A program made the translations under genes and the position numbers. A stretch of DNA of 64,000 nt from Planctomyces sp. SH-PL14 (GTDB lineage Bacteria > Planctomycetota > Planctomycetia > Planctomycetales > Planctomycetaceae). Positions 1 through 64,000 of this stretch are shown here, piece after piece (the stretch's first letter is position 1; each line of letters starts with the position of its first letter). Below the pieces are notes generated by a model. The model saw only the letters and a program-made list of their open reading frames with translations, was not told the origin of the DNA and did no database searches. The stretch covers positions 1,054,001-1,118,000 of the forward strand of contig NZ_CP011270.1 of assembly GCF_001610835.1 (NCBI RefSeq), given 5' to 3'.

Positions 1-401
1 GCGAGGCACGCGAGGGTCCCCATCGAACAGGGGCAGACGACCATGCCGGCCGTGGGGAACGACCCGCTGGCGATGCCGGCGTTGTAGTCCTGGTAGCGGT
101 GGTACGTCAGCCGGCCCGGCTGCACGTCGGAATCGCTGAAGATGGAGCTTGCCTGCGGGCCGCTTCGCGACCGGAGGAGCTGCAGCTGGGGATCGACCTG
201 GGCGTGCGGATCGGGAAGAAGCTGCTCCGGCACAAAATGATCGAGATCGACCTTCAGGCCGAGCTCGTGAGCCAGCACCTGCGTCGCCGCGGGACTGATG
301 ACGAGGTGCACGTTCCGCCCCGCCGCCAACAAGACTTCGAGCAGGCGGACTCCGTAGACGGCTCCGCTGGCGCCGGTCATGGCCAGGACGACATTATTCA
401 T
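1..401 (-). CDS. ubiX: Flavin prenyltransferase UbiX, N-terminal part (cut by window edge)
   Basis: UbiX joins dimethylallyl phosphate to FMN to make prenylated FMN, the cofactor of UbiD-type decarboxylases. The visible 133 codons begin MNNVVLAMTGASGAVYG, the glycine-rich flavin-binding start of the family (G10-A11-S12-G13). They run to the GSFPTAGMVVCPCSMGTLA stretch, the second conserved flavoprotein motif. The rest lies to the left of the window. The ATG at 401-399 overlaps the stop of the upstream membrane-protein gene by 8 bp, so the two are probably co-transcribed and translationally coupled. The family call rests on both motifs and their order. Confidence 0.88.
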   Translation of the reverse strand, partial: MNNVVLAMTGASGAVYGVRLLEVLLAAGRNVHLVISPAATQVLAHELGLKVDLDHFVPEQLLPDPHAQVDPQLQLLRSRSGPQASSIFSDSDVQPGRLTYHRYQDYNAGIASGSFPTAGMVVCPCSMGTLACL

Positions 402-777
402 GGGAGGAGGAATCGGCCGAGGTGAGGCGGAGCAGGGAGGTCAGTTGCAGCAGGGAGACGAAGGCCAGGAGGCCGAGGACTCCCTCGATCAGCGCCAGCG
501 GAAACAGCACGGGGTAGAACGCGAACCGTATCGCCATGGCCCCGAGAAACAGCAGGACGACCACGATGCCGAACCGGACGTTGAGCCGCCGATGAAGCGC
601 CCGGGCAGAGAGCGCGGAAAACGTCCCGAGGACCGCGTATCCGGCGCCGGCCATTGCGACGCGAGGCGACTGGAACAGCCCGATCACGACCGCCGGAATT
701 CCCACAAAGATCGCCCCGACGCCGAGCACCAAGAGCCCGTTGACGGCGGTCGATACCTCTCGGGACGGCGCGGTCAT
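394..777 (-). CDS. Small four-helix membrane protein
   Basis: A 127-residue hydrophobic protein of unknown function. Four likely membrane segments lie at about residues 14-35, 40-58, 69-87 and 94-112, with an arginine-rich loop at 59-68. The start chosen is the ATG at 777-775 (MTAPSREVST). The frame stays open upstream, but those residues are arginine-rich and unlike a membrane leader. Its stop overlaps the ubiX start by 8 bp, which suggests one transcript with ubiX and possibly ribBA upstream. No enzymatic motif is visible. Confidence 0.6.
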   Translation of the reverse strand: MTAPSREVSTAVNGLLVLGVGAIFVGIPAVVIGLFQSPRVAMAGAGYAVLGTFSALSARALHRRLNVRFGIVVVLLFLGAMAIRFAFYPVLFPLALIEGVLGLLAFVSLLQLTSLLRLTSADSSSHE

Positions 778-880
778 GGCGGGGAACTCAATGACGATCT
801 CGGGCGGGCGGCGGGCGTCAGCCCGCTGATCCTGGCGGCGGTAGGAATGTCTCGGCGCCGTGCGACAACGAACAGGTCCT

Positions 881-2176
881 CTACTTCGCCGGATCACCGG
901 ACTCCGGCCCGGCGTGTCCTCCGCCACAGCACGGGGGCGAACCGGAGGCAGGGGGCAACAGGTGTCCCATCTTCTGCCGCTTCGTCTCCATGTAGCGGTC
1001 GCGATGCGGATTCGACGGCGCGACGATCGGAACCTGGCCGACCACCTTGAGGTCGACCCACTGCTCGAAGGCTTCGGTCTTCTTGGGGTTGTTCGTCAGG
1101 ATCCGGACCTTCGACAAACCCAGGTCCTTGAGGATCTGCAGGCCCACCATGTAGTCCCGGAGGTCCGCCTTGAACCCGAGCCGGTGGTTCGCCTCGACGG
1201 TGTCGAGCCCCTGGTCCTGGAGCTGGTACGCCTTGAGCTTCGAGACGAGGCCGATCCCCCGCCCTTCCTGCGGCAGGTAGACGACGGCGCCGGTTCCTTC
1301 CTCCGTGATCATCGACATCGCCATGTGGAGCTGGTCGCCGCAGTCGCAGCGGAGCGAGCCGAGGATGTCGCCGGTGAAGCAGGAGGAGTGCATCCGGACG
1401 AGCGGGGCCTCGACCGACGTCAGGTCCCCCCAGACGAGGGCCAGCGGCTCCTGGTCGTCGTGCTCCACCCCGTAGGCGATGAACCGCGGCGTGCCGTAGA
1501 GCTCCGTCGGGATCGGCACGTCCGCCTCGCGGTGGATCAGCCGCTCCCGCGTCCGCCGGTACTGGATGATGTCGGCGATTGAGATCATCGGGATCGAGTG
1601 CTTGGCGGAGAACTCCCGCAGCTCGTCGATATCCGCCATCCCGTCGCCGCGCTGGCTGCAGATCTCGATCAGGCAGCCGACCGGCGTCAGCCCGGCGAGC
1701 CGCATGAGGTCCACCGTCGCTTCCGTGTGGCCGGCGCGGCGGAGGACGCCGCCGTCGCGGGCGAGCAGCGGGTTGATGTGTCCGGGACGGACGAAGTCAT
1801 CGGCAACCGACCGCGGATGGGCAAGGCTCGTCAGCGTCATCGCGCGGGAGAGGGCGCTCACGCCGGTCCCGCTGTTCGCGTGGTCGACCGGGATCAGGAA
1901 CGGGGTCTGATGGGCCGAGGTATTCCGGTCCTGCTCGACGATCGGCGTGAGCTGGAGCCGGGCCGCGACTTCCGTCGTCAGCGGGGCGCAGAGGACGCCG
2001 GCCCCCTGTCGCAGCATGAAATTGACCTGCTCGGGCGTGATCGACTGCGCGGCGCAGATCAGATCCCCCTCGTTCTCCCGCTCCTGGGCGTCGAGAACGA
2101 TCACCATTTTGCCCGCCCGCAGGGCCTCCAGCGCGGCGTCGACAGAATGCGTGGAGGTGGAAAGATCACTCATCAC
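881..2176 (-). CDS. ribBA: Bifunctional DHBP synthase / GTP cyclohydrolase II
   Basis: This protein supplies both precursors of riboflavin. The N-terminal half (about 8-215) makes 3,4-dihydroxy-2-butanone 4-phosphate from ribulose 5-phosphate and carries RENEGD (33-38) and the metal-ligand histidine in RRAGHTEA (H150). The C-terminal half (about 220-415) opens GTP and shows the zinc cysteines C266, C277 and C279 plus EGRGIGL (304-310). Length of 431 aa is normal for RibBA. One departure is DAQERENEGD where E. coli RibB has DDEDRENEGD; the metal-binding glutamate is kept. Two ATGs are in tandem at the start. No FMN riboswitch is recognisable in the 113 bp upstream. The downstream neighbour ubiX uses FMN, a modest functional link. 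Confidence 0.95.
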   Translation of the reverse strand: MMSDLSTSTHSVDAALEALRAGKMVIVLDAQERENEGDLICAAQSITPEQVNFMLRQGAGVLCAPLTTEVAARLQLTPIVEQDRNTSAHQTPFLIPVDHANSGTGVSALSRAMTLTSLAHPRSVADDFVRPGHINPLLARDGGVLRRAGHTEATVDLMRLAGLTPVGCLIEICSQRGDGMADIDELREFSAKHSIPMISIADIIQYRRTRERLIHREADVPIPTELYGTPRFIAYGVEHDDQEPLALVWGDLTSVEAPLVRMHSSCFTGDILGSLRCDCGDQLHMAMSMITEEGTGAVVYLPQEGRGIGLVSKLKAYQLQDQGLDTVEANHRLGFKADLRDYMVGLQILKDLGLSKVRILTNNPKKTEAFEQWVDLKVVGQVPIVAPSNPHRDRYMETKRQKMGHLLPPASGSPPCCGGGHAGPESGDPAK

Positions 2177-2289
2177 AGGCTTTTCGGGGACGATGCGGGA
2201 AACAGGTTCCCGGAGGGGGTTCGTTCCCGCATTGTTTCACCGGGGGGGAATAGTTCAATCCCCCGGAGGTCGATCGGCCCGGCCGGCGA

Positions 2290-4062
2290 TCACTTGGGCG
2301 TGCCGCTGCCCGGTTCCGCCGCCGTCGGCGAGGAGACCGCGGCCGCCGGAGCGGGAGTGCTCGGTGCGGGCTGGCGAGGCGGGGGGAGACGTTCCGCCTG
2401 CCGCAGCGGCTTCCCGAAATCGAGACGGAACACGTCCGGTCCGCTGGCGAAGACCATGTCCCCCGGCTGGACGTTCAGCACGACCAGTTCCAGGTCCGCC
2501 CGGCGGATCAGGTCGCCGGGATGCAGGCGGAGGGTCTGATTGGTGGTCCGATCGTGGAGGATCGCCTCCCCTTTCCCGTCTCCCTCGGCCAGGCAGCCGA
2601 CGAGATAGGTGTAGGCGGCGGCATCGTCCTCGAACTTCACGTTCAGGACAGCGGTCGCTTTGAGCGCCGGATCGCCGTTGTCCGAGACGGCCACGTTAAA
2701 CGTCTTGCTCCCGAGCTCGGTTTCCGGCGGAGCGAGCCAGTCGATGCGTCCCGTCCGGGAGTCGATCCGGGCACCGGCGGGGGCGTCCCCTTCGAAGGCG
2801 TAGGTCAGCCGATCGTCCGGCAGGTCGACGTCCGCTCCCTTGAGCTCGATCGTCGCGTTCCGTCCGAGGTAGACCGTGACCGCCTGGGGGACCACCAGCG
2901 TGGGGGCGTGGTTGTCCGGACGGACTTCGAGGGTGAACTTGGTCGAGATCGGATCGCCGTTGTTGTTCGACGGGCGGGCCACCGCGGTGAGGGCAACCGG
3001 GCCGAGCTTCAGCGTCGTCGGCGGGGTCCAGGTCACGGCTCCGGTCGCCGGGTCGAGCTTCATCCCTTCCGGTGTGCCGTCGCCCAGTTCGAAGACCGGC
3101 TTGCCGAAGGCGGGGTTCCAGCCTTCGACCTTGAAAGTGTACGTGTACGGGACGCCGCGAGTGGCCCGCTGGTCGGAGATCGACGCAAACCGCGGGCGGT
3201 AGACCACCGGGGGCTGCGGCTTGGCGAAGAACCGCCCCGCGCCGAGCCGGGCGAGGATCGAACGGGGGTCTTCCCCGTCCTGCGACGGCGGCCGGATCGG
3301 AAACAATTCCACCGAGGAGCCTTCGATGTGCTCCTGCGCGATCGTCTGATCGACGCCCCGTTCGACCGTCCAGGTGTTGCCTTCGACGGCCGTCACGTGG
3401 AGGAACTCATGGCCGGACCGGACCAGGAACGGCGGCTTCAGCGTGAACTCTTTGGCGTCCGACACCTGCAGCGTCGTTCCCCGGGCGTCGAGGTCGGATG
3501 CGAGCGTGGCCAGCGGAAAAAGCCGCGAGCGGGGTTTGGCATCCCGCATCGCCAGGCCTTCGGCACCGATCGTGACGGTCAGCCGGGGATCGCCGTCGCT
3601 GCTGGGACTGACGGCGTGGAACTTGGCGAGGCGGTGCAGGAGGTCGGCCGACTCAAAAAGCCGGACGAAGCGGAGGACCTGCTCCGTCGTCGCTTCACCG
3701 ACGATGGTGACCGGGATGGTGACGAAGGTGTTTTCGACCGCCTGCTGGCTGTTGATGGTGATCTTGAGGTCGGAGAGCCCGGCGATCTGGGCGATGTCCG
3801 TGATCCATTCCAGGTAAAGGCGGTGGGCGTCCTGCGGGTTGGGGGGGAGGCTTTGCCGCTTGTAGCCTTTGAGGCGGGCCTGAGCCTTCATCAGCTGGAC
3901 TTCGCTCACCCCCTTGTCGCTCACTTCCTGAGTCAGCGAGGTAATCTGCTCGGCCCGTTCCGAAAGCGGGGTGACAAAGAGGGCTTTGAACGTGTCCTTG
4001 GCGAACCAGAGGCCGCCGACTGTGAGCAGTCCGGCCAGCAGGAGTTTTTCTCGCTGTTGCAT
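2290..4062 (-). CDS. Membrane-anchored PilO/GspM-like protein with Ig-like repeats
   Basis: A 590-residue single-pass protein. It has one membrane helix at about 7-22, a short coiled coil (about 35-70) and a 75-165 region with the look of PilO/GspM periplasmic domains (SLPPNPQDAHRLYLEWI, then EQVLRFVRLFESADLL). These are followed by two cadherin/He_PIG-like domains (about 300-390 and 395-475), each with the pattern 'DPATGAVTW' or 'DSRTGRIDW'. The C-terminus is rich in Pro/Ala (about 555-590). PilO-like proteins belong to type IV pilus or type II secretion inner-membrane platforms; the Ig repeats suggest a longer periplasmic or surface role. No other pilus gene is next to it. The domain reading is by eye and the function is inferred. 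Confidence 0.6.
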   Translation of the reverse strand: MQQREKLLLAGLLTVGGLWFAKDTFKALFVTPLSERAEQITSLTQEVSDKGVSEVQLMKAQARLKGYKRQSLPPNPQDAHRLYLEWITDIAQIAGLSDLKITINSQQAVENTFVTIPVTIVGEATTEQVLRFVRLFESADLLHRLAKFHAVSPSSDGDPRLTVTIGAEGLAMRDAKPRSRLFPLATLASDLDARGTTLQVSDAKEFTLKPPFLVRSGHEFLHVTAVEGNTWTVERGVDQTIAQEHIEGSSVELFPIRPPSQDGEDPRSILARLGAGRFFAKPQPPVVYRPRFASISDQRATRGVPYTYTFKVEGWNPAFGKPVFELGDGTPEGMKLDPATGAVTWTPPTTLKLGPVALTAVARPSNNNGDPISTKFTLEVRPDNHAPTLVVPQAVTVYLGRNATIELKGADVDLPDDRLTYAFEGDAPAGARIDSRTGRIDWLAPPETELGSKTFNVAVSDNGDPALKATAVLNVKFEDDAAAYTYLVGCLAEGDGKGEAILHDRTTNQTLRLHPGDLIRRADLELVVLNVQPGDMVFASGPDVFRLDFGKPLRQAERLPPPRQPAPSTPAPAAAVSSPTAAEPGSGTPK

Positions 4063-4229
4063 AGGTGATCTGTGGCCGCCCGGCGACGGGGAGGTGGCGG
4101 CGGTGCGGCGGGACGGAGACCTGCCTGAATGGCGTGTTCAGTTTCCCGCGTTGGGCCATCCTAGCACGCTGCGGGACGCTGGTGAACGGCCTTTTAAACA
4201 CTTCCAAGGCCTTAACTTCCGCTAAAGCC

Positions 4230-4322
4230 ACCAGCGTCCCGCTGGACCGGGCTGCCGTGGCACGATGGGTTTGAGGTCGCGGAGTCCGTCCGGCGAGTGC
4301 GGTGTTCGAGGGAATGTCGGAA
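4230..4322 (-). repeat. Short form of dispersed repeat family (subfamily 2)
   Basis: Contains the hairpin CCAGCG-TCC-CGCTGG (4231-4245) followed by the family end motif GCCGTGGCACGATGGGTTTG and then about 50 bp that match, in reverse complement, the copy at 50707-50808 (shared CGGACGGAC and CTCGCCGG blocks). It lacks the central 200 bp of full-length copies. This pairing defines a second, shorter subfamily. Confidence 0.65.
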
Positions 4323-4409
4323 GGCGGGCCCAGGGGACGGGGGTTCATTGCGCGACTCGATGTCACTCGCCCAGTAGGTCCAGGGCGAGCGCGACTCGGC
4401 GTTGAGTGC

Positions 4410-4513
4410 CCCCTCACTTCTCCGTGATCTCTGTGCCTCTGTGTTTTCTTCCCCCCGAAGAGTTTTGAAACACCGAAGAACGGAGGACACCGAGAAGACG
4501 CGGAGAGAGGGGG
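4410..4513. repeat. A/C-rich inverted repeat pair (degenerate)
   Basis: Left arm (about 4410-4450) reads CTTCTCCGTGATCTCTGTG and so on; the right arm (about 4463-4513) is its imperfect reverse complement, built from AACACCGAAGAACGG-like units. The arms are separated by only about 10 bp. Two better-preserved relatives occur at 16559-16747 and 62809-63210. Repeats of this 'ACACCGAAG' type are common between genes in many GC-rich bacteria. Confidence 0.65.
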
Positions 4514-4558
4514 ATCCCCGGCGCCGTGTCGAGGGGGGATCGGCCGCGGGTGCCACCG

Positions 4559-4590
4559 TTGCGGCTCGGCTGGAGCCTCGCCCTCCCGGG
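4559..4590. repeat. Solo copy of GAGGCTCC-type intergenic motif
   Basis: Reads GCGGCTCGGCTGGAGCCTCG then CCCTCCCGG. The same roughly 30-bp motif occurs twice in opposite orientation at 62938-62967 and 63076-63105, so it is a dispersed intergenic unit that can stand alone or as inverted arms. Confidence 0.6.
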
Positions 4591-4728
4591 ACGCGGCGTC
4601 TGAGCCGTCGGCGGAACTCGGAAGTCGATCGGCGCGCGGGAGCGTTCGGCGCGTCTCGGACGGTGGGGGATTCGCCTTGATGGCAGGGGCGGGTTGGCAG
4701 AAGATCGCTCGCTTGTGTTTCCCGATCC

Positions 4729-5547
4729 TTGAGCGTTCCCTTGCCGATTGACGATCCGCCGCCGCCGCGTCCCTCGCTTCGAGGTGTCCTGTCCCCCGTC
4801 GCGCGGGGGATCCGGAAAGCGATCGAGCATCTCGGTCAGTACGAATTCAATGTGCTGGCGACGGCGATGGCGGTCGTGGGCGCGGTCCTGTTCTTCATCT
4901 GGATCGCGGATGCGGTCAGCGAGGGGGAGACCCTCCGCTTTGATGAGTGGGCAGTGCAGGCCCTCCGCCGGGCGAATGATCCGGCCGTCCCGATCGGACC
5001 GGCATGGCTTTCCGAAATGGGGCGGGATGTCACGGCGCTGGGGGGCGTCGGGTTCCTGTTCCTTCTGACGGCGATCGTGGCCGGATTTCTGTGGCTGCAG
5101 CGGATGTATGCGGCGATGGCGCTCGTCGTGGGATCAACGTTGGGGGGGACGGTCGTCAGTCTCGTTCTGAAATCGTTCTTCGATCGCCCGCGGCCGCAGC
5201 TCGTCCCCCATCTGTCGATCGTCCACACCAGCTCCTTCCCCAGCGGACACGCCATGATGTCGTCCGCCGTATTTCTGACGCTGGGGCTGCTGCTGGGGCA
5301 GTTTGTCGACTCCCTGCGTCTCAAGGCGTACTTCTTCATCGTCGCCCTCCTGATGACGTTTCTGGTGGGGTGCAGCCGGGTCTATATGGGCGTCCACTAT
5401 CCGACTGACGTCCTGGCCGGCTGGGCGGCGGGGATGGCGTGGGCCCTCGCGTGCGGGCTGGTGGCCCGGTCCCTGCGGCGGCGGGGGCTGGTCGAGGACC
5501 TCGACGTCACGACGCACAATGCCCGGCCCGAGTCTCCGGCCGGGTGA
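4729..5547 (+). CDS. PAP2-family membrane phosphatase
   Basis: An integral membrane phosphatase of the PAP2 superfamily, acting on a lipid phosphate or pyrophosphate such as phosphatidic acid or undecaprenyl diphosphate. All three catalytic blocks are present: K148-x6-R155-P156, P171-S-G-H174 and S216-R-x5-H223. Five to six hydrophobic segments surround them. At 272 aa it is of normal length. The start used is a TTG at 4729; a second TTG at 4741 is equally possible, and the first in-frame ATG would remove about 45 residues. The exact lipid substrate cannot be read from sequence. It stands alone, divergent from the PilO-like gene. Confidence 0.85.
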   Translation: MSVPLPIDDPPPPRPSLRGVLSPVARGIRKAIEHLGQYEFNVLATAMAVVGAVLFFIWIADAVSEGETLRFDEWAVQALRRANDPAVPIGPAWLSEMGRDVTALGGVGFLFLLTAIVAGFLWLQRMYAAMALVVGSTLGGTVVSLVLKSFFDRPRPQLVPHLSIVHTSSFPSGHAMMSSAVFLTLGLLLGQFVDSLRLKAYFFIVALLMTFLVGCSRVYMGVHYPTDVLAGWAAGMAWALACGLVARSLRRRGLVEDLDVTTHNARPESPAG

Positions 5548-5697
5548 GCGGCGATGCGTGTCGAGGCCCGCGGGGCCGAGTTTGGCAAAAGCGGCATGCG
5601 GGCGCCTCGCGAAGTCGCTAGAATGGCGTGTTCCCCGTGGGCCCGGCGAGAGTGCCGGAGGCCCCAGTGCGGGGGGAGACCGTGAGATTTCGTTCGC

Positions 5698-6168
5698 ATG
5701 TCGCGTCGCAGCAAAGCCCGGGAAGTCGTCGTCCAGATGCTGTATCAGGTGGACCTGAACCCTGATGTGGCGACGCCGACGGTCTTTGGGATGATCGACG
5801 AGCAGATCGGCGACGAGAAGACCGCGAACTTCGCCAAGCAGCTCTTTGGCGGCGTTCTCAAGTTCCGCGACATGCTGGATGAGAAGATCACGGCCGTCGC
5901 CGAGAACTGGTCGCTCTCCCGGATGGCGGCGACCGACCGCAACGTCCTCCGGCTGGGGGCGTTCGAGCTTCTCCAGACCGAGACGCCGCACCCGGTGGTC
6001 CTCAACGAGGCGATTGAGCTGGCGCGGAAGTTCGGCAACGATCAGTCGCCGCAGTTCGTGAACGGGATCCTCGACCGGCTGGTTCCGGCGGAGAAGCGGA
6101 CGAAGACTCGGCCCGCGTCCGGGACGCCGCGCCCGGCGGGACCGGGGCCTGCTCCCGCGGCCCCCTGA
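5698..6168 (+). CDS. nusB: Transcription antitermination factor NusB
   Basis: NusB binds boxA RNA with NusE (ribosomal protein S10) and supports antitermination in rRNA operons. The protein is 156 aa. It begins SRRSKAREVVVQMLYQVD, the typical first helix, and contains SRMAATDRNVLRLGAFEL and VLNEAIELARKFG, the family core, then an R/P/A-rich tail after about residue 135. The ATG at 5698 is the natural start. A TAGAAT hexamer, a plausible -10, lies at about 5619. It is not part of a ribE-nusB operon here. Confidence 0.95.
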   Translation: MSRRSKAREVVVQMLYQVDLNPDVATPTVFGMIDEQIGDEKTANFAKQLFGGVLKFRDMLDEKITAVAENWSLSRMAATDRNVLRLGAFELLQTETPHPVVLNEAIELARKFGNDQSPQFVNGILDRLVPAEKRTKTRPASGTPRPAGPGPAPAAP

Positions 6169-6205
6169 CCGATTTCGACCCGCCCCCCCGCCCCCTTGTG
6201 CGCTG

Positions 6206-8245
6206 TCAGTGGAGGTAGGGCCAGAGCGGTGCCGCGCAGAAGAGGGCCGTGAATCCCGCGAGCGTTGCCAGCGGGCTGAGAATTCTGCCAGTTCGCGTTG
6301 AGCGGTCGAGACGGGCCCAGAGCCAGGCGAACGGGGCGGCGGGAATCAGGCCGAGGAGGAAAGCCCACTCGTGGGGCAGGCTCTGCGACCGCAGCGCGGC
6401 GAAGTAGAAGAGGCAGAGGCCCAGGAAGCCGAGATCGCATGCGCGGCGGAGGAGTCCGCTGGAGCAGCGGTTCGCGGCGACGACGAGCAGGAGACCGCCG
6501 TAGAGGGCGGCGGGCCAGGTGAAGGTGAACGCTTCCTGGCGGACGTTGAGGATCGGCGTGACCGACAGGCCGAGAACGATCCAGAGGAGCGGTTCCGTCA
6601 AGCCGGGGGTCGAGCGGTTGGCGGAGAGATCCGCTTCGGCCGGCGGATCCGTGGCACTGAAAGGGGACTTGCGACGGCAGAGACGGGCCAGCATCGCGAG
6701 GACTGAGGCGGGCAGCCAGACGAACAGGACCGAGGCCCGGTACCAGTCCCACAGCTCGTCTCGCTCCGGGCGCATGAAAGGGTGTTCTCGCTCGCCGCCG
6801 AGGAACGTTCCGAGGCGGAACCGACTCCATACGGGTCTCGGAGAGGGGGCCGCGGCCGTGGTGGCCCGGGAGGATGTCTGTGAAGTGGAATGCTGCGCGA
6901 GGTCGACGGCGGCGAGGCGGGACTGGGTTCGCAGGTAGAGACGGCCGCCGCTGAGAGCGGGGGCGGTCCAGCAGATCTCGTCCTGAAAGACCGTGGTTCG
7001 GCCAAGCTCGACGTATCGGGTGCGATCGGCGCGGAGGAGGATCAGCTCGCCGGCGTCGTTGAACAGGATCAGCTTTCCATCGGCGGCGAGGACCCCCGCG
7101 TGCCCGGGGAGCTCGGAGGACCAGAGGACTTCGCCCGACGACACGTCGAGGCAGCGGAAGGTGCCGCGCGAGGGGCGGTGGGCTTTGGCCTGCTGGTCCC
7201 GGAGGTCAAAGCCGTAGAGCGCGCCGTCGACGATGACGCTCGCGGCGACGTCATTGGAGAACGCGCGGGTGTGCCAGCGATGGTCCCCGCGGAGGCTCCA
7301 GTTGGCCGGCTGGGGATCGTCACCCGGCTTGATGGAGAGCGTCAGCGCCGTGGCGCCGGCCCGGAACGGGGCGGCGACGATCAGGATCGGCTCGGCGTAG
7401 AGCGGCGGGATGGAGTGTTCGTCGTATCCCTCCGAGATCTGGTGCTGCAGCAGGATCCGGCCGGTGTCGGGATCGTGGAGGAGGAGGTGGTTCCGCATCG
7501 AAGTGGCGATCAGGTCGCGGCCTTCGAGGCGGATCGGGAGGCAGGAGGCGTAGCTCGCCTGGACCGACCCGGATTTCCAGACCACCTCTCCGCTGGCGAG
7601 GTCGAAGGCGACGACCGCGGCCCCCTCTCCGCCAACCGGGACGATCACCTTCCTGCCGCGGACGAGCGGGGAGGCGGAGTAACCGAACTCGGTCCCCTTC
7701 CCCTGGAACTTCTCTCCGAGGTCGACCGTCCAGAGCTCGCGCCCGTTGCGGATGTCGGCACAGTGCAGGACGGTGTCAGGGGAGACGAAGAGCAGCTTGC
7801 CGTCGGCCGCGGCGGGGGTGGAGCGGGGGCCGGGGTAGAGTCCGAGCTGCTCGTACGTCGGACCGAACGAGGTCTCCCACAGCGTTTCGCCGCCGCGGAT
7901 GTCGAAGCACAACAGATGCTGCTGGAAGGCGGACTGGTAGAGGGTGTATCCCCGGCCGTTGACGATCGTGATGCTGGAATAGCCCTGTCCCAGGTAGCGG
8001 TTCCAGACGATCGGAGGCCCGCCCGACGGCCACGTGGAGGGGATGGTTTCGCCCGGGACAATGCCGTCGAGGTTCGGGCCGCGGTAGGAGGGCCAGTCCG
8101 CGGCGGCGGACGGCCTTGAGCTCAGCAGGAGTGCCGTGAAGGCGAGGGCCGGGAGAAGCCCGCCGAGGCGCGGAGCGGAGATCCAGCTCTGCGAACGGCT
8201 TGTTGTTCCCTGGCGGACTCGTGTTCTTGCCGACCAGACTTCCAT
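6206..8245 (-). CDS. Exported PQQ-like beta-propeller with polytopic membrane tail
   Basis: A 679-residue protein with a hydrophobic leader (about 26-49, ending SAAADWP), a PQQ/BamB-like propeller of roughly 400 residues, and a C-terminal third (about 515-675) with five to six membrane helices. Propeller blades show the usual tryptophan-docking phrases, such as GGETLWETS, NGRELWTVD, SGEVVWKSG and SGEVLWSSE. Soluble propellers of this type are abundant in planctomycetes; the membrane tail is less usual. The ATG at 8245-8243 was chosen because the longer frame would overlap the divergent HD gene. A short family repeat (8257-8292) sits just upstream. Function unknown. Confidence 0.75.
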   Translation of the reverse strand: MEVWSARTRVRQGTTSRSQSWISAPRLGGLLPALAFTALLLSSRPSAAADWPSYRGPNLDGIVPGETIPSTWPSGGPPIVWNRYLGQGYSSITIVNGRGYTLYQSAFQQHLLCFDIRGGETLWETSFGPTYEQLGLYPGPRSTPAAADGKLLFVSPDTVLHCADIRNGRELWTVDLGEKFQGKGTEFGYSASPLVRGRKVIVPVGGEGAAVVAFDLASGEVVWKSGSVQASYASCLPIRLEGRDLIATSMRNHLLLHDPDTGRILLQHQISEGYDEHSIPPLYAEPILIVAAPFRAGATALTLSIKPGDDPQPANWSLRGDHRWHTRAFSNDVAASVIVDGALYGFDLRDQQAKAHRPSRGTFRCLDVSSGEVLWSSELPGHAGVLAADGKLILFNDAGELILLRADRTRYVELGRTTVFQDEICWTAPALSGGRLYLRTQSRLAAVDLAQHSTSQTSSRATTAAAPSPRPVWSRFRLGTFLGGEREHPFMRPERDELWDWYRASVLFVWLPASVLAMLARLCRRKSPFSATDPPAEADLSANRSTPGLTEPLLWIVLGLSVTPILNVRQEAFTFTWPAALYGGLLLVVAANRCSSGLLRRACDLGFLGLCLFYFAALRSQSLPHEWAFLLGLIPAAPFAWLWARLDRSTRTGRILSPLATLAGFTALFCAAPLWPYLH

Positions 8246-8256
8246 TGCGTCACCCC

Positions 8257-8292
8257 GTGTGCCACGGCCACCCGGTCCAGCGGGACGCTGGC
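8257..8292 (+). repeat. Short relative of the dispersed repeat (end motif only)
   Basis: GTGTGCCACGGCCACCCGG followed by the hairpin CCAGCG-GGA-CGCTGG. The same GCCACGG end motif joined to the same CCAGCG hairpin is found, inverted, at 4230-4276. It lies in the divergent promoter gap between the propeller gene and the nucleotidyltransferase-HD gene. Confidence 0.6.
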
Positions 8293-8309
8293 TGCTACGA
8301 AATCGGCCG

Positions 8310-8337
8310 TTCCAACGTGAACGCGAAGTGCTATACT
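8310..8337 (+). promoter_or_regulatory. Possible sigma-70 promoter for the nucleotidyltransferase-HD gene
   Basis: A near-consensus -10 TATACT at 8332-8337 lies about 45 bp before the ATG at 8382. A weak -35 TTCCAA is at 8310-8315, 16 bp upstream. Prediction by eye only. Confidence 0.35.
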
Positions 8338-8381
8338 TTCGCCAACTTCCTCGATCCCTGCGTCCTCCGAGACGCATTGAG

Positions 8382-9482
8382 ATGACGAATGAGAAACTGC
8401 GGCGGCAGATCGTGTTCGAGGCCGCCCGGCTGATGTATACCCGCCAGGAATCCGAATATTTTCGGGCCAAGATGCGGGCAGGCAAGAAAATCTGCGGCGG
8501 CTGGGTCAAGACCCGCGATCTGCCGTCCAACGCCGAGATCCGGGACGAGATCCTGCGATTCGCGGCGCTGTACGAAGGGGAGTCGCGGTTCGACAAACTC
8601 CGCGACATGCGGCTCGCCGCACTGCGGATGATGCGGCTCCTGCACAAGTACCGGCCGCGGCTGATCGGGAGCGTCCTGACCGGGCATATCCGGCAGGGGA
8701 GCGACATCGACCTGCACGTCTTCGCCAGCACGGTCGAGGCGATCGCCGGGGCGCTCGACGAGGCGGGGCTCTCCTATGAGGTCTCGCACAAGCACATCCG
8801 CAAGAACGGCGAGGAGGCGCTCTACACCCACGTCCATGTGGCGGGGGAGTTCGAGACCGAGCTGACCGTGTATTCGCCGGACAAGCTGGGGTACGTCTTC
8901 AAGAGTTCCATTACCGGGAAGGCCATCGAACGGGCGAGCCTGCCGGAGTTCGAGGAGTTTCTGAAAGAGACGTACCCGGACATTGCGCTCGACGGGCTCG
9001 ATGAGGTCGAGGGGCAGCTCGATCGGTTCGAGATGTACCGCGCGCTGCTCGTTCCGCTGGCGTCGGTGAAGCAGCACCGGAAGTATCACCCCGAGGGGGA
9101 CGCGCTCTACCACAGCCTGCAGGTGTATGACCTCGCTGCTGACGAGCTGCCGTACGACGAGGAGTTCCTGCTGGCGGCGCTGCTGCACGACATCGGGAAG
9201 GCGATCGATCCGGAGGACCACGTCCAGTCGGGGCTTCAGGCGCTCGACGGGTTCATTACGGACCGGACAAAGTGGTTCATCGAACACCACATGGAGGCCC
9301 AGAAGATTCTCGATGGGACGATCGGAGCCCGGGCGCACCGACGGTTGCGGGAGCATCCGGACTACGAGGAGCTCGTGACCCTGGCGCGGTGCGACCGGGG
9401 GGGACGGGAGGCCGGCGTCCAAGTCCCGGAGCTGGAAGAGGCGCTCGAGGCGATCCGCGATCTGGCGCAGATGTATGGGTGA
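8382..9482 (+). CDS. Nucleotidyltransferase-HD domain protein
   Basis: 366 aa. After a helical N-terminus (1-90), a minimal nucleotidyltransferase signature appears: G96-S97 and the metal-binding S107-D108-I-D110. An HD phosphohydrolase domain follows, with YHPEGDALYH (235-244) and HDIGK (269-273). The HPEGD...H pattern resembles the HD part of multifunctional CCA-tRNA nucleotidyltransferases, but the tRNA-binding regions of Cca are not seen. It could therefore transfer or remove a nucleotide on some RNA or small molecule. The ATG at 8382 starts MTNEKLRRQIVFEAARLMY; the upstream in-frame extension is low-complexity and overlaps the divergent gene, so it was rejected. Confidence 0.75.
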   Translation: MTNEKLRRQIVFEAARLMYTRQESEYFRAKMRAGKKICGGWVKTRDLPSNAEIRDEILRFAALYEGESRFDKLRDMRLAALRMMRLLHKYRPRLIGSVLTGHIRQGSDIDLHVFASTVEAIAGALDEAGLSYEVSHKHIRKNGEEALYTHVHVAGEFETELTVYSPDKLGYVFKSSITGKAIERASLPEFEEFLKETYPDIALDGLDEVEGQLDRFEMYRALLVPLASVKQHRKYHPEGDALYHSLQVYDLAADELPYDEEFLLAALLHDIGKAIDPEDHVQSGLQALDGFITDRTKWFIEHHMEAQKILDGTIGARAHRRLREHPDYEELVTLARCDRGGREAGVQVPELEEALEAIRDLAQMYG

Positions 9483-9554
9483 GGCGAGGTTGCCGCCTCG
9501 CTCGGCGAGAACGCCACATCCCGCGGTCATCTGCGGCGAATCCGAAGGGATCAG

Positions 9555-9582
9555 CCACAGATGAACACGGATGGACACAGAT
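9555..9582. repeat. Short A/G-rich intergenic repeat unit
   Basis: CCACAGATGAACACGG followed by ATGGACACAGAT, a unit type seen between genes in many bacteria. It ends 8 bp from the stop codon of the TIM-barrel gene. Only one copy was noticed here. Confidence 0.4.
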
Positions 9583-9589
9583 CAGAGAT

Positions 9590-10573
9590 CTAGAGAGAGG
9601 GCTCCGGCGATGTCAGGCCGAAAGCCTTCTGCATCTGCTTGCGGACGGTCGTTAGCCGTTCGAGGCCGCCGCCGCCGACTTCGGCCGTGGTCCAGCCGGT
9701 GAAGCCAATCTCCTGGAGCCCTTCCCGGACTTCGTTCCAGGGGAGGTCATCTTCTTCCGAGGTGATGTCGACGAACTTGCTCTTGGCCCGGCTGAAGCCT
9801 TTGACGTCGAGCTTGACCGCCCGGTGACCGAAGGCTCGCAGCCATTCCCGCGGCTGGCCGTACTTCCAGTGGTTGCCGATGTCGTAGTACATCCCGACCC
9901 ACGGGCTGTTGAAGCTGTCGACGAACTTGATGAACCGCTCCGGCGACTGCTCGGGGGGAGAGTCGTGGTCGTAGTGCATCTTGTTCCAGACGTTTTCGAA
10001 CAGGATCGGCTGGCCGAGAGCGGCGGCGAGGGGGAGGAGCTTTTTGATTTCCGTGCGAGCCCGTTCGTCGATCTCGTCGGCGGGACCGTCGTCACCGCGG
10101 CCGATGACGATCAGGACGCCGCTGCCGCCGATGGCGTGGGCGACGCGGATGCAGTGCTCGATGTTGGCGACCCCTTTGGCCCGCTCCTCTTCCTTGGCGC
10201 TCGTCAGCCGCTGCTGCCAGTGGGCGTGGTTGATGGCGTTGTGGCAGAAGACCCCGGACTCCTGGACCGCGGCGCGGGCTTCTTCGGGGGTGAAGGAGCC
10301 GGCTTCGTCGAAGTCGACGCCGTCGAATCCGGCGTCGCCGGCCATCTTGAGGCGTTCGACCAGGTTCAGCGCCCGGTCGCCGTCTTTCTTGGCGATCATC
10401 CCGAGCTTGCAGGAGATCAGGATCCGCTTGCCGACGGGGGGGAGGACGATGGTTGGTTTGGCCGCTTCGGCTCCCTGGGCCTTCGTTCCGGGGAGGAGGG
10501 CGGCGGAGACGGCGCCGGCTCCGGAGAGCAGGAGGGAACGACGGTTGAGTTGGAAGCGGGATGACGGATGCAC
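9590..10573 (-). CDS. Tat-exported sugar-phosphate isomerase/epimerase-like TIM-barrel protein
   Basis: A xylose-isomerase-like TIM barrel with a twin-arginine leader (NRRSLLLSGAGAVSAALLPG). Likely metal ligands are the acidic residues in ILFENVW, MYYDIGN and TAEVGGG, the usual Glu/Asp/Glu set of this superfamily (hydroxypyruvate isomerase, tagatose epimerase and relatives). The GTG at 10573-10571 was preferred because GAGGAG lies 6 nt upstream; it gives 327 aa with the twin arginines near residue 10. An ATG at 10618 would add 15 residues. Substrate unknown. The secreted TIM barrel fits the planctomycete habit of exporting carbohydrate-active proteins. Confidence 0.8.
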   Translation of the reverse strand: MHPSSRFQLNRRSLLLSGAGAVSAALLPGTKAQGAEAAKPTIVLPPVGKRILISCKLGMIAKKDGDRALNLVERLKMAGDAGFDGVDFDEAGSFTPEEARAAVQESGVFCHNAINHAHWQQRLTSAKEEERAKGVANIEHCIRVAHAIGGSGVLIVIGRGDDGPADEIDERARTEIKKLLPLAAALGQPILFENVWNKMHYDHDSPPEQSPERFIKFVDSFNSPWVGMYYDIGNHWKYGQPREWLRAFGHRAVKLDVKGFSRAKSKFVDITSEEDDLPWNEVREGLQEIGFTGWTTAEVGGGGLERLTTVRKQMQKAFGLTSPEPSL

Positions 10574-10666
10574 GAACGACTCCTCAGTAACACCGGACGA
10601 CCGAGCGCGACGCATCAACGCAGGGTGATCGTTCCAACGTCGCTGAGCAACCCCACCAGCTCTTTA

Positions 10667-10995
10667 CCGGGTCCAGGGGCACCCCTGGTGGGGAGTGCAG
10701 AGGGGCAACGCCCCTTTGCCCGCCGGAGGCCTGGCCGTCGAGAGATGTCTGAAGGAGTGAATATCCAAGCTCGGACAGCGTGTCGTATGCCCCCTCACCA
10801 AACCGCTGGGATCCCAGAGCGAGCGGTGTAATGTGATGGAGTCCTCAATGCTGGAACACAAAGGGGACGTCCGTTGCTTACAGCGGTTCCTCACAGGACT
10901 GCCTCCGGCGGCAAGGGGGTTGCCCCCCTTGACCCCCAGTGGCCGTGGCACGTTGGGATTGAGCGAGCAGAGTCGCGCCGGCAAGGACGCGGTTC
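10667..10995 (-). repeat. Dispersed structured repeat, copy 1 (full length)
   Basis: Orientation is given by the strand on which the CAAxCCCAACG end comes first. Terminal hairpin CCAGGGG-CA-CCCCTGG, second hairpin GGGGC-AAC-GCCCC, the GCCGGAGGC box, the GAGAGATGTCTGAAGGAG block, a central stem, the inverted CCTCCGGCGGC box, hairpin GGGGG-TT-GCCCCC, and the end GCCGTGGCACGTTGGG. It lies between two minus-strand genes, about 130 bp downstream of the lipoprotein stop codon. Confidence 0.8.
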
Positions 10996-11051
10996 GAGAC
11001 AGCGGGACAAGTGACCCCTCCCTCGTTGACCGACCACCATCCAGCGAATGC

Positions 11052-11079
11052 ACCCGGTTCAGGGCGGACCCTGGTGGGC
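11052..11079. repeat. Solo terminal hairpin of the dispersed repeat
   Basis: ACCCGGTTCAGGG-CGGA-CCCTGGTGGG resembles the outer hairpin (CCGGGTCCAGGGG...CCCCTGGTGGGG) of the full-length elements, standing alone 57 bp beyond copy 1. It may be the remnant of a second insertion. Confidence 0.45.
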
Positions 11080-11122
11080 GGGCACGGGGAGCGGCGCGCT
11101 GAAGCGTGAACTCCAACGGCCA

Positions 11123-12340
11123 TCAGCGGAGGACCGGGATCGTTTCGTCGGTCCAGTTATCGGAGGTCGTCGAGAGACCGCGCGGGAAGGGGCGGGTCTC
11201 GCCGACGGGGGCAAGCGGCTTGGCGTCCTTCGCAGGGGCGACCCTGGGAGGGGCGGAGGCTTCGGCAGGGGCCTTCTTCCAGGGGGCGGTCGAAGGGGGC
11301 GCGGCCGGAGCCGGATCCGGCTCGACGTCGCGCGGCGGCGGGACCGGACGGGCGTCGCCTTCAGGCGCGGCGGTCGGAGACGTGTCTTTACTGGCCCAGG
11401 GGGAGGGCTTCGCGCCGAGAGCGGGCTTGGCGTCGATGTCCTCGACCGTGACGTCCTCGAGGAAGTCGAGCTGGGCGCGGCCGACGCTCACGGGACCGGC
11501 CTCGACCGAGACTGTCTGAACTTCGTCCGGCGTTGTGACCCGCGAACGGCGGGGCATGGCAGACAGCGGCGCAAGCTTCGCCTGGCTCACCTGCTGAAGT
11601 TGAGCGGGAGGGACAATCCGGCCCGGGGCGGCGGCGAGGCCGGGGCGGACGTTGATCGTCTGGTTCGTGTCGAACTGGCGGCCGTCGGACGTCACGAGCC
11701 GGGCGTGGACGAGGATTTCCTTCCCGCCCGGGGTCTGTTCCCAGGGGAGATGAAACTGGAAGCCGGAGCTCAGGAAGCCGCTGTGCCAGTGCTTGCGGGC
11801 CTCGCCGGAGTCGAAGACCCAGCGGCCGACCCGCTTGTCCTCGCCCGTGCGGGACATGTCGTAGGCCTCGATCTCCATCTGGCCGGCGACCTTCACGAGG
11901 TCGCCGTCGGCGTCGTGCGGGGCGACGATGAGCTGGAGGGCTTCATCGGCCTGATCGCCGTCCTGGTCCTTGCCGCCGGACATGAGCCTGTTGATCGAGA
12001 GGCCGGAGATCCGGGCCAGAGCCTGTGTCTGTTCCGGGAGGCCGCTGGACGAAGGGCCGTTGGCGGCCGTCATCTGCTGCCGAAGAACTTCCTTCTCGCG
12101 GTGGGCGAGGTCGAGTTCTGACTGGACCTTGGCCATCCGCTGCTCGGAGTGCCGCAGGCTGTCCTGGGTCTGGCGAAGCTGGGCTTCGAGCGCTTCGACG
12201 TTGCCGCGGCTGGCGCAGCCGGAGGAGGAGAGAGCGGCGGACGCGAGCGCGGCGGAGGTCAGCACCAGCCATACGGGCGCGGAGCGTCGCCGGTCGCGAT
12301 CGCTGCGCTGTGCGGACGTCCCTGTCCTGCCGCCAATCAT
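11123..12340 (-). CDS. Putative lipoprotein with N-terminal coiled coil
   Basis: 405 aa. A basic N-terminus is followed by a hydrophobic stretch and a lipobox LSSSGC (cysteine near residue 42). Then comes a charged coiled coil (about 48-100, EALEAQLRQTQDSLRHSEQRM), a beta-rich middle (about 120-250) with SGLSINRLMSGGKDQDGDQADE and HWHSGFLSSGFQFHLPW, and a Pro/Ala-rich tail (about 300-390). The arrangement suggests an envelope protein tethered to the outer or cytoplasmic membrane. The middle resembles uncharacterised planctomycete proteins, but I do not recognise a named domain. It is followed by repeat copy 1. Confidence 0.65.
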   Translation of the reverse strand: MIGGRTGTSAQRSDRDRRRSAPVWLVLTSAALASAALSSSGCASRGNVEALEAQLRQTQDSLRHSEQRMAKVQSELDLAHREKEVLRQQMTAANGPSSSGLPEQTQALARISGLSINRLMSGGKDQDGDQADEALQLIVAPHDADGDLVKVAGQMEIEAYDMSRTGEDKRVGRWVFDSGEARKHWHSGFLSSGFQFHLPWEQTPGGKEILVHARLVTSDGRQFDTNQTINVRPGLAAAPGRIVPPAQLQQVSQAKLAPLSAMPRRSRVTTPDEVQTVSVEAGPVSVGRAQLDFLEDVTVEDIDAKPALGAKPSPWASKDTSPTAAPEGDARPVPPPRDVEPDPAPAAPPSTAPWKKAPAEASAPPRVAPAKDAKPLAPVGETRPFPRGLSTTSDNWTDETIPVLR

Positions 12341-12441
12341 CAGAACGCCATCCTCGCGGTCTGGAAACGAATCGGGGGCCTCGTTCCGAAGAACGATAGC
12401 CCCCGAAGTGTCTCAGGTTTTCTGAAACGGGCAAAGAGCAA

Positions 12442-13053
12442 CTACGCCTGGGCGCCCGGCAGCGGGTGCGGAAGGCGGTCCAGGACCTTGTCGATGAGCT
12501 TGTATTCCACCGCTTCCTCGGCGGACATGAAGTTGTCGCGGTCGGTGTCCTTTTCGATCTGCTCCACGGTCTTTCCCGTGTGCTTGATCATGATTTCATT
12601 GAGTTTCCGCTTCATCTTGATGAGCTCCTTGGCATGGATCTCAAGCTCGAGAGCGGTCCCTTCCATCCCCGCGAGGGGCTGGTGGATCATGATCCGGGAG
12701 TTCGGCAGAGAATGCCGCTTGCCCGGGGCTCCGGCGGTCAGCAGCAAGGCTCCCATGCTGGCCGCCTGGCCGATGCAGTAGGTCGCCACGTCGCAGGTGA
12801 TGTACTGCATCGTGTCGTACATCGCGAGACCGGCGGTAACCGAGCCCCCCGGCGAGTTGATGTACATGTGGATGTCCGCCTTCGGGTCGTCGAACTGCAG
12901 GAAGAGCAGCTGGGCCACGATGGCGTTGGAGACCTGGTCGGTGACCTGGCTCCCCAGGAAGATGATCCGGTCCTTGAGGAGCCGGCTGTAGATGTCCATG
13001 GCCCGCTCTTCGCGGCCGGACTTTTCGATGACGTAGGGAACGAGAGTGGTCAT
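12442..13053 (-). CDS. clpP: ATP-dependent Clp protease proteolytic subunit (first paralogue)
   Basis: 203 aa. Serine peptidase S14 with the full catalytic triad: S99 in GQAASMG, H124 in MIHQPLAG and D169 in IEKDTDRD. The [11 protein letters not shown] oxyanion-hole strand is present. The N-terminus ([26 protein letters not shown]) is the standard ClpP axial-loop region. It forms the tetradecameric chamber that works with ClpX or ClpA/C. It lies 108 bp downstream of a second clpP with a hairpin-rich spacer between. No clpX or tig is adjacent in this window. Confidence 0.97.
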
Positions 13054-13065
13054 GGTTTGGTCGAG

Positions 13066-13168
13066 GGTCTAGGGATTAGGGGCTAGGGGCAAGAGGGAAC
13101 AAACAGCACGCAACATTCGAGGAGACCAGGAGGGAGAATCCCCCGCCCTGGTCCCTCGTCCCTAGACC
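13066..13168. repeat. Nested inverted repeats between the two clpP genes
   Basis: Outer perfect 10-bp arms GGTCTAGGGA (13066-13075) and TCCCTAGACC (13159-13168), the latter overlapping the clpP stop codon. Inner arms GACCAGG (13124-13130) and CCTGGTC (13147-13153) flank a GGGAG/CCCCC-containing loop. The TAGGGATTAGGGGCTAGGGG tract resembles widespread intergenic repeats. It could act as an attenuator or RNA-processing site between the two clpP genes. Confidence 0.6.
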
Positions 13169-13782
13169 TTCTTCTTCTCGGGCCGGGTGACGATCTCGTC
13201 GACGAGGCCGTATTCCTTGGACTGCAGGGCGTGCAGATAGCGGTCGCGCTCGGTGTCCTTGGCGATCCGTTCGATCGGCTGCCCGGTGTGCTCGGAGAGG
13301 ATCTTGTTGAGGACTTCGCGGGTATCGATGATTTCCTGGGCTTGGATCTCGATATCGGAGACCTGCCCGCCCACCTGCCCGTAGGGCTGGTGGATCATCA
13401 TCTTGGCGTGCGGAAGAATGAACCGCTTCCCCTTGGTCCCGCCAGCGACAAGCACCGCCGCGCCGCTCGCGGCGAGCCCGACGCAGTAGGTCGCGACGTC
13501 GCACTCCAGGAACCGCATCGTATCGTAAATCGCCAGGGTCGCCGTGACCGAGCCGCCGGGCGAATTCACGTACAGAAGGATGTCCTGGCGCCGGTTCTCC
13601 GTCTGGAGGAACAGCATCTTCATGACGATCAGGTTGGCCATCGCGTCATGGATCGGCCCGTCCAGAAAGATGATCCGGTTTTCCAGCAGCAGGTCCCCGA
13701 TTGTCATCTGCCGCGTGCGGGTGTAGTCCCCGCTGTTCTGCGTCTCCATCGGAGAGGTTCGTGCCATTCGCAACGGGTCCAT
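13162..13782 (-). CDS. clpP: ATP-dependent Clp protease proteolytic subunit (second paralogue)
   Basis: 206 aa. Also S14, with S106 in GLAASGA, H131 in MIHQPYG and D176 in AKDTERD, so it should be active. It differs from its neighbour by having Gly instead of Met after the nucleophile and a longer, polar N-terminus (METQNSGDYTRTRQMTIGDLLLENRII). Paired unlike ClpPs in other bacteria and plastids can form mixed heptamers, so this pair may form a hetero-tetradecamer; that is inference. MDPLRM at 13782 is used; MARTSP, five residues on, is an alternative start. It is upstream of the first clpP on the same strand. Confidence 0.96.
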   Translation of the reverse strand: MDPLRMARTSPMETQNSGDYTRTRQMTIGDLLLENRIIFLDGPIHDAMANLIVMKMLFLQTENRRQDILLYVNSPGGSVTATLAIYDTMRFLECDVATYCVGLAASGAAVLVAGGTKGKRFILPHAKMMIHQPYGQVGGQVSDIEIQAQEIIDTREVLNKILSEHTGQPIERIAKDTERDRYLHALQSKEYGLVDEIVTRPEKKKV

Positions 13783-14051
13783 TGAGGCTGATCCTTCTCT
13801 GAGACACGCCCGTGTCCGTCACGTCCGGCGTGCTCTCCCTGTTCCATCGCGTGATCTGTCTCCGGCAGTTGTCCGGTCACGCCGTCAAGCCGAAGGGCTG
13901 ACTCCCTTGAATGAAGAGGATTTGCGCAGCGGCCTCCCCCCTTCAAACAGGTCGGGGGATTGTTCGTAAGAGAGGAAAAACGGTCAACCCCGCGGAAGAC
14001 TTGTCGAAACAGCGGTCGCGGCGGGGCCAAGATCCATCGGGAAGATGGCCG

Positions 14052-15725
14052 TCAGAGACCCATTTTCGCCCGCTGCGTCTCGGCCCACTGGGCCAGCAAC
14101 TCGCGGTTGATTTTGACGTTATGCCGCGTATCGACGGGGAGCGATTCGTGGAACAGGAACTTGTCGATGGAAGCGGTCAGCGGGTTCGCCTTGCCCAGCT
14201 CCAACAGTTCGCGCGCGAAGGTCTCTGTGGCGGCCGGGTCGCGGGGGAACTGTCCGGGTTCCGGCTCAACGACGATCACCGGCAGTTGATGCGGCTTGGG
14301 ACCGATCCCGACCAGGGCGCAGCGATAGACGTCGGGATGGTTCTCGAAGATCGCCTCGCAGCAGACGGAGTACATCTTTCCTCCGTCCGTCTCGACGATG
14401 TGTGCCTTCCGGCCGCAGAACCAGAGGAGCCCTTCGTCGTCCAGATAGCCCACATCGCCGATCCGGTGCCAGAAGCGGTCGCCGTCGGGGATCTTCGCCA
14501 GCCGCGTTGCCTCGGGACGCTGGAAGTATTCGCGCGTCACGGACGGGCCGCGGACGATGATCTCGCCGATCTGGCCCGGAGGGAGAATCCGTGCTTCCTC
14601 GATGGAGCCGATGGGGCCTGCGGTCTCGGCGATGATCCGGGCGTCGATCCCCGGGAAGACGCGGCCGACACAGGTTCCCCCCCCTTCGCGGGTGCGGAAG
14701 GCGGTGCGGTGCAGGACTTCGTTCCCGCCAATCGAGGCGACCGGGAGGCTCTCGGTCGCTCCGTAGGGGGTGTGGAGGTCTGCCCCCTCGCGGCTGAAGG
14801 TCCGGGTCATCCGGTCGAGGACGTGGTTCGGGACCGGGCCCCCCGCCGAAAGGCCGCGGCGGATCGTCGGGAGCTTGATGCCATGCTCGTCGCAGTAGCG
14901 GCCGATCCGGTTCCAGAAGGCGGGCGAGCCGAAGGACTGCGTCACGCCGTTGTCGCGGATCGCCTCCAGGATCTTGAGCGGATCGACCTGCGCCGGGCGC
15001 GTCGGGTCCATGTCGGGGATGACGGTCGTCACGCCCATCGCCGCGTTGAACAGGGCGAACGGCGGAAAACCCGGGAGGTCCACTTCGCCCGGCTGAATGT
15101 TGTAGAAGTCCCGGATCAGGTCGACCTGGGCGTTGAACATCCCGTGCTCGAACTGGACCCCCTTCGGCGCGCCGGTGCTGCCGCTGGTGAAGATGATTGC
15201 CGCGGGATCGGTGGAGCGGGTCTCGGCGATCGGCGTTCGACTCCACTCGCGGCCGAGGAGGGCGCAATACGACTTCATCGCCCCGGGGACCCGCGGACCG
15301 ACGGAGACGTTCCAGCGGGCGTTCGGAAACCGCCGCCAGTTCCACATCCGGATCGCGTGAACGACCGGAATCGCCACGAAGCCCTGCGGATCGACCTCTT
15401 CCAGGCAGTGAAGGATGTTCGTCTTCCCCATCCCGGGGTCGACGAGGACCATCACCATCCCGGCCTTGAACAGGCCGAACGTCAGGGCGATGAACTCCAG
15501 GCTCGGGCGGACCATCAGGACGAGCCGCGAACCGGCCGGGACCCCCCAGTCCTTCAGGCCGCGGGCGATGCGGTCGCTCTCCTGGTCGAGCTGGGCGAAC
15601 GTGAACTGCGAATAGGTCCGCCGCCCCATCCAGTCCCGGCCGGCGGGGCAGACGACGGCCCGCGCCGTGGGCCACTGGCGGGCGGAGTTTCGCAGACGGT
15701 CGGCGATGTTCAGCGGCTGGGACAT
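14052..15725 (-). CDS. AMP-dependent acyl ligase, OleC (olefin beta-lactone synthetase)-like
   Basis: 557 aa ANL-superfamily adenylating enzyme. The nucleotide-binding loop is IIFTSGSTGAPKG, the A5 motif YGATESLP, and later motifs (IGDVGYLDDEGLLWFCGRKAH) are intact. The stretch FALFNAAMGVTTVIPDMDPTRPA is typical of OleC, which turns beta-hydroxy acids into beta-lactones on the way to long-chain olefins. Ordinary acyl-CoA ligases are the alternative. No oleA, oleB or oleD gene lies beside it. The ATG at 15725 (MSQPLNIADRLRNSA) fits the family start; the upstream 28 codons are histidine-rich and unlikely to be translated. Confidence 0.8.
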   Translation of the reverse strand: MSQPLNIADRLRNSARQWPTARAVVCPAGRDWMGRRTYSQFTFAQLDQESDRIARGLKDWGVPAGSRLVLMVRPSLEFIALTFGLFKAGMVMVLVDPGMGKTNILHCLEEVDPQGFVAIPVVHAIRMWNWRRFPNARWNVSVGPRVPGAMKSYCALLGREWSRTPIAETRSTDPAAIIFTSGSTGAPKGVQFEHGMFNAQVDLIRDFYNIQPGEVDLPGFPPFALFNAAMGVTTVIPDMDPTRPAQVDPLKILEAIRDNGVTQSFGSPAFWNRIGRYCDEHGIKLPTIRRGLSAGGPVPNHVLDRMTRTFSREGADLHTPYGATESLPVASIGGNEVLHRTAFRTREGGGTCVGRVFPGIDARIIAETAGPIGSIEEARILPPGQIGEIIVRGPSVTREYFQRPEATRLAKIPDGDRFWHRIGDVGYLDDEGLLWFCGRKAHIVETDGGKMYSVCCEAIFENHPDVYRCALVGIGPKPHQLPVIVVEPEPGQFPRDPAATETFARELLELGKANPLTASIDKFLFHESLPVDTRHNVKINRELLAQWAETQRAKMGL

Positions 15726-16002
15726 GCACGCAAATCGAGGGGGAGACGGACACCGGCGGCCGGCGGTGTGCTCCGCATGATGAGCGTGCAAATGGAGTTC
15801 ACAAGTCAAACGGCCCGCATCCCGGCCGAGTCCCGGAAAACCGAAGCGGCGAAGGGCCGATTATTTCGCAGACGAACCAACCCGGAGGGGGTCCCCGCCG
15901 CAAAAAAACGGGCAGCGCGCAATCTCCGATAGGACGCGATTCGGAGCGACGCTATTCTGAAGACGCCCTCCGCACCCCCATTGCGCTCCGCGGACTCACG
16001 TC

Positions 16003-16554
16003 ATGTCGTCGCACGCAATTACCGAAGTCATTGTGAACCGGATCCTCGTCGTGGAAGACGACCGGGCCGAAGCGGACTTCCTCAAGACGTTCCTGGGACA
16101 GAAGAAATTCGCGGTCGATCTGGCCCGCGACGGCGGCCAGGCGCGGGCCGCGTTCACGATGCACAAGCCGGACTTCGTCCTGATGGACGTGATCCTGCCG
16201 CACGAGGTCTCGGGCTTCGAGATCTGCGAATGGATGAAGTCCCAGTCGGACACGATCCCGGTGATGATGCTCACGGCGATCGACATGGACGACTCCCGCG
16301 ATCTGGCGCGGCGGGTCGGCGCGGACGGCTACATGACCAAGCCGTACGATCCCGACGAACTCGTGAAGTCCATTCACGACGTCGCGAATGCCCTGTGGGC
16401 GAAGCATCACCTGGGCGCGACTGACACGCACGAGGTCATCAGCTTCGCCTGCCCCGAGTGCGGCAAGAACCTGCGGGTCCAGTCGAGCTACCGCGGCCGG
16501 ATGCTGAACTGCTCCAAGTGCGGGCAGCACGTGCAGGTTCCTCGGTCGGCTTAG
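16003..16554 (+). CDS. Response-regulator receiver fused to a zinc-ribbon-like tail
   Basis: 183 aa. The receiver (about 12-130) has acidic D19-D20, phosphoacceptor D62 (VLMDVILP), T91 and K113 (MTKPYD), so it should be phosphorylatable. There is no DNA-binding output domain. Instead, residues 145-183 form a CPxCG...CxxCG pair (C150, C153, C170, C173) like a short zinc ribbon, which may bind a protein or nucleic acid. A GTG at 16033 (VNRILVVEDD) is an alternative start. No histidine kinase is adjacent; the only kinase in the window is at 58.3 kb. Confidence 0.88.
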   Translation: MSSHAITEVIVNRILVVEDDRAEADFLKTFLGQKKFAVDLARDGGQARAAFTMHKPDFVLMDVILPHEVSGFEICEWMKSQSDTIPVMMLTAIDMDDSRDLARRVGADGYMTKPYDPDELVKSIHDVANALWAKHHLGATDTHEVISFACPECGKNLRVQSSYRGRMLNCSKCGQHVQVPRSA

Positions 16555-16558
16555 AAGG

Positions 16559-16747
16559 TTAAACACCAAGACACCAAGGAGGCACCAAGGACACGAAGAG
16601 GAGAAAGGTGAAGCCGAGACCGCTGGACCGTCGGGCGTTCGTGAACGAATGGCTCCCTGTCTGGCTCAGCGAGGAACGTCACAGCCCTTCTCAATCTCCC
16701 TCTTCTTTGTGATCTTCGTGCCTCCTTGGTGTCTTGGTGTTCAACTC
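16559..16747. repeat. A/C-rich inverted repeat pair
   Basis: Left arm about 16559-16608 (AAACACCAAGACACCAAGG, then GGCACCAAGGACACGAAGAG). Right arm about 16690-16747 is its near reverse complement (CTTTGTGATCTTCGTGCC, then TCCTTGGTGTCTTGGTGTT). The centre of about 80 bp is not coding. It sits between the receiver gene stop and the YkgJ-type gene. Confidence 0.75.
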
Positions 16748-16770
16748 CTCTCTCCTCCTGCGTCCCGCCC

Positions 16771-17217
16771 GTGCCGTTCACTGATCCCGTCGAGGGGCTT
16801 CCCGTCATCGAATCGTGCGATGGGTGCGGGGCGTGCTGTCTCGAGCAGGAGGCGCCGCCGGATTATGTCGCCCTCCGGACCCGGCCGGACTTTGCGCAGG
16901 ATCCGTCGTTCGCCGAGGACTGGGAACGGCTTCAATCGCTGCCGGCCGAGGCGCTGCGGCTTCTCGATGACTTTCTCGTTCGCCGCGACGCGGGGGAGAC
17001 GGGGAGCGACCGGACCTGCGTGTGGTTCGATCCCGAGTCCCGCGGCTGCCGCTTCTATGAGTGGCGGCCTTCGACGTGCCGCGTCTTCGAGCTGAACTCG
17101 ATGGGCTGCCGGATCTACCGGCACCGGAACGGCCTCGGCGGGCCGGGGGAACTGCCGGCGGGCGTGTCGCTGCCGACGGGTACGCCCTCCCCACCCGCTT
17201 CGGACGCCGGGCGATAG
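16771..17217 (+). CDS. YkgJ-family cysteine-cluster protein
   Basis: 148 aa. It has the CxxCxxCC signature (C16, C19, C22, C23 in SCDGCGACC) and later cysteines in TCVWF, GCRFYEWRPSTC and SMGCRIY, typical of YkgJ/CxxCxxCC proteins thought to bind zinc or an iron-sulfur cluster. Function unknown in the family. The GTG at 16771 (VPFTDPVEG) is preferred because upstream codons of the same frame come from the A/C-rich repeat. A TAGAAT hexamer overlaps the end of the gene and may serve the next one. Confidence 0.8.
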   Translation: MPFTDPVEGLPVIESCDGCGACCLEQEAPPDYVALRTRPDFAQDPSFAEDWERLQSLPAEALRLLDDFLVRRDAGETGSDRTCVWFDPESRGCRFYEWRPSTCRVFELNSMGCRIYRHRNGLGGPGELPAGVSLPTGTPSPPASDAGR

Positions 17218-17356
17218 AATTCCGGGGGGCGGTACGGTAGAAACGATGGTTTGCTCCGCCCGGCGGACTCTCTCCCTGCGAAGTGCGGGAGGAACCGGCG
17301 GCAGAATTTCCGTGGCGATCGGCAGCGAGGCCCGGCGCCGGATTGGTTTGTGACGA

Positions 17357-19117
17357 ATGCGTGCTTTTGCGTTGACCCTGGCGTTCGCCCTCCTCCTCCC
17401 GATGAGCCTCCGCGGGGCGGATGCCCCTCCGAGCGCGGTCGGCTCCGTTCTGAAGCTCCTCCAGAGCGGGCGGGTGCCGGAGAAGAACCTCGGAACGATC
17501 ATCAAGATGATCGGCGAGCGGGGGAACGAGCACGACCTCGCGTTCCTGCTCGATCAGGTCCTGACCTCGGACAAGTTCGCTCCGGCGGTCAAGGTCCAGA
17601 TGCTCGAAGGCTTGGCGACCGCCGCCACGACCCGCAAGCTCCAGCCGGCGGACCATCGCGACGGAATCGCGACGCTCCTGGCTCCCGGCAAGGCCCAGAA
17701 CTCGAAGCTCCAGCTGGCGGCGATCCGGCTCGCCGGCCTGTGGAAGGTGACGAGCGCGGCCGGCCCGCTCCACGATCTGGCGGTCGCAACCGATTCCTCG
17801 ACCGCTCTCCGCGAGGCGGCGCTGGCGTCGCTCACGGCGCTGGGGCCCGAGTTCTCGAAGAAGACGACCGTCGCGCTGACTGCCGCCGACCAGCCGTTCG
17901 CGGTGCGGAGCCTGGCTGTCGCGGCCCTCGCCCAGCAGGACCTCGATGCCGCGGTCAAGCTGGCAACCGACGTCCTTCTTTCGGCAAAAGAACGGGACGA
18001 TCCCGCCCGGCTGATGGATGCGTTCCTGGGACGACAGGGGGGGCCGGAGAAGCTCGCCGCGGCGCTCGAGTCGCGGCCCCCTTCGACCGACACCGCCAAG
18101 CTCTGCCTGCGGCACATGTATGCCGTCGGCCGGAGCGATGCCGGTCTCCAGGCGGTCCTCGGCAAGCTGGCGGGGATCGAGACGAATCCGAAGCCTCTCT
18201 CCAAGGACGAAGCGGCTGCCCTGATGGCCGAAGTCGAGAAGCACGGCGATGCCGGCCGGGGAGAGCAGGTGTTCCGCCGGAGCGATCTGAGCTGCATGAA
18301 GTGCCACGCCGTCAGCAAGGCGGGGGGGCAGGTGGGGCCGGACCTGAGCGGGATCGGTGCGAGTTCGCCCATGGAGTACCTCGTCCATTCCGTGTTCGAT
18401 CCCGACCAGGCGATCAAGGAGGCCTACATCTCCAAGACCGTCATCACCGTCGACGGGCAGACGTTCAGCGGGATCGTCGCCGACCGGAGCGACTCGGAGC
18501 TGAAGCTTAAGAACGCCGACGGCCGGGAGATCGCGATTCCCCTCGCCGACATCGACGAGGAGATCGAGGGAAAGTCGCTGATGCCGAAGGGACTCCCCTC
18601 GCTGATGACGAAGGGGGAGATCATCGACCTCGTCAAGTTCCTGTCGATGCTGGGACGGCCCGGCGAGTATGAGGTCCGCTCGACCGCCCGGATGCAGCGG
18701 TGGCGGGTCTTCGCGAAGGCGGACTCCCTTGGCGCCGAGATCCCGGATACGAACACCTTCAAAGTGCGGATCCTCGACGCCGACAACTGGGTGCCGATCT
18801 ACGCGACGACGAGCGGGAAGCTTCCGCTGGCGGACGCGGCTCGGGTCAGCGAATCGGCGTTCGTTTACCTGAAGGGCGAACTCGACGTCGTCGAGGCGGG
18901 TCCGGTGGAGGTCGCCCTCGACTCGGCCGACGGCGTTCTCGTCTGGGTCGACGGGAACGAGCATCCCGACCTGTCGACGCCGCTCGAACTCACCCCCGGC
19001 CGGCACTCGATCGTCCTGCGGGTCGAGACCGCCAAGCGGGCTTCGCCGTTCCTCAAGCTCGAAGTCCGGAAACCGGCCGACTCCGCCGCCCAGTTCAACG
19101 TGGTCGACGGGCAGTAG
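17357..19117 (+). CDS. PVC-type haem-binding CxxCH protein
   Basis: 586 aa, exported (leader about 1-20, ending LRGADA). Residues 25-290 are alpha-helical and look like HEAT/ARM repeats. A cytochrome c-like haem site C313-M-K-C316-H317 follows in DLSCMKCHAVSKAGGQVGPDLSGIG, the 'putative haem-binding domain' found in planctomycetes and verrucomicrobia. After it come EYLVHSVFDPDQAIKEAY, GEIIDLVKFL and a C-terminal beta domain (about 440-580) ending in a PA14-like or carbohydrate-binding-like segment. Likely periplasmic electron transfer coupled to some oxidation. No partner dehydrogenase is adjacent. Confidence 0.85.
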   Translation: MRAFALTLAFALLLPMSLRGADAPPSAVGSVLKLLQSGRVPEKNLGTIIKMIGERGNEHDLAFLLDQVLTSDKFAPAVKVQMLEGLATAATTRKLQPADHRDGIATLLAPGKAQNSKLQLAAIRLAGLWKVTSAAGPLHDLAVATDSSTALREAALASLTALGPEFSKKTTVALTAADQPFAVRSLAVAALAQQDLDAAVKLATDVLLSAKERDDPARLMDAFLGRQGGPEKLAAALESRPPSTDTAKLCLRHMYAVGRSDAGLQAVLGKLAGIETNPKPLSKDEAAALMAEVEKHGDAGRGEQVFRRSDLSCMKCHAVSKAGGQVGPDLSGIGASSPMEYLVHSVFDPDQAIKEAYISKTVITVDGQTFSGIVADRSDSELKLKNADGREIAIPLADIDEEIEGKSLMPKGLPSLMTKGEIIDLVKFLSMLGRPGEYEVRSTARMQRWRVFAKADSLGAEIPDTNTFKVRILDADNWVPIYATTSGKLPLADAARVSESAFVYLKGELDVVEAGPVEVALDSADGVLVWVDGNEHPDLSTPLELTPGRHSIVLRVETAKRASPFLKLEVRKPADSAAQFNVVDGQ

Positions 19118-19249
19118 ACGCTCAGCGTTGTGGGTTTCGCCGTGAGCGTCAGAATCCGCTGACGATGGCTCCACATCGTGTCGGCCCCCCGACGCGGTTG
19201 GTCGATCCGTCCTGTTCCGAATCCCTCCCTTTTCCCATCCAGTTCTGCC

Positions 19250-20317
19250 GTGTCGCTCTTTCGCCCGGATGTCGATCGCATCGCCGGATACGTTCCCGGC
19301 GAACAGCCCCAGGACGCGGGCTGGGTCAAGCTGAACACGAACGAGAACCCGTACCCTCCCTCGCCGCAGGTGGCGGAGGCGACGGCGGCTGCGGCCCGGC
19401 GGCTCCATATCTATCCCGATCCGCTCGGGACGTCGTTCCGCAAGGCGGCCGCCGAGTTGTTCGGCCTCGATCCGGACTGGATCCTTCCCGGCAACGGCAG
19501 CGACGAGATCCTGACGATCCTCGTCCGGACGTTCGTCGATCCGGGGGAACTGATCGCCTATCCGTACCCGAGCTACATCCTCTACGAGACCCTCGCGGAC
19601 CTGCAGGGGGCCCGGCACGAGCGGATCCGGTTGAATCCCGACTGGTCGTGGAACCCCGGTGTCTCGCGGAGCATTCTGGAGCGGACGAAACTTCTCTTCT
19701 CGCCGAATCCCAACTCTCCCTCCGGCAACCGCTGGTCGGATGAGACGATGCTGGGACTCATCCCGCCGAAGGGTCTGCTCATCCTCGACGAGGCCTACGG
19801 CGACTTCGCCGACCAGCCGCACCAGATGGAGCTTCTGAAGGGGGACCACGGGCGGCGGATGATCGCGACGCGGACGTTCAGCAAGTCCTACAGCCTCGCC
19901 GGACTGCGGTTCGGGTTCGCCGTGGCCCATCCGGACCTGATCGCCGGGATGCGGAAGGTGAAAGACAGCTACAACTGCGACGCCTTGTCGCTGGCGGCAG
20001 CCGAGGCGGCCCTCCGCGACCAGGACTGGATGAAACAGAACCGGGCGAAGATCCTGGCGACGCGGAGCCGGCTGACGGCGGCGCTCCGCGGGCTGGGGTT
20101 CGAGGTCGTCGACAGCCAGGCGAACTTCGTCTGGACGACGCGTCCTTCAGGCGGACACCGGGAGCTCTACGAACAGCTGAAGGCCCGCAAGATTCTCGTG
20201 CGGTACATGCGGTTCGACGGCGCGGAGCCCGGGACCGTCCTCGATGGACTGCGGATTACGATCGGCACCGATCCGCAGATCGATACACTGCTAGAGACGT
20301 TGCGAGCCATTCTCTGA
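19250..20317 (+). CDS. hisC: Histidinol-phosphate aminotransferase
   Basis: 355 aa class I/II PLP aminotransferase. It converts imidazole acetol phosphate and glutamate to histidinol phosphate in histidine synthesis. The PLP lysine is K212 in TFSKSYSLAGLRFG. Other landmarks are KLNTNENPYPPSP at the start, NGSDEILTILVRTF, NPNSPSG and LDEAYGDFAD. The GTG at 19250 (VSLFRPDVDRIAGYVPG) is chosen over the longer frame because family members begin just there. It is not in a his operon. Related aminotransferases of aromatic amino acids are hard to exclude. Confidence 0.85.
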   Translation: MSLFRPDVDRIAGYVPGEQPQDAGWVKLNTNENPYPPSPQVAEATAAAARRLHIYPDPLGTSFRKAAAELFGLDPDWILPGNGSDEILTILVRTFVDPGELIAYPYPSYILYETLADLQGARHERIRLNPDWSWNPGVSRSILERTKLLFSPNPNSPSGNRWSDETMLGLIPPKGLLILDEAYGDFADQPHQMELLKGDHGRRMIATRTFSKSYSLAGLRFGFAVAHPDLIAGMRKVKDSYNCDALSLAAAEAALRDQDWMKQNRAKILATRSRLTAALRGLGFEVVDSQANFVWTTRPSGGHRELYEQLKARKILVRYMRFDGAEPGTVLDGLRITIGTDPQIDTLLETLRAIL

Positions 20318-20375
20318 CCGCCGATGGCCTGGCGGGAGGAACGGTCCTTGAGGAGGGGCGGATCCCGCCGACGAT

Positions 20376-21170
20376 ATGAGCGAGCCCTCGCCGCTTGACC
20401 ATCCCGTGGTGTCCGAACGGGCCTTCCATCCGCGGCCGCAGACCGCGGAGCCGACGCGGTGGATCAACGTCGGACCGTGCGAGCTCGGCTGCTTTGTCCA
20501 GACCGTCGACCCGCACGCTGGCTGGGTGCTCTACTTTCACGGGAACGGCGAACTGGCGGCCGAATGCGATCGGCTGCTGGCGGACCTGTTCATCGACTCC
20601 GGAGTCAATGTCTGCTTTGCCGAGTACCGCGGCTATGGCGGCTCCGGCGGCGAGCCGACGCTGACCGGGATGCTGCCGGACGGCGAGCAGATCGTGCGGG
20701 CGATGGGAGTGCCGGCCGACCGGATCGTCGCCTTCGGCCGGTCATTGGGGAGCCTCTACACCATTGAGCTCGCGCGGCGGCTGCCGGATCTGGCGGGCCT
20801 TGTCCTGGAGAGCGGCATCGCGGAACTGGCGGCCCTCTGGCGGCTCGAGGACCGGATGCGGCAGATCGGCCGAACCCCGACGGATCTGGCCGAGGCCCTC
20901 TCCCGCGACTTCGATCACGAGCGAAAGCTGGCCGGGTATCAGGGGCCGGTCCTCGTCCTGCACTCGGAGGGGGACGTCCTCGTCGAGCCGTGGCACGCCC
21001 GGAAGCTGCATGCCTGGGCCGGCGGTTCCCGTAAGCGTCTCGCGCTCCTGCCGCACGGGAACCACAACTCGATCCTGTTTGCCAACGCCCAGGCGTACGT
21101 CTCGGAACTGCGGGCGTTCCTGACGGAGTGCGGAGTGACAACGCGATCGGCAACCGGTGGGGCGGACTGA
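20376..21170 (+). CDS. Alpha/beta hydrolase
   Basis: 264 aa, cytoplasmic. Oxyanion HGNGE (residue about 55), nucleophile elbow G-R-S123-L-G, acid in HSEGDVLVEP and histidine in LPHGNHNSI complete the triad. Related to the BEM46/FrsA-like hydrolases whose natural substrates are mostly unknown. It begins 58 bp after hisC on the same strand and may share its transcript. Confidence 0.8.
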   Translation: MSEPSPLDHPVVSERAFHPRPQTAEPTRWINVGPCELGCFVQTVDPHAGWVLYFHGNGELAAECDRLLADLFIDSGVNVCFAEYRGYGGSGGEPTLTGMLPDGEQIVRAMGVPADRIVAFGRSLGSLYTIELARRLPDLAGLVLESGIAELAALWRLEDRMRQIGRTPTDLAEALSRDFDHERKLAGYQGPVLVLHSEGDVLVEPWHARKLHAWAGGSRKRLALLPHGNHNSILFANAQAYVSELRAFLTECGVTTRSATGGAD

Positions 21171-21302
21171 GCCGACCGCCACGGTCCAGCCGCGGCGTCC
21201 CGGGCTTCATGTCCAGCCGGGGAAAGGATTTGCCAGAACGTCGGCCGCTTCGCGCCGCGCAAAAGAAAACGGCGACCGTCAGATCGGTCGCCGTTACGAG
21301 AA

Positions 21303-21374
21303 TTGCCCGGCAGGGATTCGAACCCCGACTAAATGATTCAGAATCATTCGTGCTAACCGTTACACCACCAGGCA
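21303..21374 (-). tRNA. tRNA-Gln (anticodon CUG)
   Basis: Read on the minus strand: 7-bp acceptor TGCCTGG pairing with CCGGGCA (one G-T), D-arm GTG...CAC, anticodon stem AATGA/TCATT with loop TTCTGAA giving CTG at 34-36, and T-arm CGGGG-TTCGAAT-CCCTG. CTG reads codon CAG, glutamine. CCA is not encoded. It lies opposite to its plus-strand neighbours. Confidence 0.93.
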
Positions 21375-21643
21375 AAGTGGGTCCGGGAGTATATGTAACG
21401 TCATGAGGGCTGCCAAGTTCGATTGCCTCGTCTCGGGGCCGCGATTCGGGGCGAAATGGCAACGCGGCGGCGGACCGGCAGCATCCGCCGAAACCGATCT
21501 GGACACATTTAAACGGAGGCGGTCCAATCCGGCAGATTTCGCCGCGCGGATGGAGCCCCGACGAGTCGTTCTGGCACTGTCAGGCTCTTTGTGCGCAGCG
21601 CCGTCCATTCGGCCCGTGGCGAGGAAACCGCCGCCCGGCCGAC

Positions 21644-22630
21644 ATGGGCCTCTGGTCCGACAGGATGTCAACCATGGTCTCCCTCCGCTGGTCTCTCCTT
21701 GCCCTGCTCGCCCTGCCGATGGGCTGCCATGGTCCCGGTTCCAATCCGTACGGATATAGTTCCCCCTACGGCACTTACGGCGGGCAGCCGTACATGCAGC
21801 CCTACGGGACCCCGGTTCAGACCCTGACGCCCGGCCCGAGCTACGTCCCCGGCACCTACCCGCCCGGCTCGACCATCCCAGGCGGAAGCACGATTCCCGG
21901 CGGCGGACTCGCCCCGACTCCCGATCCCTATCGCAGCACCCCGGCCCCGGCCGGTGGCACGTTCGCCCCGTCGGGCGGATCGACGCGTCTGGAACCCGTC
22001 CGGGAACCGAACGGCGGCGCCGCGCCGATGTACAGTCCGCCGGCGGGGGGCGGCAACATGCCAGTCCCCTTCCCCAGCGAACCGAGCGCCTCATTCCAGC
22101 CGCCGCGTCAGCGGGAGATGGTCGCGGAAGCTCCCTTTGCCGCTCCGGCGGCGGCGAACTCGACGGTCCCCCTCGGAGGCGATCTCGGGGGAGGCAATCC
22201 GTTTGCCGCGCGGACACCGATGCCGATCAACACCATCAGTCCCGCCGCGGGGGCCGCCCTCGCGGAGGAGATGCTCAACGAGAGCACGCAGCCCATCAAG
22301 CTCGAAAAGCCGGTCATTCCGGTCAGCGGCGAGGTCCGTCCCTTTGCCTACGACGCCGACGGCTATAAGTGGATGCGGGGGATCATCAGCTACGAGAAAT
22401 CGGCCAAGTGCTGGTCCCTGGTCTACAGCGACGCTCCCGATGCGACGGACGAACTCGTCGGCTGCGTCACGATCGCCGACCACCCGGATCTGGCGACGCT
22501 CAAGGATGGGGACGTCGTCTTCGTCACCGGCGAATTCTCCGGAGCCCAGGCGGACTACCGCGGGAAGCCGGTCTACGTGATCGACAAGGCGGAGCGGGTC
22601 ACCAACGCGGCCGTCACCACGGCCAACTGA
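21644..22630 (+). CDS. Planctomycete lipoprotein with Pro/Gly-rich linker and conserved C-terminal domain
   Basis: 328 aa. A signal peptide ends in a lipobox LALPMGC. Residues about 30-190 are low-complexity (Pro/Gly/Tyr/Ser), and the C-terminal 95 residues form a compact domain (SGEVRPFAYDADGYKWMRG, ISYEKSAKCWSLVYSD, LKDGDVVFVTGEF) with an OB-fold-like strand pattern. The first ATG (21644) is used; MSTMVSLRWSLL starting at 21665 is an equally good start. Probably envelope-anchored. Function unknown. Confidence 0.65.
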   Translation: MGLWSDRMSTMVSLRWSLLALLALPMGCHGPGSNPYGYSSPYGTYGGQPYMQPYGTPVQTLTPGPSYVPGTYPPGSTIPGGSTIPGGGLAPTPDPYRSTPAPAGGTFAPSGGSTRLEPVREPNGGAAPMYSPPAGGGNMPVPFPSEPSASFQPPRQREMVAEAPFAAPAAANSTVPLGGDLGGGNPFAARTPMPINTISPAAGAALAEEMLNESTQPIKLEKPVIPVSGEVRPFAYDADGYKWMRGIISYEKSAKCWSLVYSDAPDATDELVGCVTIADHPDLATLKDGDVVFVTGEFSGAQADYRGKPVYVIDKAERVTNAAVTTAN

Positions 22631-22837
22631 GACCGGCATCGCCCCCTCCCGTCTCCGGGCCGAATCCGCCGGCGCCCTCTTCCGGCAGTGCTTCCGCCGT
22701 CCCCGGCCGACCGCTCGACGCCCGCCACTTGGGTGCAACCGGTCGGCGCGAAGGGACCGGCCCTATTCGCTATAAACGCCTCATACGGAACCGGCGGACA
22801 TCGCCCGGGCCGTTTGCTCTGGGACTTAGGGAAATTA

Positions 22838-22865
22838 TTGACTCGGGCCCTGGGCTGCGTACACT
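22838..22865 (+). promoter_or_regulatory. Probable sigma-70 promoter
   Basis: -35 TTGACT (22838-22843), 16-bp spacer, -10 TACACT (22860-22865). The downstream gene starts at 23085, giving a leader of about 210 nt. One of the best matches to a housekeeping promoter seen here. Confidence 0.45.
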
Positions 22866-23008
22866 GACCTGAACAGTGGTTTCGTATCGCGCGGTCGTGA
22901 CGGTCGTGCACGTTGACGGGACTGCTCATTCACCGGTCAAGCCCGCTCTCGTGACGACCGACAACATGAGAGCTTGATTGTCCCAAGGCGGGGACGGCGT
23001 GTTTCGTG

Positions 23009-23034
23009 GCAACCTCCGGTTGCGGTGCTTTTTT
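23009..23034 (+). terminator. Terminator-like hairpin in the leader (possible attenuator)
   Basis: GCAACC-TCC-GGTTGC (23009-23023) followed by GGTGC and six Ts (23029-23034). It lies between the predicted promoter and the ATG at 23085, so partial termination could regulate the gene. The stem is short (6 bp). Confidence 0.3.
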
Positions 23035-23084
23035 CACCGCGGCCTCCGGTTGCGGACAGCCACATCCTTTCGAAGGCATTCGCC

Positions 23085-24629
23085 ATGGCAGCTCCGTCCA
23101 AGAAGCCGGAAGCTATCCACTTTGTTGCAATCGTGTTCTTTCTGATCGCCGCCGTTTGCGGCGGCGGCTGGTACATGGTCTTCAAGGACCTGCGGCAGGT
23201 CCAGGGGCAGCTCAAGACGGCCAATGAAGGGAAGTCCGCCTCCGACGCCGCGGCGACCCGGGCCAACCAGGACGTCCAGGAGCTCAAGCAGCTCCTCGGC
23301 AACGCCCAGCCGGAAGTCGGCACGATGGCCGATCCGTCGAAGGCCAACACCGTCATCTCCGACGTCGTCAACCTGATGCGCCGCGTCGGCAGCCTGGCCG
23401 CGGAGAACAACCCGGCCGCCACGCCGCACGTGACCGCCGCCCTCAACGATTTCGCCACGCGGTTCGCCACGCAGGACGCCGAGCTCAAGAAGCTCCGCAA
23501 GGACAAGGAAGACCTGAACGTCGCCCTGCAGGCGGTCAACGCCCAGAACCAGGCCCGCGTTGACGAAGCCCTGACCTCCAAGACCAAGAGCGAAGCCGAC
23601 CTGCAGCAGAACATCACGCAGTCGGAAGAGCAGCACAAGGTCAAGGACCAGGCGATTCAGCAGGCGGACGAAGCGCTGCGGCGGGAAACGATCGAAAAGG
23701 AGCAGCTCCGCGACGAGCTCGTCCGCACGAAAGAAGACTTCGAGAAGCGGATCACGACGCTGAAGCAGACGGTCAACTTCTACCGCAAGCAGCTCCAGGA
23801 CGTTCTCGATCCGAACTTCGAAACGCCGGACGGACGGGTTACGGGAGTCGATCCCGAGAACCACGTCGTGTGGCTGAACCTCGGTTCGCTCGACAACCTC
23901 CGCCCGCAGACGACGTTCGCCGTCTACGTGAAGGACAACACCGGGGTCTCCCGGACGCAGAAGGACATCAAGGCCAAGATCGAAGTGACCGAGATCCTGG
24001 GGCCGCACCGCTCCAAGGCCCGAATCATCAGCGAAGACCTCCGCCGGCCGATCGCCGACGAAGACCCGATCTACTCGCCGGTGTGGCATCACGGCCAGGA
24101 GCAGTGGTTCTCGTTCGTCGGACGGATCGACTTTGACGGCGACGGCACTTACGACCGCAAGATGCTCGAAGACCGCCTCGCCTCGGCCCGGGCCCACATC
24201 GAAGTCCTCGTCAACGAAGAAGGAGTGCGGGAGCCCGCCGACTCGAAGCTGACCCCGCGGTCGAAGTTCCTCGTCGTCGGCCCGATGGAAGACCCGACGC
24301 TGTTCCCCGGCCAGGATGAAAAGCAGGATCAGATCAAGCGGGTCCTGACCGAGCACAAGGCTCTCGTCGACGAAGCGACGGAAAACGGCGTCCGCGTCAT
24401 CAACCTCCAGGACTTCCTGGCGATGATGGGGATCGAACCGCAGCAGCGGCTGTATCGCCCCGGCGAGAACCGCCCGTTCAACCTCAAGGCGGGAGCCCGC
24501 AGCACGGGGATCAACGAGCCGCTCGGCGACCGGACTTCCAGCGGACGGGTCTCGGGCAAGTACACCCCGGACCGCGTCAACGCTCAGAAGGAATCGTCGG
24601 GCACGACCAGCGGACTGTTCAAGAAGTAA
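23085..24629 (+). CDS. Single-pass coiled-coil protein, planctomycete type
   Basis: 514 aa. A short cytoplasmic tail, one membrane helix (about 13-32, FVAIVFFLIAAVCGGGWYMV) and a long charged coiled coil (about 40-235, VQGQLKTANEG ... EKEQLRDELVRTKEDFEKR). A globular region (about 240-430) contains DGRVTGVDPENHVVWLNLG and RIDFDGDGTYDR, and the end is polar and disordered. The architecture suggests a scaffold in the envelope. No enzyme motif. The ATG at 23085 is chosen because the helix then sits at the usual distance. The coding strand is rich in GAA/AAG compared with neighbours. Confidence 0.75.
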   Translation: MAAPSKKPEAIHFVAIVFFLIAAVCGGGWYMVFKDLRQVQGQLKTANEGKSASDAAATRANQDVQELKQLLGNAQPEVGTMADPSKANTVISDVVNLMRRVGSLAAENNPAATPHVTAALNDFATRFATQDAELKKLRKDKEDLNVALQAVNAQNQARVDEALTSKTKSEADLQQNITQSEEQHKVKDQAIQQADEALRRETIEKEQLRDELVRTKEDFEKRITTLKQTVNFYRKQLQDVLDPNFETPDGRVTGVDPENHVVWLNLGSLDNLRPQTTFAVYVKDNTGVSRTQKDIKAKIEVTEILGPHRSKARIISEDLRRPIADEDPIYSPVWHHGQEQWFSFVGRIDFDGDGTYDRKMLEDRLASARAHIEVLVNEEGVREPADSKLTPRSKFLVVGPMEDPTLFPGQDEKQDQIKRVLTEHKALVDEATENGVRVINLQDFLAMMGIEPQQRLYRPGENRPFNLKAGARSTGINEPLGDRTSSGRVSGKYTPDRVNAQKESSGTTSGLFKK

Positions 24630-24740
24630 GACCGAGCTTTCCGTCGCCGGGGATCGTGAACACGATCCGCCAACGCGAAACTGGAATCGACCGGGGCCGG
24701 GAGTTTTCTCCCGGCCCTTTTTTCATGGACTGGCGTTCGG

Positions 24741-25562
24741 ATGCTGTCTGTCCGTCTGCATTGCTTCGGAACGCTGCCGCCGGAGGCGGACGCGGCGCTC
24801 CAGCGGGAAGCCGCCCGGCGGCCGGGGCTGCGGCTCGCCGAAGAGTCCCCCGGGAGAACGGGGGGCGCCGAGGCGATCGATCTGGTCGTCTGGTCGGTCG
24901 AGCATCCCGACCGGTACCAGGAGCGCGAGCTGGAGCGGCTCGTCGGAGGCTTTCCCGGCGCGCCGATCCTCATCGTGGGGGGAGCCTGGTGCGAGAGCGT
25001 GATCCGCAATCGGCACCTGCCGGTCGTCGCCGTCTGGGCGACCGCAGCTGAGTTCCCTGCCCGTCTGGCCGCCGAACTCGACTCTCTATTGGAAGGGGCG
25101 GCGCCGCTGCCGCTGACGGCGGACCGCGCCGAGGCGTTTGCGTTCCTCTGCCGTCCGGAACCCCTCGCGGCGGGGCCGACGCTCCGGGTGGGAGTCGTCG
25201 GCTTTGACGCTCCGTTGACCGGCCTCTGCGTCGAGGTCCTGAGCGATTGCGGTCTGGAAGCCCGCCCGGCGCACTCGGTTCAGGAGAGCGCCGGCGCGGA
25301 CATTCTGGTCGTGCATGCGGATCCGCTCTCCGCCTCGGGAGCCCCCGTCGTCGCTCCTCCGCGGGACGTCCCGGTCCTCTATGTCTCGCACACCCCGTGG
25401 GCTGCTTGTCTTCCGGCCGGGTTCCCCCACGTCCGGATCGTGTCGATGGAAACACCGATCCCGGAGTGGGCCGGCGAACTGCGGCGGCTGGAGGAGACGT
25501 TCCGGACGATGTCCGCCGCGCGGGACGTCACGGAGCGTCCTGGTCCATCAGCTCCGCATTGA
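24741..25562 (+). CDS. Hypothetical protein with two receiver-like halves
   Basis: 273 aa, Ala/Arg/Pro-rich. Two Rossmann-like halves are suggested by hydrophobic strands at [26 protein letters not shown] and again [17 protein letters not shown] and DVPVLYVSH. These are reminiscent of degenerate response-regulator receivers, but the phosphoacceptor and lysine are not clear. Its 3' end overlaps the convergent LOG gene by 35 bp. Codon bias favours a real gene; function unknown. Confidence 0.55.
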
Positions 25563-26580
25563 TGAAGTTGATCATCTGCCGCAGCCGCCCGAAGCTGCGG
25601 CGGTTGAAGTGCAGCGAGATCCGGTGGAGGTCGGCCAGGTGGGCGTCGTTCGCCTCCATCGGATGCGGCGGGACCGTCTCGATGATCCCGGTCACGAGGA
25701 TGTCCTGGAACTCGGAGTTCAGCAGGGCCAGCAGTCCCGGCGTCGGCTCGACGTGCAGCCGCAGGTAGAGTTTCTCGCGGATGTACCGCATGCTGTTGTA
25801 GACGGTGTAGAACCGCAGGACTTCGTCGACCGCATCCTGCGGATCGCTGACCACCGTAAAGAGCGACATGTCCTCCGGCGAGATGAGAGACGTGTCGAGC
25901 AGGTGTTTGCGGACGTAGGTCACCCAGTCCTTCCAGTAGTCCCCTCCCGGCTGGTCGACGAGGACGATCGGCATCAGGTCCCGCTTGCCGGTCTGGATCA
26001 GGGTGATCGTCTCGAAGCACTCATCGTGCGTCCCGAAGCCGCCGGGGAAGATCACGATGGCGTGGACTTCCTTCACGAACAGCAGCTTGCGGGTGAAGAA
26101 GTACTTGAAGTTGACGAGTTTGGGGTCGTCGTTGATGACGGGGTTCGCGTCCTGCTCGAAGGGGAGCATGATGTTGAGCCCCATCGCCTTCTCGCGGCCG
26201 CACCCGATGTGCGCCGCCTCCATGATCCCGCCGCCGGCGCCGGTGACGATGTACCAGCCCTGCTTGCCGAACAGCCGGCCGCACTCGACCGCCTGAACGA
26301 ACGACGGGTGGTCCGGCTTCATCCGCGCCGAGCCGAAGATCGAGACCTTGCGGTTCGTCCGGTACGGGGTGAAGACCTTGAAGGCGTACCGCAGCTCCTT
26401 GGCCGCGCGGGAGATGATCTTCACGTCCCCCGTCACCGCATGGTCTCTGACGAGCTTGTCCGCCGTCAGATGCAGGTCGGCGACGAGATCGTTCGTGCGA
26501 TCGTGCACCGCGACCTGCTCCGTCGGCATCGGATCCATTTCCGAGACGTTGGGGCGGCTGCGGGGAGGGCGCTGGGCCAT
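25528..26580 (-). CDS. LOG-family (lysine decarboxylase-like) nucleotide-binding protein
   Basis: 350 aa. The Rossmann core carries [28 protein letters not shown] and the signature [12 protein letters not shown] proteins release free cytokinin bases from their nucleoside monophosphates, or more generally cleave AMP-like nucleotides. This one is longer than the roughly 190-aa canonical enzyme. It has about 75 residues before the core and about 110 after it ([20 protein letters not shown]-like helical region), matching a long bacterial subgroup. The ATG at 26580 is used. Tail-to-tail overlap with the 24741 gene. Confidence 0.85.
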
Positions 26581-26873
26581 GTCGGCTTCATCCGTGGGGC
26601 GTCACTTCAATCATCGCGTCCGCGGCCGGAGAGCCGGCCCGCGGCGGCGGTCCTGTTCATCCCGAACGCGGACTCGCGGTCGGATTGAAGATGGCACTCG
26701 CAGTCGGAATAATCAACCCCGGCCCCTGTGAACGGGACCGCGCGGCAATCGTCAGCGCGGGCCGGTCCGGAGCCCTCCCGTCACGGTTTCCTTTCCGAAC
26801 AACAAAGTGCTCCCCCTGGTCCCTGCGCTCGCCGGGAATTGGTCGGAGCCCTGCATCCAGCAGGAGACGCGAT

Positions 26874-27668
26874 TTGTCTCCCCAGGAACTCCGCGAACTT
26901 CCCCGCACGCGCCTGGCGCAGCTCGCCCGGAGCGCGGGGATTGTCGAATGGAAGACGCTTACGCGGGTGGAGCTTTTGGACGAGCTGCAGCGGAACCGTG
27001 AGAACGGCGTGCTCGCGGTCGACGTCGCAAGTCCCCACTGGCTCACCGCTCGCTGGCGTCTCACGCCGCAGATGGAGCATCGCCCTCTGGCCAACGGGAG
27101 CGCTCGCCGCCGCGGGACGGCCCTTTTCCTGATCGTCTACGAATGCGGGGACCCGGAAGTTTCCGTGGCCTCGCGGCGGCGGCTCAAGACGCTCGCGCTC
27201 CCGGCCGATGCCACGCTCTGGCAGGTCCAGGTCGAGAATCCGGGCTGCTACTATCAGCTCGAGCTCGGGATGGGGACGTCGGCCGACGAGATCACCGTGA
27301 TCGCCCATTCCGCCCTGATCCGGACCGCATCCGGATCGAGCGCCCCGAACGGGGGGAACCACCACGACACTCCCCCGCAGACGGCGATCGAGAGCGGTCC
27401 CGCGTCGATCGCCGTGCAGTGCGAGCTCTGCATCCACGGTAAGACCTCCGCCGGAGCGAGGATCACGATCGACGATGAGCCGGTCGCCGTGGACGCGGGC
27501 GGCGAGTTCGAAGCCCGGTTCCCGCTGATCGACGGCCGCTCGATGTTCCCGGTCGTCGGAACGAACGCCAGCGGCACGGAGCGGCGGACGGTGGCGATCG
27601 TCGTCGAGCACCACGCGCGGCACATCGAACCGGAGCGTCCCCGCCTGGCGGACCGGAAAACTCGCTGA
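26874..27668 (+). CDS. DUF4912 domain protein
   Basis: 264 aa. It begins LSPQELRELPRTRLAQLARSAGI, a SAP/Rho-N-like helix pair. DUF4912 follows (about 45-140), with PHWLTARWRLTP, FLIVYECGDPE, ATLWQVQVENPGCYYQLELG and FTVIAHSALIRT-like strands. The C-terminal third is beta-rich with ITIDDEPVAVDAGGEF, probably an Ig-like fold. Start: TTG at 26874, with AGGAG about 7 nt upstream; the ATG at 26685 would add 63 unconvincing residues. Function unknown. DUF4912 proteins are regarded as possible carbohydrate- or nucleic-acid-linked; here only the fold can be claimed. Confidence 0.75.
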   Translation: MSPQELRELPRTRLAQLARSAGIVEWKTLTRVELLDELQRNRENGVLAVDVASPHWLTARWRLTPQMEHRPLANGSARRRGTALFLIVYECGDPEVSVASRRRLKTLALPADATLWQVQVENPGCYYQLELGMGTSADEITVIAHSALIRTASGSSAPNGGNHHDTPPQTAIESGPASIAVQCELCIHGKTSAGARITIDDEPVAVDAGGEFEARFPLIDGRSMFPVVGTNASGTERRTVAIVVEHHARHIEPERPRLADRKTR

Positions 27669-27908
27669 ACCGCGGTCGCGGGCACTCTTTTTGGCGACGC
27701 CCCGCCCACTGCTGACCGATGCGGCGTCGCCGTGCGCGCTTCGCATTCACAATTCCGCCCTTTCCGGCCCGCAAAACCGACTGCGAAGCGGGTTTCGCTC
27801 GCTCGGCATAACGAATGCGTAAGAGCCTTCGGACACGGCCAACGTCGTTGGCTAGCTCGACCGCCCGTCCGGCGGCGTGAAACCGTATTCGAACAAGGGG
27901 AGAGAACA

Positions 27909-28223
27909 ATGTTGCGGTCCATGGGAGTTGTCGTTTCGTGTGCGGTCCTCGGCTTCGCGGGCTGTGAGAAGTCCCCGGCTGACATGAAGGCGGATGCGGT
28001 TCGCGATTCGTCGCAGCAGCAGGCGGAAACCGTCCGGAAGCAGAGCCAGGGCGAAGCGGATGCCGTCCGCAATGCGGCCGGGAAGGACGCCTTGGGGAAC
28101 GCCAAGACGGACAGCGCCGAGAACAAGGCGGACGCGATTGAGTCCGCCGGCGAGAAGAAGGCGGATGCGATCGAAGACGCCGGCGAGAAGAAGGCCGACA
28201 CGATTGAGAAGGTCGAGAAGTAA
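27909..28223 (+). CDS. Small lipoprotein with KADAIE repeats
   Basis: 104 aa. Signal peptide with lipobox VLGFAGC (C19), then a highly charged helical segment rich in Ala, Lys, Glu and Asp. Imperfect units (KADAIESAGEK, KADAIEDAGEK, KADTIEKVEK) repeat near the C-terminus, resembling the ADAVR/ADAIE heptad-like repeats of other small planctomycete lipoproteins. GGGGAGAG precedes the ATG at 27909. It probably forms a long surface or periplasmic helix. It is followed by a strong hairpin terminator. Confidence 0.75.
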   Translation: MLRSMGVVVSCAVLGFAGCEKSPADMKADAVRDSSQQQAETVRKQSQGEADAVRNAAGKDALGNAKTDSAENKADAIESAGEKKADAIEDAGEKKADTIEKVEK

Positions 28224-28238
28224 TCGACTTCGTCTCTT

Positions 28239-28298
28239 CAAACGAAAATGGCGATCGGCCCGCTCGATGAGCTGTGGCCGACCGCCATTTTTTCGTTT
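28239..28298 (+). terminator. Strong intrinsic terminator, possibly bidirectional
   Basis: AACGAAAATGGCGATCGGCC pairs with GGCCGACCGCCATT followed by a run of six Ts and CGTTTG; only the three-base ATC/GAC step is imperfect. The A-rich 5' side means it could also stop minus-strand transcripts. It ends the lipoprotein gene. Confidence 0.85.
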
Positions 28299-28319
28299 GC
28301 CGAGGAAGGGAACTGGCTT

Positions 28320-28641
28320 GAACCGCGTCCTGGCCAGACGGGTTCTCATAGCTCAAACCCAACGTTCCAAGGCAGCCGGGGTCAAGGGGGTCTCACCCCC
28401 TTGCCGCCGGAGGCGCTTCCATGAGGAACCTTGGGACGCAATGGACGTCCACTTTGTGGTACCGGCGTTGAGGACTCACCCCTCGCTTCAGGATTCCCCA
28501 CGGGTTGATGTGGGGGCATCCGGCAGGCTATCCGCGTTCGGACACGCACTCCTTCAGACATCTCTCGACGGCCAGGCCTCCGGCGGGCAAGAGGGCTTCG
28601 CCCCCTTGCATCCCCCACCAGGGGTACCCCCTGGACCCCGG
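28320..28641 (+). repeat. Dispersed structured repeat, copy 2 (full length)
   Basis: Starts with GAACCGCGTCCTGGCCAG and CTCAAACCCAACGTTCC, then hairpin GGGGG-TCTCA-CCCCC, the GCCGCCGGAGGC box, the central stem (TATCC/GGACA, one mismatch), CTTCAGACATCTCTCGACGG, and ends with hairpin CCAGGGG-TA-CCCCCTGG. It lies between convergent genes (lipoprotein and xylA); its right end is 43 bp from the xylA stop. Confidence 0.85.
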
Positions 28642-28683
28642 TTCTTAAGGACTGCGCCATGCTCAGTCGCGACCGGAGCGACC

Positions 28684-29997
28684 TTACATGTAGTCGTTGA
28701 TCAGGTTCTCAAGGTATTCCTGCCGGCCCGACTCGTTGCCGGTGATCTCGCCCTTCTCGAGCATGTACCGCTCACAGTCGGCAAAGCTCGCCTTGCCACT
28801 TTCAATCTGCGCTCCGATCCCGCTGTCGAAGCTGCGGTACCGGTTGGAGACGAACTGGTCGAGGACCCCATCCTTACGGATCGCCGCCGCAATCTTGGCC
28901 CCGCGGGCGAACGCATCCATCCCGCCGACATGGGCGTGGAACAGGTCGATCGGCTCAAAGCTCTCACGGCGGACCTTGGCGTCGAAGTTCGTCCCGCCGG
29001 AACCGAGGCCGTTCTGCTTCAGGATCACGAGCATCATCTGCGTCGTGAGGTAGATGTCGGTCGGGAACTGGTCGGTGTCCCAGCCCAGGAGCGCGTCGCC
29101 GGTGTTGGCGTCGATCGAGCCGAGGGCATTATGGATCCGGGCGACTTCCAGCTCATGCATCATCGAGTGCCCCGCCAGCGTGGCGTGGTTCGTCTCGATG
29201 TTGAGCTTCACGATCCCGTCGAGCCCGTTGCGACCGATGAAGTTGAGGCACGTGGCGGCGTCGAAGTCGTACTGGTGCTTCGTCGGCTCCTTGGGCTTGG
29301 GCTCGAACAGGAACTGCCCCTTGAAGCCGATCGACTTCGCGTGGTCATGCGCCATGTGCATGAACCGGGCGAGGTGATCGGTTTCCCGCTTCATGTCGGT
29401 GTTCAGGAGGTTGTGGTACCCCTCGCGGCCCCCCCAGAAGACGTAGTTTTCGCCGCCAAGGTCATAGGTCACCTCGATCGCCTTCTTGACCTGCGCGGCC
29501 GCGAAAGCGAACACGTCGGCGTTGCAGCTGGTCGCCGCGCCGTGCATGAACCGCGGGTTGCTGAAGAGGTTGGCGGTCCCCCACAGGAGCTTGATGCCGG
29601 TTTCCCCCTGCTTGTCCTTGAGCTTCTTGGCGATCTCGTCGAGGTTCTTGTTCGACTCCTTCAGGCTCGAGCCTTCCGGGGAGATGTCCCGGTCATGCCA
29701 GCAGTAGAACGGTGCCTGGAGCTTCTGCATGAACTCGAAGGCGACATCGACCCGCTTGAGGGCGTTCGGGATCGAGTCCGAGCCGTCATCCCACGGACGC
29801 TGGAGGGTCGCCGAGCCGAACGGGTCGGTCCCGGTGCCGCGGAACGTGTGCCAGTAGCAGACGCTGAAGCGGAACAGATCCCGCATCGTCTGCCCTTCGA
29901 TCACCTCGTCCGGGTTGTAGTGCTTGAAGGCCAGCGGGTTTCTGGACTTCGGACCTTCGTACTCGATCTTCGAAACGCTGGGGAAGTATTCGGCCAT
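28684..29997 (-). CDS. xylA: Xylose isomerase
   Basis: 437 aa, the long (class II) xylose isomerase interconverting D-xylose and D-xylulose, and also glucose and fructose. The catalytic histidine is in [13 protein letters not shown]; metal ligands are in [33 protein letters not shown] and FDAKVRRES. The MG-P-like start ([15 protein letters not shown]) is typical. No xylulokinase or transporter gene is adjacent; the enzyme stands alone next to efp. Repeat copy 2 follows it. Confidence 0.96.
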
Positions 29998-30161
29998 CGA
30001 ATCACCTGAACGCGCGGGGGTGAAGAATCGGTTGAACGGGTAGAAGAAGCGGGCGGGGCGGACAAGCCGGCCGCCAAAGCGTGACGGACGGCAGGCCGAG
30101 CCTCAACCGTCCGTCCGTGGGATTCTGTCGATCGGCCGCCGGGCACCCCGGCCGACCGGGA

Positions 30162-30731
30162 TCAGCTGTTGACCCGGCCGAGGTATTCGCCGGTCGCCGT
30201 GTCGATCTTGATCTTGTCGCCAGCGTTGATGAAGGCCGGGACCTGGATGTCGCCGCCGGTTTCGACCGTGGCTCCCTTGGTGACGTTGTTCGCGGTGTTC
30301 CCGCGGGCGGCGGGTTCGCTGTAGGTCACTTCGAGGATGATGTGCTGGGGGGGGGTGACGCCGATGAGCTGCTCGTTCCAGTACAGGAGGCTGCAGGGGG
30401 TGGCGTCCTTGATGTACTTCATCTGGTCGGCGCAGACGGCGGCGGACAGGCCGACCTGCTCGAACGAGTCGTTGTCCATGAAGATGTAGTTTGAACCGTC
30501 GAAGTACGAGTACATGCCGTCGTTGGTGCGGACGTCGGCCGCTTCGAGGCTGTCACCGCTGCGGTAGGTGATCTCGAGGACCTGGCCGGTGAGGAGGTTG
30601 CGGTTGCGGGTGCGGTAGAGGGCCTGTCCTTTGCCCGGCTTGACGAATTCGCAGGACACCATGTCGTAGGGTTTCCCTTCGATGATGACCTTGATTCCCT
30701 TCCGAAAATCACCCGCGTTGATCTGAGCCAT
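30162..30731 (-). CDS. efp: Elongation factor P
   Basis: 189 aa, three beta-barrel domains. It rescues ribosomes stalled at polyproline. The tip residue is K34 in KPGKGQA, the site modified by EpmA in enterobacteria. Whether it is modified here cannot be told, since no epmA/epmB gene is in the window. The C-terminal VPAFINAGDKIKIDTATGEYLGR is the canonical domain III end. The ATG at 30731 (MAQINAGDFRKG) is the standard start. It lies downstream of repeat copy 3. Confidence 0.97.
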   Translation of the reverse strand: MAQINAGDFRKGIKVIIEGKPYDMVSCEFVKPGKGQALYRTRNRNLLTGQVLEITYRSGDSLEAADVRTNDGMYSYFDGSNYIFMDNDSFEQVGLSAAVCADQMKYIKDATPCSLLYWNEQLIGVTPPQHIILEVTYSEPAARGNTANNVTKGATVETGGDIQVPAFINAGDKIKIDTATGEYLGRVNS

Positions 30732-30885
30732 GAAAGCTTTCCCGGCGATGTCGACTGAGGAGTCCTGTGATCACGGTCCTGACAGGACTCGTGGGCCGGC
30801 ATCTCCGTCGTCTGCCGGTCCGCGCGAGGAGGATAGCAGACGGTCAAAAGCCTGCAAAACCAGGGGCGGCCAGCGTCCAGATGAA

Positions 30886-31221
30886 CCAGGTCCAGGGGCA
30901 CCCTGGTGGGGAGTGCAGAGGGGCCTGTGTTGTTTTCTTGGCCCCTTGCCCGCCGGAGGCCTGACCGTCGAGAGATGTCTGAAGGAGTGGGTATCCAAAC
31001 GCGGATAACGTGTCGTCTGTCCCTCACCAACCCGCGGCGATTGCAAAGCGAGCGGCGTGGTGTGAGGGAGTCCTCAATGCTGGCACCACAAAGGGGACGT
31101 CCGTTGCATACAACGGTTCCGCACAGGAGTGCCTCCGGCGGCAAGGGGTTGCCCCCTTGACCCCGACTGCCGTGGCACGTTGGGTTTGAGCTATGGAAAC
31201 TGTGCCGGCCAGGACACGGTT
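30886..31221 (-). repeat. Dispersed structured repeat, copy 3 (full length)
   Basis: Hairpin CCAGGGG-CA-CCCTGG, then GGGGCC-(14-nt T-rich loop)-GGCCCC, the GCCGGAGGC box, GAGAGATGTCTGAAGGAG, the central stem with TATCC/GGATA (a compensated G-C to A-T change), CCTCCGGCGGC, hairpin GGGG-TT-GCCCC, and the end GGCACGTTGGGTTTGAGC. The element ends about 10 bp from the stop codon of the downstream-reading membrane-protein gene (31231). Confidence 0.85.
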
Positions 31222-31230
31222 TAAGCGAGC

Positions 31231-32067
31231 TTACGCCGCGTTGGCCGAACTCTCCGGCGGCGTGAGCATCACAGCAATCCGCACCTGCGCCGCCTTGGCC
31301 GTCCCCCCCGAGCGGCGGACACGGAGCCGAACGCCGAACGTCGTCACCAGTTCGGCATCAATCTCGATCTCTTCCGCAGCCCCGTCATCCACCGGCTCGC
31401 ACTCGACACGCGGCGTAAAGGACAGGGCCGGCTGCACCGGCAGGTGAATCAGCGTCTGCCGTTCCCCCGCCGCAAACGCCGCCGTCACCTCCGCCTCGAT
31501 CGTCTCCACGCCATCAACGACGGACCGGCTCCAGTTCTGCACCCGTTCCCGGCGGGAAGCCGCGTTCTGGTCATCCTGGCCGCTCAAGGCCGCGCCGGAA
31601 GCGGGTGCTGCCATAGGGTGGAGCTGCGTCGTTGCAGATTTCGGCGCCTCGGTCGTCAGCTCAGCACCGATCTCGTCGAGAAGCGAGCGGATGGCCGAAG
31701 CGCCGGCAACGGCACTCCCGGCGGTAAGCATCAGGACGGAACAGGCGATACCGAAGGACGTTGCTCCTGGGGCCATCGCGACACACATCATCAGCATCGG
31801 TGCGGAGACCAGTCCCAGCGCCGATGCGAGGCGTGTCACCGTGTCGAACGGGCGAACCCGCTCCTCCCAGGTCAGCCGCCACGCCCCCAGAGCCAGCCCG
31901 CCGGCGAGCAGCATCGCAAGCACGCGCCAGCCGGTGCCGACGATCCCGGGCCCCAGGTTCGCCCCGGCCAGGGCGCGTGAAAAAACGACCGCTCCCACAA
32001 GGAAAGCGGCCGTTGTCAGGTTGAGCGCCAGGAGCGCCTTGATCGACTTGGACATTGTGGATTCCAT
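31231..32067 (-). CDS. Polytopic membrane protein with C-terminal soluble domain
   Basis: 278 aa from the ATG at 32067 (MESTMSKSIKALL); a second ATG at 32055 is as good. Four membrane segments are visible at about 10-30, 42-62, 75-97 and 103-125. The C-terminal half carries a long acidic-to-mixed beta-like domain (VVDGVETIEAEVTAAFAAGERQ, LIHLPVQPALSFTPR, EIEIDAELVTTFGVRLRVRR). It is unlike any family I recognise. It starts 62 bp downstream of metK on the same strand, so co-transcription is likely. Confidence 0.6.
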   Translation of the reverse strand: MESTMSKSIKALLALNLTTAAFLVGAVVFSRALAGANLGPGIVGTGWRVLAMLLAGGLALGAWRLTWEERVRPFDTVTRLASALGLVSAPMLMMCVAMAPGATSFGIACSVLMLTAGSAVAGASAIRSLLDEIGAELTTEAPKSATTQLHPMAAPASGAALSGQDDQNAASRRERVQNWSRSVVDGVETIEAEVTAAFAAGERQTLIHLPVQPALSFTPRVECEPVDDGAAEEIEIDAELVTTFGVRLRVRRSGGTAKAAQVRIAVMLTPPESSANAA

Positions 32068-32128
32068 TCCACGGGTCGAACGTGCCGGCCACGGCCGAGG
32101 CTCCGCCGCGGCCGGGACGCGATCCAAC

Positions 32129-33304
<1,176 letters not shown>

Positions 33305-33456
33305 AAACCATTTCGCTCGTAGGTCGCCCGGAAGACAGTCAGCGTCCCCCGTCAGAAGCCCGGATTCTAGAGTGGCCGACGACTGTTGGGAACAATAAAT
33401 TGCCGGTGTCTCAGGGATGAGCCGGCGCTGACTCAATCCTCGTCTGGAGTTCCGTC

Positions 33457-35445
33457 ATGCGGACTGTTCCCGCCCTGCTTCTGGGATGGCTCTGTTTCTG
33501 CGGAGGTCTCTCGGCCGCCGAGCCCGCGCCTCCTCCGGCCTCCCCCACCGCCGCAGGGGACGGCCTCCTGCAGCGGTACTTCGCGATCCGGACCGCCGAA
33601 ATCGCCCGGGACAGCGAGCGCCGGCTGCGGTCGGCCCATTGGTCCGCCGAGTCGGAGGCGTATCGCCGGCAACTTCGCGAAATGCTCGGGATCGAGCCGC
33701 TTCCGGAGCGGACGCCGCTGAATCCGGTCGTCACGAAGACCGCCGAGCACGGCGACTTCATCGTCGAGAACGTCCACTTTCAGTCCTCGCCGCACCTCTA
33801 CGTCACCGGAAATCTGTACCGGCCCAAAGAGGTAAAGGAGCCGCTCCCGGCGATCCTGTACGTCTGTGGGCACGGCAAGGTGAAGGTCGGCGACGTCAGC
33901 TACGGCAACAAGACCCACTACCACCATCACGGCGTCTGGTTCGCCCGGCACGGGTATGTGTGTCTCATCATCGACAGCATTCAGCTCGGCGAGATCGAGG
34001 CCCTGCACCACGGCACGCACAACCTGGGGATGTGGTGGTGGGTCTCCCGCGGCTACACCCCGGCCGGCGTCGAGGCGTGGAACTGCATCCGGGCGCTCGA
34101 CTATCTCGAAACCCGGCCGGAGGTCGACAAGACCCGGTTCGGCGTGACGGGCCGTTCGGGGGGCGGGGCCTACAGCTGGTACTCGGCGGCGGTCGATCCG
34201 CGGATCCAGTGCGCCGTCCCGGTGGCAGGGATCACGGACCTGGACGACCACGTCGTCCAGAACTGTGTGGAAGGTCACTGCGACTGCATGTACATGGTCA
34301 ACACGTACCGGTGGGACTACCCGATGCTGGCGGCGATGATCGCCCCACGGGCGCTGCTGCTGGCCAACACGGACAAAGACCCGATCTTCCCGCTGGAAGG
34401 GGTGGTCCACACCTACACCGCAACTCGCGACGTCTTCCGGACCCTTCAGAAACCGAACTCCCTGGGCCTCGAGATCACCGAAGGGGGCCACAAGGACACG
34501 CAGGAGCTTCGTGTTCACGCGATGGTCTGGTTCGACCGGTTCCTCAAGAAGGTCGACCGGCCCGTCCTCCCCGCTGAGCTGAAGCTCCTCACGCCGGAGG
34601 AGCTGCGAGTCTTCGATCAGAACCCGTCCGACGAGATCAACACGAAGATTCACGAGCAGTTCGTCGCGATGGCGAAGGCCCCGGCCGTCCCCGGTTCGCG
34701 TGCCGAGTGGGATTCGCTCGTCCGCGGTTGGAAGGAAGCGCTCATCGCCAAGACATTCCGGGCCTGGCCGAAGGGGGATGACGTCGAGGGGCTCTACCTC
34801 AAGCAGCTCTCCGCCGGAAGTTCGCCCGGGGCGGTCGAGACCGAGTATGAGTTCAACAGCCAGACGCCGTACCGGCTCGGCCTGCGGATGACGGCGAAGC
34901 CGGAGAGCGTGAAGGCGCCCGAATCGAAAGTGGTCCTCCATGTTCTGGCGGAGCCCGCCTGGGGGAAGTCTCCCTGGGGAGCGGACGTGACGGATGAGGC
35001 AATCCACTTCTGGCTCGCTCCGCGGGGGATCGGGCCGACGCAGTGGAATCAGGACAAGAAGAAAGAGACGCACATCCGGCGGCGGTTCTACCTCCTCGGC
35101 GAGACCGACAACTCCGCCCGGACCTGGGACGTCCGGCGGGCCGTGACCGCGATCCGCGAGATCATGGGCGACCGGAAGTACACGCTGCAGATCGACGGCG
35201 AAGGGGACGCGTCGGTCTGGGCTCTCTACGCGGCGCTCTTCGAAGCCGATGCGGACGAGGTCCGCCTGACCGGACTGCCGGAGTCGCACATGACCGGCCC
35301 CGCGCTCCTGAACGTGCTCAAGACGCTCGACGTCCCGCAGGCGGTCGCGGCGCTCTCGACCGGGGCGAAAGTGACCGTGGTCGACGCCGCCGAGGGAGAT
35401 CCCCGGACAGCGCTGCTCAAGCAGGTCGAGAAGATTGGCCAGTAA
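33457..35445 (+). CDS. Exported acetyl-xylan-esterase-like alpha/beta hydrolase
   Basis: 662 aa with a signal peptide (about 1-21, LSAAEP). An alpha/beta hydrolase core (about 100-370) has the nucleophile in GRSGGGAYSW, an acid in NTDKDPIFP and a histidine in EGGHKDTQELR, like dienelactone-hydrolase or acetyl-xylan-esterase enzymes. The C-terminal half is a second, beta-rich domain (about 400-640). Such large secreted esterases with a C-terminal accessory domain are frequent in planctomycetes and act on polysaccharide esters; the substrate here is unknown. Divergent from metK. Confidence 0.8.
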   Translation: MRTVPALLLGWLCFCGGLSAAEPAPPPASPTAAGDGLLQRYFAIRTAEIARDSERRLRSAHWSAESEAYRRQLREMLGIEPLPERTPLNPVVTKTAEHGDFIVENVHFQSSPHLYVTGNLYRPKEVKEPLPAILYVCGHGKVKVGDVSYGNKTHYHHHGVWFARHGYVCLIIDSIQLGEIEALHHGTHNLGMWWWVSRGYTPAGVEAWNCIRALDYLETRPEVDKTRFGVTGRSGGGAYSWYSAAVDPRIQCAVPVAGITDLDDHVVQNCVEGHCDCMYMVNTYRWDYPMLAAMIAPRALLLANTDKDPIFPLEGVVHTYTATRDVFRTLQKPNSLGLEITEGGHKDTQELRVHAMVWFDRFLKKVDRPVLPAELKLLTPEELRVFDQNPSDEINTKIHEQFVAMAKAPAVPGSRAEWDSLVRGWKEALIAKTFRAWPKGDDVEGLYLKQLSAGSSPGAVETEYEFNSQTPYRLGLRMTAKPESVKAPESKVVLHVLAEPAWGKSPWGADVTDEAIHFWLAPRGIGPTQWNQDKKKETHIRRRFYLLGETDNSARTWDVRRAVTAIREIMGDRKYTLQIDGEGDASVWALYAALFEADADEVRLTGLPESHMTGPALLNVLKTLDVPQAVAALSTGAKVTVVDAAEGDPRTALLKQVEKIGQ

Positions 35446-35477
35446 GATCGGTCAGTGACCGCGGGCGAAACCCGGGC

Positions 35478-36305
35478 TCAGTCGACGGGGGGCTGCCAGT
35501 CCCCCCAGTGTTCGAGGTAGTGCTTGTAGGCCGGGTGCTGCTCGGACTGCTGGTCGAGCCAGGCGCGGGCTTCGTCGACGAGTTTCTGCTCGTCGTCGAG
35601 CGAGAGGCGGCCGAGGAGGACCCGTGTCCGGAGGAAGACGAAGTAGGTGTCGAGGACGTCGCAGCGGCAGTAGTCGTTGATCTCCTTGACCTGTCCGGTG
35701 TCGTACATGTCCTGGACCTTCGAGCCGTCGATCGACGTCTTGCCCGGCTTGCCGATCAGGGTTGCCAGCAGGTTGAGGCCGCCGGTGACGCGGTAGGCGC
35801 CGAAGTTCGAGATTGTATCCAGCAGGTCGATGTGCGAGTTGATGTTGTAGCGGTTGCGTGACTGCTCGTAGGAGATGGCGTTGACGTTGAACCACTCGGG
35901 GATCGAGTAGCCGTAGCGGAAGGCGGCCAGTTCGAGCACGGGGAGGTCATAGCCGCGGCCATTGAAGGTGACGAGAACCGGCCGGTTGTAGTGTTTCCAT
36001 CCCTGCCAGAACGTGCGGGTGATAACGTGCGGGCGGTACTTGGGGTCGTCGAGCGTGACGACGTCGATCAGCCGGAAGTCGCCGGAGACCTTCGCCACCG
36101 CGACTGAGCAGGGGAGCATGAACGTGGCGGGGAGGATGTCCTTGCCGTTCTGTTCCATGAGCTCCGCGCGATAGCGGGTGAGGGCGTCGGCCGGAGCGAG
36201 GTTGTCTTTGGGGTAGCGGACGTCGCCGACGAGTTTGGAGTCGGCGATGGCTTCGACGTCGAAGAGGAGGTAGGCCACCGCGGAGGGATTGGCGAGGGGC
36301 GGCAC
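35478..36305 (-). CDS. PolB-like 3'-5' exonuclease (DNA_pol_B_exo2 type)
   Basis: 275 aa. A DEDD-type exonuclease fold: D/E in [10 protein letters not shown] in [13 protein letters not shown], and the final motif in [13 protein letters not shown]. It hydrolyses single strands from the 3' end, presumably in DNA repair or RNA processing. The start is uncertain. The longer frame begins with a TTG at 36395 inside repeat copy 4. I prefer the GTG at 36305 ([18 protein letters not shown]), which has GGAG a few bases upstream and places the catalytic motif at a normal distance. It is followed by a short gap to the esterase gene on the other strand. Confidence 0.82.
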
Positions 36306-36393
36306 TGGGGGCTCCGGGACGGGGCTGGGCTGGGGGCGACGTTGGACGATGGGGCATGATGGCGCTTCGCGCGCCGTTCGTACAACGTGGCCC

Positions 36394-36715
36394 AAACCGC
36401 GTCCTTGCCGGACGGATTCTCATAGCTCAAACCCAACGTGCCACGGCAGCCTGGGGTCAAGGGGTTTCGACCCCTTGCCGCCGGAGGCACTCCTGTGAGG
36501 AACCTTGGTAAGCAACGGGCGTCCCCTTTGTGGAACCGGCGTTGAGGACTCCCTCACTCGCTTTGTAATCCCCGCGGGTTGGTGAGAGGGCATCCGGCAC
36601 GGTGTCCGCGCTTGGACACGGACTCCTTCAGACATCTCTCGACGAGACAGCCTCCGGCGGGCAAAGGGGCGTTGCCCCTCTGCACTCCCCACCAGGGGCA
36701 CCCCCTGGACCCGGG
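36394..36715 (+). repeat. Dispersed structured repeat, copy 4 (full length)
   Basis: Starts AACCGCGTCCTTGCCGGACG, then CTCAAACCCAACGTGCC, hairpin GGGG-TTTCGA-CCCC, GCCGCCGGAGGC, the central stem GTGTCC-GCGCTT-GGACAC, CTTCAGACATCTCTCGACG, hairpin GGGGC-GTT-GCCCC, and the end hairpin CCAGGGG-CA-CCCCCTGG. It ends 24 bp from the stop codon of the 632-aa gene. Confidence 0.85.
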
Positions 36716-36739
36716 TGAAAAATGATGTCGGGGACTCCG

Positions 36740-38638
36740 TTAACCTTTGCGGATGAAGTGCTCCGCATAACTCCGAACCTGCTGACCATTCAACACATGG
36801 AACATCCGCAACTGCTGGATCGTCTCCTGGCTGAAATGCGCCAGCGGCACATGCACCAGCTTCTTCCCATGCTTCTTCGCCAGCCGACGCCACACCGCCC
36901 CCGGCGGAGCCTCGGACAAAACCGCGATGTGCTTCTCCGTCGAATAATGGAACGCCGCCAGCAGCATCCGCTCCTCCAGCGTGTCCGCCGCATCAAACCG
37001 CGAATCCCGCCAGATATCGAACACATCCCGCGGCGGGAAGAGAAACATCGCTCCCCCATACACCGCATGCGCAATCCCCGGGCCCACGATCTCGCCGCGG
37101 TAATGCGTCGCAAAGAACGACAGCGTCGACTCGTCATGGCTCTCCGCATGCCACGTGATCCGCCACGGATACTCCCGCGGATCGGCCGGCGAATCGAACA
37201 GCATGATGACGCAGTCCAGATTCCCCCGGCTCGGCGGCAGGACCTTCACATACAGGTCCCCCGTATGCCAGTTCCGCAGCGTCTCCCGGATATCCAGCCC
37301 GTCCTTGAGACTCGTCGAGAACTTCTCGATCCGCGCCAGGTCGTGCCCCAGGATCTGCAGCGCATGGTCCTTGACGTGCGTCCGGAACCGCTCGATCGCA
37401 ATGTCCTCCGGCGGCCAGCTGCACTGCCGGAACGGATTCCACATCGTCTGCCACTTCTGCTGATCGATCTTCGGCGGCCGACGGTTGAGCTGGCACGTCC
37501 GCCACACGACCGGCGGCCCGGGAAGCCGCGACTTCATGTCCGCGATCGTCCCGTCCGGAAACTTGCCCCGACCGATCGACATCTCGAACTCGTCGAGCGG
37601 GTTCCACTCGTCATACGGATACTCGCGGGCGGTCTCGGCGAGATGGATGGCGAACTGGTCCCCCGCCATCTGCTGGGCAGCGACGATCAGCGTGTAGAGA
37701 TCGGGTGTGAACCGCCGCTCGATCAGCGACAGGTTCCGCACGTACTTGAGGTACGTCCGCAGAAGCTGCGGCGAGATCCGGCGGGCCCGCTGCTTGAGGT
37801 CCGCCTTGTACCGGTCCCGCGAGGCGAGGAGCAGCTCCTTCACTCCGTCGATCGAAAGGTTCTCGTCATCCTCGAGCTCGAACCGGGCCCGTTCATAGAG
37901 CCCGACGATGAACGGAAGCTCGCCCAGGAGAAACAGGAGCGTCGATGACTTCACCCGGTACGCCTGGGGCTCCTCGGCTGCGGCTTCTTCGACGTCCTCC
38001 GTGGGAAGGCGTTCCTGAAACGCCTCGCGGATCCAGGGCCAGTCGAGGACCGAGCAGACGAGCAGGATCGACTTGTTCTTCTTCTCCAGCTCCCGGAGCC
38101 GCGCTGCCATGAAGCGGACCCGCTGCTCCTGCTGGGTGCCGGCGGCGGGGCGGGGGATCGCCGGGAGGACCGATGCTGCGAACTGGTCGACGGCGACTTT
38201 CTTCAGCGCATAGGCATCCGGCAGAAGGCCGGTCGCCGGCTGAAAGTCATCGGTTTCGAGGTCGATGAAGGCCCGCCGCATCCGCTCCTGGCGGGCGATC
38301 CGCAGGGCGGCGATCACCGGCTGGCAGGGATCGATCGGAACGTAGCTCGCCCGCGCCGTACTCGCGCCACCGTCCCCCTCTTCTTCACGTTCCGACTCCG
38401 GCGTCCACTCCCGCGCCATCGGCCCCGAGACCTCCTCCTGCACGACGATGGAAACCGTCGGCAGGTGCTCCATCGCCCCTTCGACCGCCGCCTGAAACGA
38501 CGGCGGAAGCGGGACCGCGAGGCAGTCGAATTTGTGGGCCAGCATGACCCGCCGGACCTCGACCGCGAAATCGCCGCTTCCGTGAATCACGGGGAGCACC
38601 GAAATGCGATCGCCGATCTTGAGGAAGTCGCTCAGCAT
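36740..38638 (-). CDS. Hypothetical 632-aa protein, distantly TraB/ChaN-like
   Basis: A soluble protein with no signal peptide. The opening (SVLPVIHGSGDFAVEVRRVMLAHKFDCLAVPLPPSFQAAVEGAMEHLP) has the spacing of ChaN/TraB/erythromycin-esterase-like folds (a histidine, then 'ACLAVPLP' in place of 'LLLEGP'). A second block (FIDLETDDFQ ... LLPDAY) could be the matching half. Later regions (ILLVCSVLDWPWIREAF, LTLIVAAQQMAGDQFAIHLAETAREYPYDEW, FHYSTEKHIAVLSEAPPG) are conserved-looking but unassigned. The superfamily call is a weak visual guess; treat it as an orphan. It lies between repeat copy 4 and sppA. Confidence 0.5.
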   Translation of the reverse strand: MLSDFLKIGDRISVLPVIHGSGDFAVEVRRVMLAHKFDCLAVPLPPSFQAAVEGAMEHLPTVSIVVQEEVSGPMAREWTPESEREEEGDGGASTARASYVPIDPCQPVIAALRIARQERMRRAFIDLETDDFQPATGLLPDAYALKKVAVDQFAASVLPAIPRPAAGTQQEQRVRFMAARLRELEKKNKSILLVCSVLDWPWIREAFQERLPTEDVEEAAAEEPQAYRVKSSTLLFLLGELPFIVGLYERARFELEDDENLSIDGVKELLLASRDRYKADLKQRARRISPQLLRTYLKYVRNLSLIERRFTPDLYTLIVAAQQMAGDQFAIHLAETAREYPYDEWNPLDEFEMSIGRGKFPDGTIADMKSRLPGPPVVWRTCQLNRRPPKIDQQKWQTMWNPFRQCSWPPEDIAIERFRTHVKDHALQILGHDLARIEKFSTSLKDGLDIRETLRNWHTGDLYVKVLPPSRGNLDCVIMLFDSPADPREYPWRITWHAESHDESTLSFFATHYRGEIVGPGIAHAVYGGAMFLFPPRDVFDIWRDSRFDAADTLEERMLLAAFHYSTEKHIAVLSEAPPGAVWRRLAKKHGKKLVHVPLAHFSQETIQQLRMFHVLNGQQVRSYAEHFIRKG

Positions 38639-38647
38639 AAGGGGAGA

Positions 38648-38676
38648 CTTAAGGCGGAAGGCTTAAGGCTGAAGGT
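38648..38676. repeat. Short AAGGC-type tandem repeats
   Basis: TTAAGGCGGAAGGC followed by TTAAGGCTGAAGG, two imperfect copies just upstream of the start codon of the 632-aa gene. Confidence 0.4.
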
Positions 38677-38821
38677 CAGAGGCATCTCGCGAGCCGTTCA
38701 CTCCGCTCTTTCGGAAGGAACGAGATCGACACCGCTGATTACAACGAAACCCAGGGCTGCCCGCTACGCGGGCGGCCCTGGGCTGTTGGACACAACGGAG
38801 AACTGCCGACGGAAAACGTCC

Positions 38822-40678
38822 TTACAGTTCCATATGGAACAGCGGGCTGACCATCATGATCTGTTCCTGCTGCATCAGGTCGATGTAACGGATCGCCTGG
38901 CGGATCAACTTCATCCGGGCCGGATCAAAACCGTCGACCGCGGGGCCGAGCGCCTTGAGCGACATCTCGAACGAGGAACGCCGCGGGGCCGTCTCGATCG
39001 AGAGGGTCTTCTCCTCTTCCTTCGAGGAGCTGCCGGTCAGGTCGCCGAGGAGTTCCTCGAACAGTCCCTTCGACTGCGGCAGGCTGCGGATTTCGTAGTC
39101 CTTCACGCCGGTCTTGTTGGCGACGTAGGCGATCGCTTCGTTCAGACCGCCGAGCTCGTCGACGAGGCCGAGCTCCAGCGCCTGCCGGCCGGTGTAGACG
39201 CGACCGCCGGCGATCTCGTCGATCGGCTTCTTGAGCTTGTCGCCGCGGCCGTCGGTCACGTGCTTCTTGAACTGGCCGTAGACTTCGTCCATCCAGCCCT
39301 GCAGTTCCTTCCGCTCGACTTCGGTGAACTTCGCCCCGCCGCTGAGGATGCCGGCCTTCTCACCCCGCTTGTTCGCTTCGAAGTTGATGCCGAACTGGCT
39401 CCACATCTTGGCGGTCGCGAGCTTACCGGAGATGACGCCGATCGATCCCGTGATCGTCGTCGGATCGGCGTAGATCTTCTCGCTGCGGCAGGAGACGTAG
39501 TACCCGCCGCTCGCCGCGACGTCTCCCATCGAGACGACGACCGGCTTCTTGGCCTTCACGCGCTCGGTGGCGCGGAGAATGATCTCGCTGGCGACGACCG
39601 ATCCCCCCGGCGAGGTGACGCGGAGGACGACTCCCTTGACCTTGCTGTCCTCGGCGACCTTGTCGAGCGCCTTGCGGATCGTCTCGCTGTAGGCTCCTTC
39701 TTCCATGGCCGAGAACGGCGAAGACGGATCGGCCTTGCCGGTCATGATCGGCCCGTCGACGTGGACGATCGCGATGGCGTCCTTGTTCGACTTCTTGACC
39801 TTGGGCCCCTCGAGGATCTGAGCCCAGAGCTGCAGGGCCGCGAACGGGTTGTTGAGGTCGATCTGCTGGCCTTTGTTCTTGGCGTAGGAGCGGTCGAACT
39901 TGATCGTCCCACCGAGCTCGGCCCGGACGGCGTTCGAGAACTCATAACGGTCCTCGATGGCATCGATCAGCCCCGCTTCCTTGGCCGCTTCAGCGGAGAA
40001 GAGTCCCTGGGCGACCCAGTTGCGGGCCTTCTCGGCCGGCACGCCGCGGCCGGTGGCGATCATCTCGACGAAGCGTTCGAACAGGCTGTCGAACATCCAG
40101 TCGTGCATCTTCTTGGCTTCAGGGCTGGACGAGGTCCGCATGAACATCTCGCCGGCGCTCTTGTAGTCTCCGCAGGTCAGGAAGTCGGGCTCGACTCCCA
40201 GGCGGTCGAGGAGACCGCGGAGGAACAGTTGCTCCCCATAGAGGCCGGTGACCCACACGTCGCCCGTCGGGGAGACGCTGACGCGCTTGGCCCCGCTCAC
40301 GAGGGCGAAGCCGCCGAACTTGAGGTCGTCCGAGTGGGCGAAGACCGGCTTGCCGTCCTTCTTGAGGCGGTCGAGCGCCGCCCGGAACTCTTCGAGCTGA
40401 GCCGTCCCGAGGGAGGCGCCGCTCATCAGGATCACGACCCCTTTGACGCTCTTGTCTTCGCGGGCCTTGTCGACACGGGAGACGAGGCTACGAAGCGATT
40501 CGGTGCCGATGGCTCCGAAGATCGGATCATCCGGCAGAGCGGTCTCCTTCACGCTCCCCGACAGAGTGAAGACCGGGACGATATTCGCCGGCTTCGCCTC
40601 TTCCGCCGCTTGAACGGCCCCTCCACTGGAGACCCAGCCGCTGGCCACAAGAAACAGCCCAAACCAGACCGACTTCAT
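38822..40678 (-). CDS. sppA: Signal peptide peptidase SppA (S49)
   Basis: 618 aa with tandem S49 domains. The catalytic dyad is K173 (CGDYKSAG, first half) and S390 (GDVAASGGYYVSC, second half), as in the double-domain SppA of E. coli that degrades cleaved signal peptides. A signal or anchor sits at 1-24 (ending AVQAAEE). The product would be in the periplasm or membrane. Divergently transcribed from the PLP-enzyme gene across a 207-bp gap that should hold both promoters. Confidence 0.93.
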   Translation of the reverse strand: MKSVWFGLFLVASGWVSSGGAVQAAEEAKPANIVPVFTLSGSVKETALPDDPIFGAIGTESLRSLVSRVDKAREDKSVKGVVILMSGASLGTAQLEEFRAALDRLKKDGKPVFAHSDDLKFGGFALVSGAKRVSVSPTGDVWVTGLYGEQLFLRGLLDRLGVEPDFLTCGDYKSAGEMFMRTSSSPEAKKMHDWMFDSLFERFVEMIATGRGVPAEKARNWVAQGLFSAEAAKEAGLIDAIEDRYEFSNAVRAELGGTIKFDRSYAKNKGQQIDLNNPFAALQLWAQILEGPKVKKSNKDAIAIVHVDGPIMTGKADPSSPFSAMEEGAYSETIRKALDKVAEDSKVKGVVLRVTSPGGSVVASEIILRATERVKAKKPVVVSMGDVAASGGYYVSCRSEKIYADPTTITGSIGVISGKLATAKMWSQFGINFEANKRGEKAGILSGGAKFTEVERKELQGWMDEVYGQFKKHVTDGRGDKLKKPIDEIAGGRVYTGRQALELGLVDELGGLNEAIAYVANKTGVKDYEIRSLPQSKGLFEELLGDLTGSSSKEEEKTLSIETAPRRSSFEMSLKALGPAVDGFDPARMKLIRQAIRYIDLMQQEQIMMVSPLFHMEL

Positions 40679-40885
40679 GGAAAACCCCCACCCACTCCTT
40701 CAGACGGCCCCGATGCGGCGCCGAGCCACTCCATTATCTCCCGCCGCCTCACCCCTACAAGCCGAAATCTCGATTTGGAGGAATCAGTGAATTGGCGGTA
40801 TCCAACATCGCGGAAGTTTGTCCTGCATCCGAAACGGGGTTACACTCTTCGACCTTCCTTGTCAGCGGAAAAAAGGCTCTTCGCA

Positions 40886-42046
40886 ATGTCAGACTCGCAG
40901 TCGATGGATTTCCAGACCCGGTGCGTGCATGTCGGCGTCAACAAGGACGGCACGTTCAACAGCTGCACGACGCCGATCTATACGTCGTCGACGTTCTACT
41001 GGGACAACCTGACGACGCACCGCGGGTTCGATTACACCCGCAGCGGCAACCCGACCCGCCGGGCTCTGGAAGAGAACATTGCTTCGCTGGAAGGGGGAAC
41101 GGACTGCCGGGCGACGGCCACCGGGATGTCGGCGATTCACTCAGCGATGTTCCTGTTCAAGCCGGGTGACCACATCATCACCGGACACGACATCTACGGC
41201 GGCACGTTCCGTCTGTTCTACAGCGTCCTGACGGAGCAGGGGCTGGAGTTTTCGTTCGTCGACATGCAGGACCTCGACAACGTCCGCAAGGCGATCAAGC
41301 CGAACACGAAGGGGATCTGGATCGAGACCCCGAGCAATCCGCTGCTCCGCGTGGTCGACATTGCCGGGATCTGCGGGATTGCGAAGCAGGCCGGCCTCAC
41401 CACGATCGCCGACAACACGTTCCTCTCGCCGTACCTGCAGCGGCCGATGGAGCTGGGGGTCGACGTGGTGGTCCACTCGACCACGAAGTACCTCAACGGT
41501 CACTCGGACGTGGTCGGCGGGGCGGTTGTGACGCGGGACAAGGAGCGGTCGGAGCGGGTTGCCTATATCGTCAACGCGATCGGCCAGGGGTGTTCTCCGT
41601 TTGACGCCTGGCTGGTTCTGCGCGGGATCAAGACGCTCGGGCCGCGGATGGAAGCGCACCAGAAGGGGGCGATCGAGCTGGCCCGGTTCCTGGACAAGCA
41701 TCCCAAGGTGGAGCGGGTTTACTACCCGGGTCTTGAAACCCATCCGCAGCACGCGCTCGCCAAGTCCCAGCAGAAGGGATTCGGGGCGATGCTGAGCTTT
41801 GACGTGAAGGGGGGGCGTCCGGAGGCGGAGCGGGTGCTCAATAACCTGCAGCTGTTCCAGCTTGCGGAGTCGCTGGGCGGTGTGGAATCGTTGGTGGAGT
41901 ATCCGGAGACGATGTCGCACGCGTCGATGACGCTGGAAGCGCGTCGTGCGGCGGGGATTTCGGAGCGGACGATCCGGGTGTCGGTCGGGATCGAGCATCC
42001 GGCCGATTTGATCGCCGGGATGAGCCACGCTCTCAACAAGATCTGA
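40886..42046 (+). CDS. Cystathionine gamma-synthase / beta-lyase family PLP enzyme
   Basis: 386 aa of the Cys/Met metabolism PLP family. The Schiff-base lysine is K201 in HSTTKYLNGHSDVVGG. Other hallmarks: YTRSGNPTRRALE near the start, ATGMSAIHSAMF, and TPSNPLLRVVDI. MetB, MetC or MetZ activity cannot be separated by eye; the family members of planctomycetes are often named MetC. The ATG at 40886 (MSDSQSMDFQTRCVHVG) is chosen because homologues begin there. The long frame running upstream, antisense to sppA, is a GC artefact. Repeat copy 5 follows directly after its stop. Confidence 0.88.
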   Translation: MSDSQSMDFQTRCVHVGVNKDGTFNSCTTPIYTSSTFYWDNLTTHRGFDYTRSGNPTRRALEENIASLEGGTDCRATATGMSAIHSAMFLFKPGDHIITGHDIYGGTFRLFYSVLTEQGLEFSFVDMQDLDNVRKAIKPNTKGIWIETPSNPLLRVVDIAGICGIAKQAGLTTIADNTFLSPYLQRPMELGVDVVVHSTTKYLNGHSDVVGGAVVTRDKERSERVAYIVNAIGQGCSPFDAWLVLRGIKTLGPRMEAHQKGAIELARFLDKHPKVERVYYPGLETHPQHALAKSQQKGFGAMLSFDVKGGRPEAERVLNNLQLFQLAESLGGVESLVEYPETMSHASMTLEARRAAGISERTIRVSVGIEHPADLIAGMSHALNKI

Positions 42047-42056
42047 GTCGGCGCGA

Positions 42057-42380
42057 ACACCGTCCTTGCCGGCGCAGCGTCGTCAGCTCAAACCCATCGT
42101 TCCACGGCCACCGGGGTCAAGGGGGCAACCCCTTGCCGCCGGAGGCACTTCCATGAGGAACCGTGGTAAGTAACGGACGCCCGCTTTGGGAAGCCAGCTA
42201 TGAGGACTCCCTCAATCCACACCGCTGGGTTTGCAATCCCCGCGGGTTGGTGAAGGGGCATCCGGCACAGTGTCCGCGTTTGGACACGCTCTCCTTCAGA
42301 CATCTCTCGACGGCCAGGCCTCCGGCGGGCAAAGGGGCGTTGCCCCCTTGCATCCCCCACCAGGGTGCCCCTGGACCCGG
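42057..42380 (+). repeat. Dispersed structured repeat, copy 5 (full length)
   Basis: Begins GAACACCGTCCTTGCCGGCG, CTCAAACCCATCGTTCC, hairpin GGGG-CAA-CCCC, GCCGCCGGAGGC, central stem GTGTCC-GCGTTT-GGACAC, CTTCAGACATCTCTCGACGG, hairpin GGGGC-GTT-GCCCC, end hairpin CCAGGG-TG-CCCCTGG. Starts 10 bp after the PLP-enzyme stop and ends 13 bp before the stop of the next, convergent gene. Confidence 0.85.
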
Positions 42381-42393
42381 TGATGGTGAGAGG

Positions 42394-42801
42394 TCAGCTC
42401 GGTGACTGGACTGTGTCGCTGGAGATCGAGTGCTGCGTTCCCGTGACCGCACTCAGGTTCAACAGAATCGCGTCGAGAGACGGCGGATCCGGATCCTGAG
42501 ACAGCGGGGGAACCGAACCGTTGCCGGCCGTATTGATCGACATGACGTGCCGGTCCAGCCGGCCATGCATGTAACGGATCTCTTCCTCGGCCGCTTCTTC
42601 CTCACGCCGCGTGGCAGCAATATCGAGAGCAATGTAAGCCAGAAGTCCCGCGAGACCACAAGCAAGGACGTAGGGCGACAGATCATCCGCGACGAGCTTG
42701 CCGACCGTCACCCCGATCAGAAATCCACTCAAAATGAGAATGGATGTCGTGCTGATCAGGGCACGTTCTTCGGTCGCTTTCGGTCGTCTGACCGTAGCCA
42801 T
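42394..42801 (-). CDS. Small two-helix membrane protein
   Basis: 135 aa. Two membrane helices (about 19-36 and 43-61, ILILSGFLIGVTVGKLVA and YVLACGLAGLLAYIALD), a short acidic segment (REEEAAEEEIRYMHGRLDRH) and a disordered C-terminus rich in Ser, Pro and Asp. Unknown function; no close neighbour gives a hint. The ATG at 42801 is used. Confidence 0.5.
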   Translation of the reverse strand: MATVRRPKATEERALISTTSILILSGFLIGVTVGKLVADDLSPYVLACGLAGLLAYIALDIAATRREEEAAEEEIRYMHGRLDRHVMSINTAGNGSVPPLSQDPDPPSLDAILLNLSAVTGTQHSISSDTVQSPS

Positions 42802-43037
42802 GAAGTCGTCCGTTCCTTGTCAAAAAGAGTCCCGGTTTTCCGCTCTCCGCAAAGGTAGGTCGCCTGTGTTTCGGGTCAAACGGAATCTGACGGAACGGAA
42901 CGATCTGATTGACCGGAACGGGCCCGAGATGCCGGAAACTCTTACCGGAACGTGGGATAGCGGACCGAGAGATGCGGCGACCGGGACGGGAAGTCCGCCG
43001 CCGTCACGGGCCTGGGGCCTCTGACGACCGCGACCTC
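42802..43037. other. Short gene-free interval
   Basis: 236 bp between two minus-strand genes, containing GGAACG-type direct repeats (GGAACGGAACG, GACCGGAACGGG) but no recognised element. Confidence 0.3.
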
Positions 43038-43592
43038 TCAGTCAAAGCGGATGCCGTACAGCGCGCGTCCCCACCGGGCCCCGTTGCCCGCTTCCGAGGC
43101 GTTGCCCAGGATGGGAAAGTCCCGGACCATCCGCGTCCGAAACCCGCTGCGGCCCCACAGCGCCGGAGCCCGGTCGATCTGCGCCCGGCCATTCGCGATC
43201 CCGCCCCGCGGATCCATCACCTGGCTGTCGACACGCAAAGTACCGCCCCCCCCACCGCCGGTCGGCAGGTAGACCGGCCCGCGCACCGCCGTGTGCACCG
43301 CATAGGGGTCCTGTGGAGAAATGTCGTTTCCGCCGACTCTCTGGATTGAGGCGTCCCCTCGCGGCCAGTCGATGGGGTTCGGATCGCTTCCGGTCGTCCG
43401 GGGCCAGACCGCCCGCATGGCCCCCTGCCGGGCGTTGGCATGCGCCCGCACCCGCCACGAGCCGGTCGTTCCGACGAGCGTGATCATCGCAACGAAGATC
43501 AGCAGCATCGGAAGCACGAGGATCATCTCGACCATCGCGGTCCCCGGGCGCCGACAGGCGGGGGGAAGTCGGCGGTGCGGTCGAGTCTGCAT
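43038..43592 (-). CDS. TadE-like pilus/secretion pseudopilin-related protein
   Basis: 184 aa. A basic N-terminus leads to RRPGTAMVEMILVLPMLLIFVAMI, the TadE/TadG-like glycine-cleavage site and hydrophobic helix found in minor proteins of tight-adherence pili. The remainder is a hydrophilic domain (about 55-184) with a glycine run (GGGGGG). TadE proteins normally sit beside tadABC and related genes, none of which is in this window, so it is an orphan. Start: ATG at 43592. Confidence 0.7.
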   Translation of the reverse strand: MQTRPHRRLPPACRRPGTAMVEMILVLPMLLIFVAMITLVGTTGSWRVRAHANARQGAMRAVWPRTTGSDPNPIDWPRGDASIQRVGGNDISPQDPYAVHTAVRGPVYLPTGGGGGGTLRVDSQVMDPRGGIANGRAQIDRAPALWGRSGFRTRMVRDFPILGNASEAGNGARWGRALYGIRFD

Positions 43593-43781
43593 AAGAATGA
43601 TGCGCGCTGGTCGAAGGCCGATGAGTAGCGTACACCGGCGCGCGCTCGCGTGGCGAGTTCAGACCAGGACGCGATGGAATCGTCCGAAAGGGGCGAATTC
43701 CGTTTGCTGGGGAGCGACGACGGGCCGTAGTTTCCCTCCACACGGTGTTTCCACGAAACCGGTTTCGAATCGGGCTGTCTG

Positions 43782-44840
43782 ATGCATCCCTTTCCGCCGC
43801 TGACGCCGATCCCGCTGAACGAGAAGGTCGTGCTGGGGCTCTTCTTTCTGGCATTGGGGCTGGCGATCGCCGGACTGGTGTTCCTGCCATGGCGCCGCGT
43901 GTTTCGATGGGAATGGGTTTTCTGGACCGCGTTTCCGATCGGACTTGTCCTCTCGTTGGAGTATCAACAGACCGACCTGACGGTCCTCCGGCCCTGGCTG
44001 CCGCCGCTCGGCCTTTCGGTTCTTGTTGTCGGCTGGATCGCTCCTCCGACGGTCCTCTACGGCGGCGCTCGACGACGGACGTGGTCGTGGGCTACGGCGA
44101 TCTGCTCGGGAGGTGCGTCGGGATTAGTGTTCTTCATGATGCTTCTTCCCACCTTGAGCCATCATCCGGAGGCGAGTCGCCTCAGCACATGCAGAAACAA
44201 CCTGAAACAGCTGGGCTACGCGTTCTACAACTACGAGTCGAAGTTCCGTGCGTTTCCCTCACCTGCGTTCGCAGGCGAAGGGGAACCTCCGCGTACCTGG
44301 CGGGTCGAACTTCTTCCGTGGCTCGGCGAACAGGACCTTCGATCCCGGTACGACAACGACAGCGCGTGGGATGCCGCCGTGAACAGGCCGGTGGCCACGA
44401 CCTTTGTCCCGTTCTATCGATGCCCCAGCAACCGCCGGCCGCAGGATGAGGAGGGACGGTTTTACTCCGACTACCTTCTTCCCACGGGCGCCGGAACTCT
44501 GTTCGGGGAGCGGAGCGTGGGGCCGGCGATCCGTGAGATCACGGATGGTACGTCGAACACTGTCGTGATTGTGGAAAGCTGTGGGCGGCAGGTGGTGTGG
44601 ACGCAGCCGCGGGACGTCGATGTCACCGAGGCTCGCCCCGACGTCAATGGCCCTGGGCCAAGCGAAGGGATGTCGAACAGTCTGCTCTCGAGCTATCACC
44701 CCGGCGGTGGGGGCGTCGCCTACGCCGCATTTGCCGATGGAGCCGTTCGGGTGATCTCGCCCGGGACGGCTCCGGAGGTGTTGAAGGCGTTGCTGTCACC
44801 TCGTGGCGATGAACCGGTTGACATCCCGCCGTCATGGTGA
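43782..44840 (+). CDS. DUF1559 protein with polytopic N-terminus
   Basis: 352 aa. The C-terminal two-thirds (about 135-340) is DUF1559/SBP_bac_10: SRLSTCRNNLKQLGYAFYNYESK, TWRVELLPWLGEQDLRSRYD, the ITDGTSNTVVIVE block and the SYHPGGGGVAYAAFADGAVRVI ending. DUF1559 proteins typically start with a prepilin-like leader (class III, GFTLxE-type). Here that is replaced by about four membrane helices (18-36, 45-62, 75-95, 107-124), so the domain is anchored by a polytopic segment. Function unknown. Confidence 0.82.
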   Translation: MHPFPPLTPIPLNEKVVLGLFFLALGLAIAGLVFLPWRRVFRWEWVFWTAFPIGLVLSLEYQQTDLTVLRPWLPPLGLSVLVVGWIAPPTVLYGGARRRTWSWATAICSGGASGLVFFMMLLPTLSHHPEASRLSTCRNNLKQLGYAFYNYESKFRAFPSPAFAGEGEPPRTWRVELLPWLGEQDLRSRYDNDSAWDAAVNRPVATTFVPFYRCPSNRRPQDEEGRFYSDYLLPTGAGTLFGERSVGPAIREITDGTSNTVVIVESCGRQVVWTQPRDVDVTEARPDVNGPGPSEGMSNSLLSSYHPGGGGVAYAAFADGAVRVISPGTAPEVLKALLSPRGDEPVDIPPSW

Positions 44841-45056
44841 CGTTTAACTCGGGCTCGTTCCCCTGTCACGCCTTCCTTGATCGCGGCGATTCCCTGTTGT
44901 TCGGCCGCCCTCTTCCTCCACCGTTGGGCTTCGGCCGCGAGTGGGGTGCGTGGGGCATTCAGGCGGATCACCCTGCGGTGAATTCCCGCGCGGGGCGCCG
45001 TCGTCGTAGACTGCGACTCTCCGTTGATCCTTTCCCAAGCGCTCTGGAGACCTCGC

Positions 45057-45998
45057 GTGTCGCTGCTCATCGCCATCGCTCTTGTACTGTTGTCGTGCGG
45101 ATCGCCCGTTCTTGCCGAGGCCCCCGCTCACCGCGTCCTGGCCCAGGACAAGGGCCATATCGTCCTTGTTGAGGCGGACGGCTCGACCGGCTGGGAGGTG
45201 GAGTGCCGGCACAACTCGCACGACATCCATCTCCTTCCCAGCGGGAACTTTCTGCTCCACACGGGGGGCACGCGGGTGGTGGAGATGACGCCGGACAAGA
45301 AGGTCGTCTGGCAGTACGACGCGAAGCCGAAGGAGGGTTACACCGGCGGCGTCGAGGTGCATGCGTTCCAGCGGCTGGCGGACGGGAACACGATGGTGGC
45401 CGAGTCGGGAAACCGGCGGATCGTGGAAGTCAGCCCGGAGGGGAAGATTGTCCGGGAGGTGCCGCTGAAGGTCGAGCATCCGCATCCGCACCGGGACACG
45501 CGGATGGTCCGCAAGCTGGATGGGGGGAACTACCTGGTCTGCCAGGAGGGGGATGGGTGCGTTCACGAGTATGACCCGACCGGGAAGATCGTCTGGACGT
45601 ACCGTCTCGATCTCGCGGGCCGGCCTCGGAGCGATGGGCACGGTCCCGAGGGGCACGGGACCGAGGTTTTTGGGGCGCTGCGGCTCAAGAATGGGAACAC
45701 GCTGATTGCGTGTGGGAATGGGAACCGGGTGATTGAGGTGACGCCGGAGGGGAAGACGGTGTGGAGTGTGGAGCAGAAGGAGTTGCCGGGGATTACGCTC
45801 GGGTGGGTGACGACGCTGCATGCGTTGCCGAATGGGAATGTGATCTTTGGGAACTGTCATGCGGGGCCGGAGAATCCGCAGCTGGTGGAAGTGACGCGGG
45901 AGAAGCAGGTGGTCTGGACGTTTAAGGATTTCAAGCGGTTCGGCAACAGCCTGGCGGTGGCGCACGTGCTGGACCTGCCGCAAGGAACGATCCGCTAA
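45057..45998 (+). CDS. Exported PQQ/NHL-like beta-propeller protein
   Basis: 313 aa with a leader (SLLIAIALVLLSCGSPVLAEAPAH). Propeller blades recur as KKVVWQYDA, EGKIVREVPL, TGKIVWTYRL, EGKTVWSVEQ and EKQVVWTFKD, each preceded by 'GNxL/M' turns. Such proteins are often scaffold or sugar-binding exported proteins in planctomycetes. The GTG at 45057 (GGAGA a few bases upstream) is preferred to the TTG at 45024. Repeat copy 6 begins within 5 bp of its stop codon. Confidence 0.72.
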   Translation: MSLLIAIALVLLSCGSPVLAEAPAHRVLAQDKGHIVLVEADGSTGWEVECRHNSHDIHLLPSGNFLLHTGGTRVVEMTPDKKVVWQYDAKPKEGYTGGVEVHAFQRLADGNTMVAESGNRRIVEVSPEGKIVREVPLKVEHPHPHRDTRMVRKLDGGNYLVCQEGDGCVHEYDPTGKIVWTYRLDLAGRPRSDGHGPEGHGTEVFGALRLKNGNTLIACGNGNRVIEVTPEGKTVWSVEQKELPGITLGWVTTLHALPNGNVIFGNCHAGPENPQLVEVTREKQVVWTFKDFKRFGNSLAVAHVLDLPQGTIR

Positions 45999-46002
45999 AT
46001 CA

Positions 46003-46349
46003 CCGGGGTCCAGGGGGCTACCCCTGGTGGGGGATGCAAGGGGGCCGGTGTTGTTTTCTTGGCCCTCTTGCCCGCCGGAGGCCCTCTCGTCGAGAGATGT
46101 CTGAAGGATCGTGTCTCCAAACGCGGGCACCGTGTCGGATGCCCTCTGACCAACCCGCGGGGATTCCAGAACGAGCGGTGAGTCTTCAGCGCCGGTTCCA
46201 CAAAGGGGACGCCCGTTACCTACCACGGTTCCTCATGGAAGCGCCTCCGGCGGCAAGCGGGCCTGTGTTGTTTTTGGGCCCATTGACCCCGGCTGCCATA
46301 GCACGTTGGGTTTGAGGAAATAACGTCGCGCCGGCAAGAGCGGTCTTCG
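46003..46349 (-). repeat. Dispersed structured repeat, copy 6 (full length, divergent loop forms)
   Basis: Begins CCGGGGTCCAGGGGGCTACC, hairpin CCAGGGG-GCTA-CCCCTGG, GGGGCC-(T-rich loop)-GGCCCT, the GCCGGAGGC box, GAGAGATGTCTGAAGG, a bulged central stem, CCTCCGGCGGC, and a second T-rich-loop hairpin GGGCC-TGTGTTGTTTTTG-GGCCC. It ends in AGCACGTTGGGTTTGAGG. It abuts the upstream stop codon. Confidence 0.85.
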
Positions 46350-46386
46350 AGAAAGTCCCTCCGGTTTCGTCATCGCATCAGCGTGC

Positions 46387-46392
46387 TATGAT
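46387..46392 (+). promoter_or_regulatory. Candidate -10 box for the ceramidase gene
   Basis: TATGAT, 46 bp upstream of the ATG at 46438; no good -35 is visible. Confidence 0.25.
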
Positions 46393-46437
46393 GCGACCGC
46401 GCCGCCATTTCCCTCATCGATTCACTTCGAGGAACGC

Positions 46438-47793
46438 ATGAAGTTTCCGCTTTGGCTGGCACCGGCCGTGGCTCTCCTCTGGATTGGCTTTTCCCCCGCC
46501 GAAGCAGGCTGGAAAGCCGGGGTCGCCAGGACCGTCATCACGCCCGAGCAGCCGATGTGGATGTCCGGCTACGGCGGCCGCGACCACGTCGCCGAAGGAA
46601 AAGAAACAGACCTCTGGGCCAAAGCCCTCCTCCTGGATGACGGCGAAGGACACCAGATCCTCGCCATCACGCTCGACCTCGTCGGCCTCGACCGCGAGAC
46701 CTCCGTCCTCATCAAGTCCGGGATCGAAAAGTCCCTGAAACTGACGCCGGGACAGGTCGCTCTCCTCTGCTCCCACACCCACTGCGGCCCCGTCGTCGGC
46801 ACGAACCTGATGGCGATGTACACGCTCGGTGAAGAGGACCACGCCAAGGTCCGCAACTACACCGCCGGACTGATCCGGAAAACGGTCGCGCTCGCGGAAG
46901 AGGCAGCGAAAGACCTCTCCCCCGCCGACATCAGCTACGGCTCCGGATCGACTGACTTCGCAGTGAACCGCAGGAACAACAAGGAGCCGGAAGTCCCCGA
47001 GATCCGGGCGAAAGGGGATGCGCTGAAAGGCCCCGTCGACCACGCCGTCCCGGTCCTTCGCGTCACCTCCGGCGACAAACTCCGGGCGGTCCTCTTCGGC
47101 TACGCCTGCCACGCCACAACGCTCGGCTTCTACAACTGGTGCGCGGACTATCCCGGCTTCGCCATGATGGACCTCGAAGCGGCCCACCCGGGAACAGTCG
47201 CCCTCTTCTGGGCCGGGTGCGGTGCAGACCAGAACCCCCTCCCGCGGCGGACCGTCGCCCTGGCGAAGGAGTACGGCAAGAAGCTCGCCACGGCCGTCGA
47301 GGACGTGCTGGCCGCCACTCCGGCCGCCGTCGTCTCCGGTCCCCTCACCGTCCATTACGACGAGATCCCGCTCCACTTCGCCCACATTCCGGGACGGAGC
47401 GAAGTCGAGGAGCAGCTCAAGTCGTCGAACAAGTTCGAAGTCTCCCGAGCCAAGTTCCTCCTGAAACAGCTCGATGCTCAGGGGAAGCTGGAGGACTCCT
47501 ATCCGTACCCGGTCCAGACCTGGACGCTCGGCAACGGTCCGACCTGGACGACGCTCGGCGGCGAGGTGGTGGTCGACTTCGCGCTGCGGATCAAGAAGGA
47601 GCACCCGGACCGGCCGCTGTGGGTCGCCGGCTACGCCAACGACGTCATGGCCTACATCCCCTCCCTGCGGGTCCTCAAGGAAGGGGGCTACGAAGGGGGC
47701 GGCGCGATGCTGTACTACGGCCACCCCTCTCCGTGGAACGAAGAGGTCGAGGAGCGGATCATCAAGACCGTCAACAAGCAGCTCGCGCCATAG
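46438..47793 (+). CDS. Neutral/alkaline ceramidase-like secreted hydrolase
   Basis: 451 aa with a signal peptide (1-24, ending AEAGWK). The N-terminal ceramidase domain starts GVARTVITP and includes the metal-binding LLCSHTHCGPVVG, YACHATTLG and GCGADQNPLPRR. Neutral ceramidases cleave the amide of ceramide; in planctomycetes many paralogues are present and their true substrates are not known. A short C-terminal domain (about 380-450) follows. It lies just after repeat copy 6. Confidence 0.85.
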   Translation: MKFPLWLAPAVALLWIGFSPAEAGWKAGVARTVITPEQPMWMSGYGGRDHVAEGKETDLWAKALLLDDGEGHQILAITLDLVGLDRETSVLIKSGIEKSLKLTPGQVALLCSHTHCGPVVGTNLMAMYTLGEEDHAKVRNYTAGLIRKTVALAEEAAKDLSPADISYGSGSTDFAVNRRNNKEPEVPEIRAKGDALKGPVDHAVPVLRVTSGDKLRAVLFGYACHATTLGFYNWCADYPGFAMMDLEAAHPGTVALFWAGCGADQNPLPRRTVALAKEYGKKLATAVEDVLAATPAAVVSGPLTVHYDEIPLHFAHIPGRSEVEEQLKSSNKFEVSRAKFLLKQLDAQGKLEDSYPYPVQTWTLGNGPTWTTLGGEVVVDFALRIKKEHPDRPLWVAGYANDVMAYIPSLRVLKEGGYEGGGAMLYYGHPSPWNEEVEERIIKTVNKQLAP

Positions 47794-47844
47794 TGGCGCG
47801 ACACTCCGTGTCGCAACGATGCGGTTCGGAGAACCGCACTACAA

Positions 47845-49014
47845 TCACGCGCCGAACATCTTCTGGATCCGCGTGCGGTGATAGGCCGCCCGCTCTTCGG
47901 AAGTCATCTTGGAAAGATCCGTCGAGCCGGCGGCCGTCGACGCGGCGCCGGCCGGCTTCTTCGGAACGCTCGTCACCTTCTCGCTTCCGGCGTAGCTGGT
48001 GACGTTCGTCTGGAGCGTCAGGTCTTCCTCCAGCGGCCAGTGGGGGCGGATCTTCAGTTTCTCCAACACGGCGTGGTACGCCCGGACCGCCTCTTCCGGT
48101 TCGATGAGGCCGTCGGCGATATGCCGCAGGAACTCGATGAAGGCGAGCTGGTTCTCCGCCTGGTTGATCTTCCGGCCGAAGAGCGCCGCCCGGGCGCCAT
48201 GCTTCTGGGCCTCGTGCAGCAGCGTGAAGGCGTCGAGCGTCGTCCCCGCCGCCCCACCCAGCACCCCGACGATGAGATGCGGGTCATAGGCGACCAGCTC
48301 CTCCATTGCCTTCGGGCCCTGGTAGGCGATCTTGAGGAACACCGGCCGGCCGGCGGTCGCCACGCCGGCGAGGGTCCGGGCGATCACGTCGTTGATAAAC
48401 TGCGGCCGCAGCTCATCGCTCACGGCCCCGGCGACGTTGGGGTTGAAGATCTCCATGAAGTGCCGGAAGCCCTTCCGCTCCGCTTCGGCCCGGAAGTCGT
48501 TGTAGGCTTCCAGCGTCGCGAGATCGAGCTTCAGGTCGTTGTTGAACGTCAGCGAGTAGAGGCCGAGGCTCGCCCCTCGCGGCCGCTCCTCGGGGGCGCA
48601 GTCAAGATGCCCGCACTGGGCGTGGTCGAGCAGCGCCGTCCGGAACGGCCGGGCGGGCTCGGCGCCGATGCGGCTCCCGCGAAAAACGTGGACATCGGTG
48701 GCGTCGTTGGCCCGGATCGCGGGGGTGATCGAGGAATTCTCGAACAGCCCCTCACGGAGGGTGAGCTGCTCGCTGGTGCTGACCGACATCAGGACGATGT
48801 CGACCACCCCCTGGCGGATCACCTGCCGGATCTGGTCCCGGTACTCGGCGAGGGTCTTGTATTTGAGCTCCTGGTCGTGGCGCTCCGGGGAAAGCCCCGG
48901 GGCCCCGATGCCGAACGCCATGTCGGCGTCCTTGGCATCCGCCAGGATGAAGTCGCGCGCTCCGCTGGGATCGGCGTGGATTGCCGCCAGCTTGAGATCC
49001 AATGATCTTTCCAT
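47845..49014 (-). CDS. DeoC/LacD-like class I aldolase family protein
   Basis: 389 aa. TIM-barrel strands include [19 protein letters not shown] (candidate Schiff-base lysine), [15 protein letters not shown] and [21 protein letters not shown], the last being the phosphate-binding/terminal pattern of LacD and DhnA-type aldolases. The C-terminal extension (about 345-389) is Ser/Ala-rich. Substrate unknown; perhaps a sugar-phosphate aldolase. The ATG at 49014 ([12 protein letters not shown]) is chosen; upstream codons overlap the divergent permease gene. Confidence 0.68.
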
Positions 49015-49195
49015 TCCCGAAACCTTTTGTCCCCGTGACGCGAAGCGCGCCAAGGAGTATTCTCGATTGGGGAATCCGAGGACAAGCCGGAAACGCTCCG
49101 GACGCAAGATTCCGCCCGCCGCCGTCCTGCCTCCCGTTCCCCGCCCCGACGACCCCACCACCACCGGAAGCCGCCCGCGCCCCGCCGGCCCCGCC

Positions 49196-50587
49196 ATGAA
49201 CTCACTGACGGACGCTCTCCACGACATGCCGCTGCCGTCGTCCCGATTCCGGACGATTCGGCTGGCGCTCAAGAGCCTGATGCTGCACAAGCTGCGGTCC
49301 GGGCTCACGATGCTGGGGATCGTCTTCGGGGTCTTCTCCGTAATCGCCATGCTGGCGATCGGCGAAGGGGCCAGCCGGCAGGCGGAAGCGCAGGTGCTGC
49401 AGCTCGGGGCGACCAACATCATCGTCCGCAGCGTGAAGCCCCCCGACGATCCCTCGTCGAGCTCCAGTCCCGGCGGCAGGTCCCAGGTGCTGCGGTACGG
49501 CCTCACGCTCCAGGACTACCGGATCCTTTCGGAGACGCTGCCGACGGTCCTCGATTTCGTCCCGATGCGCGAGGAACTGATGGAGATCCGGCGGCAGGAC
49601 CGGGTCTGCAACGCCCGGGTCGTCGGCTGCTCAGCCGGATACCAGATCGTCAACGTGCTGGAGCTGCAGCAGGGGCGGTTCATTACCGACCGCGACATCA
49701 GCCAGCTGGCGAACGTCGTCGTCCTGGGGGCCGACACCGCCCTGGACCTGTTTCCCATCTCGGATCCGCTGGGCCAGAGCGTGCTCGTGGGGGCCCGGGC
49801 CTACACGGTCATCGGCGTGACCCGGACCCGCACCGCCTCGGCCGGCATTGGCGGGAGCCTGTCGGCCCAGGACTACAACCGCGACGTCTACATGCCGCTC
49901 GACACCTTCCAGTCGCGGATCAACACGGGATTTGTCTACACGAGCTTCACGGCCGGCAACTTCAGCGCCAAGTCGGTGGTTTACGACCAGGTCACGATGC
50001 GGCTCAAGTCCCCCAATGACGTCATCGCCACCGCCGAAGTCGTGCGGGAAACGCTGCACCGGGCACACCCGCGGCGGGACTATGACGTCGTCGTTCCGCT
50101 GGAACTGCTCAAGCAGGCGGACCAGATCCGGAACATCTTCAACATCGTCCTGGGGTCGATCGCCGGGATCAGCCTGGTGGTCGGCGGGATCGGGATCATG
50201 AACATCATGCTCGCGACCGTGACCGAGCGGACCCGCGAGATCGGCGTGCGTCGCGCGCTGGGCGCCCGCCGCCGGGACATCACCCGGCAGTTCCTCGTCG
50301 AAACGATCGTGCTCTCGGGCTCCGGCGGAGCGGTGGGACTCCTGCTGGGACTGGCGACGCCGCTTGCCTTCCAGGGGATCAAGATGTTCCTGGAGGCGTA
50401 CATCCTCGATCCGGGGGCTGCGACGTCGGACTTCGGCAAGCTGTTCCTCGGAATGACGCCGCAGATCGCCGTCTGGAGCCTCCCCGTCGCCTTCGGGTTC
50501 AGCGTTTTTACCGGCCTGATCTTCGGGGTCTACCCGGCCCGCTCGGCCGCGCGGCTCGATCCGATTGAAGCCTTGCGGCACGTTTAA
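49196..50587 (+). CDS. MacB/FtsX-type ABC transporter permease
   Basis: 463 aa. One N-terminal helix (about 38-58, [19 protein letters not shown]), a large periplasmic MacB_PCD-like domain (about 65-320) and three C-terminal helices (about 340-460), ending in the FtsX motif [20 protein letters not shown] and [19 protein letters not shown]. Likely exports or extracts lipoproteins or peptides with a LolD/MacB-type ATPase; the only candidate ATPase here lies at 57.5 kb. Start: ATG at 49196. Confidence 0.88.
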
Positions 50588-50955
50588 CGCGTCGCTGGCC
50601 CGCACTCGGACACCAGCTGCTTCCGATGGTTCTCGAAGGTCGTGCCCCTGGCCCCGGTCGGCGACGGGCATCGACTTGCGCAAGGAACTCCCGTTCGCGG
50701 GGGTACCTTCCAGTCATTCGCTCAAACACCGCCCTCGCCGGACGGACGCTGCTCCCTCAAACCCATCGTGCCACGGCCACCAGGTCCAGGGGCCTCGCCC
50801 CTGGCTGGTAAATTTTGCAGAGCGGCATTTTCCTCCGGTAAGTCGCGTAGCTCCTGTTGGGAACCGGCGGTAAATTCCGGAGAGCCGTTCCGCCTGGACG
50901 CGGAGCGAAGTCTTGAAGGAAGGATCTGGCCCGAAATCGCGCGAGTCTTCCTGCC
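50588..50955. other. Gene-free interval with short repeat element
   Basis: 368 bp after the permease. It holds the second copy of the subfamily-2 repeat (50707-50808) and a region with AATTTTGCAGAGCGG and GGTAAATTCCGGAGAGCGG-like imperfect copies. No gene seen before the small ORF at 50956. Confidence 0.4.
50707..50808 (+). repeat. Short form of dispersed repeat family (subfamily 2)
   Basis: CTTCCAGTCATTCGCTCAAA then ACCGCC, CTCGCCGGACGGACGCTGC, CTCAAACCCATCGTGCC and the hairpin CCAGGGG-CCTCG-CCCCTGG. It is homologous, in reverse, to 4230-4322 over about 90 bp. The element end has been joined directly to a terminal hairpin, so the middle of the full-length form is missing. Confidence 0.65.
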
Positions 50956-51117
50956 ATGACCGGATACACGGTTCACACCGGATCCAACGACAAATTTTCC
51001 TCGGGATGGGATCGGATCTTCCAAGGGAAGAAGAAAGGGGCCGCGGCTTCGAAGTCCGCTTCGACGCCCGCCCCAGCGAAGCCCGCCAAGGGAAAACCCG
51101 GCAAGAAGAAGACGTAG
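50956..51117 (+). CDS. 53-aa small basic protein
   Basis: MTGYTVHTGSNDKFSSGWDR, then IFQGKKKGAAASKSAS and a Lys/Pro/Ala-rich tail ending GKKKT. It is too short for many gene callers, but the compact aromatic N-terminus, the near-fixed start and position 38 bp before the next gene argue for a real, translated small protein. I have an impression of similar short proteins in other planctomycetes but cannot verify it. The basic tail suggests nucleic-acid or ribosome contact. Confidence 0.55.
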   Translation: MTGYTVHTGSNDKFSSGWDRIFQGKKKGAAASKSASTPAPAKPAKGKPGKKKT

Positions 51118-51155
51118 CGCGATTCAGGCAGCAGCGATCCAGCATGGAGGCGACG

Positions 51156-51404
51156 ATGGCTGAGCAATTCGAAGACCAGGATCTGGAAGCCCGCGTCACG
51201 TACAACGCGGACGAGTACGAAGAGATCACGAGCGACGAGGTCGACCGCGTCATCGCGGCGATCGAAGAGCTGATGCAGTCCGTCTCGAGCGAGAACATCC
51301 GGGCCCACCTCAGCGCCGCGGCCGACGAAATCTTCTCCCTCGTCTACGACGAAATGGGCGAAGGCTTCGAGTCGGCGGACGATGTGCAGACCGAAGCGGC
51401 CTGA
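51156..51404 (+). CDS. Small acidic helical protein
   Basis: 82 aa, strongly acidic, all-helical (EITSDEVDRVIAAIEELMQS, VSSENIRAHLSAAADEIFSL). The ATG at 51156 has GGAGG 5 nt upstream; the ATG at 51144 is less well placed. Unknown function. It sits between the 53-aa gene and the lipoprotein gene, all on plus and closely spaced, so the three probably form one transcription unit. Confidence 0.6.
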   Translation: MAEQFEDQDLEARVTYNADEYEEITSDEVDRVIAAIEELMQSVSSENIRAHLSAAADEIFSLVYDEMGEGFESADDVQTEAA

Positions 51405-51433
51405 AGAACGGGTCGCGCCCACGGAGGGGGATC

Positions 51434-52534
51434 ATGATGCGGCGCTCTCGCCACCTGCTTGCGTTGTCGCTGGGCCTGCTCCTGGCGACCTCCGCCTGCA
51501 ACCAGTCCAAGGATGAACAGGCCGGCGCGCAGCCGCTGCCCGACTGGATGCAGGAAGCGGACAAGGGAGACGCTCCGAAGTCCCGCAAGAAGAAAAAGGC
51601 CGAAGACGCTCCGCATGTCTCGCTGGAGCTGCGGCTCAAGACCGGCGAGCGGTTCGGCCTGCGGAAGACCGTCGACACCTCCCTCCAGCAGGCATCCCCG
51701 GACGGCACGAATCAGGTCGTCACGGCCCGCATCGAAATGCTCCTGGGCCTGACCGTCGAGGACGTCTCCGAGAAGGGGACGCGGCTCGCCGTCCGGTATG
51801 AGCGGGTCCGGTTCTCGCAGGGGAGCGAAGGGCAGCGGATCGACTACGACTCGATGCAGCCGGTGACGCCGGTTCCGGTCCTGGCCCTCCCCTATCACAA
51901 TATGGTGAAGGACGGGTTCTCGTTCTGGATCGGCAAGGAGAACCAGATCGTCGACGTCGCCGGCTTCAAGGAATTCCTCGAGCGGTGCATGGCGGGGGTC
52001 TCGGAAGCGGACCGCGTCCAGCAGATGCTTAATATGGAAGCGGCTTCCGACGAGAACGGGATCTCGGACTTCGTCGACAACACGATCGGGCTCCTGCCGT
52101 ACGGCCGCTCGATCTCGCCGGGAGACTCCTGGGAGCGGACGCGGCACATCGGCCGCCCGGTCCCGATGAAGCTCCTGCAGTCTTATACGCTCAAGGACCT
52201 CAACGACAGCATGGCGGTCGTCGACATCCGCGGCACGATCACGCCGTCGACCACGATCAACGACGTGAAGCAGGAAAAGGCGGGCGTCCGCGTGACGGTC
52301 ACCGGCGGTGCCCTGCAGGGGGACTGCGCGATCTACCGCGATTCAGGCCTGCCGCAGCGGTCGTATGTTGAACGCGCCGTCGACATGACCGTCATGACGA
52401 CCGGCCATCACGAGTTTCGGCAAAAGAAGCTCGTCCGCACGACGGTCGAGGCGTTTCCGATGCAGGGGGCTGGGGCCCCCACCGCGATCGGCCGCGCCGA
52501 TGGCGAACGCGGCCCGGTTCTCCTGCAGCAGTAA
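51434..52534 (+). CDS. DUF6263-like lipoprotein
   Basis: 366 aa with lipobox LLLATSAC (C22). A beta-rich body follows (LRLKTGERFGLRKTVDTSLQQ, VEDVSEKGTRLAVRYERVRF, MPIDYDSMQPV-like, SMAVVDIRGTIT, GDCAIYRDSGLPQRSYVERAVDM). This resembles the family of planctomycete lipoproteins with a lipid-binding-like fold (DUF6263). It begins 30 bp after the acidic small protein. Confidence 0.7.
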   Translation: MMRRSRHLLALSLGLLLATSACNQSKDEQAGAQPLPDWMQEADKGDAPKSRKKKKAEDAPHVSLELRLKTGERFGLRKTVDTSLQQASPDGTNQVVTARIEMLLGLTVEDVSEKGTRLAVRYERVRFSQGSEGQRIDYDSMQPVTPVPVLALPYHNMVKDGFSFWIGKENQIVDVAGFKEFLERCMAGVSEADRVQQMLNMEAASDENGISDFVDNTIGLLPYGRSISPGDSWERTRHIGRPVPMKLLQSYTLKDLNDSMAVVDIRGTITPSTTINDVKQEKAGVRVTVTGGALQGDCAIYRDSGLPQRSYVERAVDMTVMTTGHHEFRQKKLVRTTVEAFPMQGAGAPTAIGRADGERGPVLLQQ

Positions 52535-52579
52535 CCTATTCGCTCTCGGACACAGGGCCTGCGATCGGCGTGACCCGCT

Positions 52580-53917
52580 TCACGCCGCCCCGGTGCTCGG
52601 CGGAACGGACTCCCCCGAGGGGGCCGCGGCGGCCGAGGGCTTTCGGAACATTCGCCAGTCCCGGCGGACGATGAGCCGCGCTCCGCGGTTGAACGTCAGG
52701 TAGGACCAGGCCCAGCTGATGACGACGAGGATCCGGTTCTTGAATCCCGTCAGGTAGTAGATGTGGATCACGAGCCACATCACCCACGCCAGGAATCCCG
52801 CTTTCTCAAAGCGTCCGACCGCCACGATGGCCCGGCTCCGGCCGATCGTCGCCATCTGCCCCTTGTCGACGTAACGAAAGGACTCTCGCGGCTTCCCCTC
52901 CACGTCGTTCAGGATGTTCCGGGCGATCTGCCGTCCCGCCTGCATCGCCACGGGGGCGACGCCGGGGAGCGGTGTGCCGGTCTGATGGGAGAACGAGGCG
53001 ATATCGCCCCCCGCGAAAATGTTCGGGTGTCCGGCCACGCTCAGGTCCGGCTCGACGACGATCCGTCCGGCCCGGTCCAGCGGTAGCCCCAGGGCTCGTG
53101 AGAGCGGTGCCGCGACGACTCCCGCCGCCCACAGGACCGTCTCGGAGTTGAGACGCTCAGCGCCGACCTGAACCCCGTGAGCATCGACAGACGTGACCTT
53201 GGCGTTCGTCCAGACCTGGGCCCCGAGCTGCTCCAGGTCCCGCATGGCCCGGGCGGCGAGCGTTTCCGAGAACATCGGAAGGATCCGCGGCCCGGCCTCG
53301 ATGAGGACGATCCGCGCGGAGCGGGGCTCGATCCGACGAAAATCCTTGGCAAGTGTGAAGCGGGACATTTCCCCGATCGCCCCGGCGAGCTCGACGCCGG
53401 TGGGGCCACCGCCGACAACGACAAAGGTCAGAAGCCGCCGCTGCTCTTCGGGGTCGGTGCTTCGCTCGGCGGTCTCGAACGCCGTGAGGACCCGCCGCCG
53501 GATTTCCGTCGCCTGCTCGAGGGTCTTGAGCCCCGGCGCGAACTCTTCCCACTCCTCGCGGCCGAAGTACGAGTGCCGGGCGCCGCAGGCGATCAGCAGG
53601 TAATCGAAGGGGAGGGGGCCGGCGTCCGACTGGACGAGTTTCTGAACGAGATCGACGCCGGTCACTTCTCCCTGGATGACGCGGCAGTTCTTCTGGGACG
53701 AGAGCATCGCGCGGATCGGCGCGGCGATGTCGGCCGGGCTGAGCCCCGCCATCGCCACCTGGTAGAGGAGCGGCTGAAAGAGATGGTGGTTCTGCCGATC
53801 GATCAGCGTGATCTCGAGGTCGGGCGACTTCGCCAGGGATCGGGCGGCGTTGATCCCCGCGAACCCTCCCCCCACGATGACGAGCTGACGTTTCTTCCCG
53901 GACGTGACCTGCGGCAT
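52580..53917 (-). CDS. ndh: Type II NADH dehydrogenase (NDH-2)
   Basis: 445 aa. FAD-binding VIVGGGFAGINAARSL at the N-terminus, a second Rossmann motif VVVGGGPTGVELAGAIGEM, and the AGGDIASF FAD ribityl motif. A short C-terminal amphipathic helix (about 380-410) should bind the membrane. Oxidises NADH and passes electrons to quinone without pumping protons. Stands alone on the minus strand, convergent with the lipoprotein gene. Confidence 0.9.
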   Translation of the reverse strand: MPQVTSGKKRQLVIVGGGFAGINAARSLAKSPDLEITLIDRQNHHLFQPLLYQVAMAGLSPADIAAPIRAMLSSQKNCRVIQGEVTGVDLVQKLVQSDAGPLPFDYLLIACGARHSYFGREEWEEFAPGLKTLEQATEIRRRVLTAFETAERSTDPEEQRRLLTFVVVGGGPTGVELAGAIGEMSRFTLAKDFRRIEPRSARIVLIEAGPRILPMFSETLAARAMRDLEQLGAQVWTNAKVTSVDAHGVQVGAERLNSETVLWAAGVVAAPLSRALGLPLDRAGRIVVEPDLSVAGHPNIFAGGDIASFSHQTGTPLPGVAPVAMQAGRQIARNILNDVEGKPRESFRYVDKGQMATIGRSRAIVAVGRFEKAGFLAWVMWLVIHIYYLTGFKNRILVVISWAWSYLTFNRGARLIVRRDWRMFRKPSAAAAPSGESVPPSTGAA

Positions 53918-54136
53918 GACTTCTCCGTCGTTCCTCTCAATTCAGGATGGAACGAGCACCTTCCAGTCTTCGTCGTAACGACGGCGTGGGGATTCAACAA
54001 GTTCGCGGCGGCCGATCGATTGCCAGCGGCGGGAATTCGCATTCGGACGAGCGGGAAAGCCAAGTCTTAATGCAGCTTGCTCCAATCCACGGGAGACTTT
54101 CGCGAACAAGCAATCGCCGAACTGCCGGGACCAGCT

Positions 54137-54604
54137 CTATCGCTCGCGGCGCTGGCGGTTCTGGAGCATCGGCTGGAGCTCCTGGACGAAGTCGTTGACG
54201 TCCTGGAACGATCGATAAACGGAGGCGAATCGGACGTAGGCGACCTGATCGGTCAGGCGCAGCAGGTTCATGACCTGCTCGCCGACGTAGCGGGACGGAA
54301 CTTCGCGGTCGAAGTTCTCGTAAACATTCCGCTCGACGTCGGCGACGATCCGCTCGATCTGCTCGGGGCTGATCGGGCGCTTGTAACAGGCTTTTTCAAC
54401 ACCCGCGAGAATCTTCTGCCGGTCGAAGGGGATCCGCGTGCCGTCCTTTTTAATGACGGTGACCGGCGACTCTTCGATCTTCTCGTAGGTCGTGAAGCGG
54501 CGACCGCAGTCCAGACATTCCCGCCGACGGCGAATGACGAACTCCTGGCTGCCGCGCGAGTCGACAACCTTGGTTTCGCCTTTGCGGCAGAACGGACACA
54601 ACAT
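54137..54604 (-). CDS. nrdR: Transcriptional repressor NrdR
   Basis: 155 aa. N-terminal zinc ribbon (C3, C6, C30, C33 in MLCPFC and ECLDCG) then an ATP-cone (about 49-136) that senses dATP/ATP and represses ribonucleotide-reductase genes. No nrd gene or NrdR box is in the window, so the targets are elsewhere. The ATG at 54604 is the standard start. 59 bp upstream is the large YyaL-like gene, so the two probably share a transcript. Confidence 0.96.
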
Positions 54605-54663
54605 GCCGGCCAGTCCAATTCAATGCAACGAGCCGCAGCATCAAGCGGCTGCGGGACTGCATC

Positions 54664-57333
54664 CTACTTATCGCCTGCGGGCTCGAACAGCCGCCGGTTG
54701 ATGAACTTTGGCTGAGAGCCGGCCGGAAGGACCTTGACCTTCCCGGAGATTTCCAGCGTCGTGGGCCGCTGGCACGTCTCGTTGTTGCACGCCTGATAGC
54801 GGATGCTGAGCGTGACCGACTCCTCTTTCCCGGCGGCCGAAGCGGGGACGTCGATCGTCCCGATCAGCACGACCTGTCCCTCGTAGACCGAGAGAGGCTC
54901 ATCGAAGCCTTCGAGGGCGAAGTCGTGCCCTTTCGGGTAGACGACCCCCTTCAGCGTGGACTCGGCAGAGAACTTGCCCGTCAGCTCCGTCGCCTTCATC
55001 TGCTTGGGACGGGGCGGGTTGGCGTTGATGTGCCACTCCTCCTTGACGTCGAGGACGACCGCCACTGGGTTGGCCCGGCCAGCCACGAGTCCGTCGGCAG
55101 CGAGGTAGCCCTTGGCAGCCAGGAGCGGATGCTTCTTGGCGTTTTCGTCCGTGGCGGCGGCGAACGAAACGGGAGGGGCGTCAGGATCGGCGGCCTGCGG
55201 GGCCGCTTCCGTTTTCGGGGCGGGAGCCGTCTTCGGAGCGGCCGCCAGCGTCTGCGGCATGGGGGCGGAGGCCGGCGTTTGGGGCTCGTCGGGATCGGCG
55301 AACGTCATCGGGGGAGCGCTGAAGAGTCCGGCGACCGGACCGGCGGCCGCCGGCTGGGCACCCGCCGTTGCCAGAAGCTCATGCAGTCCGAGCAGGAGCG
55401 TCGAGTACCCCGACGGGCCGGTCTGGATGACGCCGGCAAAGGCCCGGACCGTCTCGTCCGCCGCCCGGGCATAACGGACATCGCCGGTCAGCTGACGGAG
55501 CCGCACGAGGTTCCGCACCGAGAGGCTGTTCCCCGAGGGAACGACGGAATCAAAGGCGTTCTTGGGCCGGGCGAGGAGCTGCTCCTGGTCGGCGGCGGTC
55601 AGGAAAAAGCCCTTGCCGTCGTTGTCCCAGAAGAGCCGCTGCTGCTCGTCGGTCAGGCGTGTGGCGTTTTCGAGCCACCGCTCGTCTCCGGTGGCGTCAT
55701 GGAGCGCGATGAGGCCGGCCGTGAGTCCGGCATAGTCATCGACGTAGGCGGCGAGATTCACCTGGCCGCCGCGCCACGAGTGGAGGAGCCGGCCGTTCTT
55801 GTCCTTCATCTGGGTCAGGACGAACTGCGCCCCCTTCTCGGCGGCGTCGAGGTAGTCCTTCCGTCGCAGCGTCTTCCCCGCGCGGGCCAGGGCCCGGATC
55901 ATGAGTCCGTTCCAGCCCGTCAGGACCTTGTCATCGCGGAGGAGCGGCGAGCGCTTCTGCCGGGCTTCGAGGAGCTTCTTGCGGGATGCGACGAGCCGGT
56001 CCTCGAGGTCCTGGACCGGCATCTGGAGGTGGTCGGCGGTGTCCGCCAGCGTCCGCGGGAGGAACAGGACCGCTCCCGGCTCGAACGACTGCGGCTCGTC
56101 CATGCCGTAGGCGGCGATGAACAGGCGGCCGTCGTCCGCTCCGAGGATCTGGTTCACTTCGTCGCGGGACCAGACGTAGTAGCGTCCTTCGACGCCGTCG
56201 GTCTCTGCATCGAGGGCCGAATAGAACCCGCCCGCCGGGTCGGTCATGTCCCGCAGGATGAAGTCGAGCGTCGACTCGACCACCTGCCGGTACGTCCGAC
56301 GGCTGGTCCGCTGATAGGCCACGACATAGACGTCCGCCAGGAGGGCGTTGTCGTAGAGCATCTTCTCGAAGTGCGGGACGCGCCACTCCCGGTCGGTGCT
56401 GTAGCGATGGAACCCGCCGCCGAGATGATCGTGGATTCCCCCCGCGGCGATCCGCTCAAGCGTGTGATCGAGCGCCGCCAGGATCTCCGGGTTGGCGCTC
56501 GGGCTCTGCGACATCGTCTGCAGGAATTCGAGCCGGGTCGGGACCGGGAACTTGGACGCCTCGGGATCGGCGCCGGAGTAGTCGAGACCGCCGTGCTCCT
56601 TGTCGTACGCAGCCAGGATGTCGCGGAGTCCCGCCTCGACGAGTTCGCCGGAGATGGCGGCGGCCTCCAGATTCAGCTGCGGCTTCGAAAGCCGCTGGAC
56701 TTCCTTCGTGACGAGATCGGCCGTGTTGCGGATCTGGTCCGGGTGCTTTTCCCAGACTTCGTGGACCTGCTTCAGGACCTTGCCGAAGCCCGCCTGACCG
56801 TTCTTGTCCTCCGGCGGAAAGTAGGTTCCACCGGCAAAGGGGCGGCCGTCTGGGGTGAGGAACATCGAGAGGGGCCATCCCGCTCCCTGCCCGGAGCGGA
56901 TCGCGGAGAAGTAGACCTGCAGCGAGAGCATGTAGATCTCATCGAGGTCCGGCCGCTCTTCGCGGTCGACCTTGATGTTGACGAAGTGCTCGTTCATGTA
57001 GGCGGCGATCGTCTCGTTCTCGAAGACGAGCCGTTCCATGACGTGGCACCAGAAGCAACTGCTGTAGCCGATCGAGAGGAAGATCGGCTTGTTCTCCGTC
57101 TTGGCCCGCTCCAGGGCTTCCGGCCCCCAGGGATACCAGTCCACGGGATTCCTGGCGTGGAGCAGGAGGTAGGGGCTGTTCGACTTTGCGAGCCGGTTCT
57201 CTTTCCGTCCCGATGTCTCGGCGGCGGTGGCGGAGGCTGCGGTGACCATCAGCACCCCCAGAACGATCCACGGCGAAAGCGACGTCGGGAGAAGACGGGC
57301 CGAACACAAAGTCCGTTCCACAATCGAACGCAT
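54664..57333 (-). CDS. YyaL/DUF255 thioredoxin-like protein fused to a DsbD-like domain
   Basis: 889 aa. A leader (about 20-38), then a Spermatogenesis-associated-20/YyaL domain: the thioredoxin-like part has C93-F-W-C96 in [10 protein letters not shown], followed by the long alpha/alpha toroid (about 200-690). After a Pro/Ala linker (about 690-755), the C-terminal 120 residues ([23 protein letters not shown] ... [14 protein letters not shown]) are a DsbD N-terminal-type domain with two cysteines. The fusion links an enzyme-like toroid with a disulfide-exchange module; its substrate is unknown. Confidence 0.82.
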
Positions 57334-57467
57334 ATGCGGCTTCCATGAAGGCAGAGGTGCGGACCGCCTATCATATCCGTCGGCGCCGATTCGAGGAAAC
57401 GCCTACCGGGTCCGGTCTCCCATAGGCATCTCCGTATGCACCTGTTGTGCCACGGAGGGAGCGCCGG

Positions 57468-58184
57468 TCAGTGCGGGGCCACGGCCTTGCCGCGGTCGAT
57501 CGCCTCGTCGGACTCGACCCGCCCGTCCGCCATCGAGACGATCCGGTCGCCAAAGTCGTAGACGCGGCTGTCGTGGGTCACGACGATCACCGCCCGGCCG
57601 GGGCCGATCGCCGTCCGGCGGATCAGCTCCATCACCGTCCGGCCCGACTTCGCGTCGAGCGCCGCGGTCGGCTCGTCGCAGACGAGCAGCTTAGGCTCGT
57701 TGACTAGCGCCCGGGCGATCGCCACCCGCTGCTGCTGGCCTCCCGAAAGCTGGGAGGGCATCGCCTTCCGCTTCTCCCCCAGGCCGACCGCGGCGAGCAT
57801 CTCCCCGGCCCGCTCGACCGCCTCGCTGCGGCGGACGTTGCGGATCAGGAGCGGAACCGCCGCGTTTTCGGCCGCGGTCAGGGAGGGGAGGAGGTTGTAC
57901 TGCTGGAAGACGAAGCCGATGTTCTGCCCCCGGAATTCGACGAGCCGCTTTCCGCGCATCGACTCGAGATGCTCACCGAGGAGCTCGACCTCGCCGCTCG
58001 TCGGTTCCAGCAGACCCGCCATGATCGAGATCAAAGTCGTCTTGCCGCATCCGCTGGGGCCAACGAGAAGCGTCATCTCTCCGAACTCGATGTCGACGTC
58101 GATCCCCCGCAGCGCCTGAACGCGGGTCTCCCCGCTTCCGAATTCCTTGACGACCTGCCGACAGATGACCGCGTGTGTTGCCAT
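57468..58184 (-). CDS. LolD/MacB-type ABC transporter ATPase
   Basis: 238 aa. Walker A GPSGCGKT (42-49), signature LSGGQQQRVAIARAL, Walker B KLLVCDEPTAALD, as in LolD/MacB/FtsE-type ATPases. It has no permease next to it. The only permease of the matching class in the window is at 49.2 kb on the plus strand, so pairing is plausible but unproven. The ATG at 58184 is used; the palindrome at 58244-58307 lies just upstream. Confidence 0.9.
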   Translation of the reverse strand: MATHAVICRQVVKEFGSGETRVQALRGIDVDIEFGEMTLLVGPSGCGKTTLISIMAGLLEPTSGEVELLGEHLESMRGKRLVEFRGQNIGFVFQQYNLLPSLTAAENAAVPLLIRNVRRSEAVERAGEMLAAVGLGEKRKAMPSQLSGGQQQRVAIARALVNEPKLLVCDEPTAALDAKSGRTVMELIRRTAIGPGRAVIVVTHDSRVYDFGDRIVSMADGRVESDEAIDRGKAVAPH

Positions 58185-58243
58185 GTGGGGACGAGATTCA
58201 ACTTCGAAGATATCGGTGGATTTTGCGGGGACGGGACAAACGT

Positions 58244-58307
58244 CACCAGCCCGAAGCGCAAGCGAGGGAGGCTCCGTTTCGTCCCTCGCTTGCGCTTCGG
58301 GCTGGTG
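58244..58307. repeat. Perfect 26-bp inverted repeat (12-bp loop)
   Basis: CACCAGCCCGAAGCGCAAGC plus GAGGGA (58244-58269) pairs exactly with TCCCTCGCTTGCGCTTCGGG plus CTGGTG (58282-58307). It sits in the gap between the histidine kinase stop and the ABC ATPase start, so it may terminate the kinase transcript. The AAGCGCAAGC-type sequence is a known kind of dispersed planctomycete palindrome. Confidence 0.85.
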
Positions 58308-58323
58308 TGGGGGCTCGGGAGAA

Positions 58324-60027
58324 TCAGCTGCCGGAGAGCGACTGCCGCTCGGGGAACTCGGTCGTCGCCGCCGGCGCGTCGACCTCGTCTTCGATCCGCG
58401 GCCAGGTCAGCCGGAACAGGCACCCCTGTCCGGGCCGCGTGTCGACGGTCAGCTCGCCGCCGTGCTCCCGCAGGATCTTCTGCGTGACGGCGAGGCCGAG
58501 CCCCGTCCCCTTTCCTCCCTTGGTCGACTCGAACACGTTGAACAGCCGCGGCAGCTCACTCGGTTCGATCCCCGGTCCGTTGTCCTTCACGTCAACGACG
58601 ATCCGCTCCTGCACCGGGTCGTACGCCGTCCGCAGGGCGACCTCACCGTGGTCGCTCCCTTCGAGGGCGTCGAGCGCGTTGCCGACGAGGTTCAGCACCG
58701 CGCGGTGGATCCCCTCGGCGTCGAACTGGGAGATGGGCATCGCCGGGTCCGGTAGGTAACTCAGCCGAATCCGGGACTCCTCGGCCCGCCCCTGCATCAG
58801 TTCGACGACCTCGCCGACCGTCTGGTTGACGTTGGCCGGCTCCAGCTTGGGCTGCCGTTCCTTGCTGAACGTCAGCATGTCCATCACGAGGTTGTAGATC
58901 CGGTCCTGGTTCCGTTCGAGGATCCGCCACCCCTTCCGGACGACGTCGTTGTTCTCCTCGTTGAGGCCCATATCGATCAGGTAGCTGCCGCCGCGGATCC
59001 CCTGCAGGATGTTTTTGACGTGGTGGCTCAGCGTAGCGATGGTCGTTCCGACCGCCGCCAGTCGTTCCGCCTTCACGAGCGATTCCTGGTACCGGTTGTT
59101 TTCGACGGCCAGGGCGGACTGCCGGCCGATGGCGGCCAGCAGGTTCAGGACATCTTCGTTGAACCGCTGGAGGGCGCGGCCGGGGACGAGCGGAGTTTCG
59201 ACGGTCGTGGTGTCGACGTAGATCACTCCCATCAGCTCGTAGCGGCCCTGCATCGGGACGCACATCGCTTCGCGGATGCCGGATTGAAGGATGCTGTGCC
59301 CTTCGTTGAAGCGGGAGTCGTGCTGGGCGTCGGTCGTGAGGACGCCGATGCCGTGGCGGATGACGTACTCGACGATGCTGGTCGAGATCGGCATCTTCTG
59401 GGCGACGTCGACGCCGGGGCGGTGGCTGATGACGCGGGGTTCGATGCGGTCGGTGCGGCTGTCCGCGACGAGCATGCAGCCTCGGTCGGCTCCGAGAGCC
59501 TGGAGCGTCAGGTCGAGGATCCGCTGGAGGAGCTGGTCGAGGGGGACGGAAGGGCGGACCGCTTCCTCGGAGATCTTGTAGAGGAGCTGGAGGTTGGCGC
59601 CGGCGTGGGCCCGATTGGGGGCGATGAGTTTGGAGGCGGGGAGCTGGCCGACGATGCGGGAGCGGTCCCCTTCTTCTTCGCGGCGGAGGAGGTTGATCTG
59701 CTCGGCGACGCGGCGGCGGGGGAAGGGGGAGGCGACGCCGCGGAAGAGAAAGATGGTGCGGCCGACCTGGATCTGGTCGCCGTTGACGAGGCCGTGTTCC
59801 TTGATGGGCTGGCCGTTGACGTAGGTGCCGTTGGAGCTGCCGGCGTCGCGAAGGAGCCAGTCTCCTTCGTCCTTCTGGACGAGGAGTGCGTGGGAGCGGG
59901 AGACTTCGGTGTCGAGAATGCGGACTTCGTTGGTGGCGCCGCGGCCGATCCAGGCGGGTGGATCGTGGATTTCGAATTGTCGCCCCTGGTCAGGCCCCTG
60001 GATGACGAGGAGGGTGGCTGCAGACAC
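58324..60027 (-). CDS. FHA-GAF-histidine kinase
   Basis: 567 aa. FHA domain (about 5-95) with GRGATNEVRILDTEVSRSHALL and DAGSSNGTYVNG; a GAF domain (about 160-315); then a histidine kinase with the phosphoacceptor region LAAVGTTIATLSHHVKN and ATPase boxes LVGNALDALEG, DNGPGIEPSEL and GGKGTGLGLAV. No transmembrane segment. It would receive a phospho-threonine signal plus a small-molecule signal. No response regulator is adjacent; the receiver/zinc-ribbon protein at 16.0 kb is the only one seen. The GTG at 60027 (VSAATLLVIQG) is the likely start. Confidence 0.88.
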   Translation of the reverse strand: MSAATLLVIQGPDQGRQFEIHDPPAWIGRGATNEVRILDTEVSRSHALLVQKDEGDWLLRDAGSSNGTYVNGQPIKEHGLVNGDQIQVGRTIFLFRGVASPFPRRRVAEQINLLRREEEGDRSRIVGQLPASKLIAPNRAHAGANLQLLYKISEEAVRPSVPLDQLLQRILDLTLQALGADRGCMLVADSRTDRIEPRVISHRPGVDVAQKMPISTSIVEYVIRHGIGVLTTDAQHDSRFNEGHSILQSGIREAMCVPMQGRYELMGVIYVDTTTVETPLVPGRALQRFNEDVLNLLAAIGRQSALAVENNRYQESLVKAERLAAVGTTIATLSHHVKNILQGIRGGSYLIDMGLNEENNDVVRKGWRILERNQDRIYNLVMDMLTFSKERQPKLEPANVNQTVGEVVELMQGRAEESRIRLSYLPDPAMPISQFDAEGIHRAVLNLVGNALDALEGSDHGEVALRTAYDPVQERIVVDVKDNGPGIEPSELPRLFNVFESTKGGKGTGLGLAVTQKILREHGGELTVDTRPGQGCLFRLTWPRIEDEVDAPAATTEFPERQSLSGS

Positions 60028-60138
60028 ACGGGCACCTGGTACGACCGAACTTGGGGGTGGAGGTGAGTTTGCTCCGCGGGACGAGGCGAATGGATGATAC
60101 CGGGCGGGTGGGCTTCGCACACGGGTGCGACGTTCTCC

Positions 60139-60480
60139 AAACCGGACTTGCCAGTGCGGCTCTGTTACCTCAAACCCAACTTGCCATGGCCGCTGGGGTC
60201 AAGGGGGTCTCACCCCCTTGCCGCCGGAGGCATTTCGATGAGGAACCGTGGTCAGCAACGGACGTCCGCTTTGTGGGCCCCGCCATGAAGATTCCCTCGA
60301 TCGACACCGCTGGCTTGGCAATCCCCGCGGAATAGGTGAAAGGGCATCCGGCACGTTGTCCGCGCCTGGACACACGCTCCTTCAGACATCTCTCGACGGC
60401 CAAGCCTCCGGCGGGCAAGGGGCCAAGAAAACAATACAGGCCCCCCTGCACCCCCTGACCAGGGTCCCCCTGGACCCGGT
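60139..60480 (+). repeat. Dispersed structured repeat, copy 7 (full length)
   Basis: AACCGGACTTGCCAGTGCGG, CTCAAACCCAACTTGCC, hairpin GGGGG-TCTCA-CCCCC, GCCGCCGGAGGC, central stem TGTCC/GGACA, CTTCAGACATCTCTCGACGG, then the T-rich-loop hairpin GGGGCC-...-GGCC, and the outer hairpin CCAGGG-TC-CCCCTGG. Its right end is 16 bp from the DUF1571 stop codon. Confidence 0.85.
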
Positions 60481-60495
60481 GTTGGCCTTCCCCGG

Positions 60496-61314
60496 TTAGA
60501 ACTTGTATTCCTTGTTGCCGCGGTCGAAATGCTTGTCCTGCAACCCGACATTCACCTTCACATTGGTGTACGTGTACTCCTCAGAAAGCGGAGGAGCCGC
60601 ATTCGCCTGCGTCGGGAAACCATAGTTCTCAATCCGGATCGGGAAGCCCGTCGACTTCTCGATGAACACCCGCGTCACATGGAACCGGAAGTCCCGCCGC
60701 GGATGCGGATGAAAACTCTCGATCACCTCGCACTCCCGCTCACCCAGCTTCGCATTCGGAAAATACTTGACGTCGATCTCGCCAAACTTCGTCTCGATCT
60801 CCCACTGGTCCAGAATCTGATTCACCAGGTTCCGCATCCCGATATGCGTGACGGGATAGTGGTTCTCCGACATCGCCTGGTCCCCCTTGGGATCCAGCGG
60901 CACCGTCCCGAACGCGGAAAGGAACCCGCTCCCCTCATGAGCCAGGAGCTGATTGTTGTTCTGCCCGTGCAGGTACAGGATCTCCCGCCCCTCCTGCTCG
61001 CCGCCGTAACGGAGATACACGCTGAAGGGCTGCTCCCGCAGTCGGATGAACATCACCTGCGTCAGCAGCTTCCCCTGGATCAGCTCCCGCTTTGTAAATG
61101 TTGCCTCGTAGTCTTGAACCTTGCTCAACGCCGTGATGCAACGATCCTTCACGAGAGCGATCGCCGGAAGGAGCGGATGCTCCTGCGCCGGGGCCGACGT
61201 CTGCGTATTCGGACGCTGACCGGGATTGGGCGCCTCAGGGACTCCCTGGGCGAACAGCGAATTGACGAGCAAAAAACAAAGCACTCCCAACGTGGACCAA
61301 GCCTGCCTCCACAT
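60496..61314 (-). CDS. DUF1571 protein
   Basis: 272 aa with a signal peptide (about 1-23, ending NSLFAQG). The DUF1571 domain (about 75-265) is recognised by VQDYEATFTKRELIQGKLL, MFIRLREQPFSVYLRY, VIESFHPHPRRDFRFHVTRVF and a beta-barrel-like C-terminal half, resembling lipoprotein-carrier (LolA/LolB-like) folds. Start: ATG at 61314 with GGGAGG 3 nt upstream, the strongest RBS seen here. Function unknown; exported. Confidence 0.82.
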   Translation of the reverse strand: MWRQAWSTLGVLCFLLVNSLFAQGVPEAPNPGQRPNTQTSAPAQEHPLLPAIALVKDRCITALSKVQDYEATFTKRELIQGKLLTQVMFIRLREQPFSVYLRYGGEQEGREILYLHGQNNNQLLAHEGSGFLSAFGTVPLDPKGDQAMSENHYPVTHIGMRNLVNQILDQWEIETKFGEIDVKYFPNAKLGERECEVIESFHPHPRRDFRFHVTRVFIEKSTGFPIRIENYGFPTQANAAPPLSEEYTYTNVKVNVGLQDKHFDRGNKEYKF

Positions 61315-61446
61315 GGGACCTCCCACAGTCGAACGGGGTTGCGTCCTCAAAGGACCGCCGCGCAAAGCACTGCGGGGACACAAAGTACGCAAAGACTGTA
61401 CCGGACTGAAAAGAGCGCCGTAAAGCAGGACCGCGACGAAACGGTT

Positions 61447-62004
61447 CTACGATGCCTGAATCGCAGGCTCGTCCTGCACCGCGCCGATGTACGGCAGATG
61501 CCGGTAGTCCCCCGCAAAGTCGAGCCCGTAACCCACGACGAACTCGTCCGGAATCTCGAAGCCGACGTACCGCGGCCGGACCGCCGTGACCGTCCGACAT
61601 CGCTTCCACAACAGGACGGCGGAGTCGACCGACGCGCAGTCCATGCGGGTCAGCAGGGCGATCAGCGCCTCGAGCGTGCGGCCCGTGTCGAGGATGTCGT
61701 CGACCAGAAGGACATGCCGGCCCGCGATCGGCGGGAGGAACTCGACGTTGAGAATGAGTTCCTCAGGGCGCGTGGCAGTGCCCCGATAGCTCGAGGCCTG
61801 GAGCAGGCCGAGCTGATGCGGGATATCGATCCGCCGCATCAGGTCCGCGACGAACATGAGACTCCCCGAAAGGACCCCCAGGATCGTGAGCGGACGCCCC
61901 GCGTAATCCGACGCGATCTGCCGGCCGATCGACTCCACGGTCCGCGCGATCTCCTGCGCGGAGATCAGCTCGGCAATCCGCGGTGGCGGCTCGGTCGGAG
62001 GCAT
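61447..62004 (-). CDS. hpt: Hypoxanthine phosphoribosyltransferase
   Basis: 185 aa. The PRPP-binding loop is VLLVDDILDTGRT; the other family hallmarks (LGVLSGSLMFVADLMR near the start and YVGFEIPDEFVVGYGLDFAGDYRHLPYIG at the end) are all present. It salvages hypoxanthine and guanine with PRPP. The ATG at 62004 (MPPTEPPPRIAELISAQEI) gives a normal size; the longer frame overlaps unrelated upstream sequence. 132 bp separate it from the DUF1571 start. Confidence 0.95.
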   Translation of the reverse strand: MPPTEPPPRIAELISAQEIARTVESIGRQIASDYAGRPLTILGVLSGSLMFVADLMRRIDIPHQLGLLQASSYRGTATRPEELILNVEFLPPIAGRHVLLVDDILDTGRTLEALIALLTRMDCASVDSAVLLWKRCRTVTAVRPRYVGFEIPDEFVVGYGLDFAGDYRHLPYIGAVQDEPAIQAS

Positions 62005-62199
62005 CGGGGCGAGGAAGAGGACGAATGAGACTCGGACGAAACGGCGTTCGACACAGCTCTTGGGGCCGCAGAACCACCGATCGATCGGAGCTCCCAGGAA
62101 GGCCGAGAGAGTGACACGCCCTGAATCTTCGCACGGCCGCCGCGATGGCGGAAGCGAAGCGTCGGGGCGCGCCACCCGTCATGGCGCCTCCCGGCCTCT

Positions 62200-62496
62200 T
62201 TAGTAGGTCGGGAGCGGGTTGATGGCGGCGGTCGTCGTCGGCGTCGGAGCGACGGCGAAGGTCGTCGAAGACGGGAAGGCAGCGCTCATGGTGCTGCCGG
62301 TGGCGTAAGCTCCCTGGGCGAACGGCGAGCAACCGCCGGCGCCGCACGGGCTCGGAGCGTAAGAGGCTCCGCACGGTCCGCACGGGCTGCATCCACCGCC
62401 GCCGTAGCCGGCGCCGTGGCCGAACAGACCGCAGCAGCAACCCGAGCTGGAAACGAGGAGGAGGGTGCCGATGAGGGAGAGGGTCACGCGCTTCAT
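62200..62496 (-). CDS. Small cysteine/glycine-rich lipoprotein
   Basis: 98 aa with lipobox SSSGC (C20) directly followed by two further cysteines, then a glycine- and cysteine-rich middle (GGGGCSPCGPCG ... CGAGGCSPF). It may be crosslinked in the envelope. Small lipoproteins of this composition are common in planctomycetes. RBS AAAGGA precedes the ATG at 62496. Confidence 0.65.
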   Translation of the reverse strand: MKRVTLSLIGTLLLVSSSGCCCGLFGHGAGYGGGGCSPCGPCGASYAPSPCGAGGCSPFAQGAYATGSTMSAAFPSSTTFAVAPTPTTTAAINPLPTY

Positions 62497-63243
62497 AATG
62501 GAATCCTTTCGACGGGAAGTGTGACGGGAGGTGGGTGTCCGGCCGATCGAGTCGGCCGGACCAGGGGAGCATCCGGGGCACCAGAGTGCGGTGTCGGGAG
62601 GCTCGCGGCAGGTCAAACGATGAGATTGAGAAGGGAGCCGACTTGCGTTCGGCGGGCGGGAAATTACGGCGGTCCGCCGGGACGGTCAACGTGACTGGAG
62701 AAACTTGAGTCAAAATCCGGGGGGAATTGCAGAACTTGCAAGAAATCGGCAGAAATCTCCGGGAATCTCAGGCGAAACGCAGAGATTGGCTCAAGTCGTC
62801 CGGAGGAGGTTAAACACCAAGGCACCAAGGTGGCACCAAGAACACCAAGGGCTAAGAGCGGTGTGTGTGTCCCGAAAATCGGTGGAAGACTCCGACGGGG
62901 ATGATTCAGCGAGCCGCATCGTTCGAGGTCGCGGCTTCGGGAGGGCGAGGCTCCAGCCGAGCCGCGGCGATGGAGAACGGGCCCCATCGCCCCCGCGAAA
63001 CCGTAGTGGCTGGGGTCGTTTCTTCAGGACCGGCGGTGGGAGGCCAAAGCGAGAGGGTACGCGTCTGCGAACCATCGCGGCTCAGCAGGAGCTTCGCCCT
63101 CCCGGCCTCCTGCAACCCACCTTCGCCAGCACGGCGAAGGTCGTGAGAGAGCTGCCTTGGCCTTCTCTTCTTTGTGTCCTTAGTGCCGCCTTGGTGTCTT
63201 GGTGTTTAGCTCTTCCAGCCAAGACGCGGACTCGCCCCCGCGG
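62497..63243. other. Gene-free interval with nested inverted repeats
   Basis: 747 bp without a convincing gene. It contains the outer A/C-rich arms (62809-62857 and 63162-63210) and, nested inside, the GAGGCTCC arms (62938-62967 and 63076-63105). The central part has no family resemblance, so it may be an element body or degenerate sequence. Confidence 0.5.
62809..63210. repeat. A/C-rich inverted repeat pair with nested second pair
   Basis: Left arm about 62809-62857: TAAACACCAAGGCACCAAGG, GGCACCAAGAACACCAAGG. Right arm about 63162-63210 is its near reverse complement. Inside lies a second inverted pair built from the GAGGCTCC/GAAGCTCC motif. Arms are 300-350 bp apart, giving a composite palindromic structure. 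Confidence 0.75.
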
Positions 63244-63891
63244 CTACTTGAGCTGCCAGATCCCGCGATGGATCTGCGTTCCGAGCTTGCGCGCCTTCCG
63301 CTCGAAGCTGGTCAGATAGTCCATGTCGTGCTCGGGGGACCGCTCCGCCGGAGTCGGGAGCGCTTCGAAGCGGGGGTCGTTATTCATCAGGCCCGAGATG
63401 ACTTCGAAGTACTCGGCGACGTCCGTCCACGAGTGGAGACAGCCGCGGGGGACCAGCGCCTGGACTGCGAGGTCGACGAAGGCATCGGTGAAGACCCGGC
63501 GGCGGCGATGCTTCTTCTTCCACCACGGATCGGGGAAGTAGACGTGGACCGCCGCGACGGACTGCGGACGGACCAGGTGCCGGAGAACATAGTGAGCGTC
63601 TCCGCCGACCACCCGGGCGTTTGTCCGATCTCCGCGCTGAAGCCGCTTCGCCGCCCGCCGGCCTTCCTTGAAGTCGATCTCCAGCCCCATGTAGTTCGTC
63701 TGGGGATTCGCTCCGCTGGCGGTGTGAAGAAAGAGCCCCCGCCCGGAGCCGACGTCGAGCTCCACGGGGTTGCCGTTGCCGAAGTACGCCCCCCAGTCCA
63801 GCTGGGCTCCACCGAGTTCCTGCTCCAGATCGCGGGTCGCGATAAACCAGGGACGCAGATTCTCGACGGGGGGAACGGACATCGAACGCAT
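63244..63891 (-). CDS. trmB: tRNA (guanine-N7-)-methyltransferase
   Basis: 215 aa. AdoMet site VELDVGSGRGLFL, then HVYFPDPWWKKKHRRRRVF, the characteristic TrmB signature, plus WTDVAEYFEV. It methylates G46 of tRNA. The ATG at 63891 (MRSMSVPPVENLRP) is favoured; ATG at 63882 is equally possible. Confidence 0.95.
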   Translation of the reverse strand: MRSMSVPPVENLRPWFIATRDLEQELGGAQLDWGAYFGNGNPVELDVGSGRGLFLHTASGANPQTNYMGLEIDFKEGRRAAKRLQRGDRTNARVVGGDAHYVLRHLVRPQSVAAVHVYFPDPWWKKKHRRRRVFTDAFVDLAVQALVPRGCLHSWTDVAEYFEVISGLMNNDPRFEALPTPAERSPEHDMDYLTSFERKARKLGTQIHRGIWQLK

Positions 63892-63902
63892 TCTCACAAG
63901 GG

Positions 63903-63920
63903 GACGCGGCAAAAGCCGCG
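63903..63920. other. Short GC hairpin
   Basis: ACGCGGC-AAAA-GCCGCGT, a perfect 7-bp stem just upstream of trmB. Could be part of a promoter or terminator for the gene to the right. Confidence 0.35.
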
Positions 63921-63952
63921 TGGGCTTCTGCCGGCAGGGAAAGCCCGGAAGT

Positions 63953-64000
63953 TTAGCCAGCCCGGGTCGCGTGAGCCACGCTGCCCATGGCGAGAACGTC
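63953..64000 (-). CDS. Possible 3' end of a gene cut by the window edge
   Basis: On the minus strand a frame reads in from the window edge and ends DVLAMGSVAHATRAG then TAA (63955-63953). It is too short to identify, and could be chance. Confidence 0.25.
   Translation of the reverse strand, partial: DVLAMGSVAHATRAG

Follow-up and report, generated by a model that had tools for sequence, protein, structure and literature searches.

The question raised by this locus is what a receiver protein may do when its receiver domain is followed by neither a DNA-binding nor an enzymatic domain. The window, i.e. the whole stretch of 64,000 nucleotides of the Planctomyces sp. SH-PL14 genome that was analysed, contains one open reading frame at 16003..16554 (plus strand, from ATG to TAG) that encodes a protein of 183 amino acids. 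The Pfam model Response_reg (PF00072) spans residues 14-124 of this protein (16042..16374, plus strand) with an E-value of 4.9e-25 and 88.3 bits against a cut-off of 30.2, and the receiver domain was also recognised in the AlphaFold2 model and by Foldseek. The receiver active site is full, with an acidic pocket of D19 and D20 followed by D62, T91, and K113; the last three stand in the 183-residue translation where the first-pass annotation of this DNA had placed them. The receiver domain and its active site are shared with OmpR/PhoB, CheY, and PleD, but unlike in these proteins the output is a C-terminal four-cysteine ribbon (residues 146-181, 16438..16545, plus strand), whose knuckles are C150/C153 and C170/C173 by position count on the translation. 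Neither a helix-turn-helix nor an enzyme domain was found C-terminal of the receiver among the best 25 of 42 Pfam families, and only the ribbon follows in the model. Both thus agree with the earlier description of the output as a ribbon of these four cysteines that is neither DNA-binding nor enzymatic. No NCBIfam family exceeded its cut-off among the best 25 of 112.

The AlphaFold2 model, built from 44 sequences, shows the receiver and a separate ribbon with a mean pLDDT of 91.2 and a pTM of 0.70. The receiver ends as a long helix (117-136), after which the four strands of the ribbon follow (145-149, 156-160, 167-169, and 176-178). Several zinc-ribbon Pfam models gave weak matches within residues ~135-181, and none passed its cut-off among the best 25 of 42 families (the top one was PF13248, with 21.8 bits against 27). 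With two cysteine knuckles and a small beta fold in the predicted structure, the region may be called a zinc ribbon in the general sense, and its cysteines are predicted to hold zinc. When the whole model was used as a Foldseek query, mostly ordinary receivers were returned among the matches listed; by sequence, the receiver is also nearest to ordinary receivers.

The family set comprised 52 distinct rows including that of the window (obtained from 80 hits by merging identical rows), two of which stop short of the ribbon, L064 because of an in-frame stop and L116 because of a contig end. The first-pass annotation had made its reading of the ribbon depend on the conservation of the cysteines in homologues. 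This check was run and the reading withstood it: all four cysteines are present in 50 of the 50 distinct rows that reach the ribbon (the window's included), although receivers that had lost the whole ribbon would be under-counted here because the searches that gathered the rows favour full-length matches. Among these 50 rows, 19 have CXXC as the first cysteine pair and 31 have CXC. The acceptor aspartate is less constant, as position 62 holds D in 37 of the 52 rows, E in nine, G in three, and S, K, and Q in one each. Replacement thus affects 15 of 52 members at the acceptor and 0 of 50 at the ribbon cysteines, so the cysteines are better kept than the acceptor aspartate. Position 91 is T or S in 52/52 rows and position 113 is K (49) or R (3), and Y110 and P114 are invariant. 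PF00072 was matched at E ≤ 0.01 in all 44 rows of alignment A1, which holds 44 of the 52 receiver-ribbon rows and leaves out L064, L116, and six natural fusions treated below; another alignment, A3, was a hand-picked set of 53. At least six changes of D62, fusions counted, are seen on the family tree, which was midpoint-rooted and has mixed basal support. Aspartate-less receivers are known (PMC4395418), and the 15 members without the aspartate, all six fusions among them, resemble these, unlike the window protein, which keeps D62 and so does not belong to that class. One homologue, at L064:1468-1902 on a contig shared with L006, has its in-frame stop before the ribbon and still has the FHA gene described below downstream.

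The range of the gene is narrow. With a profile of 44 rows (E ≤ 1e-32, at most 8 candidates scored per genome in the phylum searches), the full-length protein was found in 21 of 392 phylum genomes, its own included, and these 21 are among the 28 genomes of the bacterial family of the window, against 0 of 364 others. A single-sequence search returned the same 21 phylum genomes. In the seven genomes of the family without the gene, the profile was never matched past position 157 of 182 among the matches listed. The gene was also present in 27 of 59 relatives. In a collection of named genomes, 26 loci were confirmed, of which 15 match over the receiver only, whereas in the other 11 the match extends over 169 or more residues of the query; each of these 11 is labelled Planctomycetota or with a genus or family of planctomycetes. 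Among the genomes searched, the receiver-ribbon family occurs in one planctomycete family only.

The gene neighbourhood offers a partner. At 43 homologous loci from 40 genomes, a gene for a small FHA protein follows on the same strand after ~14-458 bp in 37 and is fused to the receiver-ribbon gene in four. The remaining two are L078, which is cut by a contig edge, and L070 in genome G412, which is without an FHA gene. By BLAST over 31 relative loci, the FHA gene was downstream on the same strand or fused in 30 (29 separate, 1 fused), and the 31st, L096, is itself a fused form that is too degenerate for BLAST to pick up. The two sets share genomes and thus are not independent samples. In SH-PL14, the FHA orthologue is encoded at G000:C1:7314243-7314830 (minus strand), 6.2 Mb from the receiver-ribbon gene, and its product is 47% identical to the FHA protein of L085; RsmD, often found in this neighbourhood in relatives, is at 1760050-1760652. 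The pair is unlinked but retained in SH-PL14, and this genome is the exception. The SH-PL14 FHA gene directly follows, on the same strand, a Glu/Leu/Phe/Val dehydrogenase gene (PF00208; L112:9232-11865, ~7.314-7.317 Mb). GarA of Actinobacteria, an FHA protein, is a regulator of glutamate metabolism (PMC12321487).

Within the window, the receiver-ribbon gene is flanked upstream by an AMP-binding enzyme on the other strand and downstream by a CxxCxxCC protein. These neighbours were rejected as functional partners, as no open reading frame in 4001-28000 falls into a family common to at least four loci, the receiver-ribbon gene and the opposite-strand frames overlapping it being excepted. A defence system was also considered and set aside: the PADLOC matches of the receiver-ribbon protein (SduA, 2.2e-6, residues 11-68) and of a fusion were weak and partial, and the FHA partner had no PADLOC match at 0.001.

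Co-occurrence points in the same direction as linkage. In the joined sample of 433 genomes (phylum and relatives), the FHA partner (E ≤ 1e-42) was detected in 39 of the 41 genomes with the receiver-ribbon gene and in 4 of the 392 without it. The procedure favours this outcome, since the cut-off was placed once a gap in the E-values (1.6e-50 to 2.4e-38) was known, and most of the sequences behind the FHA profile come from genes next to the receiver-ribbon gene. Here too, the phylum searches scored no more than 8 candidates per genome. Inside the bacterial family of the window (f1), the proportions are 39/41 vs 4/12 (Fisher 2e-5, a value that ignores phylogeny). The exceptions among the 41 are G400, which has the fused form only, and G412; in G401, the partner match covers 150 of 190 positions. 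The four genomes with the partner and without the receiver-ribbon gene are G257, G373, G392, and G407, and in G257, G373, and G407 the order is CsrA-HU-FHA-RsmD, running from HU to FHA with no receiver-ribbon gene between.

Of 50 FHA hits, 41 partners were aligned (A2) over the FHA domain and the tail; four fusions, the histidine kinase of the window, the truncated L010, another FHA protein (L004:7563), and the near copies L052 and L054 were left out. The phosphothreonine pocket R27, S41, H44, and N63 is invariant in all 41 partners. In and after a variable linker lie three conserved stretches: D120 (37 of 41), I122 (41), W125 (39), and L126 (41); D136 (37), T137 (39), and T138 (30); and E180 (41), A181 (39), I185 (40), and H188 (35). 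The second is a DTT followed by I or V in 23/41 partners, and a looser [DE]T[TSA][IVT] occurs in 33/41. This arrangement recalls the FHA switch of GarA and OdhI in Actinobacteria, in which the ETTS motif of GarA contains two threonines (PMC12321487) and both proteins bind their own peptide (PMC6733907). The likeness lies in the full pocket and the conserved DTT of the partner, whose threonine-rich stretch is reminiscent of the self-binding peptides known from GarA, OdhI, and DgcB (PMC6733907), and in the fused FHA, which matches both structures. Unlike in GarA and OdhI, the putatively phosphorylated DTT (136-138) is C-terminal of the FHA domain (23-87, Pfam) and not before it, the conserved tail is long, and a receiver-ribbon protein accompanies the partner. 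On the curated OdhI family NF041660, the partner reached 34.8 bits, below the cut-off of 200.

Seven loci from other families of the class were inspected and contain weaker FHA orthologues with similar tails; in these families, the phylum search did not find the receiver-ribbon gene. The FHA protein thus does not require that gene and is probably the older of the two. Most of the seven (L150-L155 and L158) have a stretch resembling Asp-x-x-x-Trp-Leu and, at the C-terminus, a short helix-like motif.

The two proteins also occur fused. Six fusions in six genomes (L114 in G315, L115 in G405, L101 in G411, L118 in G413, L096 in G400, and L117 in G408) carry an FHA-type domain in addition to the receiver and the ribbon, together with one or more extra cysteine-pair regions; Pfam FHA is over its cut-off in all except L096. 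Five of the six genomes also have the unfused gene. On the midpoint-rooted tree, the fusions branch deeply as paralogues. The L114 model (pLDDT 83.4, pTM 0.74) had GarA and OdhI among its PDB matches over ~95 columns in the fused FHA part. In the fusions, D62 is replaced in 6/6 (E, E, E, K, Q, and S), and the FHA pocket keeps R27 in 1/6, S41 in 2/6, N63 in 0/6, and H44 in 6/6. On the unfused side, D62 is kept in 37/46 receivers (replaced in 9/46) and the whole pocket in 41/41 FHA proteins. Loss of D62 and of pocket residues in the fusions is what is expected if a covalent link had replaced a phosphate-controlled one. On the other hand, the fusions stand on deep branches, so the losses may be one event, the fusions may simply be decaying, and H44 has not been lost in any of them. 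Zinc-binding and FHA modules are likewise joined in one protein in ArnA of the ArnA-ArnB pair of Sulfolobus (PMC6509490), but that zinc module is a RanBP2-type finger, its partner ArnB has a vWA domain, and the portion of the source available mentions no receiver.

We hypothesize that the receiver-ribbon protein is an adaptor working with the small phosphothreonine-reading FHA protein, and we place the probability of this reading at about 55%. The partnership itself is well supported at the level of sequence. For the rest, we infer D62 phosphorylation, physical binding, DTT phosphorylation, and a downstream effect. A histidine kinase would phosphorylate D62, and this would alter the association of the receiver, the ribbon, or both with the FHA protein. 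The conserved Arg/Ser/Asn pocket of the latter would serve to read phosphothreonine, and the FHA protein may bind its own DTT stretch once this has been phosphorylated by a Ser/Thr kinase. In this way, His-Asp and Ser/Thr signals would converge in the pair. The phosphorylation-controlled adaptor of the first-pass annotation is still the best reading, and the homologues add a likely partner in the adjoining or fused FHA protein, while its control by the aspartate cannot be general in a family with 15 of 52 acceptors replaced. The D62 losses in unfused members suggest that phosphorylation is dispensable in some lineages. G412 counts against the adaptor model, as this genome (98% complete) has the receiver-ribbon gene with no FHA gene in the 1183 bp downstream of it in L070 and no partner elsewhere at E ≤ 1e-42. 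A more specific version, which we regard as possible and put forward tentatively, is a two-input gate. The Asp-phosphorylated receiver-ribbon protein would dock on the old FHA protein and switch it, the threonine signal possibly being the FHA protein's own DTT site; fusion in one paralogous branch would have made the complex permanent, and the phosphate sites would then have decayed.

An alternative is that the ribbon is a nucleic-acid-binding output of a transcription or RNA regulator and the FHA gene a bystander in an old housekeeping cluster of CsrA, HU, and RsmD. Zinc ribbons commonly bind nucleic acid, and this one has many Arg and Lys residues. Moreover, clustering of the 31 relative loci placed RsmD on the same strand further downstream in 20, and CsrA and HU are among the neighbours in 11 and 9; RsmD was named through TIGR00095 over its cut-off, and CsrA and HU were recognised from sequence by eye. 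The FHA gene, adjacent or fused in 30/31, nevertheless exceeds all three, even though several of the loci are cut by contig ends that remove some of these neighbours, and the six fusions link the receiver-ribbon protein to FHA. A ribbon similar at E ≤ 0.1 occurs in 16 other places of the SH-PL14 genome. Eleven of these were inspected (L138-L148). In 10, the ribbon lies close to the N-terminus of a protein that is otherwise unrelated, and by eye most of these proteins have membrane stretches; at the eleventh, L145, nothing was read. This suggests a general docking module, with which nucleic-acid binding would still be compatible. Taken together, we consider the bystander explanation unlikely. 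A non-coding RNA between the receiver-ribbon gene and RsmD was likewise rejected, because the gap contains the FHA gene instead; at the Rfam gathering threshold, the hits were three tRNAs across 7 loci and a single one within the window.

It is less probable still that the protein acts as a single-domain-type receiver whose ribbon serves only for stability or as a tag, or as a sensor of metal or redox state, with a partner unrelated to FHA. The kinship of the receiver to ordinary receivers, the short linker, and the invariant cysteines would fit such a protein, but this would not explain why its gene adjoins, is fused to, and co-occurs with the FHA gene.

The first-pass annotation had also pointed to an FHA-GAF histidine kinase at 58324..60120 (minus strand; FHA, GAF, and HATPase_c pass their Pfam cut-offs and HisKA narrowly misses its own) as the only histidine kinase of the window. 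It is indeed the sole one, as 1 of the 70 HATPase_c matches of the genome falls there (G000:C1:1112396-1112722). That the receiver-ribbon protein is its dedicated response regulator is very improbable: the kinase shares the window, and its FHA domain is 40% identical over 94 amino acids to the FHA partner of L085, but it is 42 kb away, is one of 70 HATPase_c matches, and is present irrespective of the receiver-ribbon gene (58/59 relatives, i.e. 32/32 without and 26/27 with the gene), being absent by this search from G402, which has the gene. The kinase is therefore not singled out by these data; it is a candidate and nothing further. With one match in each of 58 of the 59 relatives across the class, it is a candidate core kinase of the group.

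No description of the receiver-ribbon family or of the FHA pair was found in literature titles and the beginnings of abstracts, with subscription journals and preprints outside this scope, nor in the available portions of PMC5847659, PMC6509490, PMC6733907, PMC4395418, PMC11032199, PMC4558063, and PMC12321487. Pairing with the FHA protein suggests a role for the otherwise unnamed ribbon. If the adaptor reading and the partnership hold, aspartate and threonine phosphorylation can meet in this pair, and a gene that adjoins or is fused to a phosphothreonine reader in relatives suggests a link between two kinds of phosphate signalling. The His-Asp and Ser/Thr phosphorylations have mostly been studied as separate systems, and the planctomycete phylum is rich in both histidine and Ser/Thr kinases. 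A conserved pair, together with natural fusions joining a receiver to FHA, would give a small and defined place in which to study how both phosphorylations meet.
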